Source: Pectobacterium carotovorum
GTDB lineage: Bacteria; Pseudomonadota; Gammaproteobacteria; Enterobacterales; Enterobacteriaceae
Reading direction: 5' to 3'
Assembly: GCF_900129615.1 (NCBI RefSeq)
Contig: NZ_FQWI01000001.1
Coordinates: 372,001 to 436,000 of the forward strand
DNA: 64,000 nt
Positions 1 through 64,000 of this stretch are shown piece by piece. Position numbers and translations under genes: made by a program. The notes beneath the pieces are model-generated. The model saw only the letters and a list, made by a program, of their open reading frames with translations. It was not told the DNA's origin and did no database searches. How positions within the stretch are numbered: position 1 is the first letter of the stretch; every line of letters starts with the position of its first letter.

Positions 1-264
1 TCTAATAGTTATGTGGTTGAGATGACTAAGTATATTCAAGCAAGAAAGCCTGTCTAGAGGGCGATGTAATAAAGTCCGCTTATTTTTCAACAACAAACAA
101 ATGAAAATGAAAAATAACGGATTGACAGAAAAATGTTATGGCGTTTCGGGCAATGTCGGGCGACAGGGGGAGGGAAAATCAAAACGTGGGATGGCGAATA
201 CCGATAAAGAGGCAGATTGTTCACGGACGATTAATCCATAGACAATCTGCCCCTGAGAGCGGGC
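1..264. other. Left-edge intergenic sequence downstream of araA
   Basis: No supported gene. A short open frame runs from base 1 to a TAG at 55-57, too short to interpret. A long inverted repeat, GGCAGATTGT at 211-220 and ACAATCTGCC at 242-251, lies just after the araA stop and may end the araBA transcript, although no clean T-run follows it on the minus strand. No araD is present here. Confidence 0.5.
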
Positions 265-1770
265 TTAGCGGCTACAAAGTTTGTAATACACCTCGTTCCA
301 GCGCACCGCATCTTTGAATTCGTGGAGTCGGGTTTCGTTGTCGATCACCAGCAGTTCAATGTTCTGCATCTCGGCGTAGAGCCGCATGTGTTCGAGATCC
401 AACGCCTGACTAAAGACGGTGTGGTGCGCACCGCCAGCCAGAATCCAGGCTTCGGCCGCCACTTCCAGCGACGGTTGCGCTTTCCAGATGGCTCGGGCAA
501 CCGGCAGTTTCGGCAACGGGCGTGGCTGTTCGATGGTATCGACCAGATTAACCAGCATTCTGAAACGGTCGCCCATGTCGATCACGCTGGCGTTGAGGGA
601 CGGCCCAGCCGGCGTTGAGAAAATCAAACGGGCAGGGTCGGCTTTTCCGCCAATGCCCAGGTATTGCGCATCCAGAATCGGTTTCTGCTCTTTCGCAATC
701 GTCGGGCAAACTTCCAGCATGTGGGAACCGACGACCAGATCGTTACCGTTCTGGAAGTTATAGGTGTAGTCCTCCATGAAGGACGTACCGCCCGACAGCC
801 CGCCCGCCATCACTTTCATAATGCGCAGCAGCGCGGCGGTTTTCCAGTCGCCTTCGCCACCAAAACCATAGCCTTGCTGCATTAGACGCTGTACCGCCAG
901 ACCCGGCAGCTGTTTCAAGCCGTACAGGTTTTCAAAATCGGTGGTGAACGCCTGATAGCCGCCCTGTTCCAGAAAGCGTTTCATTCCGAGTTCAATCTGT
1001 GCCGCATCCAGCAGATTCTGGCGGTTAGCCCCGTTGAGTTTCACCGCATCTGTTAACTGGTAGCTGGCTTCGTACTCTTCGACCAGCGCATCGATATCGC
1101 CTTTGGAGACGGCATCAACCACGGCGGTTAAATCGCCCAGACCCCAGGCGCTGACGGAGTAGCCGAACTGGATCTGCGCGCCGACTTTATCGCCTTCGGT
1201 GACGGCGACTTCACGCATGTTGTCGCCAAAGCGCGCCACCTTCAGCTGTTTGCTTTCCTGAATGGCAGCGGCAACCCGCATCCATTTGCCAATACGGGCA
1301 TGGGCGTTCTTATCCTGCCAGTGGCCGACGACAACCTGATGCGCCTGCCGCATCCGAGCACCGATGAAGCCAAATTCACGTCCACCGTGCGCCGTCTGGT
1401 TCAGGTTCATGAAATCCATGTCCATGGTGTCCCACGGCACTTCGGCATTGAACTGGGTGTGGAATTGCAACAGCGGTTTACTGAGTACGCTCAGGCCGCC
1501 GATCCACATTTTGGCTGGAGAGAAGGTATGCAGCCAGGTCAGCAGGCCGATACAGTTATCCTGATAGTTGGCATCGCGACACAACGCCAGAATTTCGTCC
1601 GGCGTTTTCACCAGCGGCTTCAGCACCAGCTTAACCGGCAGGTTGGCCTGTTGATTCAATCCGGCGACGACTTTTTCCGCGTTCTCTTTTACCTGACGTA
1701 ACGTTTCCGGCCCGTAGAGATGCTGGCTACCGATGACGAACCAGACTTCAAGCTGCTTAAAATGATCCAT
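265..1770 (-). CDS. araA: L-arabinose isomerase
   Basis: Cytoplasmic enzyme converting L-arabinose to L-ribulose, the first step of arabinose catabolism. The 501-residue product matches the usual family length of about 500. Expected active-site segments are present: GFGGEGDWK (near residue 306), SFMEDY (near 333), GSHMLEV (near 350) and [10 protein letters not shown] (near 450), carrying the Glu and His metal ligands known for this family. A longer frame extends upstream to 1899 inside araB, but the start at 1770 ([10 protein letters not shown]) gives the conserved N-terminus. It follows araB by about 37 nt on the same strand, so the two form one operon. The usual third gene, araD, does not follow. 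Confidence 0.97.
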
Positions 1771-1807
1771 GATGACTCCTGTAACGTGATCCCCAGAGGG
1801 ATAAAAA

Positions 1808-3493
1808 TTAGTTTTTTGCCGTAGACGCTGGGCTATAGGCCGGTTCCGCAAGGCGGCACCACTGCTGATAGCGCTCATAAAGCTGCTGATAACGGGCAAC
1901 GCGCTGGCTGTCTGGCATTAAGGTGCGCTCTATACCGCTGGCCATATGCTGCTGTGCCGTTGGGATATCGCCGTGAACGCCAGCGGCGACGGCGGCAAAG
2001 ATCGCCGCGCCAAGTGCACAGCACTGATCGGAGGCGACGATCTGCAAAGGACGATTCATCACGTCGGTACACACTTGCATGATGACGGGGGATTTCCGCG
2101 CGATGCCGCCCAGCGCCAGCACGTTCTCGACGGGAACGCCCTGATCTTCAAAGCACTCCATAATCGCGCGTGCGCCAAAGGCCGTGGCAGCAATGAAACC
2201 GCCGAACAGCGTGGGGGCATCGGTGCCCAGATTGAGATCGGTAATCACGCCTTTGAGTCGCTGATTGGCGAACGGCGTTCTGCGACCGTTGAACCAGTCC
2301 AGCACGATCGGCAGGTGATCCAACGTGGGGTTCTCTGCCCAGCTGTGAGTCAGTCGCTCCAGCAGTTTGGCTTCCATCGCCTGTAATGACGTTTTGAGTT
2401 CAGGATGGTCTTTCGCTGCTTCCTGCAACGACCAGCCCAGCAGCCGTCCAAACCAGGCGTACATATCACCAAAAGCGGACTGCCCGGCTTCGAGACCGAT
2501 ATAACCGGGAACAACGCTGCCGTCGACCTGCCCACAGATACCGGCGATGGTGCGATCGGCAATGCGTGCGTCGTCGGCGATCAGAATGTCGCAGGTAGAA
2601 GTGCCAATCACTTTGACCAGCGTATAAGGCTGTGCGCCCGCGCCGACGGTGCCAACGTGACAGTCAAACGCGCCGCCCGCCAGAATGACCGTTTCGGGGA
2701 TGCCGAGCCGCTGCGCCCATTCTGCGGTGATGGTGCCGACTGGTTGTTCGGCGGTCCAGGTATCGGTAAATAGCGGGTATTGCAATGTCTCGGTCAAGCA
2801 GGGATCGAGTGCGTGCAAGAAGTCTTTCGGCGGCAATCCGCCCCAGCTCGGGTGCCAGAGTGATTTGTGTCCGGCGCTGCACCGGCCACGGCGAATATCG
2901 GCAGGTGCTTGCGTGCCGGAAAGCAGGGCGGGCACCCAGTCACACAGTTCGATCCAGGAAACGGCGGCCTGACGCACGGCTTTATCGTCGCGCGAGACAT
3001 GCAGGATCTTGGCCCAGAACCACTCAGACGAGTAAACGCCGCCGATATAACGAGTGTAATCCGGGAACTGGCCGCTCCGGCACAGCGCGTTGATGGCTTC
3101 TGCTTCTTCTATTGCCGTGTGGTCTTTCCACAGCACGAACATCGCATTGGGGTTGTCGGTAAACTCGGGGCGTAGCGCCAGGATCTGACCTTGCTCATCA
3201 ATCGGCGCGGGGGTTGACCCGGTTGAATCCACGCCAATACCGATGATGCTCTTCCGCTGTTCGTCCGTCAGGCGGGAAACCACGACCTTAACCGCCTGCT
3301 CCAGCGATTCGATGTAGTCCAGCGGGTGGTGTCGGAACTGGTTGTTGGCAGGCTGACAATATTTCCCCTCGCGCCAGCGGGGATAGTAGACCACTTCTGT
3401 TTCCAACTCTTGCCCGCTTTGGCAGTCAACGGCTAAGGCGCGTACCGAATCACTGCCGAAGTCGAGACCAATCGTAATAGCGCCCGCACTCAT
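1808..3493 (-). CDS. araB: Ribulokinase
   Basis: ATP-dependent kinase that phosphorylates L-ribulose to L-ribulose-5-phosphate. At 561 residues it fits the AraB branch of the FGGY carbohydrate kinases (E. coli AraB is about 566). The N-terminal phosphate-binding loop [11 protein letters not shown] is at residues 8-18, a [15 protein letters not shown] segment lies near residue 85, and a second ATPase-fold loop ([11 protein letters not shown]) sits near residue 460. The gene is first in a minus-strand araBA operon and diverges from araF across a 372-bp control region, an arrangement expected for AraC/CRP control. The extreme C-terminus is low in conservation and ends STAKN. Confidence 0.96.
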
Positions 3494-3865
3494 GCTTTGC
3501 TCCTCATTAATCCCAGATCGTTGCTGTTTACGATGGCAGGGATAACGAGAGGTGGTGAGGAGCGGTTAGCTGGAAGTATGTATTTTTCTGTCGCCAGCAG
3601 CCATTTTGTGAAGCGGGTCAAAGGTTAATGATTGGTTAAATTCGCTAAATGTATGCACAAACCTGTCATTGTTCCGGACTGTGATAAAGCTCTACATTCT
3701 TGCCGGGAATAACGACTAAAACATAAAGCGTCTGAATGCTACTGAGTAAAGGAATCGTGCTAAGTCTGTGTTTTTCCTTTATCCAGACCGGAAATACCCT
3801 ACCAGGAACTCGAACTCGTTTCAGCGTTGCTGACGAATGAAAAGATAATTACACCGGAGAACATC
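3494..3865. promoter_or_regulatory. Divergent araB-araF control region with a CRP-like site
   Basis: This 372-bp gap separates the divergent araBA and araFGH operons, so it must hold both promoters. The best visible site is TGTGA-N6-TCAAA at 3607-3622, nine of ten positions of the CRP consensus TGTGA-N6-TCACA. A weaker half-match, TGTGA at 3680-3684, is followed by a poor second arm. AraC half-sites were not assigned with confidence. The placement agrees with known CRP/AraC co-activation of ara genes, but the promoter elements are inferred. Confidence 0.6.
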
Positions 3866-4849
3866 ATGCATAAATTCACTAAGGCGCTGGCAGCAATCGG
3901 GTTGGCTGCTGTTATGTCACAATCAGCTATGGCAGAGAACTTAAAGCTGGGCTTTCTGGTTAAACAGCCGGAAGAACCCTGGTTCCAGACAGAATGGAAA
4001 TTCGCTGATAAAGCAGGAAAAGACCTTGGTTTTGATGTGATAAAAATCGCGGTTCCCGATGGTGAAAAGACCCTGAATGCGATCGACAGTCTGGCGGCCA
4101 GTGGCGCGAAAGGTTTCGTTATCTGTACGCCGGATCCGAAGTTGGGGCCAGCGATTATGGCGAAAGCGCGCAGCTACGATCTGAAAGTGATCGCGGTTGA
4201 TGACCAGTTCGTGAATGCCAAAGGCCAGCCGATGGATACCGTGCCGTTGGTGATGATGGCGGCCACCAAAATTGGCGAGCGTCAGGGGCAGGAACTGTAT
4301 AAAGAGATGAACAAACGCGGCTGGAAAGTAGAGGAAACCGCCGTGATGGCGATTACCGCTGATGAGCTGGACACCGCACGTCGCCGTACGACGGGCTCCA
4401 TGGACGCGCTGAAAACCGCAGGATTCCCGGAAAAACAGATCTACAAAGTACCGACCAAATCTAACGATATCCCCGGTGCGTTTGACGCCGCTAACTCCAT
4501 GTTGGTTCAGCACCCTGGCGTGAAAAACTGGCTGATTATCGGCATGAACGACAACACCGTGCTGGGTGGCGTACGTGCAACGGAAGGTCAGGGCTTTAAA
4601 GCGGACAACGTGATTGGGATCGGTATCAACGGCGTGGATGCAGTCAGCGAGTTGTCCAAAGATAAGGCAACAGGCTTCTTTGGTTCACTGCTGCCGAGCC
4701 CGGATATTCACGGTTACAAGAGTATCCAGATGCTGAATGACTGGGTCACCAAAGGCGTGGAGCCGGAGAAATTCACCGAAGTGACCGACGTGGTGCTGAT
4801 CACTCGTGACAACTTTAAGGTCGAACTGGAGAAAAAAGGCCTGATGTAA
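3866..4849 (+). CDS. araF: L-arabinose ABC transporter, periplasmic binding protein
   Basis: High-affinity periplasmic L-arabinose-binding component of the AraFGH importer. The 327-residue product starts with a Sec signal peptide (MHKFTKALAAIGLAAVMSQS, then AMA before ENLKLGF), and the mature part has the sugar-binding type I periplasmic fold typical of AraF (KQPEEPWFQTEWKF, ITADELDTARRRT, IGMNDNTVLGG). An upstream in-frame start at 3827 would add a non-signal extension; the ATG at 3866, preceded by CCGGAG, is preferred. It is the first gene of araFGH, and an inverted repeat follows before araG, which is common where the binding protein must be made in excess. Confidence 0.97.
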   Translation: MHKFTKALAAIGLAAVMSQSAMAENLKLGFLVKQPEEPWFQTEWKFADKAGKDLGFDVIKIAVPDGEKTLNAIDSLAASGAKGFVICTPDPKLGPAIMAKARSYDLKVIAVDDQFVNAKGQPMDTVPLVMMAATKIGERQGQELYKEMNKRGWKVEETAVMAITADELDTARRRTTGSMDALKTAGFPEKQIYKVPTKSNDIPGAFDAANSMLVQHPGVKNWLIIGMNDNTVLGGVRATEGQGFKADNVIGIGINGVDAVSELSKDKATGFFGSLLPSPDIHGYKSIQMLNDWVTKGVEPEKFTEVTDVVLITRDNFKVELEKKGLM

Positions 4850-4870
4850 TCACGCCTGATTTCGTAAAGA

Positions 4871-4930
4871 CGCGGATAACGCCGGTCAGCATGACGCTGG
4901 TCGACGTTATCCTGATCGAAGTTATCCGCG
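4871..4930 (+). repeat. Intercistronic stem-loop between araF and araG
   Basis: CGCGGATAAC at 4871-4880 is perfectly complementary to GTTATCCGCG at 4921-4930, with further partial pairing inside the 40-nt loop. There is no T-run, so it is more likely an mRNA-stabilising or attenuating stem than a full terminator. It would favour araF over araG and araH expression. Confidence 0.65.
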
Positions 4931-4960
4931 CTCTACCTGCATCGTTATGAGGAAACAGAC

Positions 4961-6484
4961 ATGACAGCACAGTCACCCTATTTGTCGTTTCATGGGATTG
5001 GTAAAGAATTTCCCGGTGTTAAGGCGCTTTCGGATATCAGTTTTTCCTGCCATGCCGGCCAGATCCATGCATTGATGGGGGAAAACGGAGCGGGCAAGTC
5101 GACGCTGTTAAAGATCCTGAGCGGTAACTATTCACCGTCAGCGGGCGAAATTCATATTCAGGGCAAGCCCGTGCAGTTCAACAACACGATGGATGCCCTG
5201 AATGCGGGCGTTGCCATCATTTATCAGGAACTGCATCTGGTGCCGGAAATGACGGTCGCCGAGAACATCTATTTAGGTCAACTGCCGCATAAATACGGCA
5301 TGGTGAACTATTCGCTGCTGCGCTATGAAGCCAAACTTCAGTTGCAGCATCTGGGATTGGATATCGATCCTGATACCCCGCTGAAATACCTGTCTATCGG
5401 GCAGTGGCAGATGGTAGAAATCGCCAAGGCGCTGGCCCGTAACGCCAAAATTATTGCTTTTGATGAGCCGACTAGTTCGCTGTCTGCCCGTGAAATCGAG
5501 CAGCTTTTCCGCGTGATTACGGAATTGCGCAGTGAAGGCCGGGTCATTTTGTACGTTTCGCACCGGATGGAAGAAATTTTTGCGCTGAGCGATGCCATTA
5601 CCGTGTTTAAAGATGGCCGCTATGTGCGCACGTTCGACGATATGCAGCAGGTTAACCATGAGTCGCTGGTACAGGCGATGGTAGGGCGTAACCTGGGGGA
5701 TATCTATGGCTATACGCCGCGTCCGCACGGCGAAGAGCGTTTGACGCTGAAAGACGTAAAAGCGCCGGGCGTGAAATCCACGGTTTCCCTGAACGTGAAG
5801 CAGGGGGAAATTGTCGGGCTATTTGGTCTAGTGGGGGCTGGCCGCAGCGAACTGATGAAAGGGCTGTTTGGCGCGACCAAAATCACCAGCGGTCAGGTGT
5901 TGTTGGATGGCAAACCGCTGGTGGTGAATTCTCCGATTGATGCGATTCGCCAGGGCGTGATGCTTTGCCCGGAAGATCGCAAGGCGGACGGCATCATTCC
6001 GGTGCACTCGGTGCGTGACAACATCAATATCAGCGCAAGGCGCAAGAGCCTGAAAGCCGGTTTTATTATTAATAATCAGTGGGAAGCTGATAACGCCTCG
6101 AAGCGCATTGCGGCGTTGAACATCAAAACGCCGTCCGATGAACAGCTGATTATGAATCTTTCCGGGGGAAACCAGCAGAAAGCCATTCTTGGCCGCTGGC
6201 TGTCCGAAGAGATGAAGGTCATTTTGCTCGATGAACCTACGCGCGGCATCGACGTCGGCGCGAAGCACGAAATTTATCATGTCATCTATGAACTGGCGAA
6301 TCAGGGGATCGCGGTGCTGTTTGCCTCCAGCGATTTACCAGAAGTGCTTGGGCTGGCCGACCGGATTATCGTCATGCGCGAAGGTGCCGTTTCCGGCGAA
6401 TTGCTGCACGCCGATGCCACAGAGCAGCAGGTGCTCAGTCTGGCTATGTTACGAACCCCCGATATCGAATCTGCGGTTGCTTGA
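4961..6484 (+). CDS. araG: L-arabinose ABC transporter, ATP-binding protein
   Basis: Fused double ATPase that energises L-arabinose import with AraF and AraH. The 507-residue length is typical. The first nucleotide-binding domain has Walker [10 protein letters not shown] (about residue 42), a signature-like [12 protein letters not shown] and Walker [11 protein letters not shown]. The second has a degenerate P-loop GLVGAGRSE (about 288), a canonical [14 protein letters not shown] signature and [12 protein letters not shown]. One degenerate site is normal in this sugar ABC subfamily. An SD-like GAGGAAA precedes the ATG, and the gene is followed 18 nt later by araH. Confidence 0.97.
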
Positions 6485-6502
6485 CCGCGAAGGAGCAAAA
6501 TA

Positions 6503-7489
6503 ATGTCAACGGTTACGTCTGCAACCTCAGAAAAGAAGAAAAACGGTATGGGATTATCCCGCATTTGGGATAACTACGGCATGCTGGTGGTGTTTGCCGT
6601 GCTGTTTCTTGGCTGCGCGATTTTCGTCCCGAACTTCGCCTCATTTATCAATATGAAAGGGCTGGGGCTGGCGATCTCCATGTCCGGCATGGTGGCCTGC
6701 GGGATGCTGTTCTGTCTGGCTTCCGGTGACTTTGACCTGTCGGTCGCGTCCATCATTGCCTGTGCTGGCGTGGCGACGGCGGTGGTGATCAATATCAGTG
6801 AAAGTCTGTGGATCGGCGTCAGTGCTGGGCTGCTGCTGGGTGTGGCGTTCGGCTTGCTCAATGGTTTCGTGATTGCCCGTCTGAAGATTAACGCGCTGAT
6901 CACGACGCTGGCGACGATGCAGATTGCGCGCGGCCTGGCGTACATCATTTCCGATGGTAAAGCGGTAGGGATTGAAGATGAGCGCTTCTTCGAACTGGGC
7001 TATGCCAACTGGCTGGGTTTGCCCGCGCCAATCTGGATCACCATCGGCTGCATGATTCTGTTTGGCCTGTTGCTGAACAAAACCACCTTTGGCCGTAATA
7101 CGCTGGCGATTGGGGGCAATGAAGAGGCGGCGCGTCTGGCCGGGGTACCGGTGGTACGTACCAAGATCATCATTTTCGCCTTGTCCGGTCTGGTATCGGC
7201 GGCGGCAGGGATCATTCTGGCATCGCGCATGACCAGCGGCCAGCCGATGACCTCCATCGGGTATGAGCTGATCGTGATTTCTGCCTGTGTGCTGGGTGGT
7301 GTGTCGCTGAAAGGCGGGATTGGTAAAATTTCCTACGTGGTGGCTGGCGTGCTGATTTTGGGTACGGTGGAGAACGCGATGAACCTGCTGAATATCTCGC
7401 CGTTTGCCCAGTATGTGGTGCGCGGTCTGATTCTGCTGGCGGCGGTTATCTTCGACCGCTACAAACAGCTGGCGAAGAAAACGGTATAA
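6503..7489 (+). CDS. araH: L-arabinose ABC transporter, permease
   Basis: Inner-membrane channel subunit of the AraFGH importer, 328 residues, with a short charged cytoplasmic N-terminus (TSEKKKNGMG) and eight to ten hydrophobic helices. It carries the BPD_transp_2 signatures seen in AraH and RbsC, such as SGDFDLSVASIIACAG near residue 75 and GGNEEAARLAGVPV in a cytoplasmic loop near 205. It is the third gene of araFGH, starting 18 nt after araG with an AAGGAG ribosome site, and a terminator-like hairpin follows. Confidence 0.97.
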   Translation: MSTVTSATSEKKKNGMGLSRIWDNYGMLVVFAVLFLGCAIFVPNFASFINMKGLGLAISMSGMVACGMLFCLASGDFDLSVASIIACAGVATAVVINISESLWIGVSAGLLLGVAFGLLNGFVIARLKINALITTLATMQIARGLAYIISDGKAVGIEDERFFELGYANWLGLPAPIWITIGCMILFGLLLNKTTFGRNTLAIGGNEEAARLAGVPVVRTKIIIFALSGLVSAAAGIILASRMTSGQPMTSIGYELIVISACVLGGVSLKGGIGKISYVVAGVLILGTVENAMNLLNISPFAQYVVRGLILLAAVIFDRYKQLAKKTV

Positions 7490-7497
7490 ATGCCCGT

Positions 7498-7519
7498 GCG
7501 GCAGGTAAGAACCTGCCGC
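7498..7519 (+). terminator. Hairpin between araH and araC
   Basis: GCGGCAGGT (7498-7506), loop AAGA, ACCTGCCGC (7511-7519), then TTTCTCTC. It probably terminates or attenuates araFGH transcription just before araC, which starts 33 nt later. Confidence 0.7.
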
Positions 7520-7552
7520 TTTCTCTCATAATTAGCGTGTACCGGAGGCTCG

Positions 7553-8485
7553 ATGTATCACCGTATGGCGCATGAATCTCAGCCTAATCCGCTGCTGCCG
7601 GGATATTCGTTCAACGCTTACCTTGTGGCTGGCATGACGCCGATTCTGGCAGAAGGGCCGCTCGACTTCTTTATCGATCGTCCCGATGGGATGAAAGGCT
7701 ACATCATTAACCTCACCATGAAAGGACAAGGTCAGGTCTTTGATGGTGATGAGACCTTTTTTTGTAATCCCGGTGACCTGCTGTTGTTCCCGCCGAAATC
7801 GAAGCATTTTTATGGTCGATCGCCGAGCAGCGATTGCTGGTATCACCGCTGGGTCTATTTTCGCCCGCGCGCCTACTGGGCCGACTGGCTGGAATGGCAT
7901 ACCAAAAGCAGCGGCATTGGTCGCATGAGCCTGCCGAATAACCAACTGCTGCTGGAATTCGACAGGCTATTTGCCAATATCGAGCAGACGCAGCGTTCCG
8001 GACGTCGTTTTTCCGAAGAGTTGGGTATGAATCTGCTGGAGCGTCTGTTGCTCCGCGCGATGGAAGAAGATCCGCAAAGCCCGCAGAAGATCATGGATCC
8101 ACGCGTGATAGAAGCCTGCCAGTTTATTACCAGCAATCTGGCCGGAGAGCTGCGTATTGATGAAGTGGCGCGGCACGTTTGCCTGTCGCCGTCGCGGCTG
8201 GCGCATCTGTTCCGTGAGCAGGTGGGCATTAATATTTTACGCTGGCGTGAAGATCAACGCGTGATTCGCGCCAAGCTGTTATTGCAGACAACGCAGGAGT
8301 CTATCGCCAACATTGGTCGCGTGGTGGGGTATGACGATCAGCTGTATTTCTCACGCGTGTTCCGTAAGCGGGTCGGCGTCAGCCCCAGCGATTTCCGTCG
8401 TCGCAGCAGTGAAATTAACTATCCGGCGGCCAAAACGCTGCCCGTGGCATGGGGAGAGCGGATGCCCAGCGCCGTGAGCGGCTAA
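7553..8485 (+). CDS. araC: Arabinose operon regulator AraC
   Basis: Arabinose-responsive activator/repressor of the ara genes. The 310-residue protein has an N-terminal cupin-like sugar-binding and dimerisation region (about residues 15-165; [27 protein letters not shown]) and a C-terminal double helix-turn-helix domain (about 185-290), including [22 protein letters not shown] and the AraC-family signature [20 protein letters not shown]. The start follows a strong GGAGG. In E. coli araC is divergent from araBAD; here it lies behind araFGH on the same strand. The tail is about 18 residues longer than E. coli AraC. Confidence 0.95.
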
Positions 8486-8598
8486 CCAATCAGAGCAGGC
8501 CAGATTTCCCGACGCTTATCCCTTCCTGCAATCTGCTGGATGACGGGTATATACTAAGTGAGAAATCACAAAGTCAAAATAAGCTAAGGGGAATCGTC

Positions 8599-9645
8599 AT
8601 GAGTGAGACCGTTCGTGTTGGGCTGCTGGGCTACGGTTATGCCAGTAAGACATTCCACGCGCCGTTAATTGCCGGTACGGCAGGTATGGAGCTGGTGGCT
8701 GTGTCCAGCAGCAGTGCTGAAAAAGTGCATGCAGATTGGGCAAATCTGCGAGTAGAGAAAGATCCTCAGGCGTTATTTAACGATCCCGATATTGACCTCA
8801 TTGTTATTCCTACCCCCAATGACACGCACTTCCCGCTGGCGAAACAGGCTCTGGAAGCGGGCAAGCATGTCATCGTCGATAAACCTTTTACAGTGACGTT
8901 GTCACAAGCATACGATCTGGGTGCGATTGCCGACCGTGTCGGAAAAATGCTTTCTGTTTTCCATAACCGTCGTTGGGACAGCGATTTTCTGACGCTGAAG
9001 CAACTGTTGGCGGCGGGAACGTTAGGAAATGTGGTCTATATGGAATCGCATTTCGATCGCTTCCGCCCCGAAGTGCGCCAGCGCTGGCGAGAAGACGGCA
9101 GCGAAGGCAGCGGGATTTGGTACGACCTTGGGCCGCACTTGCTGGATCAGGCGCTGGAGCTGTTTGGCTTACCGGTAGCGATTCAGGTGGATATGGCGCA
9201 GCTAAGGCCGGGCAGTAAGGCTACAGATTATTTCCACGCGACGCTGATTTACCCGCAACGTCGGGTTGTCCTGCACGCCAGCATGCTGGTGGCGGCGGCT
9301 TCTGCACGCTATACCGTGCATGGTACGCGCGGCAGCTTTGTCAAATACGGGCTCGACCCGCAGGAAGATCGTCTGAAAGCAGGTGAACGCCCACCGCTGG
9401 CCGACTGGGGACAAGATAAGCACGATGGCGTGCTGACGCTGTCGCGCGATGGTATAACGGCAGAACAAACCATCGCCACGATTCCGGGTAATTATCCGGC
9501 TTACTATGCGGCAGTGCGCGATGCGCTGCTCGGCAAGGGGGAAAACCCCGTCAGCGTGCATCAGGCGATTCAGGTGATGGAACTGATCGAGCTAGGGCTG
9601 CTTTCCCACGAGCAGAAAAAAGCCATCACGGTGAAAAATAGCTAG
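8599..9645 (+). CDS. ydgJ: Gfo/Idh/MocA-family NAD(P)-dependent oxidoreductase (YdgJ)
   Basis: Predicted NAD(P)-linked oxidoreductase of the Gfo/Idh/MocA family; the physiological substrate is unknown. The 348-residue protein closely resembles E. coli YdgJ. It begins with the dinucleotide-binding loop VGLLGYGYASKTFHAPL and has IPTPNDTHFPLA near residue 75, then the family EKP-like motif as VDKPFTVT near 95, whose Lys is catalytic in relatives. The C-terminal half is the substrate-binding alpha/beta domain (WYDLGPHLLDQAL). An upstream frame extension exists, but the ATG at 8599 follows AAGGGGA and gives the conserved N-terminus. It appears monocistronic. Confidence 0.92.
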   Translation: MSETVRVGLLGYGYASKTFHAPLIAGTAGMELVAVSSSSAEKVHADWANLRVEKDPQALFNDPDIDLIVIPTPNDTHFPLAKQALEAGKHVIVDKPFTVTLSQAYDLGAIADRVGKMLSVFHNRRWDSDFLTLKQLLAAGTLGNVVYMESHFDRFRPEVRQRWREDGSEGSGIWYDLGPHLLDQALELFGLPVAIQVDMAQLRPGSKATDYFHATLIYPQRRVVLHASMLVAAASARYTVHGTRGSFVKYGLDPQEDRLKAGERPPLADWGQDKHDGVLTLSRDGITAEQTIATIPGNYPAYYAAVRDALLGKGENPVSVHQAIQVMELIELGLLSHEQKKAITVKNS

Positions 9646-9972
9646 ATTTACTGCGTTTTATTCCAGATAGTTAATGGTTTGTTTAAACAGGCGATCTTAG
9701 GATCGTCCTAGACTGCTGAGAAAATCAATCGAACGGTGATAATGGTCGAGGGTAAAATGCGGTACAACGTCTTTTACGCTCGATTTACGATGTTCAGAAG
9801 GCGCTTCTGATGCCTTTATCTCATTACCACTGTTTTCTGTCTGTAAACAGATTTATCGGCTCAGATTTCTAGATTCACATTTAGTCATAGATAACTTTGG
9901 GCGATCTTCGGATCGCCCGTCTTGTTAGGGTGTTCATTCGGCTGATAACAGACTAGGGGAAAGGTGTTGGGC
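9646..9972. other. Intergenic region with two related hairpins
   Basis: This 327-bp gap between ydgJ and yfeH has no supported ORF. Two look-alike stem-loops are visible: CGATC-TTAG-GATCG with AGG/CCT flanks near 9689-9711, and GGGCGATC-TTCG-GATCGCCC at 9899-9918, the second with a UUCG tetraloop and followed by GTCTTGTT. Either could terminate ydgJ transcription. Confidence 0.55.
9899..9918 (+). terminator. UUCG-loop hairpin upstream of yfeH
   Basis: A perfect 8-bp stem GGGCGATC/GATCGCCC closed by TTCG. It is stable but the downstream T content is weak (GTCTTGTT) and it lies 250 bp past ydgJ, so it could be a terminator or a leader structure of yfeH. Confidence 0.45.
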
Positions 9973-10965
9973 ATGGGGTGGTTACAACGGTTACGCATTG
10001 ATAAGTTCTTATTGGTTCTGATTCTGGTGGTGGTGACGGCGTCGATTCTTCCTGCTGAAGGCTCCGTGAAGGTTTTCTTTGAGCACCTGACAACCGCGGC
10101 GATTGCTCTGCTGTTCTTTATGCACGGTGCGAAGCTATCGCGTGAAGCGATTACCACCGGCATGGGGCACTGGCGTTTGCATCTGGTGGTATTTGCCAGC
10201 ACGTTTATTCTGTTCCCGCTGCTGGGAATAGGCATGAGCCTGCTGTCGCCAGTTGTGCTGACGCCAACCTTGTATCTGGGGTTCCTCTATCTGTGTGCGC
10301 TACCGGCGACAGTGCAGTCGGCGATTGCTTATACCTCAATGGCCGGTGGTAACGTCGCAGCGGCGATTTGTAGCGCTTCGGCATCCAGTATTTTGGGCGT
10401 ATTTCTCTCGCCGATTCTGGTCGGTTTGCTGATGCATACGCAAGGGGGAGAAACGGATACGCTGCACGCTATTGGCTCTATTATCATGCAGTTAATGGTG
10501 CCTTTCGTGATTGGTCATCTGTCTCGTCCGTTGATTGCCAAGTGGGTTGAACGTAACCGTAAGCTGATTAATATTACTGACCGGTCATCGATTCTTTTGG
10601 TGGTGTATGTCGCCTTCAGCGAAGCGGTTGTGCAGGGGATTTGGGGACAGATCAATGTCTGGTCATTGCTCGCCGTCGTCGGCTGTTCGATAGTGTTGCT
10701 AGCGATTGTTCTGGTGGTGAATACGCTGGTTGCCCGTAAGATGGGCTTTAATACCGCCGATGAAATCACCATCGTATTCTGCGGTTCGAAGAAGAGCTTG
10801 GCGAATGGGATCCCGATGGCAAACGTGCTGTTTCCTGCAGCCGCCGTCGGTGCGATGGTGCTGCCGCTGATGATTTTCCATCAAATTCAACTGATGGTCT
10901 GCGCTGCGCTGGCTCAGCGCTATGCCAAGCGGATAAACAAAGAACAGGATACGCCTCGTCAGTAA
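9973..10965 (+). CDS. yfeH: BASS-family transporter YfeH
   Basis: Inner-membrane carrier of the bile acid:sodium symporter superfamily, 330 residues with about ten hydrophobic helices. It closely resembles E. coli YfeH, including LTTAAIALLFFMHGAKLSRE near residue 40, CALPATVQSAIAYTSMAGGN near 115 and the conserved EITIVFCGSKKSLANGIPMA near 265. The substrate is not established. Alternative GTG (9964) and TTG (9967) starts exist; the ATG at 9973 is chosen because TAGGGGAAAGG then sits at workable spacing. A strong terminator follows. Confidence 0.88.
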   Translation: MGWLQRLRIDKFLLVLILVVVTASILPAEGSVKVFFEHLTTAAIALLFFMHGAKLSREAITTGMGHWRLHLVVFASTFILFPLLGIGMSLLSPVVLTPTLYLGFLYLCALPATVQSAIAYTSMAGGNVAAAICSASASSILGVFLSPILVGLLMHTQGGETDTLHAIGSIIMQLMVPFVIGHLSRPLIAKWVERNRKLINITDRSSILLVVYVAFSEAVVQGIWGQINVWSLLAVVGCSIVLLAIVLVVNTLVARKMGFNTADEITIVFCGSKKSLANGIPMANVLFPAAAVGAMVLPLMIFHQIQLMVCAALAQRYAKRINKEQDTPRQ

Positions 10966-10993
10966 GAGATTATCGGTCTCTCGCATCATGCAA

Positions 10994-11026
10994 AACGCCC
11001 TCGGTCTTACACAGGCCGAGGGCGTT
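10994..11026 (+). terminator. Rho-independent terminator after yfeH
   Basis: An 11-bp perfect stem, AACGCCCTCGG (10994-11004) with CCGAGGGCGTT (11016-11026), followed by GTCATTTGT. It lies 29 bp after the yfeH stop. Confidence 0.8.
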
Positions 11027-11209
11027 GTCATTTGTAACAAACACTTGTAACTACACGGAAACACAAAAAATAATCTATTACAGTGATAGTTTCATTGTGG
11101 TGTTACTTTTTTGTTGCGTTACGTTATAACAATAGTCGCTCATCGAGAGGTGTTGGCGATAGAGCAAGACACAGTTAATGATAATTATTATTTTGAGATC
11201 GAGGGAAAT

Positions 11210-11674
11210 ATGTTTAAAAAAACGGTGTTAACTTTAGCGATGTTAGGGACGCTGGCTTCTGCATCTGTGCAGGCTGCTCAGGGTGCACAATGCGTAAAAA
11301 CCAGTCAAAAAGAGATTGCGTCGTTATTTGACCGTTGGAATGCATCGCTGAAAACGGGCGATGCGAAGCAAGTTGCGAAAAACTATGCGTCAGACGCGGT
11401 GCTGCTGCCAACGCTGTCCGATCAACCGCGTACGACTGACGCAGAACGTATTGATTACTTCGAACATTTCCTGGCGAAAAAGCCAGTTGGTAAGATTGAC
11501 ACCAGCACGATCCGCATCGGCTGTAATAAGGCCGTTGATACCGGAACCTACACCTTTACATTCGGTGATGGTAGCGTAGCCAAAGCGCGCTATACCTACA
11601 CTTACGCTTGGGACGCGAAACAGAAGCAGTGGTTGATTACGTCGCACCACTCCTCAGCAAACCCAAGCAGCTGA
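11210..11674 (+). CDS. SgcJ/EcaC-family NTF2-like secreted protein
   Basis: Small protein of 154 residues with a Sec signal peptide (MFKKTVLTLAMLGTLASASV, cleavage near VQA|AQ) and an NTF2-like/SnoaL-type alpha+beta domain: SLFDRWNASLKTGDAKQVAKNYASDAVLL early, and a C-terminal YTYAWDAKQKQWLITSHHSS strand pair. This layout fits the SgcJ/EcaC family. The biochemical role is unknown. The ATG at 11210 is preceded by GAGGGA and gives the signal peptide; a longer upstream frame is not credible. It is monocistronic, with a strong terminator behind it. Confidence 0.85.
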   Translation: MFKKTVLTLAMLGTLASASVQAAQGAQCVKTSQKEIASLFDRWNASLKTGDAKQVAKNYASDAVLLPTLSDQPRTTDAERIDYFEHFLAKKPVGKIDTSTIRIGCNKAVDTGTYTFTFGDGSVAKARYTYTYAWDAKQKQWLITSHHSSANPSS

Positions 11675-11709
11675 TCTCTGTAATTTATCTTTAACAATTG
11701 CATATCAAG

Positions 11710-11735
11710 CGGCTAACAAAAGTTAGCCGTTTTTT
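11710..11735 (+). terminator. Rho-independent terminator after the EcaC-family gene
   Basis: Stem CGGCTAAC (11710-11717), loop AAAA, GTTAGCCG (11722-11729), then seven T residues. A textbook intrinsic terminator on the plus strand. Confidence 0.92.
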
Positions 11736-11753
11736 ATGGCTTGGAGATACACG

Positions 11754-12770
11754 CTACTGTGTGGCACCGCGTTTACGCAGAACCTTTTCACGCAGCAGCT
11801 GCTTTTCCTGCTCGCTGATAAACGCAATGTTCAGGCCATTTTCCTGCGCTTTGCGAGTTTCTACCGCTGTCAGGCCGGCAAGTGGGGCCGCGACTTCATA
11901 TTCGTGACGGATCTCTATGCCCTGAACGGCAGGATCGTCCGTGTTGATGGTGGCGGGGATTTCATAGCGCAGGAAGTGGACGAGCGGGTGCTTATCCAGT
12001 GATTCCACGGTGCTGGTTTGAATGTTAGAGGTCAGGCAGGATTCAATGCCGATCCCATGCTCCGCCATGTGTGTCATCAGGCGAGGATCGATAATGGCGG
12101 TGACGCCGTGTCCGATGCGCTCGGCACCCAGATGGTTAATCGCCTGCCAAATACTTTCCGGCCCGGCCGCTTCACCCGCGTGAACCGTGATGTGCCAGCC
12201 GGCATCGCGGGCTTGCCGGAAATGCGAAGTAAACTGCGCACCGGGGTAACCCAATTCATCACCTGCCAGATCGAGCGCAACGATGCGATCGCGCTGGGAC
12301 AGCAGGGCGTCCAGCTCTTGCTGGCAGGCTTCGGTGCCGAATGTCCGACTCATGATGCCAATCAGACGGATATCGGTATCGAAATCACGGCTGCCTGCGG
12401 TAATGCCATCGATCACCGCTTCAACCACGCCAGCAATCGGCAGCTTATGATTCATCGCCATATAGTAGGGAGAGAAACGCAGTTCTGCGTAATCCAGCCC
12501 GGCTTTCATGGCATCTTCAACGTTCTCGTAAGCCACGCGGCGGCAGGCATCCAGTGAACCGAGTACGGCCACACCCCAGTCGAGTTTTTGTAAAAAACTC
12601 AGTAAGTCAGGTTCGTTTTTGGTGACCTGAACGTGAGGTCGGAGTGCGTCAAGATCGTGGGCAGGTAACGCTATATTGTACTGGCGCCCTAGGTCCAGAA
12701 TACTCTGGGCGCGGATATTACCATCTAAATGGCGGTGGATATCCGTCAACGGCAGGAGTGAATCAATCAT
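11754..12770 (-). CDS. add: Adenosine deaminase
   Basis: Zinc enzyme that deaminates adenosine and deoxyadenosine to inosine forms in purine salvage. The 338-residue length is typical (E. coli Add 333). Metal and active-site motifs are in order: TDIHRHLDG near residue 9 (two His ligands), HAGEAAGP near 197 (His ligand and catalytic Glu), ERIGHG near 217, SCLTSNIQT near 245 and NTDDPAV near 277 (Asp ligand pair). It is convergent with the EcaC-family gene and divergent from nothing on its left; the next minus-strand gene lies about 120 nt upstream. Confidence 0.97.
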
Positions 12771-12891
12771 AATGTTATTGTCTGATTACTGTTTTTCGTA
12801 CGACAAAGTATAAAAAGAAATCGTGGTAAATAGCCAACGGTTACCGCCGAAACTCAGCCACTCTGAACAATCATTGAGCAAAAACAACCTG

Positions 12892-13869
12892 TTATTGTTT
12901 TTCCTGCCCCATAGAACGGGCGTTCAACTTAGGGATTACCCGGATATAAATGAGTTCACTGAGCAATTCTACTAACGTTTGGCTGACGATCACGGCCGGA
13001 AGTAGCGGCAGTGCGCCCGGGATTGCCAACGCCAGCGGCAGAATAACCAGAGAGTTGCGCGTGCTGGCGCTAAAAGCGACGGCGCGCCCGCCAGCCGAAT
13101 CTAACCGGAATAGTTGGCTAGTGAACCAGCCGAGCAGCGGTGCCAGCAGCGCGAAGAGCAGGTAAAACGGCACCGCGAGTAACACCGACGCCCAGGTGGT
13201 GCGCAGTTGGGGAATGACCGCCGCAACGACGATAAACAGCACCAGAGCGGTAGCCGGAACGGGAAGATAGCCTAATGCATCCGCAAATGTCGACATCGTG
13301 CGCCGCCGCGCCGCTAGCGATTGCAGAAACGCGGCCAGCGCTAAAGGCAAGGCAATCAGCCAGATAAAGGCATCGATAAAGGGCGCAAAGGCGATGAGTC
13401 CGGCGGCGTCGTGGCCGAGAAATAGCGTCAGGTAGAAGGGCAAGACCAGCATTTGCAGCAACAGTAAAATAGGCGTTGCGGCCAACAGGCGGGCGGCATC
13501 TGCGCGCCCCAGGTGCGCGAATGTCACCACGTAGTCAATACAGGGGGCGAGTAACACCAATATGATGCCCAATTTCACCAGTGGGGCGGCGGGGAGAAAG
13601 GGCAACAGCGCTGCAACCAGCAAGGGAATCACGATGAAGTTGGCAGTCAGCAACGCGCCGATGAATCTGACCTGAGTGATGCTCTTTCCGATCGTGGTCA
13701 GCGGCACTTGCAGGAACGTGACAAACAGCATCAGTGCCAGCACTGGATTAATCACGACATCCAGTTGCTCCGTTCCTGGCAGCACCAGAGCTGTTGCCAC
13801 TGCCGCGATCACGGCAACAAAATAGATCGCGGCCTGATGGGCTTCCATGAAGGGTTTCAACGCGGACAT
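12892..13869 (-). CDS. Arsenic-resistance/BASS-type membrane transporter
   Basis: A 325-residue integral membrane protein with about ten hydrophobic helices, of the ACR3/bile acid:sodium symporter superfamily. Visible family segments are NPVLALMLFVTFLQVPL near residue 40, the LLAPCIDYVVTFAHLGRAD loop near 105 and STRNSLVILPLALAIP near 270, the last two resembling the cysteine-containing helix and discontinuous helix of ACR3-like carriers. Many such proteins are annotated as arsenic resistance proteins, but there is no arsR or arsC next to it, so the substrate is uncertain. It is a second, distant member of the superfamily besides yfeH. Confidence 0.75.
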   Translation of the reverse strand: MSALKPFMEAHQAAIYFVAVIAAVATALVLPGTEQLDVVINPVLALMLFVTFLQVPLTTIGKSITQVRFIGALLTANFIVIPLLVAALLPFLPAAPLVKLGIILVLLAPCIDYVVTFAHLGRADAARLLAATPILLLLQMLVLPFYLTLFLGHDAAGLIAFAPFIDAFIWLIALPLALAAFLQSLAARRRTMSTFADALGYLPVPATALVLFIVVAAVIPQLRTTWASVLLAVPFYLLFALLAPLLGWFTSQLFRLDSAGGRAVAFSASTRNSLVILPLALAIPGALPLLPAVIVSQTLVELLSELIYIRVIPKLNARSMGQEKQ

Positions 13870-13967
13870 GGTGTTATCTCAAAATCAAACTGGAGAGGTA
13901 GGGCAGGAAAAACGGTGGCGGCAAGTGCGGCCACCGTGTGTTTTAGCACGTCATACGATGTGCTGAC

Positions 13968-15527
13968 TTATTGCGCCGGTGGTGTGACGGGTTCTTCCTG
14001 TGCGCCAGGCAGAGACTCTTCACCTTGTTCCGTTGGAACGGAGAAATACGGTGCGATGAAATCAGCCAGTGCTATTTTGTTGCCGTTGAAATCAATTTGA
14101 CCATCGGCATAGTGCAGTGAACTGGTAATGGCGTTGTCTTTTGTGACGCTCAGTTGGTTACCCTCACCAATCTGGGCCATCATTTCAACCTGTTGTTTCG
14201 CCATGTCAGCAAGCTGCTTTTGCTCTTCATCGTTCGCCGGTTTCGGCCCTGCTTGTACCATTAGCTCTGCCAGCATATCCAGCGGAACATTGAGTTTGGC
14301 ATCGAGTTTTTTGACCGACTGACGAATAATTTTTTCTTCATCCGACAGGGTGGCATCGTTCGCTTTATCTGTGCTCTGCAACGGATCGGTTAAATCCAGC
14401 GCCAGCGTGAACGTGCCTTCACCTTTACTGTTTTTCCAACTGATCGGGGAGATCGCAATGCTTGGGTTGCCTTTCAGCAACTGTGGCAGATATTGCAGAA
14501 CCGACATGGCAACGTCATGCTGATAAGCGTCAGGATCGATAGCGGTCGGATCCTGCAACAGTTTCTGCACTTTTTCCTGATAGGCGGTGAGGAACTGTTT
14601 GGTACCCGCGCCGTCAAGCTGTGAAATGGACATGCTGACGTTACCAGAGCCCAGGTTGCGATCGCCAATGATTAACGATCCCAGCGTTACGGACATTTTG
14701 CCTGCCAGATTTTTGTCGTCTTCCGTTGCGCTACTTTTCAGGGAGAAATCGTTCAACGTAACGGGATCGCCGCCTTCTACGGTAAACGTCATCGCTTTGA
14801 AGGACAGATTACCATCGCCTAAATCAAGATCGAATTTGCCTTTTTGATTGGTGCCTTTGATGGAGAAATCGGTGAGATCGACGTTCTCTGTTTGGCCCCA
14901 GGCATTTTTCCTTTCCATCTTCACGCTGCTGATGGTGGTATCCAGCTTACTGCTGCGCAGGTCGTGCCCGATATCCACCAAGGCTTGCGCGCCGCTGAAG
15001 GAAAATTTCTGTTCTGGCGACTGATGATCAATAGGGGCCAGCGTAACGAGTGACTGCGTATCACCGCTGTAAGCGACGCGAGTTTCGGCCGTAAAGAACG
15101 GCTTATCTTTCGTCAGCTCAAACCAGGCTTTGATGGCGGGTGTGTTGGCCAACTCGGTATGGACAGATGCCATCGCCGGAGCGAGGTTGAATTTCTTGAG
15201 CTGTGCTAGCGGGAACGGCCCGTGAGACACGGTTTCGTTGAAGACAAGTTCTTCACCGGGCGCAAGGATCTTCGCGCCTTCTGCTGTGCCTATCGAGCCA
15301 TCCGCTTGCAGCACATAGGATAGCGTACTGCTGAATACGCCACCCTGGTAGTCGCGATAGACCACTTTCAGGCCCGCGTTCGGGTAGGCTTGCTTGAGCT
15401 TGGTATTCAGCGTATCGGTAAAACCATCAATTTGCTGAGCCATCTGTTTGCCGGTGTACCAGGAGGCGCCGGTCCAGACTGCACCCAGAGCAACAATAAC
15501 GCCTACGGCGACTAACGACTTCTTCAT
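13968..15527 (-). CDS. ydgA: YdgA-family (DUF945) envelope protein
   Basis: A 519-residue protein with a single N-terminal hydrophobic anchor or uncleaved signal (KKSLVAVGVIVALGAVWTGA) and a long domain of the DUF945 type, rich in beta-strand alternation (VVYRDYQGGVFSSTLSYVLQ, KMSVTLGSLIIGDRNLGSG). It resembles E. coli YdgA and sits next to manA as in E. coli. The function is unknown; it is expected to face the periplasm. The C-terminus ends in a short acidic/proline stretch (EESLPGAQEEPVTPPAQ). It is read in the same direction as manA, about 90 nt downstream. Confidence 0.88.
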   Translation of the reverse strand: MKKSLVAVGVIVALGAVWTGASWYTGKQMAQQIDGFTDTLNTKLKQAYPNAGLKVVYRDYQGGVFSSTLSYVLQADGSIGTAEGAKILAPGEELVFNETVSHGPFPLAQLKKFNLAPAMASVHTELANTPAIKAWFELTKDKPFFTAETRVAYSGDTQSLVTLAPIDHQSPEQKFSFSGAQALVDIGHDLRSSKLDTTISSVKMERKNAWGQTENVDLTDFSIKGTNQKGKFDLDLGDGNLSFKAMTFTVEGGDPVTLNDFSLKSSATEDDKNLAGKMSVTLGSLIIGDRNLGSGNVSMSISQLDGAGTKQFLTAYQEKVQKLLQDPTAIDPDAYQHDVAMSVLQYLPQLLKGNPSIAISPISWKNSKGEGTFTLALDLTDPLQSTDKANDATLSDEEKIIRQSVKKLDAKLNVPLDMLAELMVQAGPKPANDEEQKQLADMAKQQVEMMAQIGEGNQLSVTKDNAITSSLHYADGQIDFNGNKIALADFIAPYFSVPTEQGEESLPGAQEEPVTPPAQ

Positions 15528-15615
15528 TTTTATTCATCCTTTAGTAAAAAAATGCGCGTTTTCAACGCGAAACGCTGGCAGCTTACCCAGAGATAACTGC
15601 GGCGTATGGAACAAG

Positions 15616-16788
15616 TTATCGGTTAAATACGCGAGCGAGACGCCCCTGTCCCTCAACCGTTATCGGTGACTCACTGGCTGAAATGAAGCAGGACTCTCCC
15701 GGACGTAGCGAGATCCGCTGCTCATTTTTTTGCAGGACGGCATCGCCGTCAATACAAAATACAATGGCGGCACTGTTCTGGCTGAGCGTCTGTGGGCTCT
15801 GGCTCAGTTCGTGCAGCGAAAAAGCAAAATCCTCAACAGGAATCGGGAAGCTGAGTTCATTACCCTGTCGGTGTGGTGTCGTGAGCAGTTGGTTTGCGGG
15901 TTTGGCTTCGAACACGACATTATCCAGTAGCTCTGGAATATCAATGTATTTCGGCGTTAACCCAGCACGCAGCACGTTATCCGAATTCGCCATGACTTCT
16001 AATGCTACGCCTTTCAGATAAGCATGCGGCGTTTGTGCAAACAGGAACATGGCTTCGCCGGGTTGAAGCGTAATAACGTTCAGCAGCAGAGGGGAGAACA
16101 ATCCGCTGTCGTCGGAATAATATTGTGTGATCGCGCGGATGGTCGCCCAAGGCTCGTCATTTTGACTATTTAGCGCGGCCTTCAAGACGCCGAGCGCACG
16201 CGATTTTTGCTCACCTTCCATACTCAGCAGGTTGGTGAAGAGCATGGCGAGATTCTTCGCGTCGGGCTGTTGTAAAAAGGCGGTGATTGACGGATGTGCA
16301 CCGGCAACCGGCTCCAGCAACTGCACAATTTCAGATAATTCCCGGAACCCATTCATGGCCTGAAAGGGCGTTAATGCGTAGACCAATTCCGGTTTGTGAT
16401 TGGCATCTTTGTAGTTTCTTTCGGCTGCATCGAGCGGGATGCCCGCGGCATTTTCTTTCGCAAAGCCTTGTTCTGCCGACGATTTACTGGGATGAACCTG
16501 AATGGAAAGGGGCTGTTCCGCGCACAAGACCTTAAATAAAAAGGGCAATTCGCCAAAACGTTGCGCGATCGTTGCGCCAAGATGGGCGGTCGCGTCTTCG
16601 GCAATCACGTCTCGCAGGCTGCGGGTGTTGCCTTTTTCATCAATAATCGCCGAACTGCTTTTAGGATGGGCACCCATCCAAAGTTCTGCCATCGGTAAAT
16701 CGTTAGGGTTATCAATGCCATATAGCTCAGTTAAGGCGTGCTTGCTGCCCCAGGCGTAGTGCTGGACGCAATTGAGCATTTTTTGCAT
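15616..16788 (-). CDS. manA: Mannose-6-phosphate isomerase, class I
   Basis: Cytoplasmic zinc enzyme interconverting mannose-6-phosphate and fructose-6-phosphate. The 390 residues match the class I enzyme. Zinc ligands are in LSIQVHPSK (Gln and His, near residue 96), HKPELVYAL (Glu, near 133) and FAQTPHAYLKG (His, near 254); the catalytic Arg region lies in SDNVLRAGLTPKY near 270. It is convergent with nothing and lies back to back with fumC, as in E. coli. It supplies mannose residues for surface polysaccharide as well as catabolism. Confidence 0.96.
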   Translation of the reverse strand: MQKMLNCVQHYAWGSKHALTELYGIDNPNDLPMAELWMGAHPKSSSAIIDEKGNTRSLRDVIAEDATAHLGATIAQRFGELPFLFKVLCAEQPLSIQVHPSKSSAEQGFAKENAAGIPLDAAERNYKDANHKPELVYALTPFQAMNGFRELSEIVQLLEPVAGAHPSITAFLQQPDAKNLAMLFTNLLSMEGEQKSRALGVLKAALNSQNDEPWATIRAITQYYSDDSGLFSPLLLNVITLQPGEAMFLFAQTPHAYLKGVALEVMANSDNVLRAGLTPKYIDIPELLDNVVFEAKPANQLLTTPHRQGNELSFPIPVEDFAFSLHELSQSPQTLSQNSAAIVFCIDGDAVLQKNEQRISLRPGESCFISASESPITVEGQGRLARVFNR

Positions 16789-17027
16789 GTCGGCTCCCTG
16801 CTATTACATTAATTGTTAATTTCTGTGATGCTGGCTGTTAATTACCTGAGTGATTATGAATACACTGCATCTTCTTCGCTTCATGGTAATGTTTTATGTA
16901 GCGCGATACCAGACAGTGTTAGTAGACCAATAAGCGTGATAAGGCCAGCGAGTGTTATCAGAATAGGCCCAGCGATGTGATTCGATGTCTTCTACTAGTT
17001 GAATGTGTATTTTAAGGAGGAAAGGTA

Positions 17028-18425
17028 ATGAGCACGACGCGTAGTGAAAAAGACTCAATGGGACCGATTGATGTTCCTGCTGAACGGTTATGGGGCGCAC
17101 AAACGCAACGATCGCTGGAACACTTCCGTATTTCTGAAGAGAAAATGCCACGTGCCCTGATTTATGCGCTGGCACAAACCAAACGAGCGGCAGCCCGCGT
17201 CAACATGGATCTCACGCTTCTGCCTGCCGATCGGGGAAATGCGATTATTCAGGCGGCGGACGAAGTGTTGGCAGGCCAGCATGCCGAGGAGTTCCCGTTA
17301 GCGATCTGGCAGACGGGGTCTGGCACGCAAAGCAATATGAATATGAACGAGGTGTTGGCCAACCGCGCCAGTGAACTGCTGGGGGGAGAGCGGGGCAACA
17401 ATCGGCTGGTTCACCCCAATGATGATGTCAACAAAAGTCAGAGTTCCAACGACGTCTTCCCGACGGCGATGCATGTCGCGGCCGTAGTGGCGATCAACGA
17501 ACACCTGATTCCTGAGTTGAAAGCGCTGCACGCCACGCTGGCGTCCAAGGCGGAGCAGTTTAAGGATATCGTCAAGATCGGCCGTACGCATTTACAGGAT
17601 GCCACGCCACTGACGCTGGGGCAGGAAATCTCCGGCTGGGCCGCGATGTTGCAGCATAATCTGAAGCATATCGAGAACAGCGTGCCGCACATTTGTGAGT
17701 TGGCGCTGGGCGGTACTGCTGTCGGAACAGGGCTAAACACGCATCCTGAATACGCGGTGCGCGTGGCGGCGGAACTGGCGAAACTAACCGGTCAGCCGTT
17801 TATCACCTCGCCGAATAAATTCGAAGCGCTGGCGACCTGTGATGCGTTGGTTCACGGGCATGGTGCTTTGAAGGGGCTGGCTGCATCGTTAATGAAGATT
17901 GCTAACGATGTACGCTGGCTGGCGTCTGGTCCGCGCTGTGGTATCGGCGAGCTGAGTATTCCCGAAAATGAACCGGGTAGTTCCATCATGCCGGGCAAGG
18001 TCAACCCGACCCAGTGTGAAGCACTGACGATGCTGTGTTGCCAGGTGATGGGTAACGATGTCGCGGTGAATATCGGCGGGGCGTCTGGTAACTTTGAGCT
18101 GAACGTGTATCGCCCTATGGTGATTCATAATTTCCTGCAATCGATTCGTTTGCTGGCTGATGGCATGAAGAGCTTCGATGAGCACTGTGCGGTGGGGATT
18201 GAACCGAACCACGATCGCATCACTCAGTTGCTGAACGAATCGCTGATGCTGGTGACCGCGCTCAACACGCATATTGGCTATGACAAAGCAGCAGAAATTG
18301 CCAAAAAAGCGCACAAAGAAGGGCTGACGCTGAAGGCGGCTGCGCTCAAACTGAACTACCTCACAGAAGCACAGTTTGATGAGTGGGTTCGACCGGAAGA
18401 GATGGTCGGTAGCCTGAAAAAGTAA
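17028..18425 (+). CDS. fumC: Fumarate hydratase class II
   Basis: Iron-independent homotetrameric fumarase of the TCA cycle, interconverting fumarate and malate. Length 465 is canonical (E. coli 467). Key segments: [13 protein letters not shown] near residue 98, [16 protein letters not shown] near 185 (catalytic His) and the superfamily signature [13 protein letters not shown] near 317. A strong AAGGAGG ribosome site precedes the ATG. It is convergent with tus, as in E. coli, with an intrinsic terminator between. Confidence 0.98.
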
Positions 18426-18453
18426 TAGCGCGGTAGTCAGCGTTTTATCCTAT

Positions 18454-18485
18454 AGCCTGCCGGTGTTTACCCGCAGGCTTTTTCT
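18454..18485 (+). terminator. Rho-independent terminator after fumC
   Basis: Stem AGCCTGC (18454-18460) with GCAGGCT (18473-18479), followed by TTTTTCTTTTT. It overlaps the region just downstream of the convergent tus gene. Confidence 0.85.
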
Positions 18486-18488
18486 TTT

Positions 18489-19424
18489 TCATTCCGGTGC
18501 ATCGGTATACAGGTGCAAACGTGGAATGAGCAGGCGAAGCTCGGCCGCTTTAGGTTTGTGCTTATGCTTGATGTTGTTGGCGTCATAAGGATTGAGTTCG
18601 CCGATAATGGGCACGTCGCAGCCATATTCCTGCTGACAAAGCACGAGCAGAGGGGACGGGCAGGGATGCTGAATCTGTTTCTGCTGTTCGGGATACCATA
18701 CTCGCGCGATGGGCTGCACTTTTACCGGCCGTTTGATTTTCAAAACGGCGTCTTCCGGCAGTGACAATACCGCGTCTCTCTCCTGCTCGACATGCTCAAT
18801 CCACTGCGCTTTGGTATACGGTGCCGCGTTTTTTGCCGCATTCAGGCTTTTGGTCAGTTTCTCCAATAGCTCCACACGTGTCATGTTCTTGATGATGTGC
18901 TTATTCGCCCAGCCAAAGCGGACTGACGCCGGGTTGGTTATGAGCATCAACGAACGATAAGCACTCAGCGTGATCAACCCTTTTAAATGCGTGTGGACGA
19001 ACTCAAAGCGTTGTTCCGGTTCCAGCCCTGATTCGACGGTAATAATCTGCTCCAGCTCTTTTTTCAGCGCATTAATTTCCGCAATGAGTGAGTCTGCCTG
19101 CTGATACTGTATAGCGTTGACGGAAAAACAGAGTGCGCCCGGCAAACGGATCGCGCTTTTGCTGCTGAGCGTTTCTGGATAGTGGTGAATGAAAAGACGC
19201 TGAAAATGGGCTAGCCCTTTATCGCGAGCCTCTTGTCCAACGTACTGCGTGACGGCGATATGCTCGATAGGGTCATGCTCCGTTCCTTTTTCCACATGGG
19301 GAAGGGAATAGACGCGACCAACTAGCAGCCGATATTCGGCAAACTGTTGTTGCATCAGAGCCAGCTTGGTCTCTAACGTTTGGAAACAGCGGTTCATGCG
19401 ATCGATTAGCGCGTAGCGATTCAT
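18489..19424 (-). CDS. tus: Replication terminus site-binding protein Tus
   Basis: Monomeric Ter-binding protein that stops the replicative helicase in one orientation. The 311-residue length fits Tus (309 in E. coli). Sequence hallmarks include the N-terminal MNRYALIDRMNRCFQTLETKL, the central RFGWANKHIIKNMTR segment near residue 165 (E. coli Tus carries His144 and Arg198 among its Ter contacts; exact equivalents need alignment) and the C-terminal RLLIPRLHLYTD. A frame extension reaches 19526, but it would run through the Ter site; the ATG at 19424 is the expected start. It is convergent with fumC as in E. coli and probably autorepressed through the Ter site 12 bp upstream. Confidence 0.95.
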   Translation of the reverse strand: MNRYALIDRMNRCFQTLETKLALMQQQFAEYRLLVGRVYSLPHVEKGTEHDPIEHIAVTQYVGQEARDKGLAHFQRLFIHHYPETLSSKSAIRLPGALCFSVNAIQYQQADSLIAEINALKKELEQIITVESGLEPEQRFEFVHTHLKGLITLSAYRSLMLITNPASVRFGWANKHIIKNMTRVELLEKLTKSLNAAKNAAPYTKAQWIEHVEQERDAVLSLPEDAVLKIKRPVKVQPIARVWYPEQQKQIQHPCPSPLLVLCQQEYGCDVPIIGELNPYDANNIKHKHKPKAAELRLLIPRLHLYTDAPE

Positions 19425-19435
19425 AGTCAGATTTA

Positions 19436-19458
19436 TTTTAGTTACAACATACTTATCT
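19436..19458 (-). promoter_or_regulatory. Ter replication-fork arrest site (TerB-like) upstream of tus
   Basis: The minus strand reads AAGTATGTTGTAACTAAA within these bounds, matching E. coli TerB through the core AGTATGTTGTAACTAAA. It ends 12 bp before the tus start, the same position as TerB, where Tus binding also represses tus. From the known polarity, with the conserved G-C(6) end as the blocking face, it should stop forks entering from the high-coordinate side and let those from the low-coordinate side pass. Confidence 0.93.
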
Positions 19459-19591
19459 TTATACTGATAAATGAACACTTCAGCAATCGTGATCGTCATT
19501 ATTTCAAGCAGGGTTGACGGGAACATCGAGGGAGTAGGAAGGTACTACTCGGAGTTTACCTGATTCAGGCAAACTCCGGTAAGAAAGGGGT

Positions 19592-20860
19592 TTAAAGGCG
19601 CTGTTTGAGTATCAGGCTTACTGCCAGCGCGAGAAATAAGAGGGCGCTCAGAAACACGGTGATCCCCATCCAGCCGAATGAATGCCAGAAAAATCCCCCT
19701 AGCGTACCGGCCAGACTTGAACCCAGATAGTAAGAAAAGAGATACATTGATGACGCCTGACCTTTCGCGCGCCGCGCCCGTTGGCCAATCCAACTGCTGG
19801 CTACCGAATGAGCGGCAAAGAATCCTGCGGTAAAGAGCATCATCCCGCCAAAGATCGCGAATAGCGAGCTTAGTGCCGTCATTCCCAGTCCCGCTAGCAT
19901 CAGGAGGATCGCAATGCTCAGCACCGGGCCGCGTCCGTAGCGGGCCGTTAATGCTCCGGCTTTCGGCGAGCTGTAACTTCCGGTGAGATAGACGACGGAA
20001 AGTAAGCCAACCACCGCCTGGCTGAGTAAATAAGGCGGAGCCAGCAACCGATACCCAATGTAGTTAAACAGGGTAACGAACGCCCCCATCAGCAAAAATC
20101 CCTCAAGGAACAGCAGCGGCAAACCCGCGTCGCGCCAGTGCAGTTTGCTGTTCAGCAGCAGCGTTTTCGGGCGCAGCGAACCGGGTCGGAAATGACGTGA
20201 TTCCGGCAGGATACGCCAGAACGTGATCGCTGCTATGAGTGCCAGTACGCCGATCGTGCCGATAGCAACCCGCCACGGGAAATAGTCCGTTAAAACGCCG
20301 CTAACCAGACGTCCGCTCATGCCGCCAATCGAGTTTCCGCTGATATATAACCCCATCGAAAACGCCAGCACGCTGGGGTGAATTTCTTCACTCAGGTAGC
20401 TCATGGCAACGGCCGCGACACCGCTTAACGACAAGCCCATCATCGCCCGCATAATCAACACGCCGTTCCAACTGGTCATAAACGCGCAAATGATGGTGCA
20501 GATTGCAGCCAGCATTAAGGACACAACCATCACATTCTTACGACCGATTGTGTCGGAGAGTGGGCCGGTGAACAGTAACCCAAACGCGAGCATCACGGTC
20601 GATACGGAAAGCGACAGGCTGCTGGTCGCTGGCGAAATACCGAAATCCTGAGATAGCACGGGCAGCAGCGGCTGAACACAATACAGCAGGGCAAACGTCG
20701 CTAGCCCGGCAGAAAACAGCGCCAGCGTGACGCGCATAAATTGCGGCGTACCACGCGTGATATAGGGCGTTTTAGCAGAGGATTTCGGGGCAATATCATC
20801 CGCATCGTCGGGCGCAGAAATAGGCCAGTCGTTCGGTGCAGAAGATGGCAGGTTACTCAC
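19592..20860 (-). CDS. ynfM: MFS transporter YnfM
   Basis: Twelve-helix major facilitator of the inner membrane, 422 residues, resembling E. coli YnfM throughout: RGTPQFMRVTLALFSAGLATFALLYCVQPLLPVL-type start (helix 1), loop 2-3 motif GPLSDTIGRKNVM near residue 105, SGNSIGGMSGRL near 180 and AGFFAAHSVASSWIG near 340. A hydrophilic N-terminal extension of about 40 residues precedes helix 1. It is probably an efflux carrier, substrate unknown. It diverges from the LysR gene ynfL over 114 bp, so ynfL probably controls it. Confidence 0.93.
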   Translation of the reverse strand: MSNLPSSAPNDWPISAPDDADDIAPKSSAKTPYITRGTPQFMRVTLALFSAGLATFALLYCVQPLLPVLSQDFGISPATSSLSLSVSTVMLAFGLLFTGPLSDTIGRKNVMVVSLMLAAICTIICAFMTSWNGVLIMRAMMGLSLSGVAAVAMSYLSEEIHPSVLAFSMGLYISGNSIGGMSGRLVSGVLTDYFPWRVAIGTIGVLALIAAITFWRILPESRHFRPGSLRPKTLLLNSKLHWRDAGLPLLFLEGFLLMGAFVTLFNYIGYRLLAPPYLLSQAVVGLLSVVYLTGSYSSPKAGALTARYGRGPVLSIAILLMLAGLGMTALSSLFAIFGGMMLFTAGFFAAHSVASSWIGQRARRAKGQASSMYLFSYYLGSSLAGTLGGFFWHSFGWMGITVFLSALLFLALAVSLILKQRL

Positions 20861-20974
20861 AATAATTCCTTACCAGAAAAGGTAAATCAGGCGTAAAACC
20901 ACAATGAGAGGATCATAGAAGAGTGATATTATTTTGTATAATATATTAATAATCATGATTGATATGTTTAACAT

Positions 20975-21871
20975 ATGAATATCGAACTACGTCACCTTCG
21001 CTATTTTATTGCGGTCGCCGAAGAGCTGCATTTCGGCCGAGCCGCAGAAAGATTACGCATTTCTCAGCCGCCACTGAGCCAGCAGATTCAAATTCTGGAG
21101 GAACAGGTGGGCGCAAAATTGTTGGCACGCAACAACCGGAATGTTCAGCTCACGCCAGCAGGTGAGATGTTCCTGAAAGAGGCCTGGTCGATTATCAGTC
21201 AGGTTGATCAGGCAGCAGAGCGGGCGTCCCGCATTCAGCGCGGCGAAATAGGGGAATTAACGATCGGCTTTACGTCGTCTGCGCCGTTTATCAAGAAGAT
21301 CTCCAGCAGCCTGCTGCGTTTTCGCCAAACCTACCCGGAAGTGCATATTCAGATGATGGAGCTCAACACCAAACAGCAAATCGAACCGCTGCTGAACGGT
21401 AAGCTCGATATCGGCATCATGCGTAATAATCCGTTACCGGACGCGCTGGATCATCAGTTGCTGTTGCGTGAGCCGCTGATTGCCGTCGTACAGGAGTCCC
21501 ATCCGTTAGCGCAGCAGGACGCAGGGCGGGCAATCAACATCACACAGTTGGCAAATGAGCCGTTCGTTTTCTTCTCTCGCGCGGTTGGAACAGCGCTGTA
21601 TGACGATACGCTGACGCTGCTGAAACGCTATGGCATCAGCCCCTACATTACGCAAGAAGTGGGCGAGGCGATGACCATCGTTGGGTTGGTATCCGCGGGA
21701 TTAGGCGTGTCCATCTTGCCTGCGTCGTTTTTGCGTATTCGGGTCGATGGCGTGAAATATTTGCTGCTGGAAGAAGAGGACGCCACAACGGAAGTCTGGC
21801 TGGTTACGGCACGACATCAGCCGCAAAGTGCAGCAGCGAAAGTGCTGATGTCGCTGATGCTGGGCGGATAA
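20975..21871 (+). CDS. ynfL: LysR-family regulator YnfL
   Basis: A 298-residue LysR-type transcription factor. The N-terminal winged helix-turn-helix (HLRYFIAVAEELHFGRAAERL, then ISQPPLSQQI, residues 6-40) is followed by an effector-binding periplasmic-type fold (GELTIGFTSSAPFIKK near 91, GLVSAGLGVSILPASF near 230). It resembles E. coli YnfL and keeps the divergent arrangement with ynfM. The very AT-rich 114-bp spacer (TTGTATAATATATTAATAATCATGA-type composition) probably holds the shared promoter and LysR site. Confidence 0.92.
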   Translation: MNIELRHLRYFIAVAEELHFGRAAERLRISQPPLSQQIQILEEQVGAKLLARNNRNVQLTPAGEMFLKEAWSIISQVDQAAERASRIQRGEIGELTIGFTSSAPFIKKISSSLLRFRQTYPEVHIQMMELNTKQQIEPLLNGKLDIGIMRNNPLPDALDHQLLLREPLIAVVQESHPLAQQDAGRAINITQLANEPFVFFSRAVGTALYDDTLTLLKRYGISPYITQEVGEAMTIVGLVSAGLGVSILPASFLRIRVDGVKYLLLEEEDATTEVWLVTARHQPQSAAAKVLMSLMLGG

Positions 21872-22052
21872 TCGTTAAAATATGCGCGCTAAATCACATA
21901 ACGAATCAAATATTTGACGAGTTTAGTGAAAAGCCCCACCATACCCGCAGTTTTTTTATTTTGCAGCGTGAAAAATAGTCATGCCGCAATAATAAAGATA
22001 AATTTTTCAACAGCAGTGCCAGATATAATGCGAATGCGTAGGAGCCAGGTTT

Positions 22053-23270
22053 GTGATTGCCGACGGTCAACCAGGACACATCGATCAAATCAAACAAATG
22101 AATGCCGGTGCAGTGTATCGGCTGATCGATAAGTACGGCCCGATATCACGTATCGAACTGTCCAAACGCGCTCAGCTCGCGCCCGCCAGTATTACTAAAA
22201 TCGTCCGTGAACTGCTGGAAGCCCATCTGGTGCAGGAAACTGAATACCAGGATGTGGGCAGCAGAGGGCGTCCCGCAATCGGCCTGATTCTGGATACTGA
22301 GGCCTGGCACTATCTTTCCGCCCGCATTAGCCACAATACCCTGTTATTGGCGCTGCGCGATCTCAGCAGCAAGCTGGTTGTGGAAGAAGAAATCCCACTT
22401 CCCGCCGCGTCGTCACAGCCGCTGCTCGATCGTATTCTGAATGAAATTGATCAGTTTTTTATTCGTCATCAAAAGCGGCTGGAGCGACTAACCGCAATCG
22501 CGATTACCGCGCCGGGCATGATTGATGCCAGCAAGGGCATCATTCACCGGATGCCGTTTTATGACGTTGAGGAAATGGCGATTGGCCCGGCACTGGAACA
22601 GCGCACGGGGCTACCGGTGTATTTGCAGCACGATATCTGCGCCTGGACGATGGCCGAAGCGCTATACGGCGCCTCGCGCGATTGCCAAAATGTGATTCAG
22701 GTGGTGATCGACCATAACGTCGGTGCGGGCGTGATTACCGGCGGTCGCATCCTGCATGCAGGGAGTCGGAATCTGGTCGAAATCGGACACACGCAGGTCG
22801 ATCCTTACGGCAAACGTTGCTATTGCGGCAACCACGGCTGTCTGGAAACGGTCGCCAGCACGGAAAATATGCTGGAACTGGCGCAACAGCGCATGAATAC
22901 GTCCATGAGTTCGCTTCTGCACGGCTCACCGCTTAGCGTTGAGAACCTGTGTGACGCCGCGCTCAAGGGCGATCAGTTAGCCAAAGATATCATTAATGAT
23001 GTCGGTCATAACGTAGGCCGCATTGTCGCCATCATGGTGAATCTCTTTAATCCCGATAAAATTCTGGTGGGATCTCCTCTGAATAAAGCGGCCAGCATTT
23101 TACACCCCGCCATTTTAGGCTGTATTCAACAGCAATCATTCCCGCCCTATAGCCACAACATTCAGGTGGAGGCGACCCAATTCTACAATCAGGGCACGAT
23201 GCCTGGAGCCGCACTGGTAAAAGACGCGCTTTATAACGGATCGCTGCTGGTTAAACTGCTACAGGGATAA
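22053..23270 (+). CDS. mlc: Transcriptional repressor Mlc
   Basis: ROK-family repressor of sugar PTS genes, released when unphosphorylated PtsG (EIICB-Glc) sequesters it at the membrane. The 405-residue protein has an N-terminal winged helix-turn-helix (YGPISRIELSKRAQLAPASI, residues 29-48) and a ROK core with the structural zinc motif YGKRCYCGNHGCLE near residue 255. The C-terminal amphipathic end (LYNGSLLVKLLQG) matches E. coli Mlc. It starts with GTG after TAGGAG. The downstream neighbour ynfK keeps the E. coli order. Confidence 0.97.
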   Translation: MIADGQPGHIDQIKQMNAGAVYRLIDKYGPISRIELSKRAQLAPASITKIVRELLEAHLVQETEYQDVGSRGRPAIGLILDTEAWHYLSARISHNTLLLALRDLSSKLVVEEEIPLPAASSQPLLDRILNEIDQFFIRHQKRLERLTAIAITAPGMIDASKGIIHRMPFYDVEEMAIGPALEQRTGLPVYLQHDICAWTMAEALYGASRDCQNVIQVVIDHNVGAGVITGGRILHAGSRNLVEIGHTQVDPYGKRCYCGNHGCLETVASTENMLELAQQRMNTSMSSLLHGSPLSVENLCDAALKGDQLAKDIINDVGHNVGRIVAIMVNLFNPDKILVGSPLNKAASILHPAILGCIQQQSFPPYSHNIQVEATQFYNQGTMPGAALVKDALYNGSLLVKLLQG

Positions 23271-23403
23271 CCATAAAGGCGTAGAGCAACAAAACATTGC
23301 GCTAACGCAAACTGCCTGAATGAGGCATAGCCTAGACTTTCACGCTTGGAAAGCATTTTAGCTGTGCTTGTTTTTTGGTATTCAGGTGGTCTGGAGTTAT
23401 CCC

Positions 23404-24069
23404 ATGTTGAAACGTATTTTTGTCACTGGTACTGATACCGCCGTTGGCAAAACAGTGGTATCCAAGGCGCTACTGCAAAAACTGGCGCTGGCAGGCAAAT
23501 CGGTTGCGGGCTACAAACCGATAGCAAAAGGGTGCGAAGAGACAGAAGCGGGGCTGCGTAATAAAGACGCGCTGTTGTTACAAGCCGCCTCCACGCTCGA
23601 ATTGCCCTATAACATGGTTAACCCCATCGCACTGCGGGAAGATGAAATCAGCGCCAGTGAAGGAACCATTGATTACTGCACGATGACGCAAGGCCTGCGC
23701 CACATGGGCGAGGCGGTCGATGTCGTAGTCGTTGAAGGTACGGGCGGATGGCGGACCGTCATGAACGATCTGCGTCCGTATTCCGAATGGGTCGTGCAGG
23801 AACAGCTGCCTGTCGTGCTGGTTGTTGGCATCAAACTCGGCTGCATCAGCCATGCGCTGCTGACCGCGCAGGCGATCATCAACGATGGTTTACCGCTGGT
23901 CGGCTGGGTCGCTAACCGTATTAACCCCGGACTGGCGAATTACGCAGAAATCATTCACGTTCTGCGAAAAAAAATTCCAGCACCACAGCTGGGTGAACTG
24001 CCTTACTTGCCGCGTGCCGAACAACGGGATCTCTCGTCTTATATCGATCTTTCTGCCGTCAGCTATTAA
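23404..24069 (+). CDS. ynfK: Second dethiobiotin synthetase (YnfK/BioD2)
   Basis: ATP-dependent dethiobiotin synthetase paralogue, which would close the ureido ring of biotin precursor from diaminopelargonate, CO2 and ATP. The 221 residues contain the P-loop GTDTAVGKT (8-16), the substrate Lys segment GYKPIAKG near 37 and VVEGTGGWR near 113 (metal-binding Glu). It resembles E. coli YnfK, which is not in the bio operon and whose need is unclear. A frame extension to 23368 is possible, but MLKRIFVTG matches the family start. Confidence 0.9.
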   Translation: MLKRIFVTGTDTAVGKTVVSKALLQKLALAGKSVAGYKPIAKGCEETEAGLRNKDALLLQAASTLELPYNMVNPIALREDEISASEGTIDYCTMTQGLRHMGEAVDVVVVEGTGGWRTVMNDLRPYSEWVVQEQLPVVLVVGIKLGCISHALLTAQAIINDGLPLVGWVANRINPGLANYAEIIHVLRKKIPAPQLGELPYLPRAEQRDLSSYIDLSAVSY

Positions 24070-24171
24070 TTTCTTTCGTTTTCTATTCCCGCTTCTCTGC
24101 GGGAATAAATTTTCTCCGCCACGCCACCTGTTATACTCACAGGCAGTTTTTCTTCTTATCTTGAAAATATA

Positions 24172-25659
24172 ATGAAAACAGAGAATAACCAGCAGCAAAC
24201 ACCTGTCCCACATCGCCATTGGATTTTAATTGCCTGTATGTTGGCCATGTTTACGGCAGCAATTGAAGTGACGATTGTCGCCACCGCGCTGCCCACCATC
24301 ATCGCGGATTTAGGTGGGTTTTCCCTGTTAGGGTGGGTCTTTGCGAGTTATTTGCTGACGCAGTCGATCAGTATTCCGATTTATGGTCGCTTGGCCGATC
24401 TCTATGGTCGCAAAAAAGTTTTCTTCTTCGGCATGATCGTGTTCCTGCTGGGGTCGGTTCTGTGCGGATTTTCGACACAGATGGGCTGGCTGATTGTCTT
24501 CCGCACCTTGCAAGGGCTGGGCGCAGGCGCAATAACCCCGATTGCGTTCACCATTGTTGCCGATGTATACAGCTCGACCGAGCGCCCGAAAATTCAGGGC
24601 TATTTGTCCAGCGTGTGGGGCGTTTCCGCGATTATCGGCCCGCTGCTGGGGGCGTTTATCGTGCAACATTTCAACTGGGCGCTGGTCTTCTGGGTTAACG
24701 TGCCGATTGGGCTATTCTCCATCTTCCTACTGGCTCGCTATCTGCCAACGATGAATGCCGTGCGCCAGCATCAGTTGGACTGGATGGGGGCATTTTATCT
24801 GATCGTATCCGTCGCCAGTTTACTGATGGCGTTGCTACAGGCTGAGGTGTTTGGCTACTGGGTGATCCCGCTGCTTGCGATCTCCGCCGTGGGCAGCATT
24901 CTGCTGGTTCGACAGGAAAAACGTACGCCGGAGCCGCTGTTTCCGCTGGCGCTGTGGCGCAATCGGGTCATTATCGCCGGTAATCTCGGCGGGTTAGTCG
25001 TCGGGGCAGCCATGATGGGTGTGAGCGCCTTTTTGCCGACGTTTATTCAGGGCGTAATGGGTAAAACGCCGCTGGAAGCCGGCAGTATTCTGGCGATGAT
25101 GTCGATTGGCTGGCCGCTGGCCAGCACGCTAAGCGGGCGCTTAATGCTGTGGACGTCTTACCGGTTTACGGCAATGCTCGGCGGTATTGTGCTGATTATC
25201 GGTAGTCTGACTCTTCTGACCGTTCAACCGGACAGCAATCTTATGTGGGCACGGCTCGCGGCATTTTTGATCGGTTCGGGAATGGGGCTGAGTAGCACCA
25301 CGTTTCTGGTATCAATACAAAACTCGGTGGACTACTCCATCCGCGGCATTGCAACGGCCTCCGCCATGTTTACCCGGATGCTGGGTTCCGCGTTGGGAAC
25401 GGCAATCCTTGGCGCCACGCTGAACATCAGTCTGCACTGGCGATTGCCGGACGTGAGCGATCCACTCCAGACGCTCATGGATCCGGCCAAACGCATCCTA
25501 CTGAGCGTAAATCAGCTCGATACGCTGGCATCGCAAGTCGCCTCGTCAATCCACGGCGTATTTATCGTTTCCGCACTCATCGCGGCTATCACGTTGCTTT
25601 CCGCCAGAATGATCCCGGTAAGCCAGCGACCGGGGCAGGCTGAAACCGGACAAAAGTAA
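24172..25659 (+). CDS. DHA2-family (EmrB/QacA-type) MFS drug transporter
   Basis: A 495-residue inner-membrane protein with about 14 hydrophobic helices, the size of DHA2 drug:H+ antiporters. Motifs: EVTIVATALPTIIADLGG in helix 1 (motif D1), the loop GRLADLYGRKKVFF near residue 77 (motif A), RTLQGLGAGAITP near 110 (motif B) and GVSAIIGPLLGAF near 152 (motif C, diagnostic of antiporters). No EmrA-type adaptor is adjacent. The role is probably efflux of unidentified compounds, with no regulator beside it. Confidence 0.88.
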   Translation: MKTENNQQQTPVPHRHWILIACMLAMFTAAIEVTIVATALPTIIADLGGFSLLGWVFASYLLTQSISIPIYGRLADLYGRKKVFFFGMIVFLLGSVLCGFSTQMGWLIVFRTLQGLGAGAITPIAFTIVADVYSSTERPKIQGYLSSVWGVSAIIGPLLGAFIVQHFNWALVFWVNVPIGLFSIFLLARYLPTMNAVRQHQLDWMGAFYLIVSVASLLMALLQAEVFGYWVIPLLAISAVGSILLVRQEKRTPEPLFPLALWRNRVIIAGNLGGLVVGAAMMGVSAFLPTFIQGVMGKTPLEAGSILAMMSIGWPLASTLSGRLMLWTSYRFTAMLGGIVLIIGSLTLLTVQPDSNLMWARLAAFLIGSGMGLSSTTFLVSIQNSVDYSIRGIATASAMFTRMLGSALGTAILGATLNISLHWRLPDVSDPLQTLMDPAKRILLSVNQLDTLASQVASSIHGVFIVSALIAAITLLSARMIPVSQRPGQAETGQK

Positions 25660-25668
25660 CGGTAAAAG

Positions 25669-25690
25669 AAAAGGCGCGAAAGCGCCTTTT
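25669..25690. terminator. Bidirectional intrinsic terminator
   Basis: Stem AAAAGGCGC (25669-25677), loop GAAA, GCGCCTTTT (25682-25690). It lies between the convergent MFS and DUF1161 genes and can serve both. Confidence 0.85.
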
Positions 25691-25721
25691 GAACATCTAT
25701 GCTGAACATCCAGAGGAAGGG

Positions 25722-26021
25722 TTACGGTGTGGTCGTCGGCTGACCTTCTGCTGGCGCTGGCGCACTTTCCGTATTGGCGTCGCCCTCAGCATGGCGAGTG
25801 TAAACAATCTTGTGAGTATCACTCTCGCAGTGACCGACCACCTGACCACCGGCCTGATTCACCTGATCGTTCGGTACGATATCCAGCGTAAAACCGGATT
25901 CTGGTACGCCATTGGCGATGATTTTCTGGGCAATATCCGCTTTCACACTTTCGCAAGATGCCTGTGCAGCCAACGGAGCAACCAGGAATAACGCGGCACC
26001 AAAAATGACGTTTTTTTTCAT
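25722..26021 (-). CDS. ynfD: DUF1161 secreted protein (YnfD-like)
   Basis: A 99-residue secreted protein with a clear signal peptide (KKNVIFGAALFLVAPLAAQA|SCES) and a compact domain with two Cys (SCESVKADIAQKI and VVGHCESDTHKIVY), typical of DUF1161. The tail is low-complexity (APAPAEGQPTTTP). It resembles E. coli YnfD, which also lies in the ynf cluster. The function is unknown; the two cysteines probably form a periplasmic disulphide. Confidence 0.8.
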   Translation of the reverse strand: MKKNVIFGAALFLVAPLAAQASCESVKADIAQKIIANGVPESGFTLDIVPNDQVNQAGGQVVGHCESDTHKIVYTRHAEGDANTESAPAPAEGQPTTTP

Positions 26022-26123
26022 CTTTTGATCCTTTTCTCTGAAAAAGTCCCTTTGAGTATATCAAACGATGACGATAACGCGAAAAAGCCGCGAAACCCGG
26101 CCATCACTGATGGCCGGAGAAGG

Positions 26124-26744
26124 TTAAACGCAGGGCCCAGTGGCGCAGCCATACATCATAAAGAGTGGGAAAAGGATAACAGCCGGAACCATGAGGGGAG
26201 CAAGTAGCACTTCTTCGCCGGAGTTATCGCTGTTATTGATAACCACAGGAATGGGCTGCGGTAGGCGACCCTGTGTTGTCGGGCTGACCAGTGAGCCGTC
26301 TTTTTTACTAAATGTGCCATTCGCGCTAAACGTGACTTCACCTTTTCCCATTGCTGAAGGAATTCTCGCCGCGTAAAGCTCGCGTAAATCGACCAACTGC
26401 TCTTTGGTTAGTTGGCGTGTGTCGATCATGTTTTTATAGCTTGCATAGACTTGACCATTATTACGGAGAGAAAAATCGACCCTCACGCCCGTGATGATGT
26501 CTTTGTAATCACGATAAAACGCGTAATAGTCCTGATACTCTTTTTGAGCGCGGGCGTCAGAGAATTTATAAACGTAGGTAGCAGACTCCGCGATAAGTGT
26601 CCCGTTGTCATTGGTGATCGCCGTGATGTTATCCGTCTTCGGATAGGTGCTTGCGCACGAACTGACCAATAGACACATGATAAACACACCCCACAGTTTG
26701 ATGTGAAAAGGGCGTGAAAATAATCGAGCTAAATCCATATTCAT
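26124..26744 (-). CDS. Uncharacterised lipoprotein
   Basis: A 206-residue protein with an unusually long N-terminal part before the lipobox (FIMCLLVSSC|ASTYPK, Cys near residue 30). The C-terminal region contains a hydrophobic segment (LLAPLMVPAVILFPLFMMYG), so it may be anchored at both ends. The rest is hydrophilic, with a mixed alpha/beta middle (RAQKEYQDYYAFYRDYKD). I do not recognise the family; E. coli YnfC, a lipoprotein of similar map position, does not look alike. ATG 26744 is preferred because GGAG lies 9 nt upstream; an ATG at 26759 overlaps that site. Confidence 0.7.
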   Translation of the reverse strand: MNMDLARLFSRPFHIKLWGVFIMCLLVSSCASTYPKTDNITAITNDNGTLIAESATYVYKFSDARAQKEYQDYYAFYRDYKDIITGVRVDFSLRNNGQVYASYKNMIDTRQLTKEQLVDLRELYAARIPSAMGKGEVTFSANGTFSKKDGSLVSPTTQGRLPQPIPVVINNSDNSGEEVLLAPLMVPAVILFPLFMMYGCATGPCV

Positions 26745-26881
26745 CCTGATGCACTCCATTTGGGATAAAAATGCGTGTTGCTACGATATAGCGATAATCG
26801 TTGAGTGTAACGGTGATGTCACCTTCGGATACAGGCTAATTTGCTGCACCATTTTTTTGTACTACAAAGAGAAAAGGGGAA

Positions 26882-26903
26882 ACCCACGCCAGAAGGCGTG
26901 GGT
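26882..26903 (-). terminator. Intrinsic terminator after ynfB
   Basis: Stem ACCCACGCC (26882-26890), loop AGAA, GGCGTGGGT (26895-26903). On the minus strand it is followed by TTCCCCTTTTCTC, so it ends the ynfB transcript. Confidence 0.75.
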
Positions 26904-26909
26904 GAAAAA

Positions 26910-27260
26910 TCAGGGGGTAACGGGGCGGCCAGTACGACGATCGAGGCAGCGATCGGTGGTGTTTTCCCAGTAAGCATTGACGTTGTAGCTGGCGTTGCAT
27001 TTTTCACGCCCATCAATCGCTTTTTCAGTTTTATCGAATTCCTTCTCAACGCGGTTATTGACTTTATTACGCAATGAGCGGGTTGAATCCCATTGTTCCT
27101 TGCTTTGGCGCGCCGCTTCTTTTGATAACGCGCTGTCGCCGGAATCAACAATGATATGGCGCGTCTCTGCCAGTGCAGCAGGCTGCCAGGCAGCGGAAAC
27201 GATAACCAAAGAAAGCGGGATGAAGGCCCGAATCAAAGAAGAAAAAGAGTAGTGGTTCAT
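26910..27260 (-). CDS. ynfB: DUF1283 secreted protein YnfB
   Basis: A 116-residue periplasmic protein with a signal peptide (cleavage near AALA|ETRHI) and the DUF1283 domain: VDSGDSALSKEAARQSKEQW and a C-terminal YWENTTDRCLDRRTGRPVTP, matching E. coli YnfB. Two Cys (KCNAS and RCLDR) may form a disulphide. The function is unknown. In E. coli ynfB is followed by speG; here a lipoprotein gene follows instead. Confidence 0.88.
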   Translation of the reverse strand: MNHYSFSSLIRAFIPLSLVIVSAAWQPAALAETRHIIVDSGDSALSKEAARQSKEQWDSTRSLRNKVNNRVEKEFDKTEKAIDGREKCNASYNVNAYWENTTDRCLDRRTGRPVTP

Positions 27261-27476
27261 GTTTCACCTTGACAGAACGAATGATAAAAACAAACGCCGA
27301 TGCTGCAGAACGATAAAGCGCACGGCAAGCGATAGACAACAAAAGACGACCGCCGTTCCCTGTAACCCCCGCGCTTCGTGCAAAACGAAAGGTTACCTAT
27401 AGTTAGAAGTATACATCCTTCGCTTCAACTGTATCTCAATAACTTCGCCAGAGAGTGCTTTCCAAAGAGGAAAAAC

Positions 27477-27503
27477 ACCCTGCCAGCGAGCCGCTGGCAG
27501 GGT
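27477..27503 (-). terminator. Intrinsic terminator of the repeat-protein operon
   Basis: Stem ACCCTGCCAGC (27477-27487), loop GAGCC, GCTGGCAGGGT (27493-27503). On the minus strand it is followed by GTTTTTCC. It lies 36 bp after the stop of the small repeat protein. Confidence 0.85.
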
Positions 27504-27538
27504 GAGAGACTATGACCTTACGTTGTTCAATACGCTAA

Positions 27539-27745
27539 CTAATCGATATGTTGGGCCTCAATTTCTTTGCTATCAATTTCCGTTATGGTAATCGCGTTAT
27601 GCGCTTCAAAAGCACTATCGACAATTTTCTCCATCAAGTGACTCTCGGTCATCCTTAACGAGTTGGTTTTTAAATTAACGCTATTTTTGAAATTGATCTG
27701 TATGGTGTTATTACGCACGGTTTGGCTCATGTTTACCAGGCTCAT
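27539..27745 (-). CDS. Small protein equal to one unit of the adjacent repeat protein
   Basis: A 68-residue protein whose middle (NNTIQINFKNSVNLKTNSLRM followed by TESHLMEKIVDSAFEA) aligns by eye with a single repeat of the 505-aa protein encoded just upstream (pattern: polar-I-x-I-x6-V-x5-L-x-M-x3-hLhEhIDxA). It ends in a charged Glu/Asp-rich tail. It lies 17 nt after the stop of its large neighbour, on the same strand and before a strong terminator, so the two are co-transcribed. It has no signal peptide or hydrophobic helix and no function I can name. It could be a capping or assembly partner. Confidence 0.7.
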   Translation of the reverse strand: MSLVNMSQTVRNNTIQINFKNSVNLKTNSLRMTESHLMEKIVDSAFEAHNAITITEIDSKEIEAQHID

Positions 27746-27762
27746 TTCTTATCTCCATGTAT

Positions 27763-29280
27763 TTATAAAATTGGCTCAGGCGTATATTCAGCATCAATGG
27801 CCGTGGCCATTAGCACACTGTTTGTTAAGTCTGTTCTGGTAAGCGGGTTGACACAGGCACTATCCACTAAATCAATTCTCACTGAATTATTAATCAGGCT
27901 GGCACAATCAATAATCTCATCCAAGAGTTGACTATTGACCATTTTCAATGTGTTGTTGTTCACATTTGCGCTGCTGTTAATGTGTATGTTAATGCTTGAG
28001 TTATCACTTAATACCGCGCTATCAATAATTTCGTCAATGAGCTCTGCCTCATTCAAATTAAGCGTATCACCGATGACTTCGGCAGAGCGCTCCAGTCTTA
28101 TATCTATGGTTGACGTCGAGATATCGGTAGTATCGATGATTTCATCAATAAGTTCTCCTGCAATAATTTCTACCATGTTCGATTTAACACGAACAGACTC
28201 TCTGATAATAATATTTATTGCGCTTGATTTAATCGTTCCACTTGCGTCTATTAGCTCATCAATTAACTCTCCTTCATATATCCGAATAGTATCCGCATCG
28301 ACGTTAGCCAGTTTTTGTAAAGTAATTTCTATACTACTATCGTGAACGGATAGCGTATCAATGAGCTCATCGACCAACTCTCCCGAAATGACCTCCACCG
28401 TATTGGCTTTAACACAGGCTGACTCCTCGAAAACAATCGTTATATGGCTTGTGTTGATTGTGCCGCTGGCATCGATTAGTTCGTCAATTAACTCGCCTTC
28501 GTTTATTCTCACGTTATCTGCATAGACATTTGCGATATTGTGCAAGGTGATCTCTATGTTGCTATTGCTAATTGATTGAGTATCAATCAGTTCATCAATC
28601 AGCTCTCCTTCATATATTTTTACCGTGTGGGCATGTACCGTTGCGACATCCGACGCCTTTATGTAAATTTGGCTATTGGCAATATCAAGACAATCAAGCG
28701 TCTCGTTGAGTAGTTGCCCTGCATAGATGGTTAACTGTCCCTGGTTATTGAGACTCTTTACCTGAGCACTACTTCTGACCTCAATGTGCAGTTCCACATT
28801 ATCCAGCTGACTACCATTTTCAGGTATATTGATTAACTCCTCAATTAAACTTCCGCCATCAATGATTAATATACTGGAGGCATTTAACAGATTTACATTG
28901 GCCGAGTTTTCAATTTTTATACTGACAATAGCATGCTTGCCAATTGTGCCATTGATAATAGAGGCAATGAGCGAGGACTCCTCATCATCTGTTTCATTAA
29001 TCGGAGTAGTGGCTAGCGTTAAACTTCGGCTGACTTCCACATTAGCGCTATTAGAAATAGTCACATTAACTTTCGCACGTTCACCAACGTTTTCAATTAA
29101 TGGAGGGATTAATGCGTGCTTTATTTGTCGAAACTCAGCGATATCGACAACTTGGTTAGCGACGTCAGTTATGAAAATATCTAATTCTTCATCTGCATTC
29201 ACAGTGAGCGGTTGTTTAAAATCATAAGGCTGACGTTCGCTTTTATTTCGAGAGAAATACATTCCTTGAGCAGTGCTCAT
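27763..29280 (-). CDS. Repeat protein with about eleven GELIDELID-type units
   Basis: A 505-residue protein, unrecognised. After an N-terminal region of about 65 residues it consists of roughly eleven tandem units of 37-44 residues. Each unit has a beta-like stretch (SxIxIxLxxxAxV), a second short strand (xxTVxIxxG) and the motif ELIDELIDASG or a variant (ELVDELIDT, ELIDEIIDS, QLLDEIIDC). The strict period and alternating hydrophobics suggest a solenoid, such as a beta-helix, or a filament-forming protein. It has no signal peptide, and composition is acidic and very poor in aromatics. DNA is AT-rich compared with flanking core genes, suggesting transfer. It is the first gene of a two-gene unit with a one-repeat paralogue. 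Confidence 0.85.
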   Translation of the reverse strand: MSTAQGMYFSRNKSERQPYDFKQPLTVNADEELDIFITDVANQVVDIAEFRQIKHALIPPLIENVGERAKVNVTISNSANVEVSRSLTLATTPINETDDEESSLIASIINGTIGKHAIVSIKIENSANVNLLNASSILIIDGGSLIEELINIPENGSQLDNVELHIEVRSSAQVKSLNNQGQLTIYAGQLLNETLDCLDIANSQIYIKASDVATVHAHTVKIYEGELIDELIDTQSISNSNIEITLHNIANVYADNVRINEGELIDELIDASGTINTSHITIVFEESACVKANTVEVISGELVDELIDTLSVHDSSIEITLQKLANVDADTIRIYEGELIDELIDASGTIKSSAINIIIRESVRVKSNMVEIIAGELIDEIIDTTDISTSTIDIRLERSAEVIGDTLNLNEAELIDEIIDSAVLSDNSSINIHINSSANVNNNTLKMVNSQLLDEIIDCASLINNSVRIDLVDSACVNPLTRTDLTNSVLMATAIDAEYTPEPIL

Positions 29281-29585
29281 GACTGAATCCTATAATTAAA
29301 TGAATTGGGAATAGGTATGGCATTACGCCAATATAGCGTTTTATCTATATTGATTTCACGGTAATGCGTGGGGGGATAATACGTCCAGCTCATCTTTATT
29401 CATGTAAAGTGAATTGCAAATAGAAACAGACGAATTCATTAATTAATAATAAATGGCTCAGTGATTATATTTATCGGAATGTTTAATGTGATAATTATTT
29501 TCGACCAAATTAAAAGATGTGGTTGCCCAATAGAAAAGGGCATGAAACAGCGTTCATGCCCTTAATTTTTGTGTTTCGGTAATGA
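29281..29585. other. AT-rich intergenic region upstream of the repeat protein
   Basis: No supported ORF. It should hold the promoter of the repeat-protein operon (reading left) and contains the ydfG terminator at its right end. Composition is clearly more AT-rich than the core genes. Confidence 0.5.
29536..29563 (-). terminator. Intrinsic terminator after ydfG
   Basis: An 11-bp stem, AAGGGCATGAA (29536-29546) with TTCATGCCCTT (29553-29563). It is flanked by T-rich sequence on both strands, 23 bp after the ydfG stop. Confidence 0.85.
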
Positions 29586-30335
29586 TTAACCTTCGCGATG
29601 TACACTTAGCCCAGCAAAAGATTGGCTGACCGGCATCATTTCCAGCGTGTTGATGTTGACGTGTGCTGGCAGCGTGGCAACCCAGAAAACAGCTTCAGAC
29701 ACATCTTCAGCCGTCAGCGGCGTTGTGTTGTCATAGGTTTTACTGACTTTGTCGTCGTTACCTTTGAAACGCACGGCCGAGAACTCGGTTCCACCGACCA
29801 GACCCGGTTCGATATTCGTTACGCGGATTCGGGTACCAGACAGATCGGCACGTAATCCCAGGCTAAACTGCTGTACGAACGCCTTGCTGGCACCGTACAC
29901 GTTACCGCCCGCATAAGGCCAGTTTCCTGCGGTAGAACCGATGTTGATGACGTGACCGATATTACGCTCCACCATAGCTGGCAGCAGCGCGCGTGTCATG
30001 AACACCAGCCCTTTGTTGTTGGTATCGATCATATTTTCCCAATCGTCTACCGATGCTTTATGCGCAGGCTCCAGACCCAGCGCCAGCCCGGCGTTGTTCA
30101 CCAGCACATCAATCGTCCGCCATTCGGCTGGCAGGGTGGCAACGGCCTGTTCAATCGCCTGACGGTCGCGCACATCCAGTTTTAACGGATACAGCGCATC
30201 GCCCAATTCCGCTTTTAGCGCATCCAGACGTTCCTGACGGCGGCCGGTCGCGATCACTTTATGACCCGCACTAATAAATTTACGTGTAATTGACTCACCA
30301 AACCCAGCCGTTGCACCGGTAACAAAAATAATCAT
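29586..30335 (-). CDS. ydfG: NADP-dependent 3-hydroxy acid dehydrogenase YdfG
   Basis: Short-chain dehydrogenase oxidising L-allo-threonine, L-serine and related 3-hydroxy acids, and acting on malonic semialdehyde in the uracil-degradation context. The 249 residues closely match E. coli YdfG: cofactor loop VTGATAGFGESITRKF (6-21), RR for NADP preference near residue 33, NNAGLALG near 82 and the catalytic Ser-Tyr-Lys set in NIGSTAG (near 133) and YGASKAF (near 147). It is a core gene lying between two accessory stretches. Confidence 0.95.
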   Translation of the reverse strand: MIIFVTGATAGFGESITRKFISAGHKVIATGRRQERLDALKAELGDALYPLKLDVRDRQAIEQAVATLPAEWRTIDVLVNNAGLALGLEPAHKASVDDWENMIDTNNKGLVFMTRALLPAMVERNIGHVINIGSTAGNWPYAGGNVYGASKAFVQQFSLGLRADLSGTRIRVTNIEPGLVGGTEFSAVRFKGNDDKVSKTYDNTTPLTAEDVSEAVFWVATLPAHVNINTLEMMPVSQSFAGLSVHREG

Positions 30336-30478
30336 GCTCTTATTTCTCCCTGACCGTTTTCATATTTTGCTTGTGCCTGATATCACTATAAATAATGAAA
30401 GGCATGCGATCATTTAGCCGCGCAATTCCCCGTGGGTCAAGCGTTACTCCGGTTTCAACGATGTGGTTTGGGAAGAAT

Positions 30479-30499
30479 CGCCCCTCAGAACGAGGGGCG
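30479..30499 (-). terminator. Probable terminator after the HisC-like gene
   Basis: Stem CGCCCCTC (30479-30486), loop AGAAC, GAGGGGCG (30492-30499). On the minus strand the sequence after it is CGATTCTTCCC, a weak T-run, 43 bp past the stop of the aminotransferase gene. Confidence 0.55.
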
Positions 30500-30541
30500 G
30501 ATCTCGAGCCATAGCGAGTGCAAGAGCGGTATGACGGAGGA

Positions 30542-31729
30542 TTAAATCCAGTTTTTGTTACGGAATTCACGCATGGTATCCGCAACCCACTGCATTTCCT
30601 GCGGTGTCCCCAACGAAATGCGACACCAGTTATCCGCAGGAGGAAACGCACGGCCAATCAGTACACCCGCGTCTGCCATATGCTTTTGGTAATCCTTGAG
30701 CGGCACGACCAATTGGTGGAAAACAAAGTTTCCCTCCGACGGTAAGTACGGCAATTTCAGGTCATCGAGCGCTTTCAGCAGGATTTGGCGCGACACATCA
30801 TTACTCTTTTTGCTGTAAGTAATGAATGCCGAGTCGTCCATAGATGCTAATGCGGCATCCACGCCGCTAAAGTTGATTTTTTCGCCCGCGACATACTTTC
30901 CCATCAACGCAATGACGTTGGGATGGGCGACGGCATACCCAACGCGCATACCGGCCATCGCGTGTATTTTGGAGAAGGTTTTGAGCAAAATAATGTTCTC
31001 TGCGCCTTGGGTAATCATCGGCGAAATAGAACGAAAACGTGGATCGTTGACAAACTCGGCGTAGGCCTCGTCAACGATAAACATCGTATTGGCTGGCTTG
31101 CTGGCAATCCACGGTTCAATTACATCCGCAGGCGTAATCGTGCCCGTTGGGTTATTCGGATTGACCAGATAAACGATGGAAGGGCCGCTGTAACCAGCAA
31201 CGGCCGCTTTTAGCCCTTCAATATCGAACGCCCAATTGTCGAGCATTTTGACTTTCGTGACTTTAATGCCGGCAATTTTGGCAAAATGTTCGCCGTCGCC
31301 ATAGGTTAATTCAGGAATCACCAGTTGTGCATTCAGCGATGCGTAGGCTTCAATTGCCGCCCGGATGCCTTCGGACGATCCGGCCGTCAACAAGATGGAA
31401 GGGGCCTCGACCTGATGATGCGCCGCCAGCTTATCGCCAAGCAGTAAAATTTCATTCTTTGCATAGCGGTTGGCTTTCACGACGGCCTCACGCGCGGCGG
31501 CCTGCGCCTTGGGCGACATACCCAGTGGGTTTTCATTAAAGTTAATACGGATTGGATTAGCGGCCGACGGTGCGGTAAATGCAGCATTCTCAGGCTGTGT
31601 CTCGGCAAAAACCCGCGAGCTTAACCCTGTCGTTACCGCCGCCGTTCCCAGCAGGGCGCCAGAAAGTTTTAATAATGCTCTGCGTTTCGGGTTTAACACG
31701 TCGCTTTCATTGATTAAAAAATTCATCAA
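30542..31729 (-). CDS. Exported HisC-like PLP aminotransferase
   Basis: A 395-residue fold-type I aminotransferase, closest in pattern to histidinol-phosphate aminotransferases: NFNENPLGMSPKA near residue 68, YLVNPNNPTGTI near 188, IVDEAYAEF near 217 and the PLP lysine in LKTFSKIHAMAGMRVGYA near 252. Unusually, it begins with a twin-arginine-type leader, NPKRRALLKLSGALLGTAAV, ending near VFA|ETQ, so it is probably folded with its cofactor and exported to the periplasm by Tat. Cytosolic HisC lacks this. The substrate is unknown; it is not in a his operon. Confidence 0.85.
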   Translation of the reverse strand: MMNFLINESDVLNPKRRALLKLSGALLGTAAVTTGLSSRVFAETQPENAAFTAPSAANPIRINFNENPLGMSPKAQAAAREAVVKANRYAKNEILLLGDKLAAHHQVEAPSILLTAGSSEGIRAAIEAYASLNAQLVIPELTYGDGEHFAKIAGIKVTKVKMLDNWAFDIEGLKAAVAGYSGPSIVYLVNPNNPTGTITPADVIEPWIASKPANTMFIVDEAYAEFVNDPRFRSISPMITQGAENIILLKTFSKIHAMAGMRVGYAVAHPNVIALMGKYVAGEKINFSGVDAALASMDDSAFITYSKKSNDVSRQILLKALDDLKLPYLPSEGNFVFHQLVVPLKDYQKHMADAGVLIGRAFPPADNWCRISLGTPQEMQWVADTMREFRNKNWI

Positions 31730-31806
31730 AACACTCTCCTTAGTTACATAATGACAGGAGAGCTAAAGCATAAAGCGCGCCAACTTCCTTAATTGATGGA
31801 ACGCTA

Positions 31807-31950
31807 ATGCCTTGTCAAATAGTTAAAATAACATTTTCTTACGACAAGCATGCCCGTCTGGCGGGAAATGCTGCGTTTTCTGATGCGCTGATTAAAGGTA
31901 AGAAAAACTGGTTGATTCATCGAGTGATTAAATCGAGTGATATGAATTGA
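31807..31950 (+). CDS. Possible 47-codon small gene
   Basis: An intact ATG frame on the plus strand encodes a basic 47-residue peptide starting MPCQIVKITFSYDKHARL and ending IKSSDMN. The ribosome site is weak (GATGGAACGCTA before the ATG). The amino-acid mix looks protein-like, but I know no homologue. It could be a small gene, a fragment of a larger one, or chance. A direct repeat ATCGAGTGAT (31919-31928 and 31932-31941) lies at its 3' end. Confidence 0.3.
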   Translation: MPCQIVKITFSYDKHARLAGNAAFSDALIKGKKNWLIHRVIKSSDMN

Positions 31951-31968
31951 TTATGCAAAGGAGCGATC

Positions 31969-32010
31969 ATGACGCATGCAATGATGCATCATGATGCGTT
32001 TGCTTTATGA
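31969..32010 (+). CDS. Possible 13-codon leader-type peptide
   Basis: A strong ribosome site AAAGGAG with 5 nt spacing precedes ATG at 31969. The 13-residue frame MTHAMMHHDAFAL has three His and three Met and ends in TGA at 32008-32010. The sequence overlaps nested palindromes (ATGATGCATCAT at 31981-31992). It resembles a leader peptide in form, but the downstream neighbour is convergent, so no regulated gene is evident. Function is inference only. Confidence 0.25.
   Translation: MTHAMMHHDAFAL
31972..31999. repeat. Nested palindromes between the HisC-like gene and the CBASS operon
   Basis: ACGCAT (31972-31977) and ATGCGT (31994-31999) flank the perfect 12-bp palindrome ATGATGCATCAT (31981-31992), which overlaps GCATCATGATGC. 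It could be a protein-binding site or an RNA hairpin. Confidence 0.5.
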
Positions 32011-32046
32011 AGTCGCGACGGCGGATTATCGGCTTCCCCTGAACCT

Positions 32047-33171
32047 TTAACTAAATCCAGTAACGATAGACTTAGTTATTAACTTACTAACATCTTTAGT
32101 AAAATCGTTGGGGTATATATCTTGATATATTGATGAAAATAAATCACTGACCTCATTACTTAGTATATCAAGTGCTTCATTTTTTTCATCATTATTAAAA
32201 ACGGCCCTTGTAGCATCAGGAACTAATAATGAATCTCGTAGGTGTTTGTCATCTATTAATTTTTCAAGCCATATATGAAGTCGTTCAACAAGTAATAATG
32301 GAAGGTATTCAGAGCAATTAAGCTTTTCATCCATATGATATGCTATACTCGTTAAGTCGAAGCTAGAAAGTTTTTTAGCTTTATTTTTTTTATAGTCAGG
32401 CATATCAGCCACTATGTTTTTCATCAGCCTAACTATTTTTTTTAAATTCCCAGAATAATACTGGTCTTTATCTTCAACCTTTTTTATATGAAGGAAAGGT
32501 CTGTTCTCTATAAATTTATGCTCTGATTTGTCATATATTTTAACAATTCTATCATGTTGTTGTCTTGAGCGTTGATAGTCATGAGTATCAAACCAGCACC
32601 CTGGAACTATATCCACTTTTCTGGCAAGACTACCACCACTAATTGATATTGATTTTCTATTAGAACAATTGACGTTAGCCTGATGATATCTACTCGTAAG
32701 TTTTTCCTCTGAAACTAAGCGAATTTCCTTTACTTGAGTAATCATATCCCGCTTATCAGGAGCATCTATATAACTTGTAGATGATAAAATTGGCTGTTGG
32801 ACTAAAAGAACATCCTTTTTTAATATCAGCATATCTACATCTGAATGACCTTCAATATGAATATCAAGTGCCACAGAACCTTGTAGTTTAAACTCAGTGC
32901 TTATGCCTGATGTATTAAGCATGCTAATAAGAGTATTGGCAACACGCTCCCCCTCTTGAATTGACACATTCGTCGATGTCGGATTTACAGGAGCCATAGC
33001 ACCAATCACATATTTTATTGAATCACTCTCTCTCACATTTTCATAAAACTCGTTAGGCCGCGAATCATAAAAAGATGAAAAAGATTCATTACCGCTATTC
33101 AATGCAAAAAGTTGTGCAGATCCTTGACGTCTATCTTTGAGTTTTTTTAATCGGTCGCCAAAATTAATCAT
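32047..33171 (-). CDS. CBASS CD-NTase (cGAS/DncV-like nucleotidyltransferase)
   Basis: A 374-residue nucleotidyltransferase with the CD-NTase active site: G98-S99 in LQGSVALD, D111 and D113 in HSDVDML (GS-x11-DxD), and a third acidic residue D187 in KVDIVPG. It would make a cyclic oligonucleotide on phage infection that switches on the neighbouring effector. Its ATG overlaps the stop of the Cap15-like gene by one base (TAATG), indicating translational coupling. No Cap2/Cap3 or HORMA/TRIP13 genes are adjacent, so this is a minimal type I CBASS layout. The clade (CdnB, CdnE or other) and product are not determined. AT-rich coding suggests transfer. Confidence 0.85.
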   Translation of the reverse strand: MINFGDRLKKLKDRRQGSAQLFALNSGNESFSSFYDSRPNEFYENVRESDSIKYVIGAMAPVNPTSTNVSIQEGERVANTLISMLNTSGISTEFKLQGSVALDIHIEGHSDVDMLILKKDVLLVQQPILSSTSYIDAPDKRDMITQVKEIRLVSEEKLTSRYHQANVNCSNRKSISISGGSLARKVDIVPGCWFDTHDYQRSRQQHDRIVKIYDKSEHKFIENRPFLHIKKVEDKDQYYSGNLKKIVRLMKNIVADMPDYKKNKAKKLSSFDLTSIAYHMDEKLNCSEYLPLLLVERLHIWLEKLIDDKHLRDSLLVPDATRAVFNNDEKNEALDILSNEVSDLFSSIYQDIYPNDFTKDVSKLITKSIVTGFS

Positions 33172-33770
33172 TATTCACCACGCGTCAAATACATTTTACC
33201 GAAAGTACGTCTGCCATTGCTGTTAAAATACGCAGCCTCACCAGATTTTAGATTCTTATCAAAAAGGACTTCACAGTAACCTCTGTGTGAGTTTAATTCA
33301 TGGTACTGTGATACATCAGGAGAATTAGCATAACTATAGTGCAATATCCATCCTCCACGTGTGCCCGGTTTTTTAGCGAGAGTGGCAGTATAGCTCCCGC
33401 TGGAGCTTTGTTTTGTTTTCAGATTTATGCTAATTCCTTCCCAAGTTTGTTCTATATCGATCTCAGCATCCCAATTGTACTTAACAACACCATCTTCTTC
33501 GGACAATGTTTCCCCTTTTATTGACCAGCAGCCATTGAGATCGGGTATTTTAAAGAACGGAATTTTCCAAGCATAATGATTAAAAAGCCAATGTAATAGA
33601 AAGTAAACAAGTGCTGTTGAAATAGTGGCGCTGGCCATAAAGCTAAAACCATCGACCTGTCTAATCCATAGAATAATACTTGAGATGAAACCAGTAATGA
33701 CAACAGAAGCGGTACCAAGATAGCGGCCGATCGTTGTTCGACTATGACCAAAAATTGCGTAATCGTGCAT
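33171..33770 (-). CDS. Cap15-like CBASS membrane effector
   Basis: A 199-residue protein with two transmembrane helices (about residues 18-36 and 44-64) and a beta-strand-rich C-terminal domain (about 75-199) beginning IPDLNGCWSIKGE and continuing with alternating strands (DAEIDIEQTWEGISINLKT). This architecture matches Cap15 effectors, whose beta-barrel binds the cyclic nucleotide and whose oligomerised helices disrupt the inner membrane to abort infection. It is directly followed by, and overlaps, the CD-NTase gene, which is the standard CBASS pairing. The assignment rests on architecture, local motif and context rather than alignment. Confidence 0.8.
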   Translation of the reverse strand: MHDYAIFGHSRTTIGRYLGTASVVITGFISSIILWIRQVDGFSFMASATISTALVYFLLHWLFNHYAWKIPFFKIPDLNGCWSIKGETLSEEDGVVKYNWDAEIDIEQTWEGISINLKTKQSSSGSYTATLAKKPGTRGGWILHYSYANSPDVSQYHELNSHRGYCEVLFDKNLKSGEAAYFNSNGRRTFGKMYLTRGE

Positions 33771-33814
33771 CTACCTAATCCTATCAACCAAGAGGAATCT
33801 AAGCTCCTCTGAAC

Positions 33815-34063
33815 TTATCTTTCTTTATTAGCTTGAGCTAAGATACTCGCGGCCAATGCTTTGGTATTTTGGCTGTACTTGCTGCGTTGCAACACCATAG
33901 AGGCAAAGGATTCCATCTCTGCACCTGTTTGCTTACCAGATGTAACTTGTGACAATGCAGAAGCAGCAAGAGAACGAGCTGTCGCGGATGAGTTTGGATT
34001 ATTAAGCAATTGGCCTGCAAGTGTTGCAATCTTACCAGAGGTGATTTTTTTATTGGTACTCAT
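33815..34063 (-). CDS. Small two-repeat protein upstream of the CBASS genes
   Basis: An 82-residue helical protein made of two similar halves: SGKIATLAGQLLNNPNSSAT with ARSLAASALSQ, and MESFASMVLQRSKYSQNT with KALAASILAQ. Each half has the pattern (L/F)A-x2-(V/L)L-x4-S-x4-(T/K)-x-LAAS-x-L-x-Q. It ends with NKER and has no signal peptide or membrane helix. It is on the same strand and 44 bp upstream of the Cap15-like gene, so it is probably in the same transcript. I do not know a function; it could be a regulator or an accessory factor, or an unrelated neighbour. Confidence 0.65.
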   Translation of the reverse strand: MSTNKKITSGKIATLAGQLLNNPNSSATARSLAASALSQVTSGKQTGAEMESFASMVLQRSKYSQNTKALAASILAQANKER

Positions 34064-34282
34064 GACTATATCCTGTGTATTTTGTTTTTATAAATACCAC
34101 ATGTAGTGCTTTCATGATAAAAAGAACGATACCTGATCTGATCAAGACGATCAAGTAAATGATGGATATATCCTGTTGATTATTTTCACGCTAAAAAAGT
34201 ATGCCAGAGACTGGTTTTTCCGGTTGAGTGGTCCCCGAAAGTAGCTACGGATTATTTCAAATTCATGCGCATCAGATAAAAA

Positions 34283-34369
34283 CTAGCGAGTGCTGCTTTT
34301 ATCCTGAAACGTTTTACGCCAGTCGGTCGGACTCACGCTAAAACGCGGTTTGAACTGCTGACTGAAATT
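34283..34369 (-). pseudogene. 3' remnant of an AraC-family regulator gene
   Basis: On the minus strand, 28 codons ending in TAG (34283-34285) encode NFSQQFKPRFSVSPTDWRKT followed by FQDKSSTR. FSQQFKPRFSVSPTDWR is the unmistakable C-terminal signature of AraC-family helix-turn-helix domains. Immediately upstream an in-frame TGA and an unrelated hairpin replace the rest of the gene. The remaining 200 or more codons are not found nearby. It therefore marks where foreign DNA entered or a deletion ended. Confidence 0.85.
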
Positions 34370-34390
34370 CCTGCCTCAGGATGAGGCAGG
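34370..34390 (-). terminator. Hairpin after the 612-aa coiled-coil gene
   Basis: Perfect stem CCTGCCTCA (34370-34378), loop GGA, TGAGGCAGG (34382-34390), 24 bp past the stop of the 612-aa gene. No T-run follows on the minus strand, where the AraC remnant begins, so it may be a weak terminator. Confidence 0.5.
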
Positions 34391-34414
34391 AATAAGAGTA
34401 ACCACCCGATTGAT

Positions 34415-36253
34415 TTACGCTTTCGACTGTATGCGATCGCGGTACCGATTGAGTTCTTCCAGCTTGGCCGATGCGGCCTGCTTACGTTTGAAGGCAATGT
34501 CCTCGATCTGGCTTGCCGAGGTAGTGAGGTAGGATTTAAGCTCATCTCCGGTCAGGTACGTGCCGCTCAATTTATTCAGCTTGCTCCAACCGTCTTTGAA
34601 GTTATCCACAAACTTGGCTGACACGATGCCAACGGCCTGCCATTCAGCCGTTTGAGTGATGAAGAAATCATTCGTGTTCCGTTTGATGCGTTTCGTGAAA
34701 CTTTTCGTCGGCTGATTCCGATCGAGCGCTTTCTGGAGTAGCTCTGACTGCTCGGTCGAACTTTCTACGACGCTCTGCATGAAATTCGCAAACGTTTTGA
34801 AGAAAAAAGAGATTTCGACAATAATTTCACGCATCCGCTTCAGCGCTTTGAGGCTCAGCCCCAGAGACTGGATCGCCAGTTGGATGGTTTCTTCTTCAGT
34901 CCGCTGTCCCTTCAGTAACGCATTGATCTTTACCAATTCCGCCGCTTGTGTACGTTTCTCTTTTTCATAAGCCTCGACCTTTTCCAGCATTTTCATCTGC
35001 ATGTCGCGGAGACCCGTCGCCTGTTTTTCTTGTTTCTCTGCCATTTTTCCCATGTTATCGCCAAGGGAATCCAGCGCGGCATTTAAGGCTTTCAGCGCGG
35101 TTTCTGCCGCCGAAATCTTGCTGACCTTTTCTTTGATTTCTGCACTGTTGTCTTTGATTCTATTATCGAGAGATTCCAGCTGCACCGCTTTCGTGTCTGC
35201 ATCGATCTGTGCGTCTTCTTCAATTTTTTCCTTTTCGGCCGTCAGCTCCTGATTCTTCTTCTCCAGCTCAGCTTTTTCGCGCTCAGCGGTCGTTTTTTCG
35301 GTACGTTTGTCAGCAATTTTTCCCTTAGTTTCTATTGCCTTCGCGGTTGTGTCGTTCTCTTCTGTCGCAGTTTCCGCATTGATCAACTGTCGTGCCGTAG
35401 AGTTGACTGAGGCGGCAACCAGCGATGTGCCTCCCGTGGCGACCCCTGTGATGCCAGCGGTAATTGCCGGAACCATGGATGAAATCATCTGTGCGCCGAC
35501 GCTCACGATAGACATAATAAAAGCGCGGTCCTCGGCCGTTTCTGCTTGCGATTTATATTCGTTCGCCATTTTTTCATACTTGGCGATATCGTTTTGCAGG
35601 TCTTGTACCAGGCTGTCCAGTTTTTCGCGTTGTGCGTTGTTCTCGGCAATTTCTTTTTCTATTTTTTCCTTATTTTTCAAACGTGAAGATAGCGCCAGTT
35701 CTCCCTGCTGTGTCGTCTTGGTGGTATCGTCAATAATGCTATCGTAGGTATTTGCGATCTTTGTCAAATCGGCACTGACCCGCTCAGCCCGTTTCTTGAT
35801 TTCTTTAGCCAGATCCACTAAATCCTCGCCAATAAAATCTTGCAGATCCTGAGGATTATTGCTGTCACGGGCCTCCGCCCAATCACCGAACAGGGTGCGT
35901 AATAATTTGATAATCCGTTCAGCATCCGTCGACGCGCCGCGCATTTTCTGTTCGCTTTCCTGCTGAGCCGCAATCAGGCGACTCATCAACTTATCAATCT
36001 CAACCCTGATCTTTCCTTCTTCCTGGGGCGTTGTGTTGTAGGCGATATAAAGCAAATCGATAGCGTTATCGGTGTCTTCCTTGGATCGGGAAACGTCATA
36101 GGTGCCCTCAATCCTCCTGATGTAATCCTCAACCAGGGGGTGGTTGACATCAGGCAACGCCACGTTATTACTGTCCAGAATTTCCTCGACTTGGGCGTCA
36201 ATACGTTTATTGACATCGAATTCGATACTGACAATTTGATTTTCAGCAGCCAT
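34415..36253 (-). CDS. Large coiled-coil protein with a central membrane hairpin (toxin-like)
   Basis: A 612-residue, charged, almost wholly helical protein. Coiled-coil stretches flank one hydrophobic stretch at about residues 243-285 (AFIMSIVSVGAQMISSMVP, then AITAGITGVATGGTSLVAAS). A long helical bundle with one hidden hydrophobic hairpin is the layout of alpha-helical pore-forming toxins of the ClyA, Nhe/Hbl and XaxAB type. No signal peptide. I recognise no named homologue, so toxin function is inference. The start at 36253 (MAAENQIVS) follows GAGGAG; an ATG at 36307 overlaps the upstream gene. It lies 28 nt behind a secreted coiled-coil partner gene in the same operon. Confidence 0.75.
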   Translation of the reverse strand: MAAENQIVSIEFDVNKRIDAQVEEILDSNNVALPDVNHPLVEDYIRRIEGTYDVSRSKEDTDNAIDLLYIAYNTTPQEEGKIRVEIDKLMSRLIAAQQESEQKMRGASTDAERIIKLLRTLFGDWAEARDSNNPQDLQDFIGEDLVDLAKEIKKRAERVSADLTKIANTYDSIIDDTTKTTQQGELALSSRLKNKEKIEKEIAENNAQREKLDSLVQDLQNDIAKYEKMANEYKSQAETAEDRAFIMSIVSVGAQMISSMVPAITAGITGVATGGTSLVAASVNSTARQLINAETATEENDTTAKAIETKGKIADKRTEKTTAEREKAELEKKNQELTAEKEKIEEDAQIDADTKAVQLESLDNRIKDNSAEIKEKVSKISAAETALKALNAALDSLGDNMGKMAEKQEKQATGLRDMQMKMLEKVEAYEKEKRTQAAELVKINALLKGQRTEEETIQLAIQSLGLSLKALKRMREIIVEISFFFKTFANFMQSVVESSTEQSELLQKALDRNQPTKSFTKRIKRNTNDFFITQTAEWQAVGIVSAKFVDNFKDGWSKLNKLSGTYLTGDELKSYLTTSASQIEDIAFKRKQAASAKLEELNRYRDRIQSKA

Positions 36254-36281
36254 GTGTATCTCCTCAGATTCAGCAAAAAAG

Positions 36282-37172
36282 TTAGTTTGTGCAGATACGC
36301 TCGCCACCCGGAAGTTGCAGGCCGTTTATGTCGAGCAATTCTTGAGACTTAAGCAGTAAAATATTCAACGATTCAGACTCCTGGCGCAGGCGAGTCACAA
36401 TTAACCGGCGGTCTGAAGTCGGATCGAGACCGTTAAGCTCCGTAATAGAGTCGGTAAATCTAACGAGTAGGGTGGCGTTATCCTGTTTGAGCTTTCTGAT
36501 CTCGGTCAGTGATGCTTTGATCACGCCGATCTTGTTTTCGACTGCTGCAATATCAGCCCTGTTTTGCTCAGACTTCGCCAGGTTTTCCTTTAACTGCGCT
36601 TCAGCCTGATTATTTTCACTGCGCGCGGCCTCGTATCGTTCTTTAGAGCCAGCGGCCCGCATGTCGATTTCCTGCCTTGCGTTATCCAGCCTGCGCAAAT
36701 CCCCGTTCAGGCCAGTAATTTCTCCGGCAAAGTCACACATGAAACCCAAAAAGCCAAACTGACGTTTGCAATCGTCAAGTGCAGCCTCTCTTGCACGAAT
36801 ATGATGCCTGATTTCCTGCATCTGGTTTTCCAGATCACCTCGTTCCATCAATGCCATCTCGAGGCGGTTGGAAAACTCCTTAGCGGCATAGGTTGCACGC
36901 TCCAGTTCGGTAGCCAATTTCTGTTTCTGGCTGTGCAGTTCACCCGCCGTTTCCTGTAACCGATGACTATTCGCCTCAAGCTCAGCATCTTTATCGGCGT
37001 AGCACTGTCCTTTAGCGACCAGCGCTGTATCAATACGCTGCGCGTTGGCGACCTGCGCATTGAATGCTTCAATTTCGGATGGCGTCAGCGTTTGAGTTGC
37101 CGCTGACAGAGAAAGAGATGTAGTAAAAAATATGGCGAGAAAAGCAACCCAGAGGTAGTTCAAGCGCAGCAT
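36282..37172 (-). CDS. Secreted coiled-coil protein, partner of the toxin-like gene
   Basis: A 296-residue protein with an N-terminal signal peptide (LNYLWVAFLAIFFTTSLSLS, cleavage near SAAT) and a long run of heptad-like helices (DAELEANSHRLQETAGELHS, ENQMQEIRHHIRAREAALDD). Four Cys are visible, including DDCKRQFGFLGFMCDF. It is the first gene of a two-gene operon, with GGGAGAA before the ATG. It may be a partner, inhibitor or delivery component for the downstream hairpin protein. No known family recognised. Confidence 0.7.
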   Translation of the reverse strand: MLRLNYLWVAFLAIFFTTSLSLSAATQTLTPSEIEAFNAQVANAQRIDTALVAKGQCYADKDAELEANSHRLQETAGELHSQKQKLATELERATYAAKEFSNRLEMALMERGDLENQMQEIRHHIRAREAALDDCKRQFGFLGFMCDFAGEITGLNGDLRRLDNARQEIDMRAAGSKERYEAARSENNQAEAQLKENLAKSEQNRADIAAVENKIGVIKASLTEIRKLKQDNATLLVRFTDSITELNGLDPTSDRRLIVTRLRQESESLNILLLKSQELLDINGLQLPGGERICTN

Positions 37173-37265
37173 GTTGGATTCTCCCTATTGTGTATTCGTC
37201 GAGACTGAAACGTCATGGACTACGGTAGCAATAGGGAGATCTGTCGTGATATACGCCATCTAACT

Positions 37266-37339
37266 GACAGTATGGCGGGTGTAATACATAGGCTGACAGA
37301 ATATCTAACAACATGATGTTATTTGTGCGACATACTGTC
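37266..37339. repeat. Inverted repeat upstream of the coiled-coil operon and pptA
   Basis: GACAGTATG (37266-37274) and CATACTGTC (37331-37339) are perfect 9-bp inverted arms 56 bp apart in the divergent gap between the coiled-coil operon and pptA. They may be two half-sites of a regulator. Confidence 0.45.
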
Positions 37340-37415
37340 TTCATGCACACTAGCTATCTTAACTAACTGGCTATATTAACCAACGTGCTGTTTCATCACT
37401 GAAAAGGACAATTTC

Positions 37416-37646
37416 ATGCCCCATATTGATGTCAAACACTTCCCAAGAAACCTGTCTGAAGAAGAGAAGAAAGTTGTCGCGGAAGATCTTGCTGCGGTTC
37501 TGAAGAAGCACTTCGGTTCTTCCGATGACTCGCTTTCTGTGGCGTTTAACGAAATTCAGCCGGAGCGCTGGAAGGATGACGTTTACGATCCATTCATCAA
37601 ACCGCAATTGGATACGTTGGCAAAAAAACCGGGATATTCGTATTAA
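37416..37646 (+). CDS. pptA: 4-oxalocrotonate tautomerase-family protein PptA
   Basis: A 76-residue tautomerase with the catalytic N-terminal proline exposed after Met removal (MPHIDVKHFPRNL). The length and the sequence, including QPERWKDDVYDPFIKPQLDT and the KKPGYSY end, fit E. coli PptA (YdcE). It acts as a small cytoplasmic keto-enol tautomerase; the natural substrate is unknown. It diverges from the toxin-like operon and is convergent with ddc across a strong terminator. Confidence 0.9.
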   Translation: MPHIDVKHFPRNLSEEEKKVVAEDLAAVLKKHFGSSDDSLSVAFNEIQPERWKDDVYDPFIKPQLDTLAKKPGYSY

Positions 37647-37735
37647 TTAGCCCGCATCCTGACGGATTAATTTGCCTGCTCTGAGACATTTTCCACTGTA
37701 GCAGCACGGGTTGACCACCACGGGTTATAAGCAAT

Positions 37736-37773
37736 AAAAAAGCCGATAACCTGTTAAGAGTTATCGGCTTTTT
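37736..37773. terminator. Bidirectional terminator between pptA and ddc
   Basis: Stem AGCCGATAAC (37741-37750) with GTTATCGGCT (37760-37769), preceded by AAAAA and followed by TTTTT, so it can end both the pptA and the ddc transcripts. Confidence 0.92.
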
Positions 37774-37795
37774 ACCATGCGGTAAAGCAGGGGGA

Positions 37796-39307
37796 TTACG
37801 CGGTCAGCAGAGGCTGTGCCGTGCTTTCAACCAGATCCAGCAGGACTTTGACATCGTCCAGGTTAACCGTTGGGTTCAGCAACGTCAGTTTCAGGCAGGT
37901 CACACCGTTAAACTCGGTGACGCCTACGTTGGCACGACCTGATTCCAGCAGTGCATCACCAATGCGTTGGTTCAGCAAAGCGATAGTCGCGTCATCCGCT
38001 GTTGCCAGCTGTTGCGGGCGGAAACGGAACAGTACGCTTGCCAGCTGTGGCTGCATCACCAATTCCAGTGAGGCATGTTCATCCACATACTGTGCAACCT
38101 GCTGTGCCAGCGTGACGCCGTGATCGATGATTGCGGCGTACTGCTGTTGGCCTAATGCTTCCAGACCCATCCACAGTTTCAGCGCATCAAAACGACGCGT
38201 CGTCTGCAATGATTTCGACACCAGATTAGGAACGCCCTGTGCTTCATCGAACTCAGAGTTCAGGTAAGCCGCTTGATAGCGCATCAGCTCATAGTGGCGA
38301 GCTTCTTTCAACAAGAAAGCGCCGCAGCTGATGGTCTGGAAGAATTGTTTGTGGAAATCCAACGTGATGGAATCCACCAACTCAATGCCGTCCAGATAAT
38401 CGCGATACTTCTCGGACAGCAGCAGTGCGCCGCCCCAGGCTGCATCAACGTGTACCCAAATCTGGTGTTCTGCCGCCAGTGTTGCAATCGCCCGTAAAGG
38501 ATCAATCGCACCGGCATCAGTGGTCCCTGCCGTCGCCACAATCGCCAGAATCTGCTCGCCGTTAGCCTTGGCCAGCGCCACTTTCTCTGCTAAATCGTTC
38601 AGATCCATCCGCGCGAAGCGATCGGTTTTCACCAGCGTCACGCATTGATAACCCAGACCCAGTAAAGCCATGTTCTTTTGCACCGAGAAATGGGCATTTT
38701 CAGAACAGAACACTTTAATTTTCTTCAGATTACCAACCAATCCATCTTGCTGGATCGAATGTCCCTGACGAGCAAAGAAGGCATCACGCGCCAGCATCAA
38801 CCCCATCAGGTTACTCTGGGTGCCACCACTGGTGAACACGCCAGCGTCACCAGACTGGTAGCCTACCTGAGTACGCAGCCACTCAATCAGCTTCATCTCG
38901 ATGATGGTCGCAGACGGGCTTTGATCCCAGGAGTCCATGCTCTGGTTCGTGGCGTTAATCAAGACTTCCGCTGCCTGACTGACCACCAAACTCGGGCAGT
39001 GCAGGTGAGCGACGCACTGTGGGTGATGCACCGACAGGCTGTCTTTCAAAAAGTACTCAATCGCACGCTCGATAGCGGCCTGGTTACCCAGGCCCTGAGG
39101 ATTAAAATCCAGCGTGATGCGCTCACGCAGTTCAGCAACGGTTTTCCCCTGATACATCTCAGGCTGTTGCAGCCACTGCATGACGGCTTGACTACTTTGC
39201 GTAATCGCGTCCTGATATGCCTCGATGCTTTGTGCCGAGGAGGCCAAAATCGGGTTGATTTTTGTTTCCACTGCTTCTGTTTCCACTAATTGAGACATCG
39301 TGGTCAT
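37796..39307 (-). CDS. ddc: L-2,4-diaminobutyrate decarboxylase
   Basis: PLP enzyme decarboxylating L-2,4-diaminobutyrate to 1,3-diaminopropane. About 503 residues, group II decarboxylase fold: TSGGTQSNLMGL near residue 163, the PLP-contact HVDAAWGGALLL near 285 and the Schiff-base Lys in LDFHKQFFQ near 320. Together with the upstream aminotransferase it makes 1,3-diaminopropane from aspartate semialdehyde, as known in Acinetobacter and enterics. It starts about 10 nt after the dat stop; ATGs at 39307 and 39298 are both possible, and 39316 overlaps dat. Confidence 0.93.
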   Translation of the reverse strand: MTTMSQLVETEAVETKINPILASSAQSIEAYQDAITQSSQAVMQWLQQPEMYQGKTVAELRERITLDFNPQGLGNQAAIERAIEYFLKDSLSVHHPQCVAHLHCPSLVVSQAAEVLINATNQSMDSWDQSPSATIIEMKLIEWLRTQVGYQSGDAGVFTSGGTQSNLMGLMLARDAFFARQGHSIQQDGLVGNLKKIKVFCSENAHFSVQKNMALLGLGYQCVTLVKTDRFARMDLNDLAEKVALAKANGEQILAIVATAGTTDAGAIDPLRAIATLAAEHQIWVHVDAAWGGALLLSEKYRDYLDGIELVDSITLDFHKQFFQTISCGAFLLKEARHYELMRYQAAYLNSEFDEAQGVPNLVSKSLQTTRRFDALKLWMGLEALGQQQYAAIIDHGVTLAQQVAQYVDEHASLELVMQPQLASVLFRFRPQQLATADDATIALLNQRIGDALLESGRANVGVTEFNGVTCLKLTLLNPTVNLDDVKVLLDLVESTAQPLLTA

Positions 39308-39316
39308 TCGCTCCAC

Positions 39317-40699
39317 TCAGACTGGCTTCACGCCAGCAGACAGCAGGGCGCTTTCAAATTTATCCAGGAAGATTTCCAATTCAGCATTGCTGATCAGCAG
39401 GGAAGGCAGCAGACGCAGAACACAACCATGACGGCCACCGCGCTCCAGAATCAGGCCCGTTTCAAAGCATTTCTTCTGCAGCAGAGCAGACAGCTCGCCG
39501 TCAGCCGGGTAGCAACCCATGTGATCCTGCGCTTCGCCAGGCTTAACAATCTCAATCCCGATCATTAATCCCAGACCACGAATGTGACCGATCACCGGAT
39601 AGCGTTTTTGCAGCTCGGCCAGTTTGGCTTTCAGCCATTCACCTTGCTCAGCGACTTTGTTTGCTACCTGGTTGTCTTTGAGGTGCTTCAGCGTCGTCAG
39701 GCCGGTTGCCATCGCCAGTTGGTTACCACGGAAAGTACCGGTATGGTGGCCCGGAGCCCAAGCATCGAACTGCTTCTTGATACCCAGTACGGCTAATGGC
39801 AAGCCGCCACCGACTGCTTTGGACATCACGATGATATCTGGCTCAATGCCAGCGTGTTCAAAGGCAAAGAATTTACCGGTACGAGCAAAGCCCGCTTGAA
39901 CTTCGTCGATGATCAGCAGGATGCCGTGTTCCTGAGTCACTTTACGGATGCGTTGCAACCACTCGACAGGAGCCGGGTTAACGCCGCCTTCGCCCTGAAC
40001 GGCTTCCAGAATGACCGCCGCAGGTTTGCGTACGCCACTCTCAACGTCGTTGATCAGGTTTTCAAAGTAGTAGGTTAATGCTTTCACACCAGCGTCACCG
40101 CCAATGCCCAGCGGGCAGCGGTACTGATGTGGATAAGGCATAAACTGGACTTCAGGCATCATACCGTCGACCGCTTCTTTCGGTGACAGGTTACCCGTTA
40201 CCGACAGCGCGCCATGCGTCATGCCGTGGTAACCACCAGAGAAGCTGATCACACCAGCACGACCTGTGTATTTTTTTGCCAGTTTCAGCGCGGCTTCGAC
40301 CGCATCGGCGCCAGAAGGGCCCGTAAACTGGAGGCAGTACTCTTTGCCCTGGCCAGGCAATAAGGAAAGCAGATATTCGGAGAACTGATCTTTCAACGGC
40401 GTTGTCAGATCAAGTGTATGTAACGGCAAGCCGCTAGTAATGACACGTTGGATGCTTTGCAGCACGTCAGGATGATTATGTCCAAGCGCCAGCGTTCCCG
40501 CCCCGGCCAGACAATCAAGATATTGATTATTCTCAACATCGGTGATCCACACGCCTTCGGCTTTCGCAATTGCCAGAGGCAATTTGCGTGGATAACTCCT
40601 CACGTTCGATTCAAATTCAGCTTGTCTTGCCAAATAGGTTTCATTGTTTCCGTTTAATGAATTCGCACCTAAACTGTCAATACGGACTTTATCCGTCAT
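39317..40699 (-). CDS. dat: Diaminobutyrate--2-oxoglutarate aminotransferase
   Basis: Class III PLP aminotransferase that makes L-2,4-diaminobutyrate from aspartate semialdehyde with glutamate as amino donor. About 460 residues. Motifs: [14 protein letters not shown] near residue 50, [17 protein letters not shown] near 100, [11 protein letters not shown] near 245 and the PLP Lys in [13 protein letters not shown] near 272. The frame reaches 40807, but AGGAG lies just before adjacent ATGs at 40702 and 40699, giving the expected start. It is the first gene of the dat-ddc operon. Confidence 0.94.
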
Positions 40700-40702
40700 C
40701 AT

Positions 40703-41221
40703 ATCTCTCCTACAACCGTGTGCTCGCAGGCAACCACAGTTGAATAAATGAATTAAACATGTAACTGCTATAAGAAAAACGCGGCCAATATAGGGTTTTT
40801 CAGTCACCGACTCAATGATTTATTTCGTTTCGAAACTTTTATTTTTTCACATAAAAATCAAACGGTTGATTGGTTTTTTACGAATCATGATGTCATAGCT
40901 ACTTTACATGCTTATTAAATAAGCAAAAAAATCTTTCCTGACATTGGGGGGAATATTGAACAAAAAGACGGATGACTACATGAAAAACGCCTGTTAAATA
41001 CCCTATGCCAAGCTCAATTTTATTCATAGAAATAAAATAAATCATTTATTTATCAATGTATTGATCGGTTTTTTATGGCGTAGATAAAAAGCCATATGCC
41101 GTTCCATCGCTGGTGACTGCCGATATCGCATTTTATTATCGAGCATGCCACCGCAGACCGAGTTGTTCCTGCGTATGGCGTTTATCGACATTCACAATCA
41201 GAGACGGATGACGGAGGAAAA
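40703..41221. other. Long AT-rich intergenic region
   Basis: About 520 bp with no supported gene between dat and the 75-aa gene. Base composition is AT-rich throughout. It should hold the dat promoter on the left and the promoter of the small gene on the right, whose ATG has a GGAGG site. No terminator, repeat family or RNA gene was recognised. Confidence 0.5.
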
Positions 41222-41449
41222 ATGGCTACTTATATGACTCAACAGATGAGTAATCCCAAAACCATTACTATCACGTACTACCGTAAGCAGAGCAGCGCGC
41301 ATGTCAGCCACGACGAATCTGGGCGTTTTACGCAGGATGCCGTAGCGAACTATGCACAATTTAATAATCTTCGCCCCGAAGACGTTGTTCGTGGAAATTA
41401 TAAGAGTGGGCAAGGCGTGCCAGTAGGCGGTAAGGTTTTTGAAATTTAA
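41222..41449 (+). CDS. Small hypothetical protein
   Basis: A 75-residue soluble protein, not recognised: MATYMTQQMSNPKTITITYY at the start, then VSHDESGRFTQDAVANYAQF and RGNYKSGQGVPVGGKVFEI at the end. Predicted strands at both ends and one helix in the middle would suit a small globular fold. No signal or membrane segment. It has a strong GGAGG ribosome site and a good terminator, so it is probably a real monocistronic gene. It converges with digH. Confidence 0.7.
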   Translation: MATYMTQQMSNPKTITITYYRKQSSAHVSHDESGRFTQDAVANYAQFNNLRPEDVVRGNYKSGQGVPVGGKVFEI

Positions 41450-41460
41450 GTGTAAAAAGA

Positions 41461-41498
41461 AAGCCCGCTAAGTCTGTTACCAGGATTTACGCGGGCTT
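41461..41498. terminator. Bidirectional terminator between the 75-aa gene and digH
   Basis: AAGCCCGC (41461-41468) pairs with GCGGGCTT (41491-41498), followed by ATTTTCG on the plus strand and preceded by A-rich sequence, so it also yields T-rich sequence on the minus strand. Confidence 0.75.
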
Positions 41499-41512
41499 AT
41501 TTTCGTATCGCG

Positions 41513-42805
41513 CTAACTGCCCCAGCGGTTTCTGAGGTAATTAACCGCTTCCTGGGTCTGTGGTTGATTGAGATAATTCTCTCTGAACAGAATCGTCCCG
41601 TTAATTTGCGGCATAGACTCGTTCAAATCGAGCTGCTTTTTCAGCTCCGGCACACCGCCATTTATCGTCCAGTCAGGTTCATTCTTTGAAGGTTCACCCA
41701 CTTTATACAGCGCAACACCAATATAGAGGCGCGTGTTCGTCGGCTTCACTACATCCGCCCACCATTTTGCCAAGACATCATAACGGGCTGCATCACGTGC
41801 GAAAGGCCAGTATATCTGCGGGGCAATGTAATCCAGCAACCCTTGTTGCACCCACAGGCGAGTATCGGCATAAGCTTCATCGTAAGCCGCCGCGCCTCGC
41901 GTGTCGGAGCCTGCCGCATCGTGTGACCGGTTGCGCCACACGCCTGCGGGGCTTACACCGAATTCAACCTCAGGTTTCAACTGCTTAATAGTGCGCGACA
42001 CCTGCTCAATCAATAGCTGTGTATTGTGCCGCCGCCAGTCTGCTTTTGAGCCAAATCCCTGACCATATTTCTTAAAAGTCTCACCATCGTTAAGCATCGA
42101 GCCGGATGATTCGGCATAGAAGTAATCATCGAACTGCACACCATCAATAGGGTAATGCGCCACGACTTCGGCCACGATACTGGTGATCCAGCTTCGCGCC
42201 TCCGGGATACCTGGGTCGAGCACAAAGCGATCGCCTGCCGTGCGGATCCAGTCACGATGCAACACAAATACGCTGGCAGGATTTTGCGACAAGGTACTAT
42301 TTAGCTCCGTCACGGTTGACGGCTTCGTGTTAACGGAGACGCGATAGGGATTAAACCAGGCATGGACTTTCATACCGCGTTTGTGCGCTTCATCCAACAT
42401 GAACTGTAGCGGATCGTAGCCCGGCTCCTCACCAATATTGCCCGTTAACATATCTGACCAGGGCAATATTTTAGAGGGCCAGAGCGCGGTACCATCAGGC
42501 TTAACCTGGAAAAATACGGTATTGATACCAAGATTTTTCAATTTATCCAGCTTGCCTTTCAGCGCGTCTTGCTGCTGAGTTATGCGGCTAGCAGGGCTGC
42601 TGACATTGACGGATGCCACCGGCGGCCAATCCAGACGGGAGACGGTCGCCAGCCAGACACCGCGCATGGGATCCTTATTCTGCTGAGATTTCGCCGGAAG
42701 CGGCTGTTTAGCAGGAGGAAGCGGGGTGACAAGCGAGCTTGGTGGTTTAGATGCGCAACCGACAAGTAGAAGCGCAGCAGCAATAAGTACGACCGGCTTT
42801 TTCAC
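41513..42805 (-). CDS. digH: Divisome-localised glycosyl hydrolase lipoprotein DigH (YddW)
   Basis: Outer-membrane lipoprotein that cleaves denuded peptidoglycan glycan strands during septation. The 430 residues have a lipobox (ALLLVGC|ASK, Cys near 17), a linker rich in Pro and Lys, and a TIM-barrel-type hydrolase domain: MRGVWLATVSRLDWPP near residue 47, HAWFNPYRVS near 148 and DGVQFDDYFYAESSG near 220 with acidic residues suitable for catalysis. It resembles E. coli YddW/DigH. It precedes the VF530-type gene's downstream end by only 5 nt, so the two are in one transcript. Confidence 0.92.
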   Translation of the reverse strand: MKKPVVLIAAALLLVGCASKPPSSLVTPLPPAKQPLPAKSQQNKDPMRGVWLATVSRLDWPPVASVNVSSPASRITQQQDALKGKLDKLKNLGINTVFFQVKPDGTALWPSKILPWSDMLTGNIGEEPGYDPLQFMLDEAHKRGMKVHAWFNPYRVSVNTKPSTVTELNSTLSQNPASVFVLHRDWIRTAGDRFVLDPGIPEARSWITSIVAEVVAHYPIDGVQFDDYFYAESSGSMLNDGETFKKYGQGFGSKADWRRHNTQLLIEQVSRTIKQLKPEVEFGVSPAGVWRNRSHDAAGSDTRGAAAYDEAYADTRLWVQQGLLDYIAPQIYWPFARDAARYDVLAKWWADVVKPTNTRLYIGVALYKVGEPSKNEPDWTINGGVPELKKQLDLNESMPQINGTILFRENYLNQPQTQEAVNYLRNRWGS

Positions 42806-42810
42806 GTTGG

Positions 42811-43098
42811 TTAGCTCTTATTTCTGCGGCTATTAGCCCAGGGATCAACGGCGCTATCATCTGGTTTTACGGGAGCGGAATCACCCATAGAATCAAGGTA
42901 CAGTGCTTCAACTTCGGCACGCGCCCAAGGCGTCCGACGCAGAAACTTTAAACTGGATTTGACGCTTGGATCGCTTTTAAAGCAATTGATGTTGATCCGT
43001 TTACCCAACTCAACCCAGCCAAAACGGGCAACCAGCGCATTGACTTGCATTTCAAGCGTGACGCCACGCAAAGGATCTTTAGAAGTGTGAGCTGTCAT
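42811..43098 (-). CDS. VF530-family (DUF2132) DNA-binding protein
   Basis: A 95-residue protein with the VF530 fold signature: [20 protein letters not shown] (8-27), [20 protein letters not shown] (28-47) and [20 protein letters not shown]. The family's structure resembles helix-turn-helix DNA-binding modules, but targets are unknown. It lies just upstream of digH on the same strand with a 5-nt gap. Confidence 0.88.
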
Positions 43099-43461
43099 GT
43101 AACGTCCAGTAGTTTCAGGTTTTTGTGTTCAGGATTCGGCGTGTAGCAAGGAAGGTTACAAGAAAGCGGGGCGAGCGGCAATGATTCAAGCCGCGACATC
43201 ATCGCAATGGGTATGAACCAGCGTACTGTTTTAATTGCAAATCATTATCGATATGAAGTAAGTGTACTTATACCTAACGTGAGAAACGAGAGGGAAGTCA
43301 GAGATTACTAACGTATTGATTTATCGCAACGTGGATGTGGCTTATGAACTTATTTATCATTACAGTTGATTTAACATAATATACATTATGCGAACCAATG
43401 AAGACACAGGCAGGAACTGGCCGTTCCGTTGAACAAATCCCCACATCCACAAAACACCTAA
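43099..43461. other. Intergenic region with two inverted repeats
   Basis: No supported gene in this 363-bp stretch between the VF530 and NTF2-like genes. It contains the perfect palindrome CATAAT-ATAC-ATTATG (43375-43390) and a spaced inverted repeat, GTGGATGTGG (43331-43340) with CCACATCCAC (43441-43450). A 60-codon minus-strand frame here looks random. Confidence 0.55.
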
Positions 43462-43797
43462 CTAACAAAAGAAAAACCAAGCTGTATTAATAAGACCGTT
43501 ATCTACCTCAAAGACGGCAATACTCTCTATAGGCTCAGCTGAAAGCCCATGGATTAACTCATGGTCAAATACCTTATTGCCTAGCACGGTACGAGATACC
43601 AATTCCGCTCTCAGTTCTGGGTTGTTGAATCGGTTATTCACGTAAAACTCTCTCAACGCCTCTTTTCCTACCATCGATGGCGTTTCTGCCGGCATGCGGT
43701 ATGCTTTGAAATCTGGTGCAAAGCATGACACGAATGCATCGATGTCATGTTCGTTATAGGCCTTAAACTGTGCCGCTACGGCCGATTCTGGTGACAT
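43462..43797 (-). CDS. NTF2-like (SnoaL-type) protein
   Basis: A 111-residue SnoaL/NTF2-fold protein: FKAYNEHDIDAFVSCFAPDF at residues 11-30, MVGKEALREFY near 42, and a terminal ESIAVFEVDNGLINTAWFFF strand pair. Family members include steroid isomerases and polyketide cyclases, but many have no known activity. The C-terminus is short, ending FFC. Monocistronic on the minus strand, with GGAGA before the ATG. Confidence 0.75.
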   Translation of the reverse strand: MSPESAVAAQFKAYNEHDIDAFVSCFAPDFKAYRMPAETPSMVGKEALREFYVNNRFNNPELRAELVSRTVLGNKVFDHELIHGLSAEPIESIAVFEVDNGLINTAWFFFC

Positions 43798-43957
43798 GGT
43801 TTCTCCCCACTATGTATTTTTCTATTGTTTGTGCTTGAATAAGTAAATTGTGTGCTAATTATCAAGAAATCAGGAAGGCTCGCGGTACGATTTATCTGGG
43901 CCTCAGAGCGTTTTCCTCTACAATGTATTTTCCAGCCCGCTTATCAGGTCCATTCCC

Positions 43958-44224
43958 ATGCCAAGACTGACTCAGAAAGACATGACAGAAAGTGAACAAC
44001 GTCAGCTTAAGACGTTACTCGATCAGGCGAGAAAAAAACAGGACCGCCCGCTGACCAACTCTGAGAGTAATCATATTAAAGACGATTACATCGATAAGCT
44101 TATGAAGGAACGCGAAGTCGTAGCAAAACAGGCCAAGGCCGAGAAGAAGAAAAATAAGTTTAAGCCTGATTCCTCAGCGACTTATGAATGGTCAGCCAGT
44201 ACAAATCTACGGGGCCGCCGCTAG
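43958..44224 (+). CDS. Small basic coiled-coil-like protein
   Basis: An 88-residue hydrophilic protein, rich in Lys, Glu and Gln: ESEQRQLKTLLDQARKKQDR and KLMKEREVVAKQAKAEKKKN suggest two helices, and the tail TYEWSASTNLRGRR is basic. No signal peptide. The family is not recognised; it might bind nucleic acid. It is convergent with the LysR gene. Confidence 0.65.
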   Translation: MPRLTQKDMTESEQRQLKTLLDQARKKQDRPLTNSESNHIKDDYIDKLMKEREVVAKQAKAEKKKNKFKPDSSATYEWSASTNLRGRR

Positions 44225-44264
44225 CGTTTACGTCGCGGTCGCTCGTGTCCTTAGCTTGACACCA

Positions 44265-45146
44265 TTACCGAAAAAGATGCCGAGCGGCCGCCGTTCGCAC
44301 GCTCTGGCTTAACGCTTCCAGCGATGCAGAGCGGATATTCCAACGGTGCCAGTACAGTCGAATATCGATAGGATTTCCGGCTTGAAATGGTACTAATTCG
44401 CCTTTTTCCGTATGCGATGATGCCATATGTTCTGGGATCATCCCCCACCCTAGCCCTCTGAAAATGGCACCGACAAAAGCCGCCGTTGAAGGAACGAATT
44501 GCTGTGGTGGTTCGATCACGGTTGGAACCAGTGATTCTATAAATAAGGATTGTAATCTGTCCTTATTGTTAAATATCAGGAGCGGCGCTTTTTGCAAACT
44601 GTCCACATTGATTCCTTCAGCAAAGTACGTCTCGTGAAAAATCGGTGAGCAATAGGCGCGATAACGCATTGTTCCTAAATATTCCACGCTGCAACCTTGA
44701 ATGGATTCTGGGCTGGCGCTGACGGCCGCCATGACCCGACCTTCGCGCAGCAAGCTTGCCGAATGTTCCTGATCCTCAACGAGAATGTCGAGCAAAATAC
44801 TGGATTGGTGACAGGCATCTTCCATCGCATCCAGAAACCATCCGTCTATTGAATCCGCATTCACAGCTACTGAAATACTCGGTCTGACTGGCATTTCAAG
44901 CGTGCTGAAAAGCTCGCTCTCCAACATATCTATCTGTTCTGCGTGCCGAAGTAACGCTTGTCCCGTCGGTGTTGCTCGACAGGGATTACCCCTTACGATC
45001 AGTACCTGACCAAGCTGATCTTCTAACTGCTTGATACGCTGGCTGATGGCAGACGGCGTGACGTGGAGTTTACGAGCCGCAATTTCAAAGCTGCCGCTAC
45101 GGACAATCTCCATGAACGCTCTCAGACAGGGGTAATTCAGGTGCAT
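44265..45146 (-). CDS. ArgP-like LysR-family regulator
   Basis: A 293-residue LysR-type factor with the winged helix-turn-helix at 4-45 (LRAFMEIVRSGSFEIAARKL, TPSAISQRIKQLEDQLGQVL). It has the effector-domain start SISVAVNADSIDGWFLDAME near 88, which is the pattern of ArgP/LysG proteins that sense lysine or arginine, and an LYWHRWN segment near the end, also ArgP-like. It is too divergent to be ArgP itself, and no lysE-type exporter adjoins, so the target is unknown. Confidence 0.85.
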   Translation of the reverse strand: MHLNYPCLRAFMEIVRSGSFEIAARKLHVTPSAISQRIKQLEDQLGQVLIVRGNPCRATPTGQALLRHAEQIDMLESELFSTLEMPVRPSISVAVNADSIDGWFLDAMEDACHQSSILLDILVEDQEHSASLLREGRVMAAVSASPESIQGCSVEYLGTMRYRAYCSPIFHETYFAEGINVDSLQKAPLLIFNNKDRLQSLFIESLVPTVIEPPQQFVPSTAAFVGAIFRGLGWGMIPEHMASSHTEKGELVPFQAGNPIDIRLYWHRWNIRSASLEALSQSVRTAAARHLFR

Positions 45147-45294
45147 GGTTATTTTTTCTTAACAATATCAGGATGATTCAATTTGCCTTAATTAAAGGCT
45201 CGATACAACTTTCGCGAAGTGGTGAATGCCATATACGGTATTGAAGAAAATTCAGGGGGGGATGTGAGAAGAATCGCAGAAGGAGTAAATATAT

Positions 45295-45320
45295 ACCCGG
45301 CAACCTTTCGGTTGCCGGGT
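45295..45320 (-). terminator. Intrinsic terminator after the chemoreceptor gene
   Basis: An 11-bp stem ACCCGGCAACC (45295-45305), loop TTTC, GGTTGCCGGGT (45310-45320), with TATATATTTAC after it on the minus strand. Confidence 0.75.
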
Positions 45321-45334
45321 GACGACGTCACTTT

Positions 45335-47308
45335 TTACTTTAACAGCGCACGAGGTGACACGTGATGCTGTTCCAAACGAAAATGCTCTATCGCCTGCGC
45401 TAACGACATAGACTGATCTTCCAGCGAACTGGCTGCAGCTGACATCTGCTGTACCAACGCGGAGTTTTGCTGCGTCACACCATCCATTTCATTAACGGCA
45501 ATCGTGACCTGACTAATGCCCTTCGCCTGCTCATCCGATGCCGTGACAATCTCACCGATAATGCTTTGTACCGAGCTGACAGCGTGTGTCATGTCCTGCA
45601 TGGTCTTACCGGCATCGTTCACCAGTTTAACGCCGCTTTCAACGCGCTGGCTGGATTCCTCAATCAGTGCGGCAATCTCTTTCACCGCACTGGCGCTGCG
45701 CTGGGCCAGACTGCGAACTTCCGATGCCACAACGGCGAATCCTCTGCCCTGTTCGCCCGCTCGTGCCGCTTCTACCGCGGCGTTAAGCGCCAGAATATTG
45801 GTCTGGAAAGCGATGCTGTTAATCATGGTGGTGATATCGCCAATCTTCTTCGCACTCTCATCAATCTGCGCCATCGTCTGAACCACCTGACCGACCAGCG
45901 ATTCACCACGCTGAGCAATCTTCGTGGCATTCTCTGTCAACGTCGTAGCCTGATGAGCATTGTTGGCATTGTGTTTCACCGTTGCGGTGATCTCTTCCAT
46001 ACTCGCTGCGGTTTGCTCCAGCGCGGCAGCCTGCTGCTCCGTACGCGATGCAAGGTTGAGGTTACCGCTGGCAATTTCCGCAGCGCCTTGTCGCACGGAA
46101 TCACTGGCGTCTTTGATCTGCCCGACGACCTGACGCAGCTGTGACTGCATCGTATGCAGCGCGAAGAACAGACTGCTGCGATCGTTGGGCTTCACATCAA
46201 TCACATTACTCAGCCGACCTTCCGCAACGGCCAGCGCGATAGTAGCTGCTTCGCGTGGTTCGCCACCCAATGGTTTAAGCACTTTACGGCTGAATACCCA
46301 GCCCAACAACGCGCTCACCAACAGGATACTGATCACCATCATGATGACGGCATTCATTAACTGGCGTTCAGAAGCGGCCATTACCTGACTCACAGGAGCA
46401 ACAATAGCCAGATGCCATTTATCTGTGCTGTTGCCGATAGTAACGGGCTGCCAGGTGATCAGCGCTTCTTCGCCCAGAATGGCATCGTCGTGTTGTACCA
46501 CTGCGGACGTGAAATTGTCAGTCGGCCCTTGCCAAGCTTTGCTTGTCTGGGATTTATCAGGATAAGAGATGACTTTACTCGCACTGGATAGCAGCATCGC
46601 GTAACCGCCGCCTTCCCAAGGCTTAATCCGGTTAATTTTTTCCTGTAATGACGCAAGAGAAATGTCTGACGTAACGACACCCCACAGTTTTCCCTGACTG
46701 ACGATCGGTGCGGCGACTGACGTCAGCAGCGTTGGAACGCCGTTATAAGCGTAGGAGTAAGGTTCGATGAGCGTATCTTTCTGGCTTTTTTGCGGCAACA
46801 AGTAGTAATCGCCCTGGCCGGGAGTCAGGAAGGACTGCAGAGGGTGCATCTTGTAATTACCAGCCTGATCGCGATCGACAAACCAGGCGTAGCGGCCTTT
46901 AGGAGCCTGGCCTGGCTGATCGGCAAACTCGGCATCACGGCCGTCAAACACATTCTCTTCAAAAATGACTGAAATCGAGAGATATTCTGGGTTATCCCGC
47001 AGGGCATATTCCGTCATTTTATCGACCACTGCGCGGTCTTTAATGCCTGCGGCGGGCAACGCAACCAGCCCTTGCCCGAGGTTATGTGCCACATCCCGGG
47101 CGTAGTTGAGTTCCTGTTGAATTCTTAATGCTTCACTTTGGGCTATCTGCTGTAAATAGCGTTCGGCCAGAGACTTTTGTTCCTTACTGGACTGCCAACT
47201 GAGCACCCCAATGGTGACAGCGAAACCGAGTGCGATGGTTAATGCGCCAGTTAGCAGGACTTGAGCGCGGGTACTCATTGATTTTTTTTGTATTAATTGT
47301 GTGGCCAT
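45335..47308 (-). CDS. Methyl-accepting chemotaxis protein with Cache sensor
   Basis: A 657-residue chemoreceptor. Transmembrane helix 1 is at about 13-36, a large periplasmic ligand-binding part of the double-Cache type spans about 37-320 (YLLPQKSQKDTLIEPYSYAY, SYPDKSQTSKAW), helix 2 is near 325-347, then a HAMP region and the cytoplasmic signalling hairpin with NILALNAAVEAARAGEQGRG near 505. The C-terminus (HHVSPRALLK) lacks the NWETF-type CheR tether, so methylation needs other receptors. The ligand is unknown. The start at 47308 is preferred over one 39 nt upstream because AGGGGA precedes it. Confidence 0.95.
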   Translation of the reverse strand: MATQLIQKKSMSTRAQVLLTGALTIALGFAVTIGVLSWQSSKEQKSLAERYLQQIAQSEALRIQQELNYARDVAHNLGQGLVALPAAGIKDRAVVDKMTEYALRDNPEYLSISVIFEENVFDGRDAEFADQPGQAPKGRYAWFVDRDQAGNYKMHPLQSFLTPGQGDYYLLPQKSQKDTLIEPYSYAYNGVPTLLTSVAAPIVSQGKLWGVVTSDISLASLQEKINRIKPWEGGGYAMLLSSASKVISYPDKSQTSKAWQGPTDNFTSAVVQHDDAILGEEALITWQPVTIGNSTDKWHLAIVAPVSQVMAASERQLMNAVIMMVISILLVSALLGWVFSRKVLKPLGGEPREAATIALAVAEGRLSNVIDVKPNDRSSLFFALHTMQSQLRQVVGQIKDASDSVRQGAAEIASGNLNLASRTEQQAAALEQTAASMEEITATVKHNANNAHQATTLTENATKIAQRGESLVGQVVQTMAQIDESAKKIGDITTMINSIAFQTNILALNAAVEAARAGEQGRGFAVVASEVRSLAQRSASAVKEIAALIEESSQRVESGVKLVNDAGKTMQDMTHAVSSVQSIIGEIVTASDEQAKGISQVTIAVNEMDGVTQQNSALVQQMSAAASSLEDQSMSLAQAIEHFRLEQHHVSPRALLK

Positions 47309-47477
47309 TATGGCTCCCCTAGAGTTGATACTTATCGTAATCAACATTCCGTTGCAATGAGCTCCTACTATTTGTTTATCGGCGTCTTTTTTTTGAACTT
47401 TAGTTACACAGATGTGAACAAAAGAGTGGCATTGGGGGTCTATGGTCGTTGAGGTGTACTTGCCCTATTTCGCTAGG

Positions 47478-47966
47478 TTAACGGCAGTTTGATGGAGGGT
47501 TCGGCTCCAGGTTTTTGTGCATGTTAAAACCGCTAATCTGGAAGCCATTCTTTTCATATAACGCCTTGGCAACCGGATTATGCGTAGCCACTCTCAGCCC
47601 GATTTCGCCAATACCTAACGCTGTGAGCGCTACGTCCAGCGCAGCAAGCGAGGCCTTACCGAAACCACGGCCCCGCCATACGGGTAGAAGGCAAAAATCA
47701 GATACCCAGGCGGCATTTTCTTTCAGAACGACCCACAAGTAGCCGATGATGCCGTCTGCGTTATCTGCGGAATGAATGCACCATAATTTATTAGCTGCGG
47801 TGTGAACACCCTGCGGTAACGCAATATCGATCGATTGCGTGGCGATCGCCCTCGCCTTTTCTGCGTCATATCCCCGGGATTCTTGTAGATCCTGCGCATA
47901 TTCAAGAATAAAAAACTGGCGATATTCGGGGTAATCCCCCTCAGCCATATCCGTTAAATTTACCAT
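47478..47966 (-). CDS. GNAT-family N-acetyltransferase
   Basis: A 162-residue GNAT enzyme. The acetyl-CoA site is in SDFCLLPVWRGRGFGKASLA (Q/RxxGxG/A-type loop at about residues 95-114) and the C-terminal strand HNPVAKALYEKNGFQISG is characteristic. The substrate is unknown. It stands alone between the chemoreceptor and the MFS gene. Confidence 0.88.
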   Translation of the reverse strand: MVNLTDMAEGDYPEYRQFFILEYAQDLQESRGYDAEKARAIATQSIDIALPQGVHTAANKLWCIHSADNADGIIGYLWVVLKENAAWVSDFCLLPVWRGRGFGKASLAALDVALTALGIGEIGLRVATHNPVAKALYEKNGFQISGFNMHKNLEPNPPSNCR

Positions 47967-48103
47967 TGTGTTTATTTTTCCAAATCCGAGTGATGGTCAG
48001 CTTCGCTGACCATGATGCATAACACCATTTATTATCAATGTAATCAATAGCGTGGAAGACACTACGCGGTTCCGATAAGACGAAACGGAACCGCGCAGAA
48101 ACG

Positions 48104-49300
48104 TCAAGATGAGGTTTCTGATGCCGTTCTGGTCCCACGTTCACGGGCGGAAGACGAACAGATAAAGGCCAGAATCACCATGACAAGCACCGGCAGCATG
48201 GCGATGCGTAACCCTGCAACCTCGCCAAGGAAGCCCAGTGCAGGCGGACCGACGAGAAAAGCAAAGTAGCCCAACGTTGCGGCGATCGTGACGCGAACGG
48301 CACTGTTTTCTCCGCTTCCTGCGGCGGAAATGGTGAGCGGGAAGCCCAGCGAAGCGCCGATACCCCAGAAGATAACCGCAGCGGCGGCCAGCAGTGGATC
48401 ATTAGAGAAAATGACCAGCGCCAGCCCAAGCGCAGCGGAAGCGGCGCTGAAACGGAGCACATTGACCTTGCCAAAGCGATCGACAAAATATCCTCCGGCA
48501 AAACGCCCCAGCGTCATACCAGCAGTGAATCCGACATAAACCAGCGTCCCCGACGTGTGACCAAAGTTGTGACCATCGATCATCAATAACGGTAGCCAAT
48601 CGTTGGCAGAACCTTCTGCAAGCGCCATCGCAAGAATAACCACGCCGAGAATCAACAGGCGGCTGTCTTTAAGTTCGTTGAAGACCTGCGTCTTGTAGTC
48701 GCCCTTTTCTTCTTGCTCAGAACGGGCCAGATCGCTCAACCACGGCATTTGGCGCATCAGCGCCATCGCGGTGAGTATCGACAGTGCTACGGCCACCACA
48801 AAGTGCAGCGTAGTATTGATACCAAACGCCGTCATCGCCATCCCTGTCAGCGCGCCGACTAGCGTTCCCAGGCTAAAAAAACCGTGCAGCGTAGTCATCA
48901 GGCTTTTATTCAGGTGCTGTTCAAACGCCGCCCCTTCAATGTTGATGGCGATATCAACCAGGCCGACTCCTGCGCCGAAAATCAACAATCCCATAAAGGC
49001 GCTGGGCGTGCTTTGAATCGAAAGCGACGCGGCAAGCATAAGTAGCCCAAGCAAAAGCAGCAGGAATCCACCGGCCATGGTTTTACGAATGCCGAGAACG
49101 TTAATGACTTTTCCTGCACCCAATACGCCGAGCATGGAACCACATGAAAAACCAAACAGAATCATGCCCATCGTTTCCGTTGAGGCATTCAGAACATCAC
49201 GCATAACGGGGGTTCGGGTCACCCAGGTTGCCCACGTAAAACCGGGAATGAACATCAGCCCGAACAGGGCAAATTTATTGATAGCGGGTTTTGTGGTCAT
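48104..49300 (-). CDS. YbjJ-like MFS transporter
   Basis: A 398-residue, twelve-helix carrier resembling E. coli YbjJ: PGFTWATWVTRTPVMRDVLN near residue 20, VGLVDIAINIEGAAFEQHLN near 110, ALAEGSANDWLPLLMIDGHN near 220 and WGIGASLGFPLTISAAGSG near 315. Substrate unknown. It lies behind a TetR gene on the same strand, and the spacer carries a perfect palindrome, as in the ybjJ-ybjK pair of E. coli, so expression is probably TetR-controlled. The start at 49300 is preferred over 49336, which would include the operator. Confidence 0.87.
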   Translation of the reverse strand: MTTKPAINKFALFGLMFIPGFTWATWVTRTPVMRDVLNASTETMGMILFGFSCGSMLGVLGAGKVINVLGIRKTMAGGFLLLLLGLLMLAASLSIQSTPSAFMGLLIFGAGVGLVDIAINIEGAAFEQHLNKSLMTTLHGFFSLGTLVGALTGMAMTAFGINTTLHFVVAVALSILTAMALMRQMPWLSDLARSEQEEKGDYKTQVFNELKDSRLLILGVVILAMALAEGSANDWLPLLMIDGHNFGHTSGTLVYVGFTAGMTLGRFAGGYFVDRFGKVNVLRFSAASAALGLALVIFSNDPLLAAAAVIFWGIGASLGFPLTISAAGSGENSAVRVTIAATLGYFAFLVGPPALGFLGEVAGLRIAMLPVLVMVILAFICSSSARERGTRTASETSS

Positions 49301-49326
49301 AGCTCTCGTCGTCTTTATTTGAATCA

Positions 49327-49346
49327 ATTCGTACATACGTACGAAT
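49327..49346. promoter_or_regulatory. Palindromic operator, probably for the adjacent TetR regulator
   Basis: A perfect inverted repeat ATTCGTAC (49327-49334), spacer ATAC, GTACGAAT (49339-49346), 26 bp upstream of the MFS start and between it and the TetR gene. Its length and symmetry fit a TetR-dimer operator. Confidence 0.8.
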
Positions 49347-49438
49347 AACTATCGCACGAATATGCACCACTTTGCACCTGTTTCACGATGTTCTTTTTTT
49401 AATGGGAAGGTGCCTGACACGAACGCGCCAGGCAGGAA

Positions 49439-49993
49439 TTAAGAGGTCAGTTTGATTACCGTATTGAGAATATCTTCACGGCTGACGGCTTCACTATTGA
49501 GATAGTTATGGATCGTATATCCTTCAATCATTGCATCCAGCGAACATGCGGTTGCGATACTGAAATGCAGGTGAAGCGATGTTCTGCTGCGCGTCATCCA
49601 TTCTTGCAATATCAGCCGATACTCTTCTTTCCGCGATGCCAGCGCGTACAGTTCAAAACTTAATGTCAGGTGACGCGGTGTCGCCCAGATGTCTCCACAG
49701 ATCAGGTCAACCACCGCTTCGCGCGCGCTGTCGATGTCCTTTGCCTGCTTGAGGCGGACACGGAATGCATGTGAGATACCATCGACCATATAAACGAACG
49801 CGCTGCTCAACAGCAATTCAATACTGCTGTAGCGGTAGGTTAGCGTCCCCGGTGACAATCCGGCCTGCTGCGCTATTTTTCGGTAGGTTGCCCCCCTCAC
49901 GCCGTGATCCAGTATGACTTCCAACGCGGCTTCAAGAATTCTGCTTTGTGTATCTTTGCCATCATGCGTTGCATCGTGTGATGGTGACGTCAT
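49439..49993 (-). CDS. TetR-family regulator
   Basis: A 184-residue TetR-type repressor. The DNA-binding domain is at residues 15-60 (RILEAALEVILDHGVRGATY, then RKIAQQAGLSPGTLTYRYSS), and the helical ligand domain follows. It resembles the YbjK/RcdA type that partners YbjJ. It reads in the same direction as the MFS gene, whose upstream palindrome is the probable operator. The N-terminus is a short polar tail. Confidence 0.9.
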   Translation of the reverse strand: MTSPSHDATHDGKDTQSRILEAALEVILDHGVRGATYRKIAQQAGLSPGTLTYRYSSIELLLSSAFVYMVDGISHAFRVRLKQAKDIDSAREAVVDLICGDIWATPRHLTLSFELYALASRKEEYRLILQEWMTRSRTSLHLHFSIATACSLDAMIEGYTIHNYLNSEAVSREDILNTVIKLTS

Positions 49994-50045
49994 TCTGTTT
50001 CCCCTCAGCTGGCAATCCTGACTGTCGTAACATTTATAACAAAAA

Positions 50046-50079
50046 AAGCCGCCAGTGAGTGCGATCCCACTGGCGGCTT
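50046..50079 (-). terminator. Intrinsic terminator after cybC
   Basis: A 12-bp stem, AAGCCGCCAGTG (50046-50057) with CACTGGCGGCTT (50068-50079), flanked by seven A residues on the left, which read as T-run on the minus strand. It ends the cybC transcript. Confidence 0.92.
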
Positions 50080-50098
50080 ATGGTAAACGAAAAGCGGC

Positions 50099-50494
50099 TT
50101 AGCCTCTCAATTTACTGTGATATTCGCCTTTCAAGGTATTGATTTCAGCTAACACCGCTTTGGCTTCGCTCAGTTTACCGGCATCCGCCAGAGCCTGTGC
50201 GCTGTCCACTTTTTGCAAAATCTTATCCAAACCTTCCACATAGGCTTTTCTGTCTGGACCATCGGCAGGCTGTTTGGCGAAATCAGGCGGCACCTGCGTT
50301 TTAGCGTGCTCAACGTGCTCACGGAATGTGCTCAGCGCAGTTTTCAGCGCGGCGGCATCGTCCGCTTTAGTGGCGGCGGTATAACTTTTCTGCATACCGC
50401 GCATGTCTTCCGACGTAGTGGCATTTGCCAAAACAGGGGTCAGCAAACTACCAGCCAACAGCACAGAAAAACAGATTTTGGTCACTTTATTCAT
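50099..50494 (-). CDS. cybC: Cytochrome b562 family protein
   Basis: A 131-residue periplasmic four-helix protein. Signal peptide NKVTKICFSVLLAGSLLTPV (cleavage near ANA|TTSED), then helices starting EDMRGMQKSYTAA and ending EINTLKGEYHSKLRG. Cytochrome b562 binds haem with an early Met and a C-terminal His; here Met in EDMRGM and His in EYHSK are in the right places. The role is electron transfer of unknown partner. An upstream ATG at 50518 would precede the SD. Confidence 0.85.
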   Translation of the reverse strand: MNKVTKICFSVLLAGSLLTPVLANATTSEDMRGMQKSYTAATKADDAAALKTALSTFREHVEHAKTQVPPDFAKQPADGPDRKAYVEGLDKILQKVDSAQALADAGKLSEAKAVLAEINTLKGEYHSKLRG

Positions 50495-50706
50495 CTTGAA
50501 CTCTCGCTTGTGTTCCACAGCACGACATACTCAGAGAATCTGACCACCACAAACCGGCCAGCCCAATATTGCTCTTGTTATATTGCGTCCTACGCCATAG
50601 CCCGCATCATGCAGCAATGACTATGCTAATTTTATGGTTATTATCGTAAAGATGTTAAATTATTTTTAATCGTTTCGTTGCTTTTAATTGTATAAATGTA
50701 AAAAAA

Positions 50707-50730
50707 GCTTACCGAGCGACGCCGGTAAGC
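50707..50730 (-). terminator. Intrinsic terminator after osmC
   Basis: Stem GCTTACCG (50707-50714) with CGGTAAGC (50723-50730). On the minus strand TTTTTTT follows the stem, ending the osmC transcript. Confidence 0.88.
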
Positions 50731-50809
50731 CTTTCTATCAACATCAGTTTTATCGGTAAAGCATGAACAGCCTTAGTTCAGCGGCTTTTTCTTAGTTCAA
50801 CTGCTGTCC

Positions 50810-51238
50810 TTAATTCAACTGATACGCCAACGTAATCTCGGCTTTGAGCACTTTTGATACCGGGCAGCCCGCTTTCGCTTTTTGGATGATGCTATCGAAC
50901 GTGGCTTCATCAATACCCGGCAGTTTCACCGTGCTGTGCAGCGCAATTTTGGTGATGGCGAACCCACCATCGACTTTATCCAGCGCCACATCCGCCGTGG
51001 TATCGATCGATTCAGGTTTATGCCCTTCTTCGCCTAACATCAGCGAGAGCGCCATAGAGAAACAGGCCGCATGCGCTGCGCCAATCAGTTCTTCCGGGTT
51101 CGTGCCGGGCTTACCCTCAAAACGGGTATTGAAGCCGTAAGGCTGCTGTTGCAGTGCACCGCTTTCCGTTGAGACGGTGCCTTTTCCCTGCTTGATATCA
51201 CCTTCCCAATGCGCTTGCCCTTTCTTATGAATGGTCAT
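50810..51238 (-). CDS. osmC: Osmotically inducible peroxiredoxin OsmC
   Basis: A 142-residue thiol peroxidase for organic hydroperoxides. Matches E. coli OsmC nearly throughout: TIHKKGQAHWEGDIKQGKGT at the start, AAHAACFSMALSL with the peroxidatic Cys near residue 59, and AKAGCPVSKVLKA with the resolving Cys near 125. In E. coli it is induced by osmotic and stationary-phase signals through RcsB and RpoS; whether that holds here cannot be read from the sequence. Confidence 0.96.
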   Translation of the reverse strand: MTIHKKGQAHWEGDIKQGKGTVSTESGALQQQPYGFNTRFEGKPGTNPEELIGAAHAACFSMALSLMLGEEGHKPESIDTTADVALDKVDGGFAITKIALHSTVKLPGIDEATFDSIIQKAKAGCPVSKVLKAEITLAYQLN

Positions 51239-51362
51239 GCTGTCTCCTCTTCATCGTTATATACCCGTCATGCTGCAAGTTGCATGCGCGAAATAATGTT
51301 GTCACCCTTTAAACCGTAGAACACATTCTGAATAAATCCAAATCGATTATTCACGCATATAA

Positions 51363-51384
51363 TTATTTCACTCTATAGAAATAA
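51363..51384. promoter_or_regulatory. Inverted repeat in the expansin upstream region
   Basis: TTATTTC (51363-51369) and GAAATAA (51378-51384) form a perfect 7-bp inverted repeat with 8-bp spacer, about 165 bp before the expansin ATG in a 308-bp AT-rich gap that otherwise shows nothing clear. It might be a regulator site. It does not match the KdgR consensus well. Confidence 0.4.
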
Positions 51385-51546
51385 ACTCAGTGATATATTC
51401 ACTGCTTTACTCTTTTAAGATAAAACCGATTTACCTATTTATACAAAACTCCTATTATCAATAGGCCAAAAAATGGATTTCCGTTTTGGTTTTTTATTTT
51501 ACCACTCACCTATGTTATTAATCTTGAATCATATTGGATGTGAAAC

Positions 51547-52236
51547 ATGAATAAAATAACCTCATTAGCCTTGTCTGCACTATGCGTTATTCCCCTGATT
51601 AATACCGCCCACGCCCAGTGGGAACTGGACGACATCTGTTACGGCTACGCCACCGCAACGGGCTCTGGCTATCAGGGCGGTGCACTTTTACTGGACCCAA
51701 TCCCGAAGAACATGGAGATCACGGCGTTAAACCGAAACCAGCTGGATTATCGTGGCGTGAAGGCGTCACTGGCTGGGGCCTATCTGAAAGTGAATGGGCC
51801 AAAAGGCAGTACGGTGGTTTATGTCACCGATCTCTATCCTGAAGGTGGCGATTGTGCCTTGGATTTATCGTTTAACGCCTTTGAGAAAATAGGCGATCTG
51901 CGGGATGGAAAAATTAATATCGACTGGACTCTGATCGAAGCGCCGGTAAATGGCAACGTTATTTATCGAATAAAGGAAGGTTCAAACCCTTATTGGGCTG
52001 CGGTGCAATTCAGGAACGTAAAATATCCCGTTATTGAGATGAAATATATGCGCAATAACCAATGGATTGCTGCACAGAAAACCGATTATAACCACTTTAT
52101 TGTTGAGCACGTTGGAATGAACGATATTCCGATTGAATTTACCGACGTAAAAGGCAACGTCCTCAGTGATACACTGCCGCCGATGTCACAAAGCACCTCA
52201 TCTGCTTACCTGATCACGGGTAACGTCCAGCTTTAA
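51547..52236 (+). CDS. Bacterial expansin (EXLX1-like)
   Basis: Secreted, non-hydrolytic wall-loosening protein acting on plant cellulose-pectin contacts. The 229 residues start with a signal peptide (cleavage near AHA|QWEL). Domain D1 has GYATATGSGYQGGALLLDPI near residue 33 and VYVTDLYPEGGDCALDLS near 92, where the family-essential Asp is in TDLYPEG. Domain D2 (CBM63 type) has NPYWAAVQFRNVKYPV near 147 and KTDYNHF near 177, giving the aromatic cellulose-binding face. It is monocistronic. Expansins are found in plant-wall-colonising bacteria, supporting the soft-rot lifestyle. Confidence 0.95.
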   Translation: MNKITSLALSALCVIPLINTAHAQWELDDICYGYATATGSGYQGGALLLDPIPKNMEITALNRNQLDYRGVKASLAGAYLKVNGPKGSTVVYVTDLYPEGGDCALDLSFNAFEKIGDLRDGKINIDWTLIEAPVNGNVIYRIKEGSNPYWAAVQFRNVKYPVIEMKYMRNNQWIAAQKTDYNHFIVEHVGMNDIPIEFTDVKGNVLSDTLPPMSQSTSSAYLITGNVQL

Positions 52237-52524
52237 TTCTCACTGCCTTGAGGGAGGCTGGCGTCGCGCAGCATCCCTCATTTCTGCAAATCATAGCTGA
52301 AAGAGAATGCCTCATTTTTGTCAGTGTTTTCATCATATTATCTGGACGTCATCTGCTGCACGTGAGTACACTTCTCGTTTCCCACTTTTTCTATTGCCCA
52401 AATATTTGTTAGTTTTATCACTTCTTTAAGCGTTTGATTCGCCATCATTCGCACTACAGTATACCCTGTCGCAGATTACACTCTATTTTCTGCTTTAGGC
52501 ATCATTACAAAAGGTCTCTTTTGC

Positions 52525-53940
52525 GTGGCAAAATTATTTTTACGTAGTGGAAGTTTGGATGATTTTCTGGCGCTGGGTGAGAACGGCCAGCCAGTTTACG
52601 CATCAGCACTTCAATTGCGGGAAACGTTACGTCTCAGAAAACAGCAGCAGATTGCCGATTGTCTGGCGATTCCCCAACCCAACGAGCATGGCGACCGCAT
52701 TGACTGGTATTCGCCAGTTGACGGTAAAGTCACCTCCTGGATTGCCGCGAGCGAAGAAGAACGAGAAAAGGCGCTGGCGTTACTGGAAACTTATCAAGCT
52801 GCGGTTGCCGACATCAGCCAGCGTGCGCAAAATGCAGAAAAAGCGGGGCAGAAACTCTTCGGTGTCCTGCTGGCAAAAGCGATACAGTTCCCTGGAGCGA
52901 ACCACGTTTATCTGGTTGATGGCAAACCCGTCTTAACGTTCTGGGGCTTCGTCAATCTCGATAAGAAATCTCGGCTTGATGCATTGGACTGCCTGCGACC
53001 TGTCATCAAGGAAGCGGAACCGCTTTTTGTTGCACCCGCCCCCGTTGCAAGCGCACCCACACTGCCGTTGGTCGATCCCGTTCCCGAGCCGGAACCACAG
53101 CCTATCGTTCAGCCCGAACCTGTCGATTCAACACCTGCACCTGTTGCCGCTGCGGCAGCCGTGCCTGTTCGCCCACCGTTCTTCCGCCTGTGGTGGCTGC
53201 TACCTGCTGCCGCACTGTTAGCGATTTTGTCATTGCAAATACGTGGCTGCGTGTCAGGACAAGACGACAAGCCGACCTCCGATGTAGCCGCGACGGTCAA
53301 ACCAGAAAAACGCGCCCTGCCTTCTTCTACGCCGGCTGAACCAGTGCCACAGCAAGAAAGCACGCCTGTTCCACCTGTCGCAGAAAAAGAGGTTGTGAAA
53401 ACCGCTGAGCCATCAGTCGCTACGGCACCGGTTGCTGCTGCGCCTGTAGTAGACGCGGTAAAACCGGAAGCACCTGCGGTCACGGAACCAAAAGAGCCTG
53501 TTGCGCCGCCGGCTGAACCCGTTGCCGAGCCAGTGCCAGCGATTCCTGCGGGCAAAGATGATCTCGTCATGCCAGCCGACGCGGTGAAAATCGGTTCCAT
53601 CAAATTCCTGAACGGCAACTGGCGCGTCATTGTTGATAGCAAAGCGCCGATTACCGGCAGGCCACCTAGCCTGCGCTACCAGATTCAAAATGGAAAAGGC
53701 ACGGCACGCATAACTCATGGTGACGATGTCACGTGTCGCGCTAACGTTGAGGCAGGATTAATGAGCTCTGGCAATCTGATCATCAACAGTCGTTCCGGCG
53801 CCCGCTGCTCTGATAATTCTCGTTTCCAAATGCCGGAATTGGTCTGTAAACAAGGTGCCTCCGGCGCTGCGGCAGAGTGTATTGGTCGCTATGACGAAAA
53901 CACCGTTTTCCCGATGACGATAAAGCGCGAGAGTAAATAA
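52525..53940 (+). CDS. srfA: SrfA, membrane-anchored component of srfABC
   Basis: The first gene of the srfABC locus, known in Salmonella as SsrB-activated but of unclear role. The 471-residue protein has a cytoplasmic helical domain (residues 1-165, e.g. KQQQIADCLAIPQPNEHGDR), a Pro/Val/Ala-rich linker, one transmembrane helix at about 218-240 (FRLWWLLPAAALLAILSLQI), a second long Pro/Glu/Ala linker, and a C-terminal periplasmic domain with four or more Cys (KIGSIKFLNGNWRVIVDSKA). It starts with GTG, and an AAGG lies about 10 nt upstream. The srfB ATG follows 2 nt after the stop. Confidence 0.85.
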   Translation: MAKLFLRSGSLDDFLALGENGQPVYASALQLRETLRLRKQQQIADCLAIPQPNEHGDRIDWYSPVDGKVTSWIAASEEEREKALALLETYQAAVADISQRAQNAEKAGQKLFGVLLAKAIQFPGANHVYLVDGKPVLTFWGFVNLDKKSRLDALDCLRPVIKEAEPLFVAPAPVASAPTLPLVDPVPEPEPQPIVQPEPVDSTPAPVAAAAAVPVRPPFFRLWWLLPAAALLAILSLQIRGCVSGQDDKPTSDVAATVKPEKRALPSSTPAEPVPQQESTPVPPVAEKEVVKTAEPSVATAPVAAAPVVDAVKPEAPAVTEPKEPVAPPAEPVAEPVPAIPAGKDDLVMPADAVKIGSIKFLNGNWRVIVDSKAPITGRPPSLRYQIQNGKGTARITHGDDVTCRANVEAGLMSSGNLIINSRSGARCSDNSRFQMPELVCKQGASGAAAECIGRYDENTVFPMTIKRESK

Positions 53941-53942
53941 TC

Positions 53943-56930
53943 ATGCTGGCGACGATTACCGATTATAAACAACGCATTACGTTGATTCAGGACAGCGGAA
54001 TTCAGTTTTTGGATTTTGCCTTAAAGCCGCAGTTTTCGGCTGAGCAGCCTAACCGCTATGTGCGTAAAAGTGCCAACGGCCCTCTGCTGCACCTGCTGTA
54101 TGATGAACAGTCGGATAAATTCCTGCTGCCTTCTGCCACCGGGATGCCGCCGGAAGTAGTGAAGCCTGAGCTGAGCATTTCGCTTGAGCAATCGCTGAAG
54201 CTGCTGGAGAACATTTGGCTGCCGCTGCCCTTCTTCCGCTTTAATCCGCCGCGCACCTTCATGGGCGGGCCGGATAACTGGGCGCGGATGCAAATTCTTG
54301 CGTTGGATACACCCGATCAGGACGGCAATACGCACCGTATTTGTCTGGCGTTCGATACCAAAACCTACCCGGAAGGCCACGAGTACGAGTCGCTGGCACC
54401 TAATGCCAATGACATCAAAACCGGCGGGAGTTTCGCGCTGGCTTATCACAGCGACGAACTAGGTGAATTCCTTGATGAAACCTGGGTCGACGGATGGCTG
54501 CGCGAAGTCTTTGCTCAGCGGGTTAAAGCGCTGGAAAGCCGTGACAGCCACGATATAAAAGTGGCACTCAGAGGGTTTGAATATCAGGCACATTACCTGA
54601 ATGTGTTGGATATGCTGGGCAACCAGCTCGAAATACCGGAAATTCGGATCAATACCAGCACGCTGCAGGAACCCGCTGTCAACGTTGACCTGATTTTAGA
54701 CGTCGGTAACTCGCACACCTGCGGCATTTTAGTTGAGGACCATGCTGACGAAAGCAACGGCCTGAAACAGACCTATGAACTGCAGTTGCGCGATCTGAGT
54801 GAGCCACATTATCTGTATAACGAACTTTTCGAGAGCCGCGTTGAGTTTTCACAGGCGAAGTTCGGTAAAGACAATTTCTCCGTAGAAAGCGGTCGTGATG
54901 ACGCGTTCATCTGGCCGTCAATCACCCGCGTCGGGCGCGAAGCCAGCCACATGGCGCTGCTGCGTCAGGGAACGGAAGGATCGAGCGGTATTTCCAGCCC
55001 GCGCCGCTACCTGTGGGATGAAGAAAGCTATGCGCCAGGCTGGCGTTTCAGCCAGACGGATGCCCATTCGCAAACCGAACCGCTAGCGACAGCCATGCCG
55101 TTGACCATCATGCTGAATGATGAAGGTCAGCCGCTCTACAACCAGCCGCTGGAAGAGCGTTTACCGGTGTTTTCACCGCACTACAGCCGCAGTTCGATCA
55201 TGACCTTCATGCTCTCTGAGCTGCTGGCCCAGGCGCTCATGCAAATGAACAGCGCCGCTCAGCGCTTGAAGATGATCCACAGCAGCGCGCCACGCCAGTT
55301 GCGAAATATCATTCTGACCCTGCCTTCCGCAATGCCGAAACCCGAGCGTGAAATTTTCCGCCGCCGGATGCATGAAGCGATCGCGCTGGTCTGGAAAGCG
55401 ATGGACTGGCACCCGATGGATGAGGATTTCACCACGCCAGCCGACAAGCAACTGAGTCGGGTTCCGGTGCCTGACGTGCAAATCGAATGGGATGAAGCCA
55501 CATGCGGGCAGATGGTTTACCTGTATAACGAAGCGCAGGTGAACTTTGGCGGTCGTGCGGAAGATTTTTTCGCCAGCATGGCACGCCCCGATAAAGAGCT
55601 CGATGAAGGCGAACCGGCGGGTAAAACGCTGCGCATTGCCTCAATCGACATCGGTGGCGGCACCACCGACCTCGCCATTACTCAATATCTGCTTGATGAC
55701 GGCGTCGGCAACAACGTTAAAATCATTCCCCGCCTGCTGTTCCGTGAAGGCTTTAAGGTCGCGGGCGACGATATCTTGCTGGATGTGATTCAGCTTTACA
55801 TCCTCCCCGCGCTACAGGCCGCGCTGAAAACCGCCGGAATGGCCAGCCCGGATGCGCTGATGGCGAAGCTGTTCGGCAATGAAGGCCGTATGGACGCACA
55901 GCTCACGCTGCGTCAGCAGGTCACGCTACAGGTCTTCATCCCAATTGGTCGCGCGATTCTGGAAGCCTATGAGCGCTTTGATCCGCTGGACACCAGCGCC
56001 GAGATCGAATCGACCTTCGGCGAATTGCTGGAACAGGCACCAACGGAAAAAGTGCTGGAATACATCAATACGGAAGTGCAGCGCGAGCTACCGGTCAGCG
56101 ACAAGGTCTTCGATATTTTGCAAGTGCCGCTGATTCTCAAACTGAGCAAGCTGCACGGCGAATTCCTGTCTAACAAGATGAACATCACGCAGAATCTGCG
56201 CCTGATGTCTGAGGTGGTGTCGCTGTATTCGTGCGATGTGCTGCTGCTGACCGGTCGCCCTTCGCGCTTCCCAGGAATTCAGGCGCTGTTCCGCCACCTG
56301 CAGCCGCTGCCGATTAACCGCATGCTGTCGCTCGATGGCTATCACACCAACGACTGGTATCCGTTTAACAAACGCGGACGCATCGATAACCCGAAATCCA
56401 CCGCCGCCGTCGGCGCGATGCTGTGCCTGCTGGCGCTCGATCTGCGCCTGCCGGGCTTTTACTTTAAGGTTGGTGATTTCCAGCCTTATTCTACGGTGCG
56501 CTACCTCGGCATGATGGACAGTAGCAACGCGCTGACGCTGGATAACGTTTACTACAGCGATATCGATCTGGATGCGCCGGATTTCGAGCTTGATCCGAAA
56601 CTCAGTTTCCAGGTGCGTGGCTCACTCTGCCTTGGCTTCCGCCAGTTGGACAACGAGCGCTGGCCTGCGTCCTCACTCTATATGCTCTCAATCGTCGATC
56701 AGGATTTGGCGCGTAAGGTCGTCGGCGACAGTAAGCTGCGTGTCCGACTGGCCGTAACGAAAAGTGACGATCAAGACAGCCCCGAACGCTTTGAGATTGC
56801 CGATGCGGTGCTGGAAGACGGCACCCGCGTTCCACCACAGCATTTACGACTCAAATTGAACACATTATCCGCTAACGGCTCAGGTGCGACCCATTATTGG
56901 ATCGATAGTGGGAGTGTATTTAAAAAATGA
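53943..56930 (+). CDS. srfB: SrfB, actin/Hsp70-type ATPase-fold protein
   Basis: A 995-residue protein of the srfABC locus. It contains motifs of the actin/Hsp70/sugar-kinase nucleotide-binding fold: phosphate loop 1 LILDVGNSHTCGILVEDH near residue 248, phosphate loop 2 IASIDIGGGTTDLAITQYLL near 564 and an adenosine-type loop VLLLTGRPSRFPGIQALF near 770. This suggests an ATP-driven switch or filament rather than an enzyme of metabolism. No signal peptide. It is encoded between srfA and srfC, overlapping srfC by 4 nt, so the three are translationally linked. The biological role is unproven. Confidence 0.9.
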   Translation: MLATITDYKQRITLIQDSGIQFLDFALKPQFSAEQPNRYVRKSANGPLLHLLYDEQSDKFLLPSATGMPPEVVKPELSISLEQSLKLLENIWLPLPFFRFNPPRTFMGGPDNWARMQILALDTPDQDGNTHRICLAFDTKTYPEGHEYESLAPNANDIKTGGSFALAYHSDELGEFLDETWVDGWLREVFAQRVKALESRDSHDIKVALRGFEYQAHYLNVLDMLGNQLEIPEIRINTSTLQEPAVNVDLILDVGNSHTCGILVEDHADESNGLKQTYELQLRDLSEPHYLYNELFESRVEFSQAKFGKDNFSVESGRDDAFIWPSITRVGREASHMALLRQGTEGSSGISSPRRYLWDEESYAPGWRFSQTDAHSQTEPLATAMPLTIMLNDEGQPLYNQPLEERLPVFSPHYSRSSIMTFMLSELLAQALMQMNSAAQRLKMIHSSAPRQLRNIILTLPSAMPKPEREIFRRRMHEAIALVWKAMDWHPMDEDFTTPADKQLSRVPVPDVQIEWDEATCGQMVYLYNEAQVNFGGRAEDFFASMARPDKELDEGEPAGKTLRIASIDIGGGTTDLAITQYLLDDGVGNNVKIIPRLLFREGFKVAGDDILLDVIQLYILPALQAALKTAGMASPDALMAKLFGNEGRMDAQLTLRQQVTLQVFIPIGRAILEAYERFDPLDTSAEIESTFGELLEQAPTEKVLEYINTEVQRELPVSDKVFDILQVPLILKLSKLHGEFLSNKMNITQNLRLMSEVVSLYSCDVLLLTGRPSRFPGIQALFRHLQPLPINRMLSLDGYHTNDWYPFNKRGRIDNPKSTAAVGAMLCLLALDLRLPGFYFKVGDFQPYSTVRYLGMMDSSNALTLDNVYYSDIDLDAPDFELDPKLSFQVRGSLCLGFRQLDNERWPASSLYMLSIVDQDLARKVVGDSKLRVRLAVTKSDDQDSPERFEIADAVLEDGTRVPPQHLRLKLNTLSANGSGATHYWIDSGSVFKK

Positions 56931-59389
56931 AACGATTAACGTCCAAACAGCTCTCTACCCGACTTCACGGCCAGCTACAGGCCGTCGCGCAAGGTGTTGA
57001 ACAGGCCATCGACTGGGTTGAAAGTACCCGCCAGAACGCCCCGCGTCTGGATATCGAAGCCGACCGTCTGATCGTCAAACTGCGCCGTAATCACAATAAA
57101 GCGCAGCACCTGTCCGACGTGGCGCAGAAAGAGATCGCCATCGGCTTTTTTGGCCTGTCTCAGGCGGGGAAATCCTATCTGATCGCATCGCTGGCCGGGG
57201 GCGAAAACGGCAAGCTGGAAACCGCTTTTGAAGGGCAACAGCTGGATTTTATCGATCACATTAATCCGTCCGATCGCGCAACCGCGCTCGTCACGCGCTT
57301 TAGCCGGCAGTCGGGCGTGAAGAACAAATCGTTCCCCGTTCAGCTGCAACTGCTCAGCGAACTGGATATCGGCAAGATCATGGCCAACGCGTTTTTAAAC
57401 GATCTCAATCAAGAGACCACGTTTGAAGAGTTGGACGAGCGCCATATTGCTGAACACATTAAAACGCTGTTGATGCACCGTCAGCCAGAACCCGTTGAAG
57501 GGATGAGCCGCGATGAAGTCGTCGAACTCTGGGACTATCTCGCGCGTCACGATGTTAAACGGCAAAAACAGCTGGAAGCCCATTTCTGGCCGGTGGCGAT
57601 TGAATTAGCGCCTTACCTCACGGTTGACGATCGCGCCCAGCTCTTCTCTGTACTGTGGGGCGAGTTGAATTCGCTGACCACCGCCTATCGCCATTTCAGC
57701 CACACGCTGCAACACCTGTCCGGTACACGCAAGCTGTTAGCACCGCTGCGGATTCTGGTGGATGATGAGTTAAATCCGGCAGACGGTCTGATCGACGGTT
57801 CTGCGCTGGAACACTTGCACAGTGCCGACGATCCCGGCGTGCTGGTGCGACCGGTTCAGAATGGCCGCGCGGGGAAAACGACGGAGCTTTCGCTGGCTGA
57901 GTTAACGATGCTGACGGCGGAGTTGCTTATCCCGCTGCATTTGCCGCCTAAAGAAGCGCTGTTCGAGCAGGTTGATGTGCTGGATTTCCCCGGTTTTGGT
58001 GAGATCCGCGAGACGCGGGACGAGCCACCAGCAAGACAGCAAAGCACGCAGCATCCACTGGCGCACACGCTATTGCGGGCGAAACGCGCCTATCTGCTGG
58101 AGCGCTATACCGATAATCAGGAAATGAACGTACTGATGGTATGCAGCGCAGCAGGCAACCGCGCCGACGTTAAAGTGGTCGGCAAGGCGCTGGATCATTG
58201 GGTTAAACAGACGCAAGGCGAAAACGCACAGGTTCGTAGTCACCGTAAACCGGGGCTGATTTGGGCGGTCACTCGCCACGATCGCCGTATTACGCACGGG
58301 CAAAACTATGATGCCGCGGTACAGCGCTATGTCGGTAATCCGGGCGACGCCTGGGGAACGATGCTGGCGATGGATAAACGTGGCGTAGCGCGAATGGCAA
58401 CGTGGCTGGGCGCGGAAGTCCACCGGGATGTCAAGCTGGGGCGCATCAGCGAACAGCTTAGCGAACTCCAACGTGAACTCAGCGATAACCTGCTGGGTAA
58501 CTGGTATCTGCCCGTTGATGTTGACGATCCGGCAGAAAAACAGCGTATCGCAGAGACCTTGCTCAAATCGCTCCAGACCCGCACCGGCGTGCACGGTGAA
58601 CTGCTGGAACGGCTGCTGCCTTCGCGTGATGAGCTGCGCCGTTTATATCTGCAACAGAAAGGGGCAAGCTATGGCGGTTTCCACGCCGATGCCGAAGACC
58701 TTTCTGCCCCGTCGGTCAATAGCGATCCGTTTGGCGTCGGGATCGAAATCGATCTGTTTGCCGATGAACCGATCGCGCTCGATCAGCCTGCGCCGCCGAT
58801 TTTGACCATCGACCACGGCTATGAGGCTGATTACGCGCATGGCGTTTATCGTTACTGGATTAACTATCTACGTGGCCTGCCGGAAAATGCCCCGCTTCTC
58901 GATTTGCTGAATGTGCCTAAATCGACGATCGAAATGCTGGTCGAAGAATTGATTACCGGCAGCATCCGTTTGCGGATCGAAGAGGCGCTGGTCGATATGT
59001 TGGTCGACGGTGAGCAGTTGGGGATCAACCGTGAGAATAAAGCCGACCGTCAGGTTTCACGCGTGCTGACTATTCTCGGTGACTTCGTTGCCTGGCTCGG
59101 TTTCCAGCAGCTTGATGAATCCCTGCGCCCTGCAAGCCGTATTAATCGCGGTCATAAGATTTTCGCCAAGCCGGAAAAACAGGCGGTCAGCTTTGGGGCT
59201 TCACAGCGCTTAACCAAGCTATCGCTGACGCCGACCAATAATACGGCATTTTATATCTATGACTGGCTGGTTGGTCTAAATGAGATGATTATTCAGAATG
59301 CGGGCTATTCCGCTGCACGCGAAGTCAGTGATGAGCAGCGTGAACAGCTGGGCACGATTCTGACGTTGATTAAACCGGCTGAGAAATAA
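56927..59389 (+). CDS. srfC: SrfC, P-loop GTPase-like protein
   Basis: An 820-residue protein. Near residue 75 it has a Walker A loop FGLSQAGKSYL (GxxxxGKS). Near 350 there is a DxxG-type switch VDVLDFPGFGEIRE, and near 447 a TRHDRR sequence may act as the guanine-specificity motif. Together these fit a dynamin-like or TRAFAC GTPase, followed by a long helical region. Starts by ATGA overlap with srfB and ends before a terminator. Its partner SrfB has an actin-like fold, so the pair may form a membrane-linked nucleotide-driven machine. Confidence 0.88.
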   Translation: MKRLTSKQLSTRLHGQLQAVAQGVEQAIDWVESTRQNAPRLDIEADRLIVKLRRNHNKAQHLSDVAQKEIAIGFFGLSQAGKSYLIASLAGGENGKLETAFEGQQLDFIDHINPSDRATALVTRFSRQSGVKNKSFPVQLQLLSELDIGKIMANAFLNDLNQETTFEELDERHIAEHIKTLLMHRQPEPVEGMSRDEVVELWDYLARHDVKRQKQLEAHFWPVAIELAPYLTVDDRAQLFSVLWGELNSLTTAYRHFSHTLQHLSGTRKLLAPLRILVDDELNPADGLIDGSALEHLHSADDPGVLVRPVQNGRAGKTTELSLAELTMLTAELLIPLHLPPKEALFEQVDVLDFPGFGEIRETRDEPPARQQSTQHPLAHTLLRAKRAYLLERYTDNQEMNVLMVCSAAGNRADVKVVGKALDHWVKQTQGENAQVRSHRKPGLIWAVTRHDRRITHGQNYDAAVQRYVGNPGDAWGTMLAMDKRGVARMATWLGAEVHRDVKLGRISEQLSELQRELSDNLLGNWYLPVDVDDPAEKQRIAETLLKSLQTRTGVHGELLERLLPSRDELRRLYLQQKGASYGGFHADAEDLSAPSVNSDPFGVGIEIDLFADEPIALDQPAPPILTIDHGYEADYAHGVYRYWINYLRGLPENAPLLDLLNVPKSTIEMLVEELITGSIRLRIEEALVDMLVDGEQLGINRENKADRQVSRVLTILGDFVAWLGFQQLDESLRPASRINRGHKIFAKPEKQAVSFGASQRLTKLSLTPTNNTAFYIYDWLVGLNEMIIQNAGYSAAREVSDEQREQLGTILTLIKPAEK

Positions 59390-59416
59390 CATTCAGTCTA
59401 CCGCTGTCGATCCAGG

Positions 59417-59466
59417 AAACATGGCGTGACGTTGTCACTAAATTTTGCGCCATGTTTTCTTTTTTC
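59417..59466 (+). terminator. Intrinsic terminator after srfC
   Basis: AAACATGGCG (59417-59426) pairs with CGCCATGTTT (59448-59457), with an inner TGAC/GTCA pair, followed by TTCTTTTTTC. It ends the srfABC transcript. Confidence 0.85.
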
Positions 59467-59644
59467 TGTCATATCTTCCCTCCATATGTGTTTATCACCT
59501 CTTATCGTTCTGAAAAATCTTATTGACGAACGGTGGATTCAATCTATACCTAAGTTGATATCTTTCAATTAATAAGCGTTGACGTTCCTCTATCTGTTAG
59601 CCATTTCCACCGCGTGGACGTGGGTGACCTTAACAGGAGTGGTT

Positions 59645-60124
59645 ATGACGATAGAAAAAGCGCGCGAGGAAGACGGCATCTCGGTAGAAAATGGTGAGCA
59701 TGAACCTATTCTGCTGAAAATAAGGGCATTTTATCGAGAACTGACAGCCGAAAGATTAACGGAGCTGGGTGATATCTATCATCAGGATATTCACTTTATC
59801 GACCCCGTTTCCAGCCATCATGGGTTGAATGCTTTGCATCGCTACTTTTCTCATTCACTCGACAACCTGAGCTATTGTCAGTTCGAGATCGCCGATATCC
59901 ATACCTTCCGCGGCGGTGCGACAATGTTCTGGACGATGCACTACGCGCATCCGTCGTTAAAGCGCAACGCGCCGCTGACATTAGCGGGCTGTAGCCACCT
60001 GCTCTTCGCCGACAACAAAGTGATCTACCACCGTGACTATTACGATATGGGCGAAATGCTTTATCAGCATATTCCCCTGCTGGGTTCGTTCATCAGCCAC
60101 CTGAAGTCGAGACTTAAGACATGA
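59645..60124 (+). CDS. NTF2-like protein of the cfa2 operon
   Basis: A 159-residue NTF2/SnoaL-fold protein. ELTAERLTELGDIYHQDIHF and IDPVSSHHGLNALHRYFSHS define the fold start, and GGATMFWTMHYAHPSLKRN the later strands. It begins the operon, whose ATG at 59645 follows AGGAG, and overlaps the SDR gene by 4 nt. In related bacteria this gene accompanies cyclopropane fatty acid synthase paralogues; its activity is unknown. Confidence 0.8.
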   Translation: MTIEKAREEDGISVENGEHEPILLKIRAFYRELTAERLTELGDIYHQDIHFIDPVSSHHGLNALHRYFSHSLDNLSYCQFEIADIHTFRGGATMFWTMHYAHPSLKRNAPLTLAGCSHLLFADNKVIYHRDYYDMGEMLYQHIPLLGSFISHLKSRLKT

Positions 60125-60837
60125 AACGCGTGTTGATTACCGGGGCGAGTTCTGGAATCGGCCAGCAATTGGCGCTGGATTATGCCAAAGGCGGCTGGGA
60201 CGTCCTCGCCTGCGGGCGCGATGAACAACGACTTAACGCATTAACTGCCACCTTCCCAACCATTCGCACGATAGCATTTGATATGACGAATCTGGCGGAT
60301 ACGCAGCAGGTACTGGACGGCGTCACGGTCGATCTGGTGATTCTCAGTGCGGGAACCTGTGAGTATCTGGATAACGGCGTCGTTGAAGCGGAAAAAGTCA
60401 GTCGGGTGCTGACAACCAACGTGCTAGGCCCGGTGAATTGCCTGTCGGTGCTATTGCCACAGCTTGCCAACGGTAGCCATCTGGCGCTGGTTGGCTCGAC
60501 CGCCAGCCTCGTTGCGCTGCCAAGAGCAGAGGCCTATGGCGCGTCAAAGGCAGCGCTGGCCTACTTCGCCCGCAGCCTGTCGCTGGATTTGCAGGCTCGC
60601 AATATCACCGTGTCGCTGATCTTGCCAGGTTTTGTCGATACCCCGTTGACCGCACGTAATGACTTCCCAATGCCGATGCTGATTTCCGTGTCCCACGCCT
60701 CGGAAGCTATTCGACGTGGTCTGGCAAAGAAAAAACGTGAGATCGCTTTTCCTCTGCGCTTTGCGTTGTTGCTCAACGCGATTTCAGTGCTCCCACAGTC
60801 ATGGCAACGTCTGCTCGCCAGCCGGTTAGTAAGGTAA
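60121..60837 (+). CDS. Short-chain dehydrogenase of the cfa2 operon
   Basis: A 238-residue SDR. Cofactor loop TGASSGIGQQLALDYA (7-22), the catalytic Ser in LVGSTASLV near 125 and YGASKAALAYF near 139 are intact. No NADP-specific double Arg is obvious. It overlaps the NTF2-like gene by 4 nt (ATGA) and is followed 5 nt later by the FAD oxidoreductase, so it is part of the same lipid-modification operon. Substrate unknown. Confidence 0.9.
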   Translation: MKRVLITGASSGIGQQLALDYAKGGWDVLACGRDEQRLNALTATFPTIRTIAFDMTNLADTQQVLDGVTVDLVILSAGTCEYLDNGVVEAEKVSRVLTTNVLGPVNCLSVLLPQLANGSHLALVGSTASLVALPRAEAYGASKAALAYFARSLSLDLQARNITVSLILPGFVDTPLTARNDFPMPMLISVSHASEAIRRGLAKKKREIAFPLRFALLLNAISVLPQSWQRLLASRLVR

Positions 60838-60842
60838 ACAGT

Positions 60843-62111
60843 ATGAAGATTGCCATTATTGGTAGCGGTATTTCCGGCTTAACCTGCGCACTCAGATTAT
60901 CCGATCGCTTTCAGGTGACGGTATTTGAAGCGAACGATTATCTGGGTGGTCACACCGCAACGGTTGATGTCGTTCAGGATGGCGTCCCCTACGCCATCGA
61001 TACGGGATTTATTGTCTACAACGAGCGGACCTATCCCCATTTTATTGCGCTGCTGGATGAGCTGGGGTTAACCGGTCAGCCGACAGAAATGAGCTTTTCG
61101 GTCAGTAATCCGGTTTCCGGTCTGGAATATAACGGCCATACGTTAAACACACTATTCGCCCAGCGCGGCAACCTGATCCGCCCCAGTTTCTATCGTTTCG
61201 TTGCGGAGATTGTGCGCTTTAACCGCGTCTGCAAGCGGTATCTTGCCAACGGCGATTATCAGGGGCTGACGCTAAGTCATTTGTTGCAGCAGGAAAAATT
61301 CTCGCCGTTCTTTGCCCAGCACTATCTTTTGCCTATGGGGGCGGCGATCTGGTCGTCGTCGCTTGAGGATATGCGGCACTTTCCGCTGTCGCTTTTCCTG
61401 ACCTTCTTCAACCACCACGGGTTACTGGATTTGGTCAATCGCCCACAGTGGATGGTGGTTCCCGGTGGTTCACGGGAGTATGTACGGCGACTCTCAGAGC
61501 GTATCCGCGATCGGGCGACGATCCACGTCCAGACGCCCGTCAGTCAGGTCACGCGTGATGATGCAGGTGTTAGGGTGCATACCGCTGGGCAGGCGTACCG
61601 GTTCGATCAGGTGATTTTCGCCTGCCATTCAGATCAGGCGCTGGCGCTGCTGGCAACGAGTACGCCCGATGAGCAGCGAATCCTCGGCGGCATGCACTAT
61701 CAGCCGAACCACGTGATTTTACATACCGATACCCGGCTTCTGCCTCATAACCCGCGAGCATGGGCAAGTTGGAATTACCGTCTGCCGGTCGATCAGGCGT
61801 TTAGCCGCGCACGGGCCTCTGTGACCTATAACATGAACATTCTGCAAGGTATTCGCTCATCCACCACTTTCTGTGTCTCGCTGAACCCTCAGCAGGATAT
61901 CGATCCGAATAAAATACTGCACCACGCGATTTATCATCACCCAGTGTTTACTCAACAGACAACAGAGTACCAACAGCAGCGCGACCGGATTAATGGGCAC
62001 AACCGCAGCTGGTTTTGTGGTGCCTATTGGTACAACGGTTTTCATGAAGACGGCGTCAGAAGCGCGCTGGATGTCGTCAACCTCCTCCATCAGAGTGTGC
62101 AAGATGAATAG
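60843..62111 (+). CDS. FAD-dependent amine oxidase-like oxidoreductase
   Basis: A 422-residue flavoprotein with an N-terminal Rossmann loop KIAIIGSGISGLTCALRLS (2-20), then EANDYLGGHTATVDV (33-47) and a C-terminal FAD-binding FCGAYWYNGFHEDGVRSALD near 395. It resembles the amine-oxidase/desaturase flavoproteins that sit beside cyclopropane fatty acid synthases. The start at 60843 is chosen over 60801, which runs inside the SDR gene. It overlaps DUF1365 by 8 nt. Confidence 0.9.
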   Translation: MKIAIIGSGISGLTCALRLSDRFQVTVFEANDYLGGHTATVDVVQDGVPYAIDTGFIVYNERTYPHFIALLDELGLTGQPTEMSFSVSNPVSGLEYNGHTLNTLFAQRGNLIRPSFYRFVAEIVRFNRVCKRYLANGDYQGLTLSHLLQQEKFSPFFAQHYLLPMGAAIWSSSLEDMRHFPLSLFLTFFNHHGLLDLVNRPQWMVVPGGSREYVRRLSERIRDRATIHVQTPVSQVTRDDAGVRVHTAGQAYRFDQVIFACHSDQALALLATSTPDEQRILGGMHYQPNHVILHTDTRLLPHNPRAWASWNYRLPVDQAFSRARASVTYNMNILQGIRSSTTFCVSLNPQQDIDPNKILHHAIYHHPVFTQQTTEYQQQRDRINGHNRSWFCGAYWYNGFHEDGVRSALDVVNLLHQSVQDE

Positions 62112-62829
62112 CGCCTTGTATGTTGGCAAGGTTCGCCATCGACGCTTCACGCCCGTTACACATCGTTTCGACTATGCGTTATTCATGACGTTAATCGATT
62201 TAGATGAGATCCCCGCCTTGCCGCATGCGGGGATTGCGCTAGAGCGCTTTTCCCCTGCGTCATTTTGTCGCGGTGATTACCTCGGTGGCGGCGATATCAA
62301 AACCAAAGCGCAGGATCGGATTGCAGAACTGACTGGGGAACGCCTCACGGGGAAAGTACTACTGCTGTGCCAGCTACGCTATCTCGGCTGCTATTTCAAC
62401 CCGGTCAATTTCTATTATTTGTACGATGAGCATAACGAACTACGCTGGTTATTGGCAGAAGTGCGTAATACGCCTTGGAACGAACGTCATACCTATGCCG
62501 TCGTCCCCGATGGTTCTACGCCTGTTTCCAAAGCGTTTCATGTGTCGCCTTTTAACCCGATGGACATGGTGTATCACTGGCGACTCACGCCGCCCGATGC
62601 GCGTCTGCGGATTCACATCGAGAATCACAGACAAGGGCGCGAGTTTGACGCGACGCTGGTGCTGCATCGTCAGCCGCTCACTCGTGCCGCCCTGCGCGCC
62701 CAGCTTTGGTCTCTGCCGTTAATGACGATGAAAACCGCCTGCACCATATATTGGCAGGCTTTGAAACTGTGGATTAAACGCTCACCCGTTTATCCTCATC
62801 CGCAGTCTGAAAAGAAGGACAACCCATGA
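62104..62829 (+). CDS. DUF1365 protein of the cfa2 operon
   Basis: A 241-residue protein of the DUF1365 family: NSALYVGKVRHRRFTPVTHR at the start, LRYLGCYFNPVNFYYLYDEH near residue 90 and VSPFNPMDMVYHWRL near 150. The function is unknown, but the genes nearly always sit between an FAD oxidoreductase and a cyclopropane fatty acid synthase. The start at 62104 is inside the end of the FAD gene; the stop overlaps the cfa gene (ATGA). Confidence 0.9.
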   Translation: MNSALYVGKVRHRRFTPVTHRFDYALFMTLIDLDEIPALPHAGIALERFSPASFCRGDYLGGGDIKTKAQDRIAELTGERLTGKVLLLCQLRYLGCYFNPVNFYYLYDEHNELRWLLAEVRNTPWNERHTYAVVPDGSTPVSKAFHVSPFNPMDMVYHWRLTPPDARLRIHIENHRQGREFDATLVLHRQPLTRAALRAQLWSLPLMTMKTACTIYWQALKLWIKRSPVYPHPQSEKKDNP

Positions 62830-64000
62830 GTTCAACGGAAACACAGCTGGTGCGTCACCCGAGCAATACCGCTCGCTATACTCGAGCCAGAAAAGTGGTC
62901 TTTCTTCTGCTTAGTCGAATAGATGGCGGAGGGTTGCGCCTTCGCGAACCAGAAGGCAATGAAATGTTATTCGGGGATCGGCACGCGACGCTGCAAGGTG
63001 AAATCACGATACATAACCACCGTGTTTACCGCCGTGTACTGCTCGGTGGAAGTATCGCTGCCGGCGAAAGCTATATCGATGGTGATTGGAGCTCAACCAA
63101 CCTCACGCTCGTTCTCCAACTTTTGGCGCAAAATCAGGCGCTAATCGATACGCTTGAAACGCGCTTTGGCTGGCTGACGGGGCCATTTCATCGTTTCATC
63201 CACTGGTGCCGTCGTAATCGCCCGCAGCAGGCACAGAAAAATATCGCCGCCCATTACGATCTGGGCAACCATTTTTACCGCAGCTTTCTCGATAGCGAAA
63301 TGCTCTACTCCAGCGCCTGGTATCAGCAACCCGAAATGACGCTGGAAGACGCTCAGCGCGCCAAGCTGCGTCGCCTCTGCGAACAGTTGGCACTCTGTGA
63401 AACGGATCATTTACTGGAAATTGGCACCGGCTGGGGAGGATTAGCCGAACTGGCCGCACGTGAATATGGCTGTCACGTCACCACAACCACGTTGTCACAA
63501 CAGCAGTATGACTATGCGGTTGAGCGCATTCAGCAAGCAGGCCTTAGCCATAAAGTGACAGTGCTGTTACAGGATTACCGCGCGTTGACCGGCCAGTATG
63601 ACAAGCTGGTGTCGGTCGAAATGATCGAAGCGGTCGGAAAAGCCTATTTACCCACCTTCTTCAAACGCTGCCAGCAATTGCTGCGTCCACAAGGCCGTAT
63701 GGTGCTTCAGGCGATCACAATTGCCGACCAGCGCTACAGCCATTACAGTCGTAATGTCGATTTTATCCAACGCTACATTTTTCCCGGCGGTTTTCTGCCC
63801 TCAATTACCGCGATGACGACCACCATGACGCGGCATACCGATTTTATCACCCGCGATCTGTTTGATATCGGTCAGGACTATGCCCGCACCCTCAGCGAAT
63901 GGCGGCAGCGCTTTTATCAGCAGTGGCATATGCTGAATGCTCAGGGCTTTGATGAACCTTTCCAGCGCCTGTGGGTGTTTTACCTTTGCTATTGTGAAGC
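62826..64000 (+). CDS. cfa: Cyclopropane-fatty-acyl-phospholipid synthase-like methyltransferase (partial)
   Basis: SAM-dependent enzyme expected to methylenate unsaturated acyl chains of membrane phospholipids. At least 391 residues are present and the gene runs off the right edge. Motifs: NIAAHYDLGNHFYRSFLDSE near residue 140, the SAM loop LLEIGTGWGGLAELAA near 197, VSVEMIEAVGKAYLP near 262 and YIFPGGFLPSI near 318. It is the last visible gene of the operon, starting by ATGA overlap. It may be a paralogue rather than the classical cfa; without the C-terminus and without seeing a second copy this is open. Confidence 0.9.
   Translation, partial: MSSTETQLVRHPSNTARYTRARKVVFLLLSRIDGGGLRLREPEGNEMLFGDRHATLQGEITIHNHRVYRRVLLGGSIAAGESYIDGDWSSTNLTLVLQLLAQNQALIDTLETRFGWLTGPFHRFIHWCRRNRPQQAQKNIAAHYDLGNHFYRSFLDSEMLYSSAWYQQPEMTLEDAQRAKLRRLCEQLALCETDHLLEIGTGWGGLAELAAREYGCHVTTTTLSQQQYDYAVERIQQAGLSHKVTVLLQDYRALTGQYDKLVSVEMIEAVGKAYLPTFFKRCQQLLRPQGRMVLQAITIADQRYSHYSRNVDFIQRYIFPGGFLPSITAMTTTMTRHTDFITRDLFDIGQDYARTLSEWRQRFYQQWHMLNAQGFDEPFQRLWVFYLCYCE

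What the first reader, a model, noticed from the sequence alone, without database searches (positions are those of the whole stretch)
27539..29280. Unrecognised repeat-protein family with GELIDELID units and a one-unit co-transcribed paralogue
The 505-aa protein is almost wholly made of about eleven 37-44 aa units with a common SxIxIxLxxxAxV...ELIDELID pattern, and the 68-aa protein encoded 17 nt downstream is a single such unit. A many-unit protein with a one-unit partner suggests a solenoid or filament plus cap or subunit. The stretch is AT-rich, bounded by its own terminator, and lies in the accessory part. I know no family with this motif. The repeat layout is seen; fold and role are inferred.
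Basis: partly seen in the sequence, partly recalled or inferred. Interest (0 to 1): 0.75.

Follow-up and report, generated by a model that had tools for sequence, protein, structure and literature searches.

The report
Orphan acidic beta-helix repeat protein pair
A bacterium that looks like an E. coli relative carries a small inserted cassette for a long, acidic, coiled repeat protein plus a tiny partner made of the same repeat; it belongs to an unnamed, rarely found protein family whose other members seen here come from a distant group of bacteria.

The parts
27763..29280 (-). 505-aa acidic repeat protein (pI 4.17, net -55), predicted all-beta; no N-terminal hydrophobic signal by inspection
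27907..28692 (-). seven regular 37/38-aa units (residues 197-458) with pattern S-x-I-x-I-x-L-xxx-A-x-V-xxxx-V-x-I-xx-G-E-L-I-D-E-L-I-D
28693..29280 (-). residues 1-196: less regular N-terminal part with degenerate units; aligns with the Paenibacillus proteins from about their residue 270 on
27539..27745 (-). 68-aa paralogue, about 1.5 units, homologous to residues 427-474 of the 505-aa protein
27746..27762 (-). 17-nt gap with GGAG ending 7 nt before the ATG of the 68-aa ORF (ribosome-binding-site-like, by reading)
27476..27504 (-). intrinsic-terminator-like hairpin (13 pairs, 10 GC, T-run) after the 68-aa ORF
29464..29492 (-). best sigma-70-like promoter match upstream (10 of 12); the number of such matches in the region (10, expected 9.1) is no higher than chance
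27430..29528 (.). inserted cassette (approximate ends): DNA missing from the intergenic site between the DUF1283 (ynfB-like) and SDR (ydfG-like) genes in 22 of 24 congeners (34-63 bp there instead)
   Evidence: gaps worked out by hand from its coordinates

Best explanation
A horizontally acquired two-gene cassette encodes a rigid, strongly acidic, flattened two-sheet beta-helix (about two coils per 37/38-aa unit) and a three-coil partner built from the same repeat. The long protein is most likely a non-enzymatic rod that displays a ladder of conserved acidic residues (E, D, E, D of each GELIDELID) for binding a cation or a basic partner. The 68-aa protein most likely docks on an exposed end of the rod by strand pairing, much as SufD pairs end to end, and so caps it or sets its length. 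Shown: repeats, paralogy, constrained change, relatives, absence from the site in congeners, predicted all-beta model. Inferred: coil count, handedness and flatness (from the matched folds), outward-facing acids, docking, ligand, cellular place.
Against: One example only around the window's genome, so conservation of the pair cannot be tested. No one-unit partner found in six Paenibacillus/Brevibacillus genomes. AlphaFold2 alignments had six rows. Foldseek gave no match with E <= 0.001. Suf entries are not among the 50 rows shown for the whole model, and for the repeat part they lead other beta-helices only modestly (13.1 and below); VIA warns that such Z may reflect a common arrangement. Coordinates could not be inspected, so the acids were not placed. 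A third comparison of units, at a shift of 37 and partly out of register, gave pS 0.73, pN 0.50. The 68-aa constraint rests on 48 codons. No complex was modelled.
Confidence: 0.4

Rival explanations
1. The 505-aa protein is a type III secreted effector delivered by the genome's own Hrp-like T3SS; the insertion site takes effector genes.
For: The genome encodes a T3SS export-gate protein over the NCBIfam cut-off in a cluster that I read as Hrp-type. A congener (G010) carries, in the same intergenic site, a 782-aa protein with an OspG-type kinase domain (E 8.3e-9). No Sec signal by inspection; AT-rich orphan cassette.
Against: No hrp box (GGAACC-N15/16-CCACNNA, consensus recalled) with up to 2 mismatches at 29281-29600; the next match upstream on that strand, 30429-30456 with 2 mismatches, lies before the ydfG-like gene, and window totals (14 and 14, expected 12.5 and 12.4) are at chance. 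The T3SS cluster itself has one perfect and three one-mismatch matches at the N15 spacing (8 matches in all, expected 4.1; 12 of 200 shuffles reach 8); I read three of those four as lying at operon starts. The relatives have signal-peptide-like starts.
Confidence: 0.15
2. The 505-aa protein polymerises end to end into a filament (functional-amyloid, curli-like or bactofilin-like) and the 68-aa protein is the nucleator or terminator.
Against: The CsgA row has 9.6 A rmsd and hhalign finds no relation to E. coli CsgA; no bactofilin row in the Pfam scan; no Sec signal by inspection and no curli export genes noticed in the ORF lists of 24-46 kb; net charge -55 should disfavour side-by-side packing (inference).
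Confidence: 0.2
3. The 505-aa protein is a cytoplasmic decoy, for example a DNA mimic like pentapeptide-repeat proteins (MfpA, Qnr), against a nucleic-acid-binding enzyme.
For: pI 4.17 and regular acidic positions; MfpA, AlbG and EfsQnr are among the non-significant Foldseek rows for the repeat part; CBASS-type genes nearby.
Against: Foldseek E 0.47 or worse for these rows; no pentapeptide row in the Pfam scan; relatives look secreted by their N-termini; the only PADLOC row is a 23-residue AbiEi match at E 0.0084.
Confidence: 0.12
4. The 68-aa ORF is a decaying remnant of a longer repeat protein and has no function.
For: Remnants do occur in this family: two Brevibacillus-group copies, G345 and G1498, are fragments; no such partner in six other genomes.
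Against: Own start and GGAG site, and constrained change against the 505-aa ORF (pS 0.92, pN 0.37 over 48 codons).
Confidence: 0.25

Closest known systems
834-870-aa proteins of Paenibacillus (L002-L005) and the intact Brevibacillus-group copy (L039, 846-aa open frame), unnamed family
   Same: 33-37% identity over almost the whole 505 aa for L002-L005, same GELIDE units, same acidic composition
   Different: signal-peptide-like N-terminus plus a ~240-aa N-terminal domain, 8-10 cores by the pattern used, no separate small partner found
SufB/SufD/SmsB beta-helix core
   Different: no sequence relation found, no SufC-like partner in the cassette; helical end domains described for SufB/SufD are not seen in the model (one very short helical stretch)
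Curlin CsgA
   Different: rmsd 9.6 A, no sequence relation found, no Sec signal by inspection, no curli export genes noticed alongside
Hypothetical proteins of Pseudoalteromonas, 245 and 237 aa in the two annotated cases looked at (e.g. WP_237115291.1)
   Same: related to the N-terminal domain of the Paenibacillus relatives (seven Pseudoalteromonas records, best tblastn 1e-16)
   Different: that domain is absent from the window protein

Membership tests
Unnamed GELIDE-repeat family (Paenibacillus/Brevibacillus proteins) | near-full-length homology including GELIDE cores | tested here: met
   tblastn 2e-71 to 8e-74 for four loci over residues 5 to 492-505, 2e-28 for the partial fifth (E-values relative to candidate stretches); 31-37% identity in A1
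Unnamed GELIDE-repeat family (Paenibacillus/Brevibacillus proteins) | signal peptide and N-terminal ~240-aa domain | tested here: not met
   open frame starts only 3 codons before the ATG (508 aa); no convincing tblastn match of the N-terminal domain in the window (best E 0.63)
SufB/SufD | flattened two-strand-per-turn beta-helix | tested here: inconclusive
SufB/SufD | sequence homology to SufB/SufD | tested here: not met
   no SufBD row in the Pfam scan to E 10; hhalign probability 0.5% and 0.1% against E. coli SufD and SufB
SufB/SufD | SufC ATPase partner gene | tested here: not met
   in the ORF list the cassette holds only the two repeat ORFs as plausible genes
Curli (CsgA/CsgB) | curlin repeat sequence homology | tested here: not met
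   no Pfam row; hhalign probability 0.2% against E. coli CsgA
Curli (CsgA/CsgB) | amyloid fibre formation | not testable with these tools
   needs purified protein
Bactofilin | Pfam bactofilin domain | tested here: not met
   not among the families listed up to E 10
Bactofilin | bactofilin-like beta-helix geometry | tested here: inconclusive
   not among the rows shown by VIA, which re-aligns only Foldseek's top chains
Pentapeptide-repeat proteins | A(D/N)LXX repeats (motif recalled) / Pfam match | tested here: not met
   no Pfam row; PDB sequence searches empty
Type III effectors of the Hrp system | T3SS in the same genome | tested here: met
   TIGR01399 over cut-off at G000:C15:569752-571764
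Type III effectors of the Hrp system | hrp box promoter | tested here: not met
   none at 29281-29600 with up to 2 mismatches
Type III effectors of the Hrp system | T3SS-dependent export | not testable with these tools
   needs a translocation assay

The most novel reading that the evidence does not exclude
A mobile two-component rod-and-cap system: a modular acidic beta-helix of variable unit number, shared between an enterobacterium and Bacillota, whose length or end-to-end assembly is set by a free-standing one-and-a-half-unit protein that was split off from the same repeat.
Probability: 0.2. Interest if true: 0.7.

Novelty: new variant of a known kind. Interest (0 to 1): 0.45.

Why it matters
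It gives a compact, regular family of predicted beta-helices with no name in the libraries searched, found patchily in two phyla, in which unit number varies (9 against 10 cores between the Paenibacillus copies L002 and L004) and one member comes with a natural candidate end piece. If the pair binds, it would be a simple natural system for studying how beta-solenoids control their ends and avoid runaway polymerisation.

Tried and rejected
Known family: Pfam, NCBIfam, PHROGs, PADLOC and PDB sequence searches gave nothing convincing. The two Pfam rows under 0.002 (SFV1 coat protein E 0.0004, KOW2_Spt5 E 0.0015) are below their curated cut-offs, 21.1 of 27 and 18.8 of 28.9 bits; I take them for compositional chance.

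Phage or plasmid origin: no match in phages and plasmids, none confirmed in viral contigs with two queries; no DNA match in E. coli genomes.

Truncated fusion: no remnant of the Paenibacillus N-terminal domain in the window (best E 0.63). Recent unit duplication: rejected by 54-70% DNA identity between units and saturated synonymous sites. RNA element: no Rfam match at 26500-31000.

HrpL-controlled effector: no hrp box upstream. The G010 effector-like gene has none at L024 3309-3619 either (up to 3 mismatches); the nearest same-strand matches upstream lie inside the next gene, and one of the two scans of L024 found more matches than expected (13 against 7.1).

Homology to SufB/SufD or CsgA rather than shared fold: not supported by hhalign on single E. 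coli sequences, a weak test with one sequence on one side. Among the 50 VIA rows shown per model no bactofilin appeared, which excludes nothing.

Literature: the string 'gelide' found 515 papers; none of the 20 listed has a title about a protein repeat; other searches (listings seen; passages of two papers).

Full report
What is there. Two ORFs lie on the minus strand: 505 aa at 27763-29280 and 68 aa at 27539-27745, 17 nt apart. GGAG ends 7 nt before the second ATG and a 13-pair terminator-like hairpin follows. The 505-aa protein has seven strict 37/38-aa units at residues 197-458 and less regular units on both sides; the autocorrelation peak is at 75 aa (0.67), then 37 aa (0.10), against a best value of -0.23 in 200 shuffles. 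In the eight core-aligned rows tabulated the core reads [EQ]-L-[LIV]-[DN]-E-x-x-D, with acidic residues at these four positions in 6, 7, 8 and 8 of 8 rows. The protein is very acidic: pI 4.17, 83 D+E against 28 K+R.

The small protein. With a six-row family profile (A1, which includes the 505-aa protein) the 68-aa ORF matches at E 5.8e-6, positions 466-528 of 554. Directly, its residues 12-59 match 427-474 of the 505-aa protein without gaps, 17 of 48 identical, score 93 against mean 39, sd 5.8, maximum 63 in 1000 shuffles. That is one unit plus the first half of the next. Silent sites are saturated (pS 0.92) while pN is 0.37, so the frame has been constrained. This argues for a real protein, with the caution that only 48 codons are involved.

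Duplication age. The seven units share 54-70% DNA identity. For residues 234-308 against 309-383, pS is 0.83 and pN 0.19; for a 140-residue stretch from 204 at shift 75, pS 0.85 and pN 0.29; a comparison at shift 37, partly out of register, gave pS 0.73 and pN 0.50. I read these as old repeats kept by selection on the protein.

Relatives. A scan of genome contigs returned 60 stretches with a peptide pattern, of which 5 encode relatives: four Paenibacillus near full-length and one partial Brevibacillus, 33-37% identity. The Paenibacillus ORFs are 834, 847, 870 and 846 aa with a signal-peptide-like N-terminus and match the window protein from about residue 270 on. Their N-terminal domain resembles hypothetical proteins of Pseudoalteromonas (7 plasmid records, best 1e-16; an eighth record, Streptomyces, at E 0.2) and has no significant Pfam match. 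Whole-genome searches found the family in 4 of 394 genomes of the family of Paenibacillus G341, 3 of 39 of the family of Brevibacillus G345 (one intact, two fragments), and 1 of 398 of the phylum sample (the centre itself). Around the window's genome only that genome matched: 1 of 59 relatives, 1 of 25 genus, 1 of 295 family, 1 of 247 order, 1 of 369 class. These samples overlap; searches used the single protein, the others the profile. The scan depends on exact short peptides, so more distant members may be missed.

Mobility. In the other 24 genomes of the genus the flanks of the cassette adjoin with 34-63 bp between them in 22; G010 has 2,756 bp there and G019 is rearranged (gaps worked out by hand). 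In the window about 2.1 kb (27430-29528) sits in this place, 39% GC against 51% for the window. The G010 insert is a different gene: a 782-aa protein with an OspG-type kinase domain, and G010 has no match to the 505-aa protein. In the four Paenibacillus loci too the gene is more AT-rich than the fetched locus (31-33% against 37-42%). The intact Brevibacillus-group copy is 90.6% identical in DNA to that of Paenibacillus faecalis, and among the four Paenibacillus loci only one pair shares DNA within 4 kb on either side. All this fits a gene that moves alone. I saw no mobile-element gene beside it in the ORF list of 24-34 kb.

Mechanism proposed. A two-coil unit of 37/38 aa stacked about a dozen times gives a rod of roughly 11-13 nm (my estimate from about 4.8 A per coil). 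Each unit contributes four conserved acids, which I infer to line one face and to bind cations or a basic partner. Natural beta-solenoids carry caps or distortions that stop end-to-end joining (PMC7034853, passages seen). A free one-and-a-half-unit paralogue made next to the rod is best read as an end piece. None of the binding steps is shown.

Rivals. The genome has a T3SS, in a cluster that I read as Hrp-type (HrpN-like, HrpL-like, HrpS-like ORFs; names from my reading, not from a search). An effector role was therefore tested: the cluster has one perfect hrp box and three one-mismatch matches, but none lies at 29281-29600 upstream of the cassette. T3SS export under other control is not excluded. 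Filament, DNA-mimic and remnant readings are listed with their evidence.

Novelty. A new, sparsely found family of a known fold class, with a two-gene arrangement seen once. In the held library a text search for the motif string listed nothing relevant among the 20 papers shown of 515. UniRef and metagenomes could not be searched, so the counts are a lower bound on what exists.

Noticed in passing
window 43369-43396 (-): A dif-like site (one mismatch to the recalled E. coli dif): the window probably spans the chromosome terminus (the notebook entries give it one base too low).
   Followed up: no
window 32047-33770 (-): CBASS-type pair: oligonucleotide cyclase (PADLOC E 4.9e-138) and Cap15 two-TM effector (Pfam E 4e-37), in AT-rich DNA.
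   Followed up: partly
window 34415-37172 (-): Two ORFs of 630 and 296 aa that look rich in coiled coil, overlapping by 26 bp as listed, beside the CBASS genes; possibly a secreted or pore-forming pair (by eye only).
   Followed up: no
L024 960-3308 (-): In congener G010 the same intergenic site holds an unrelated 782-aa protein with an OspG-type kinase domain; residues 140-478 resemble a Pantoea plasmid protein (25.5%, 9e-12).
   Followed up: partly
L037 and L038 (G000:C15:553000-590000): The window's genome carries a T3SS cluster; a SctV-like protein over the family cut-off occurs in 19 of 25 genomes of the genus.
   Followed up: partly
L002 5773-6711, L004 6078-6947: Two of the four Paenibacillus copies share the same upstream lipoprotein-like gene, the only flank similarity found within 4 kb among the four loci.
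   Followed up: no
L006 about 7990-8777 and G1498:C1:3127028-3127147: Two Brevibacillus-group copies are fragments; L006 has, by reading, the same downstream MFS gene as the intact copy L039.
   Followed up: partly
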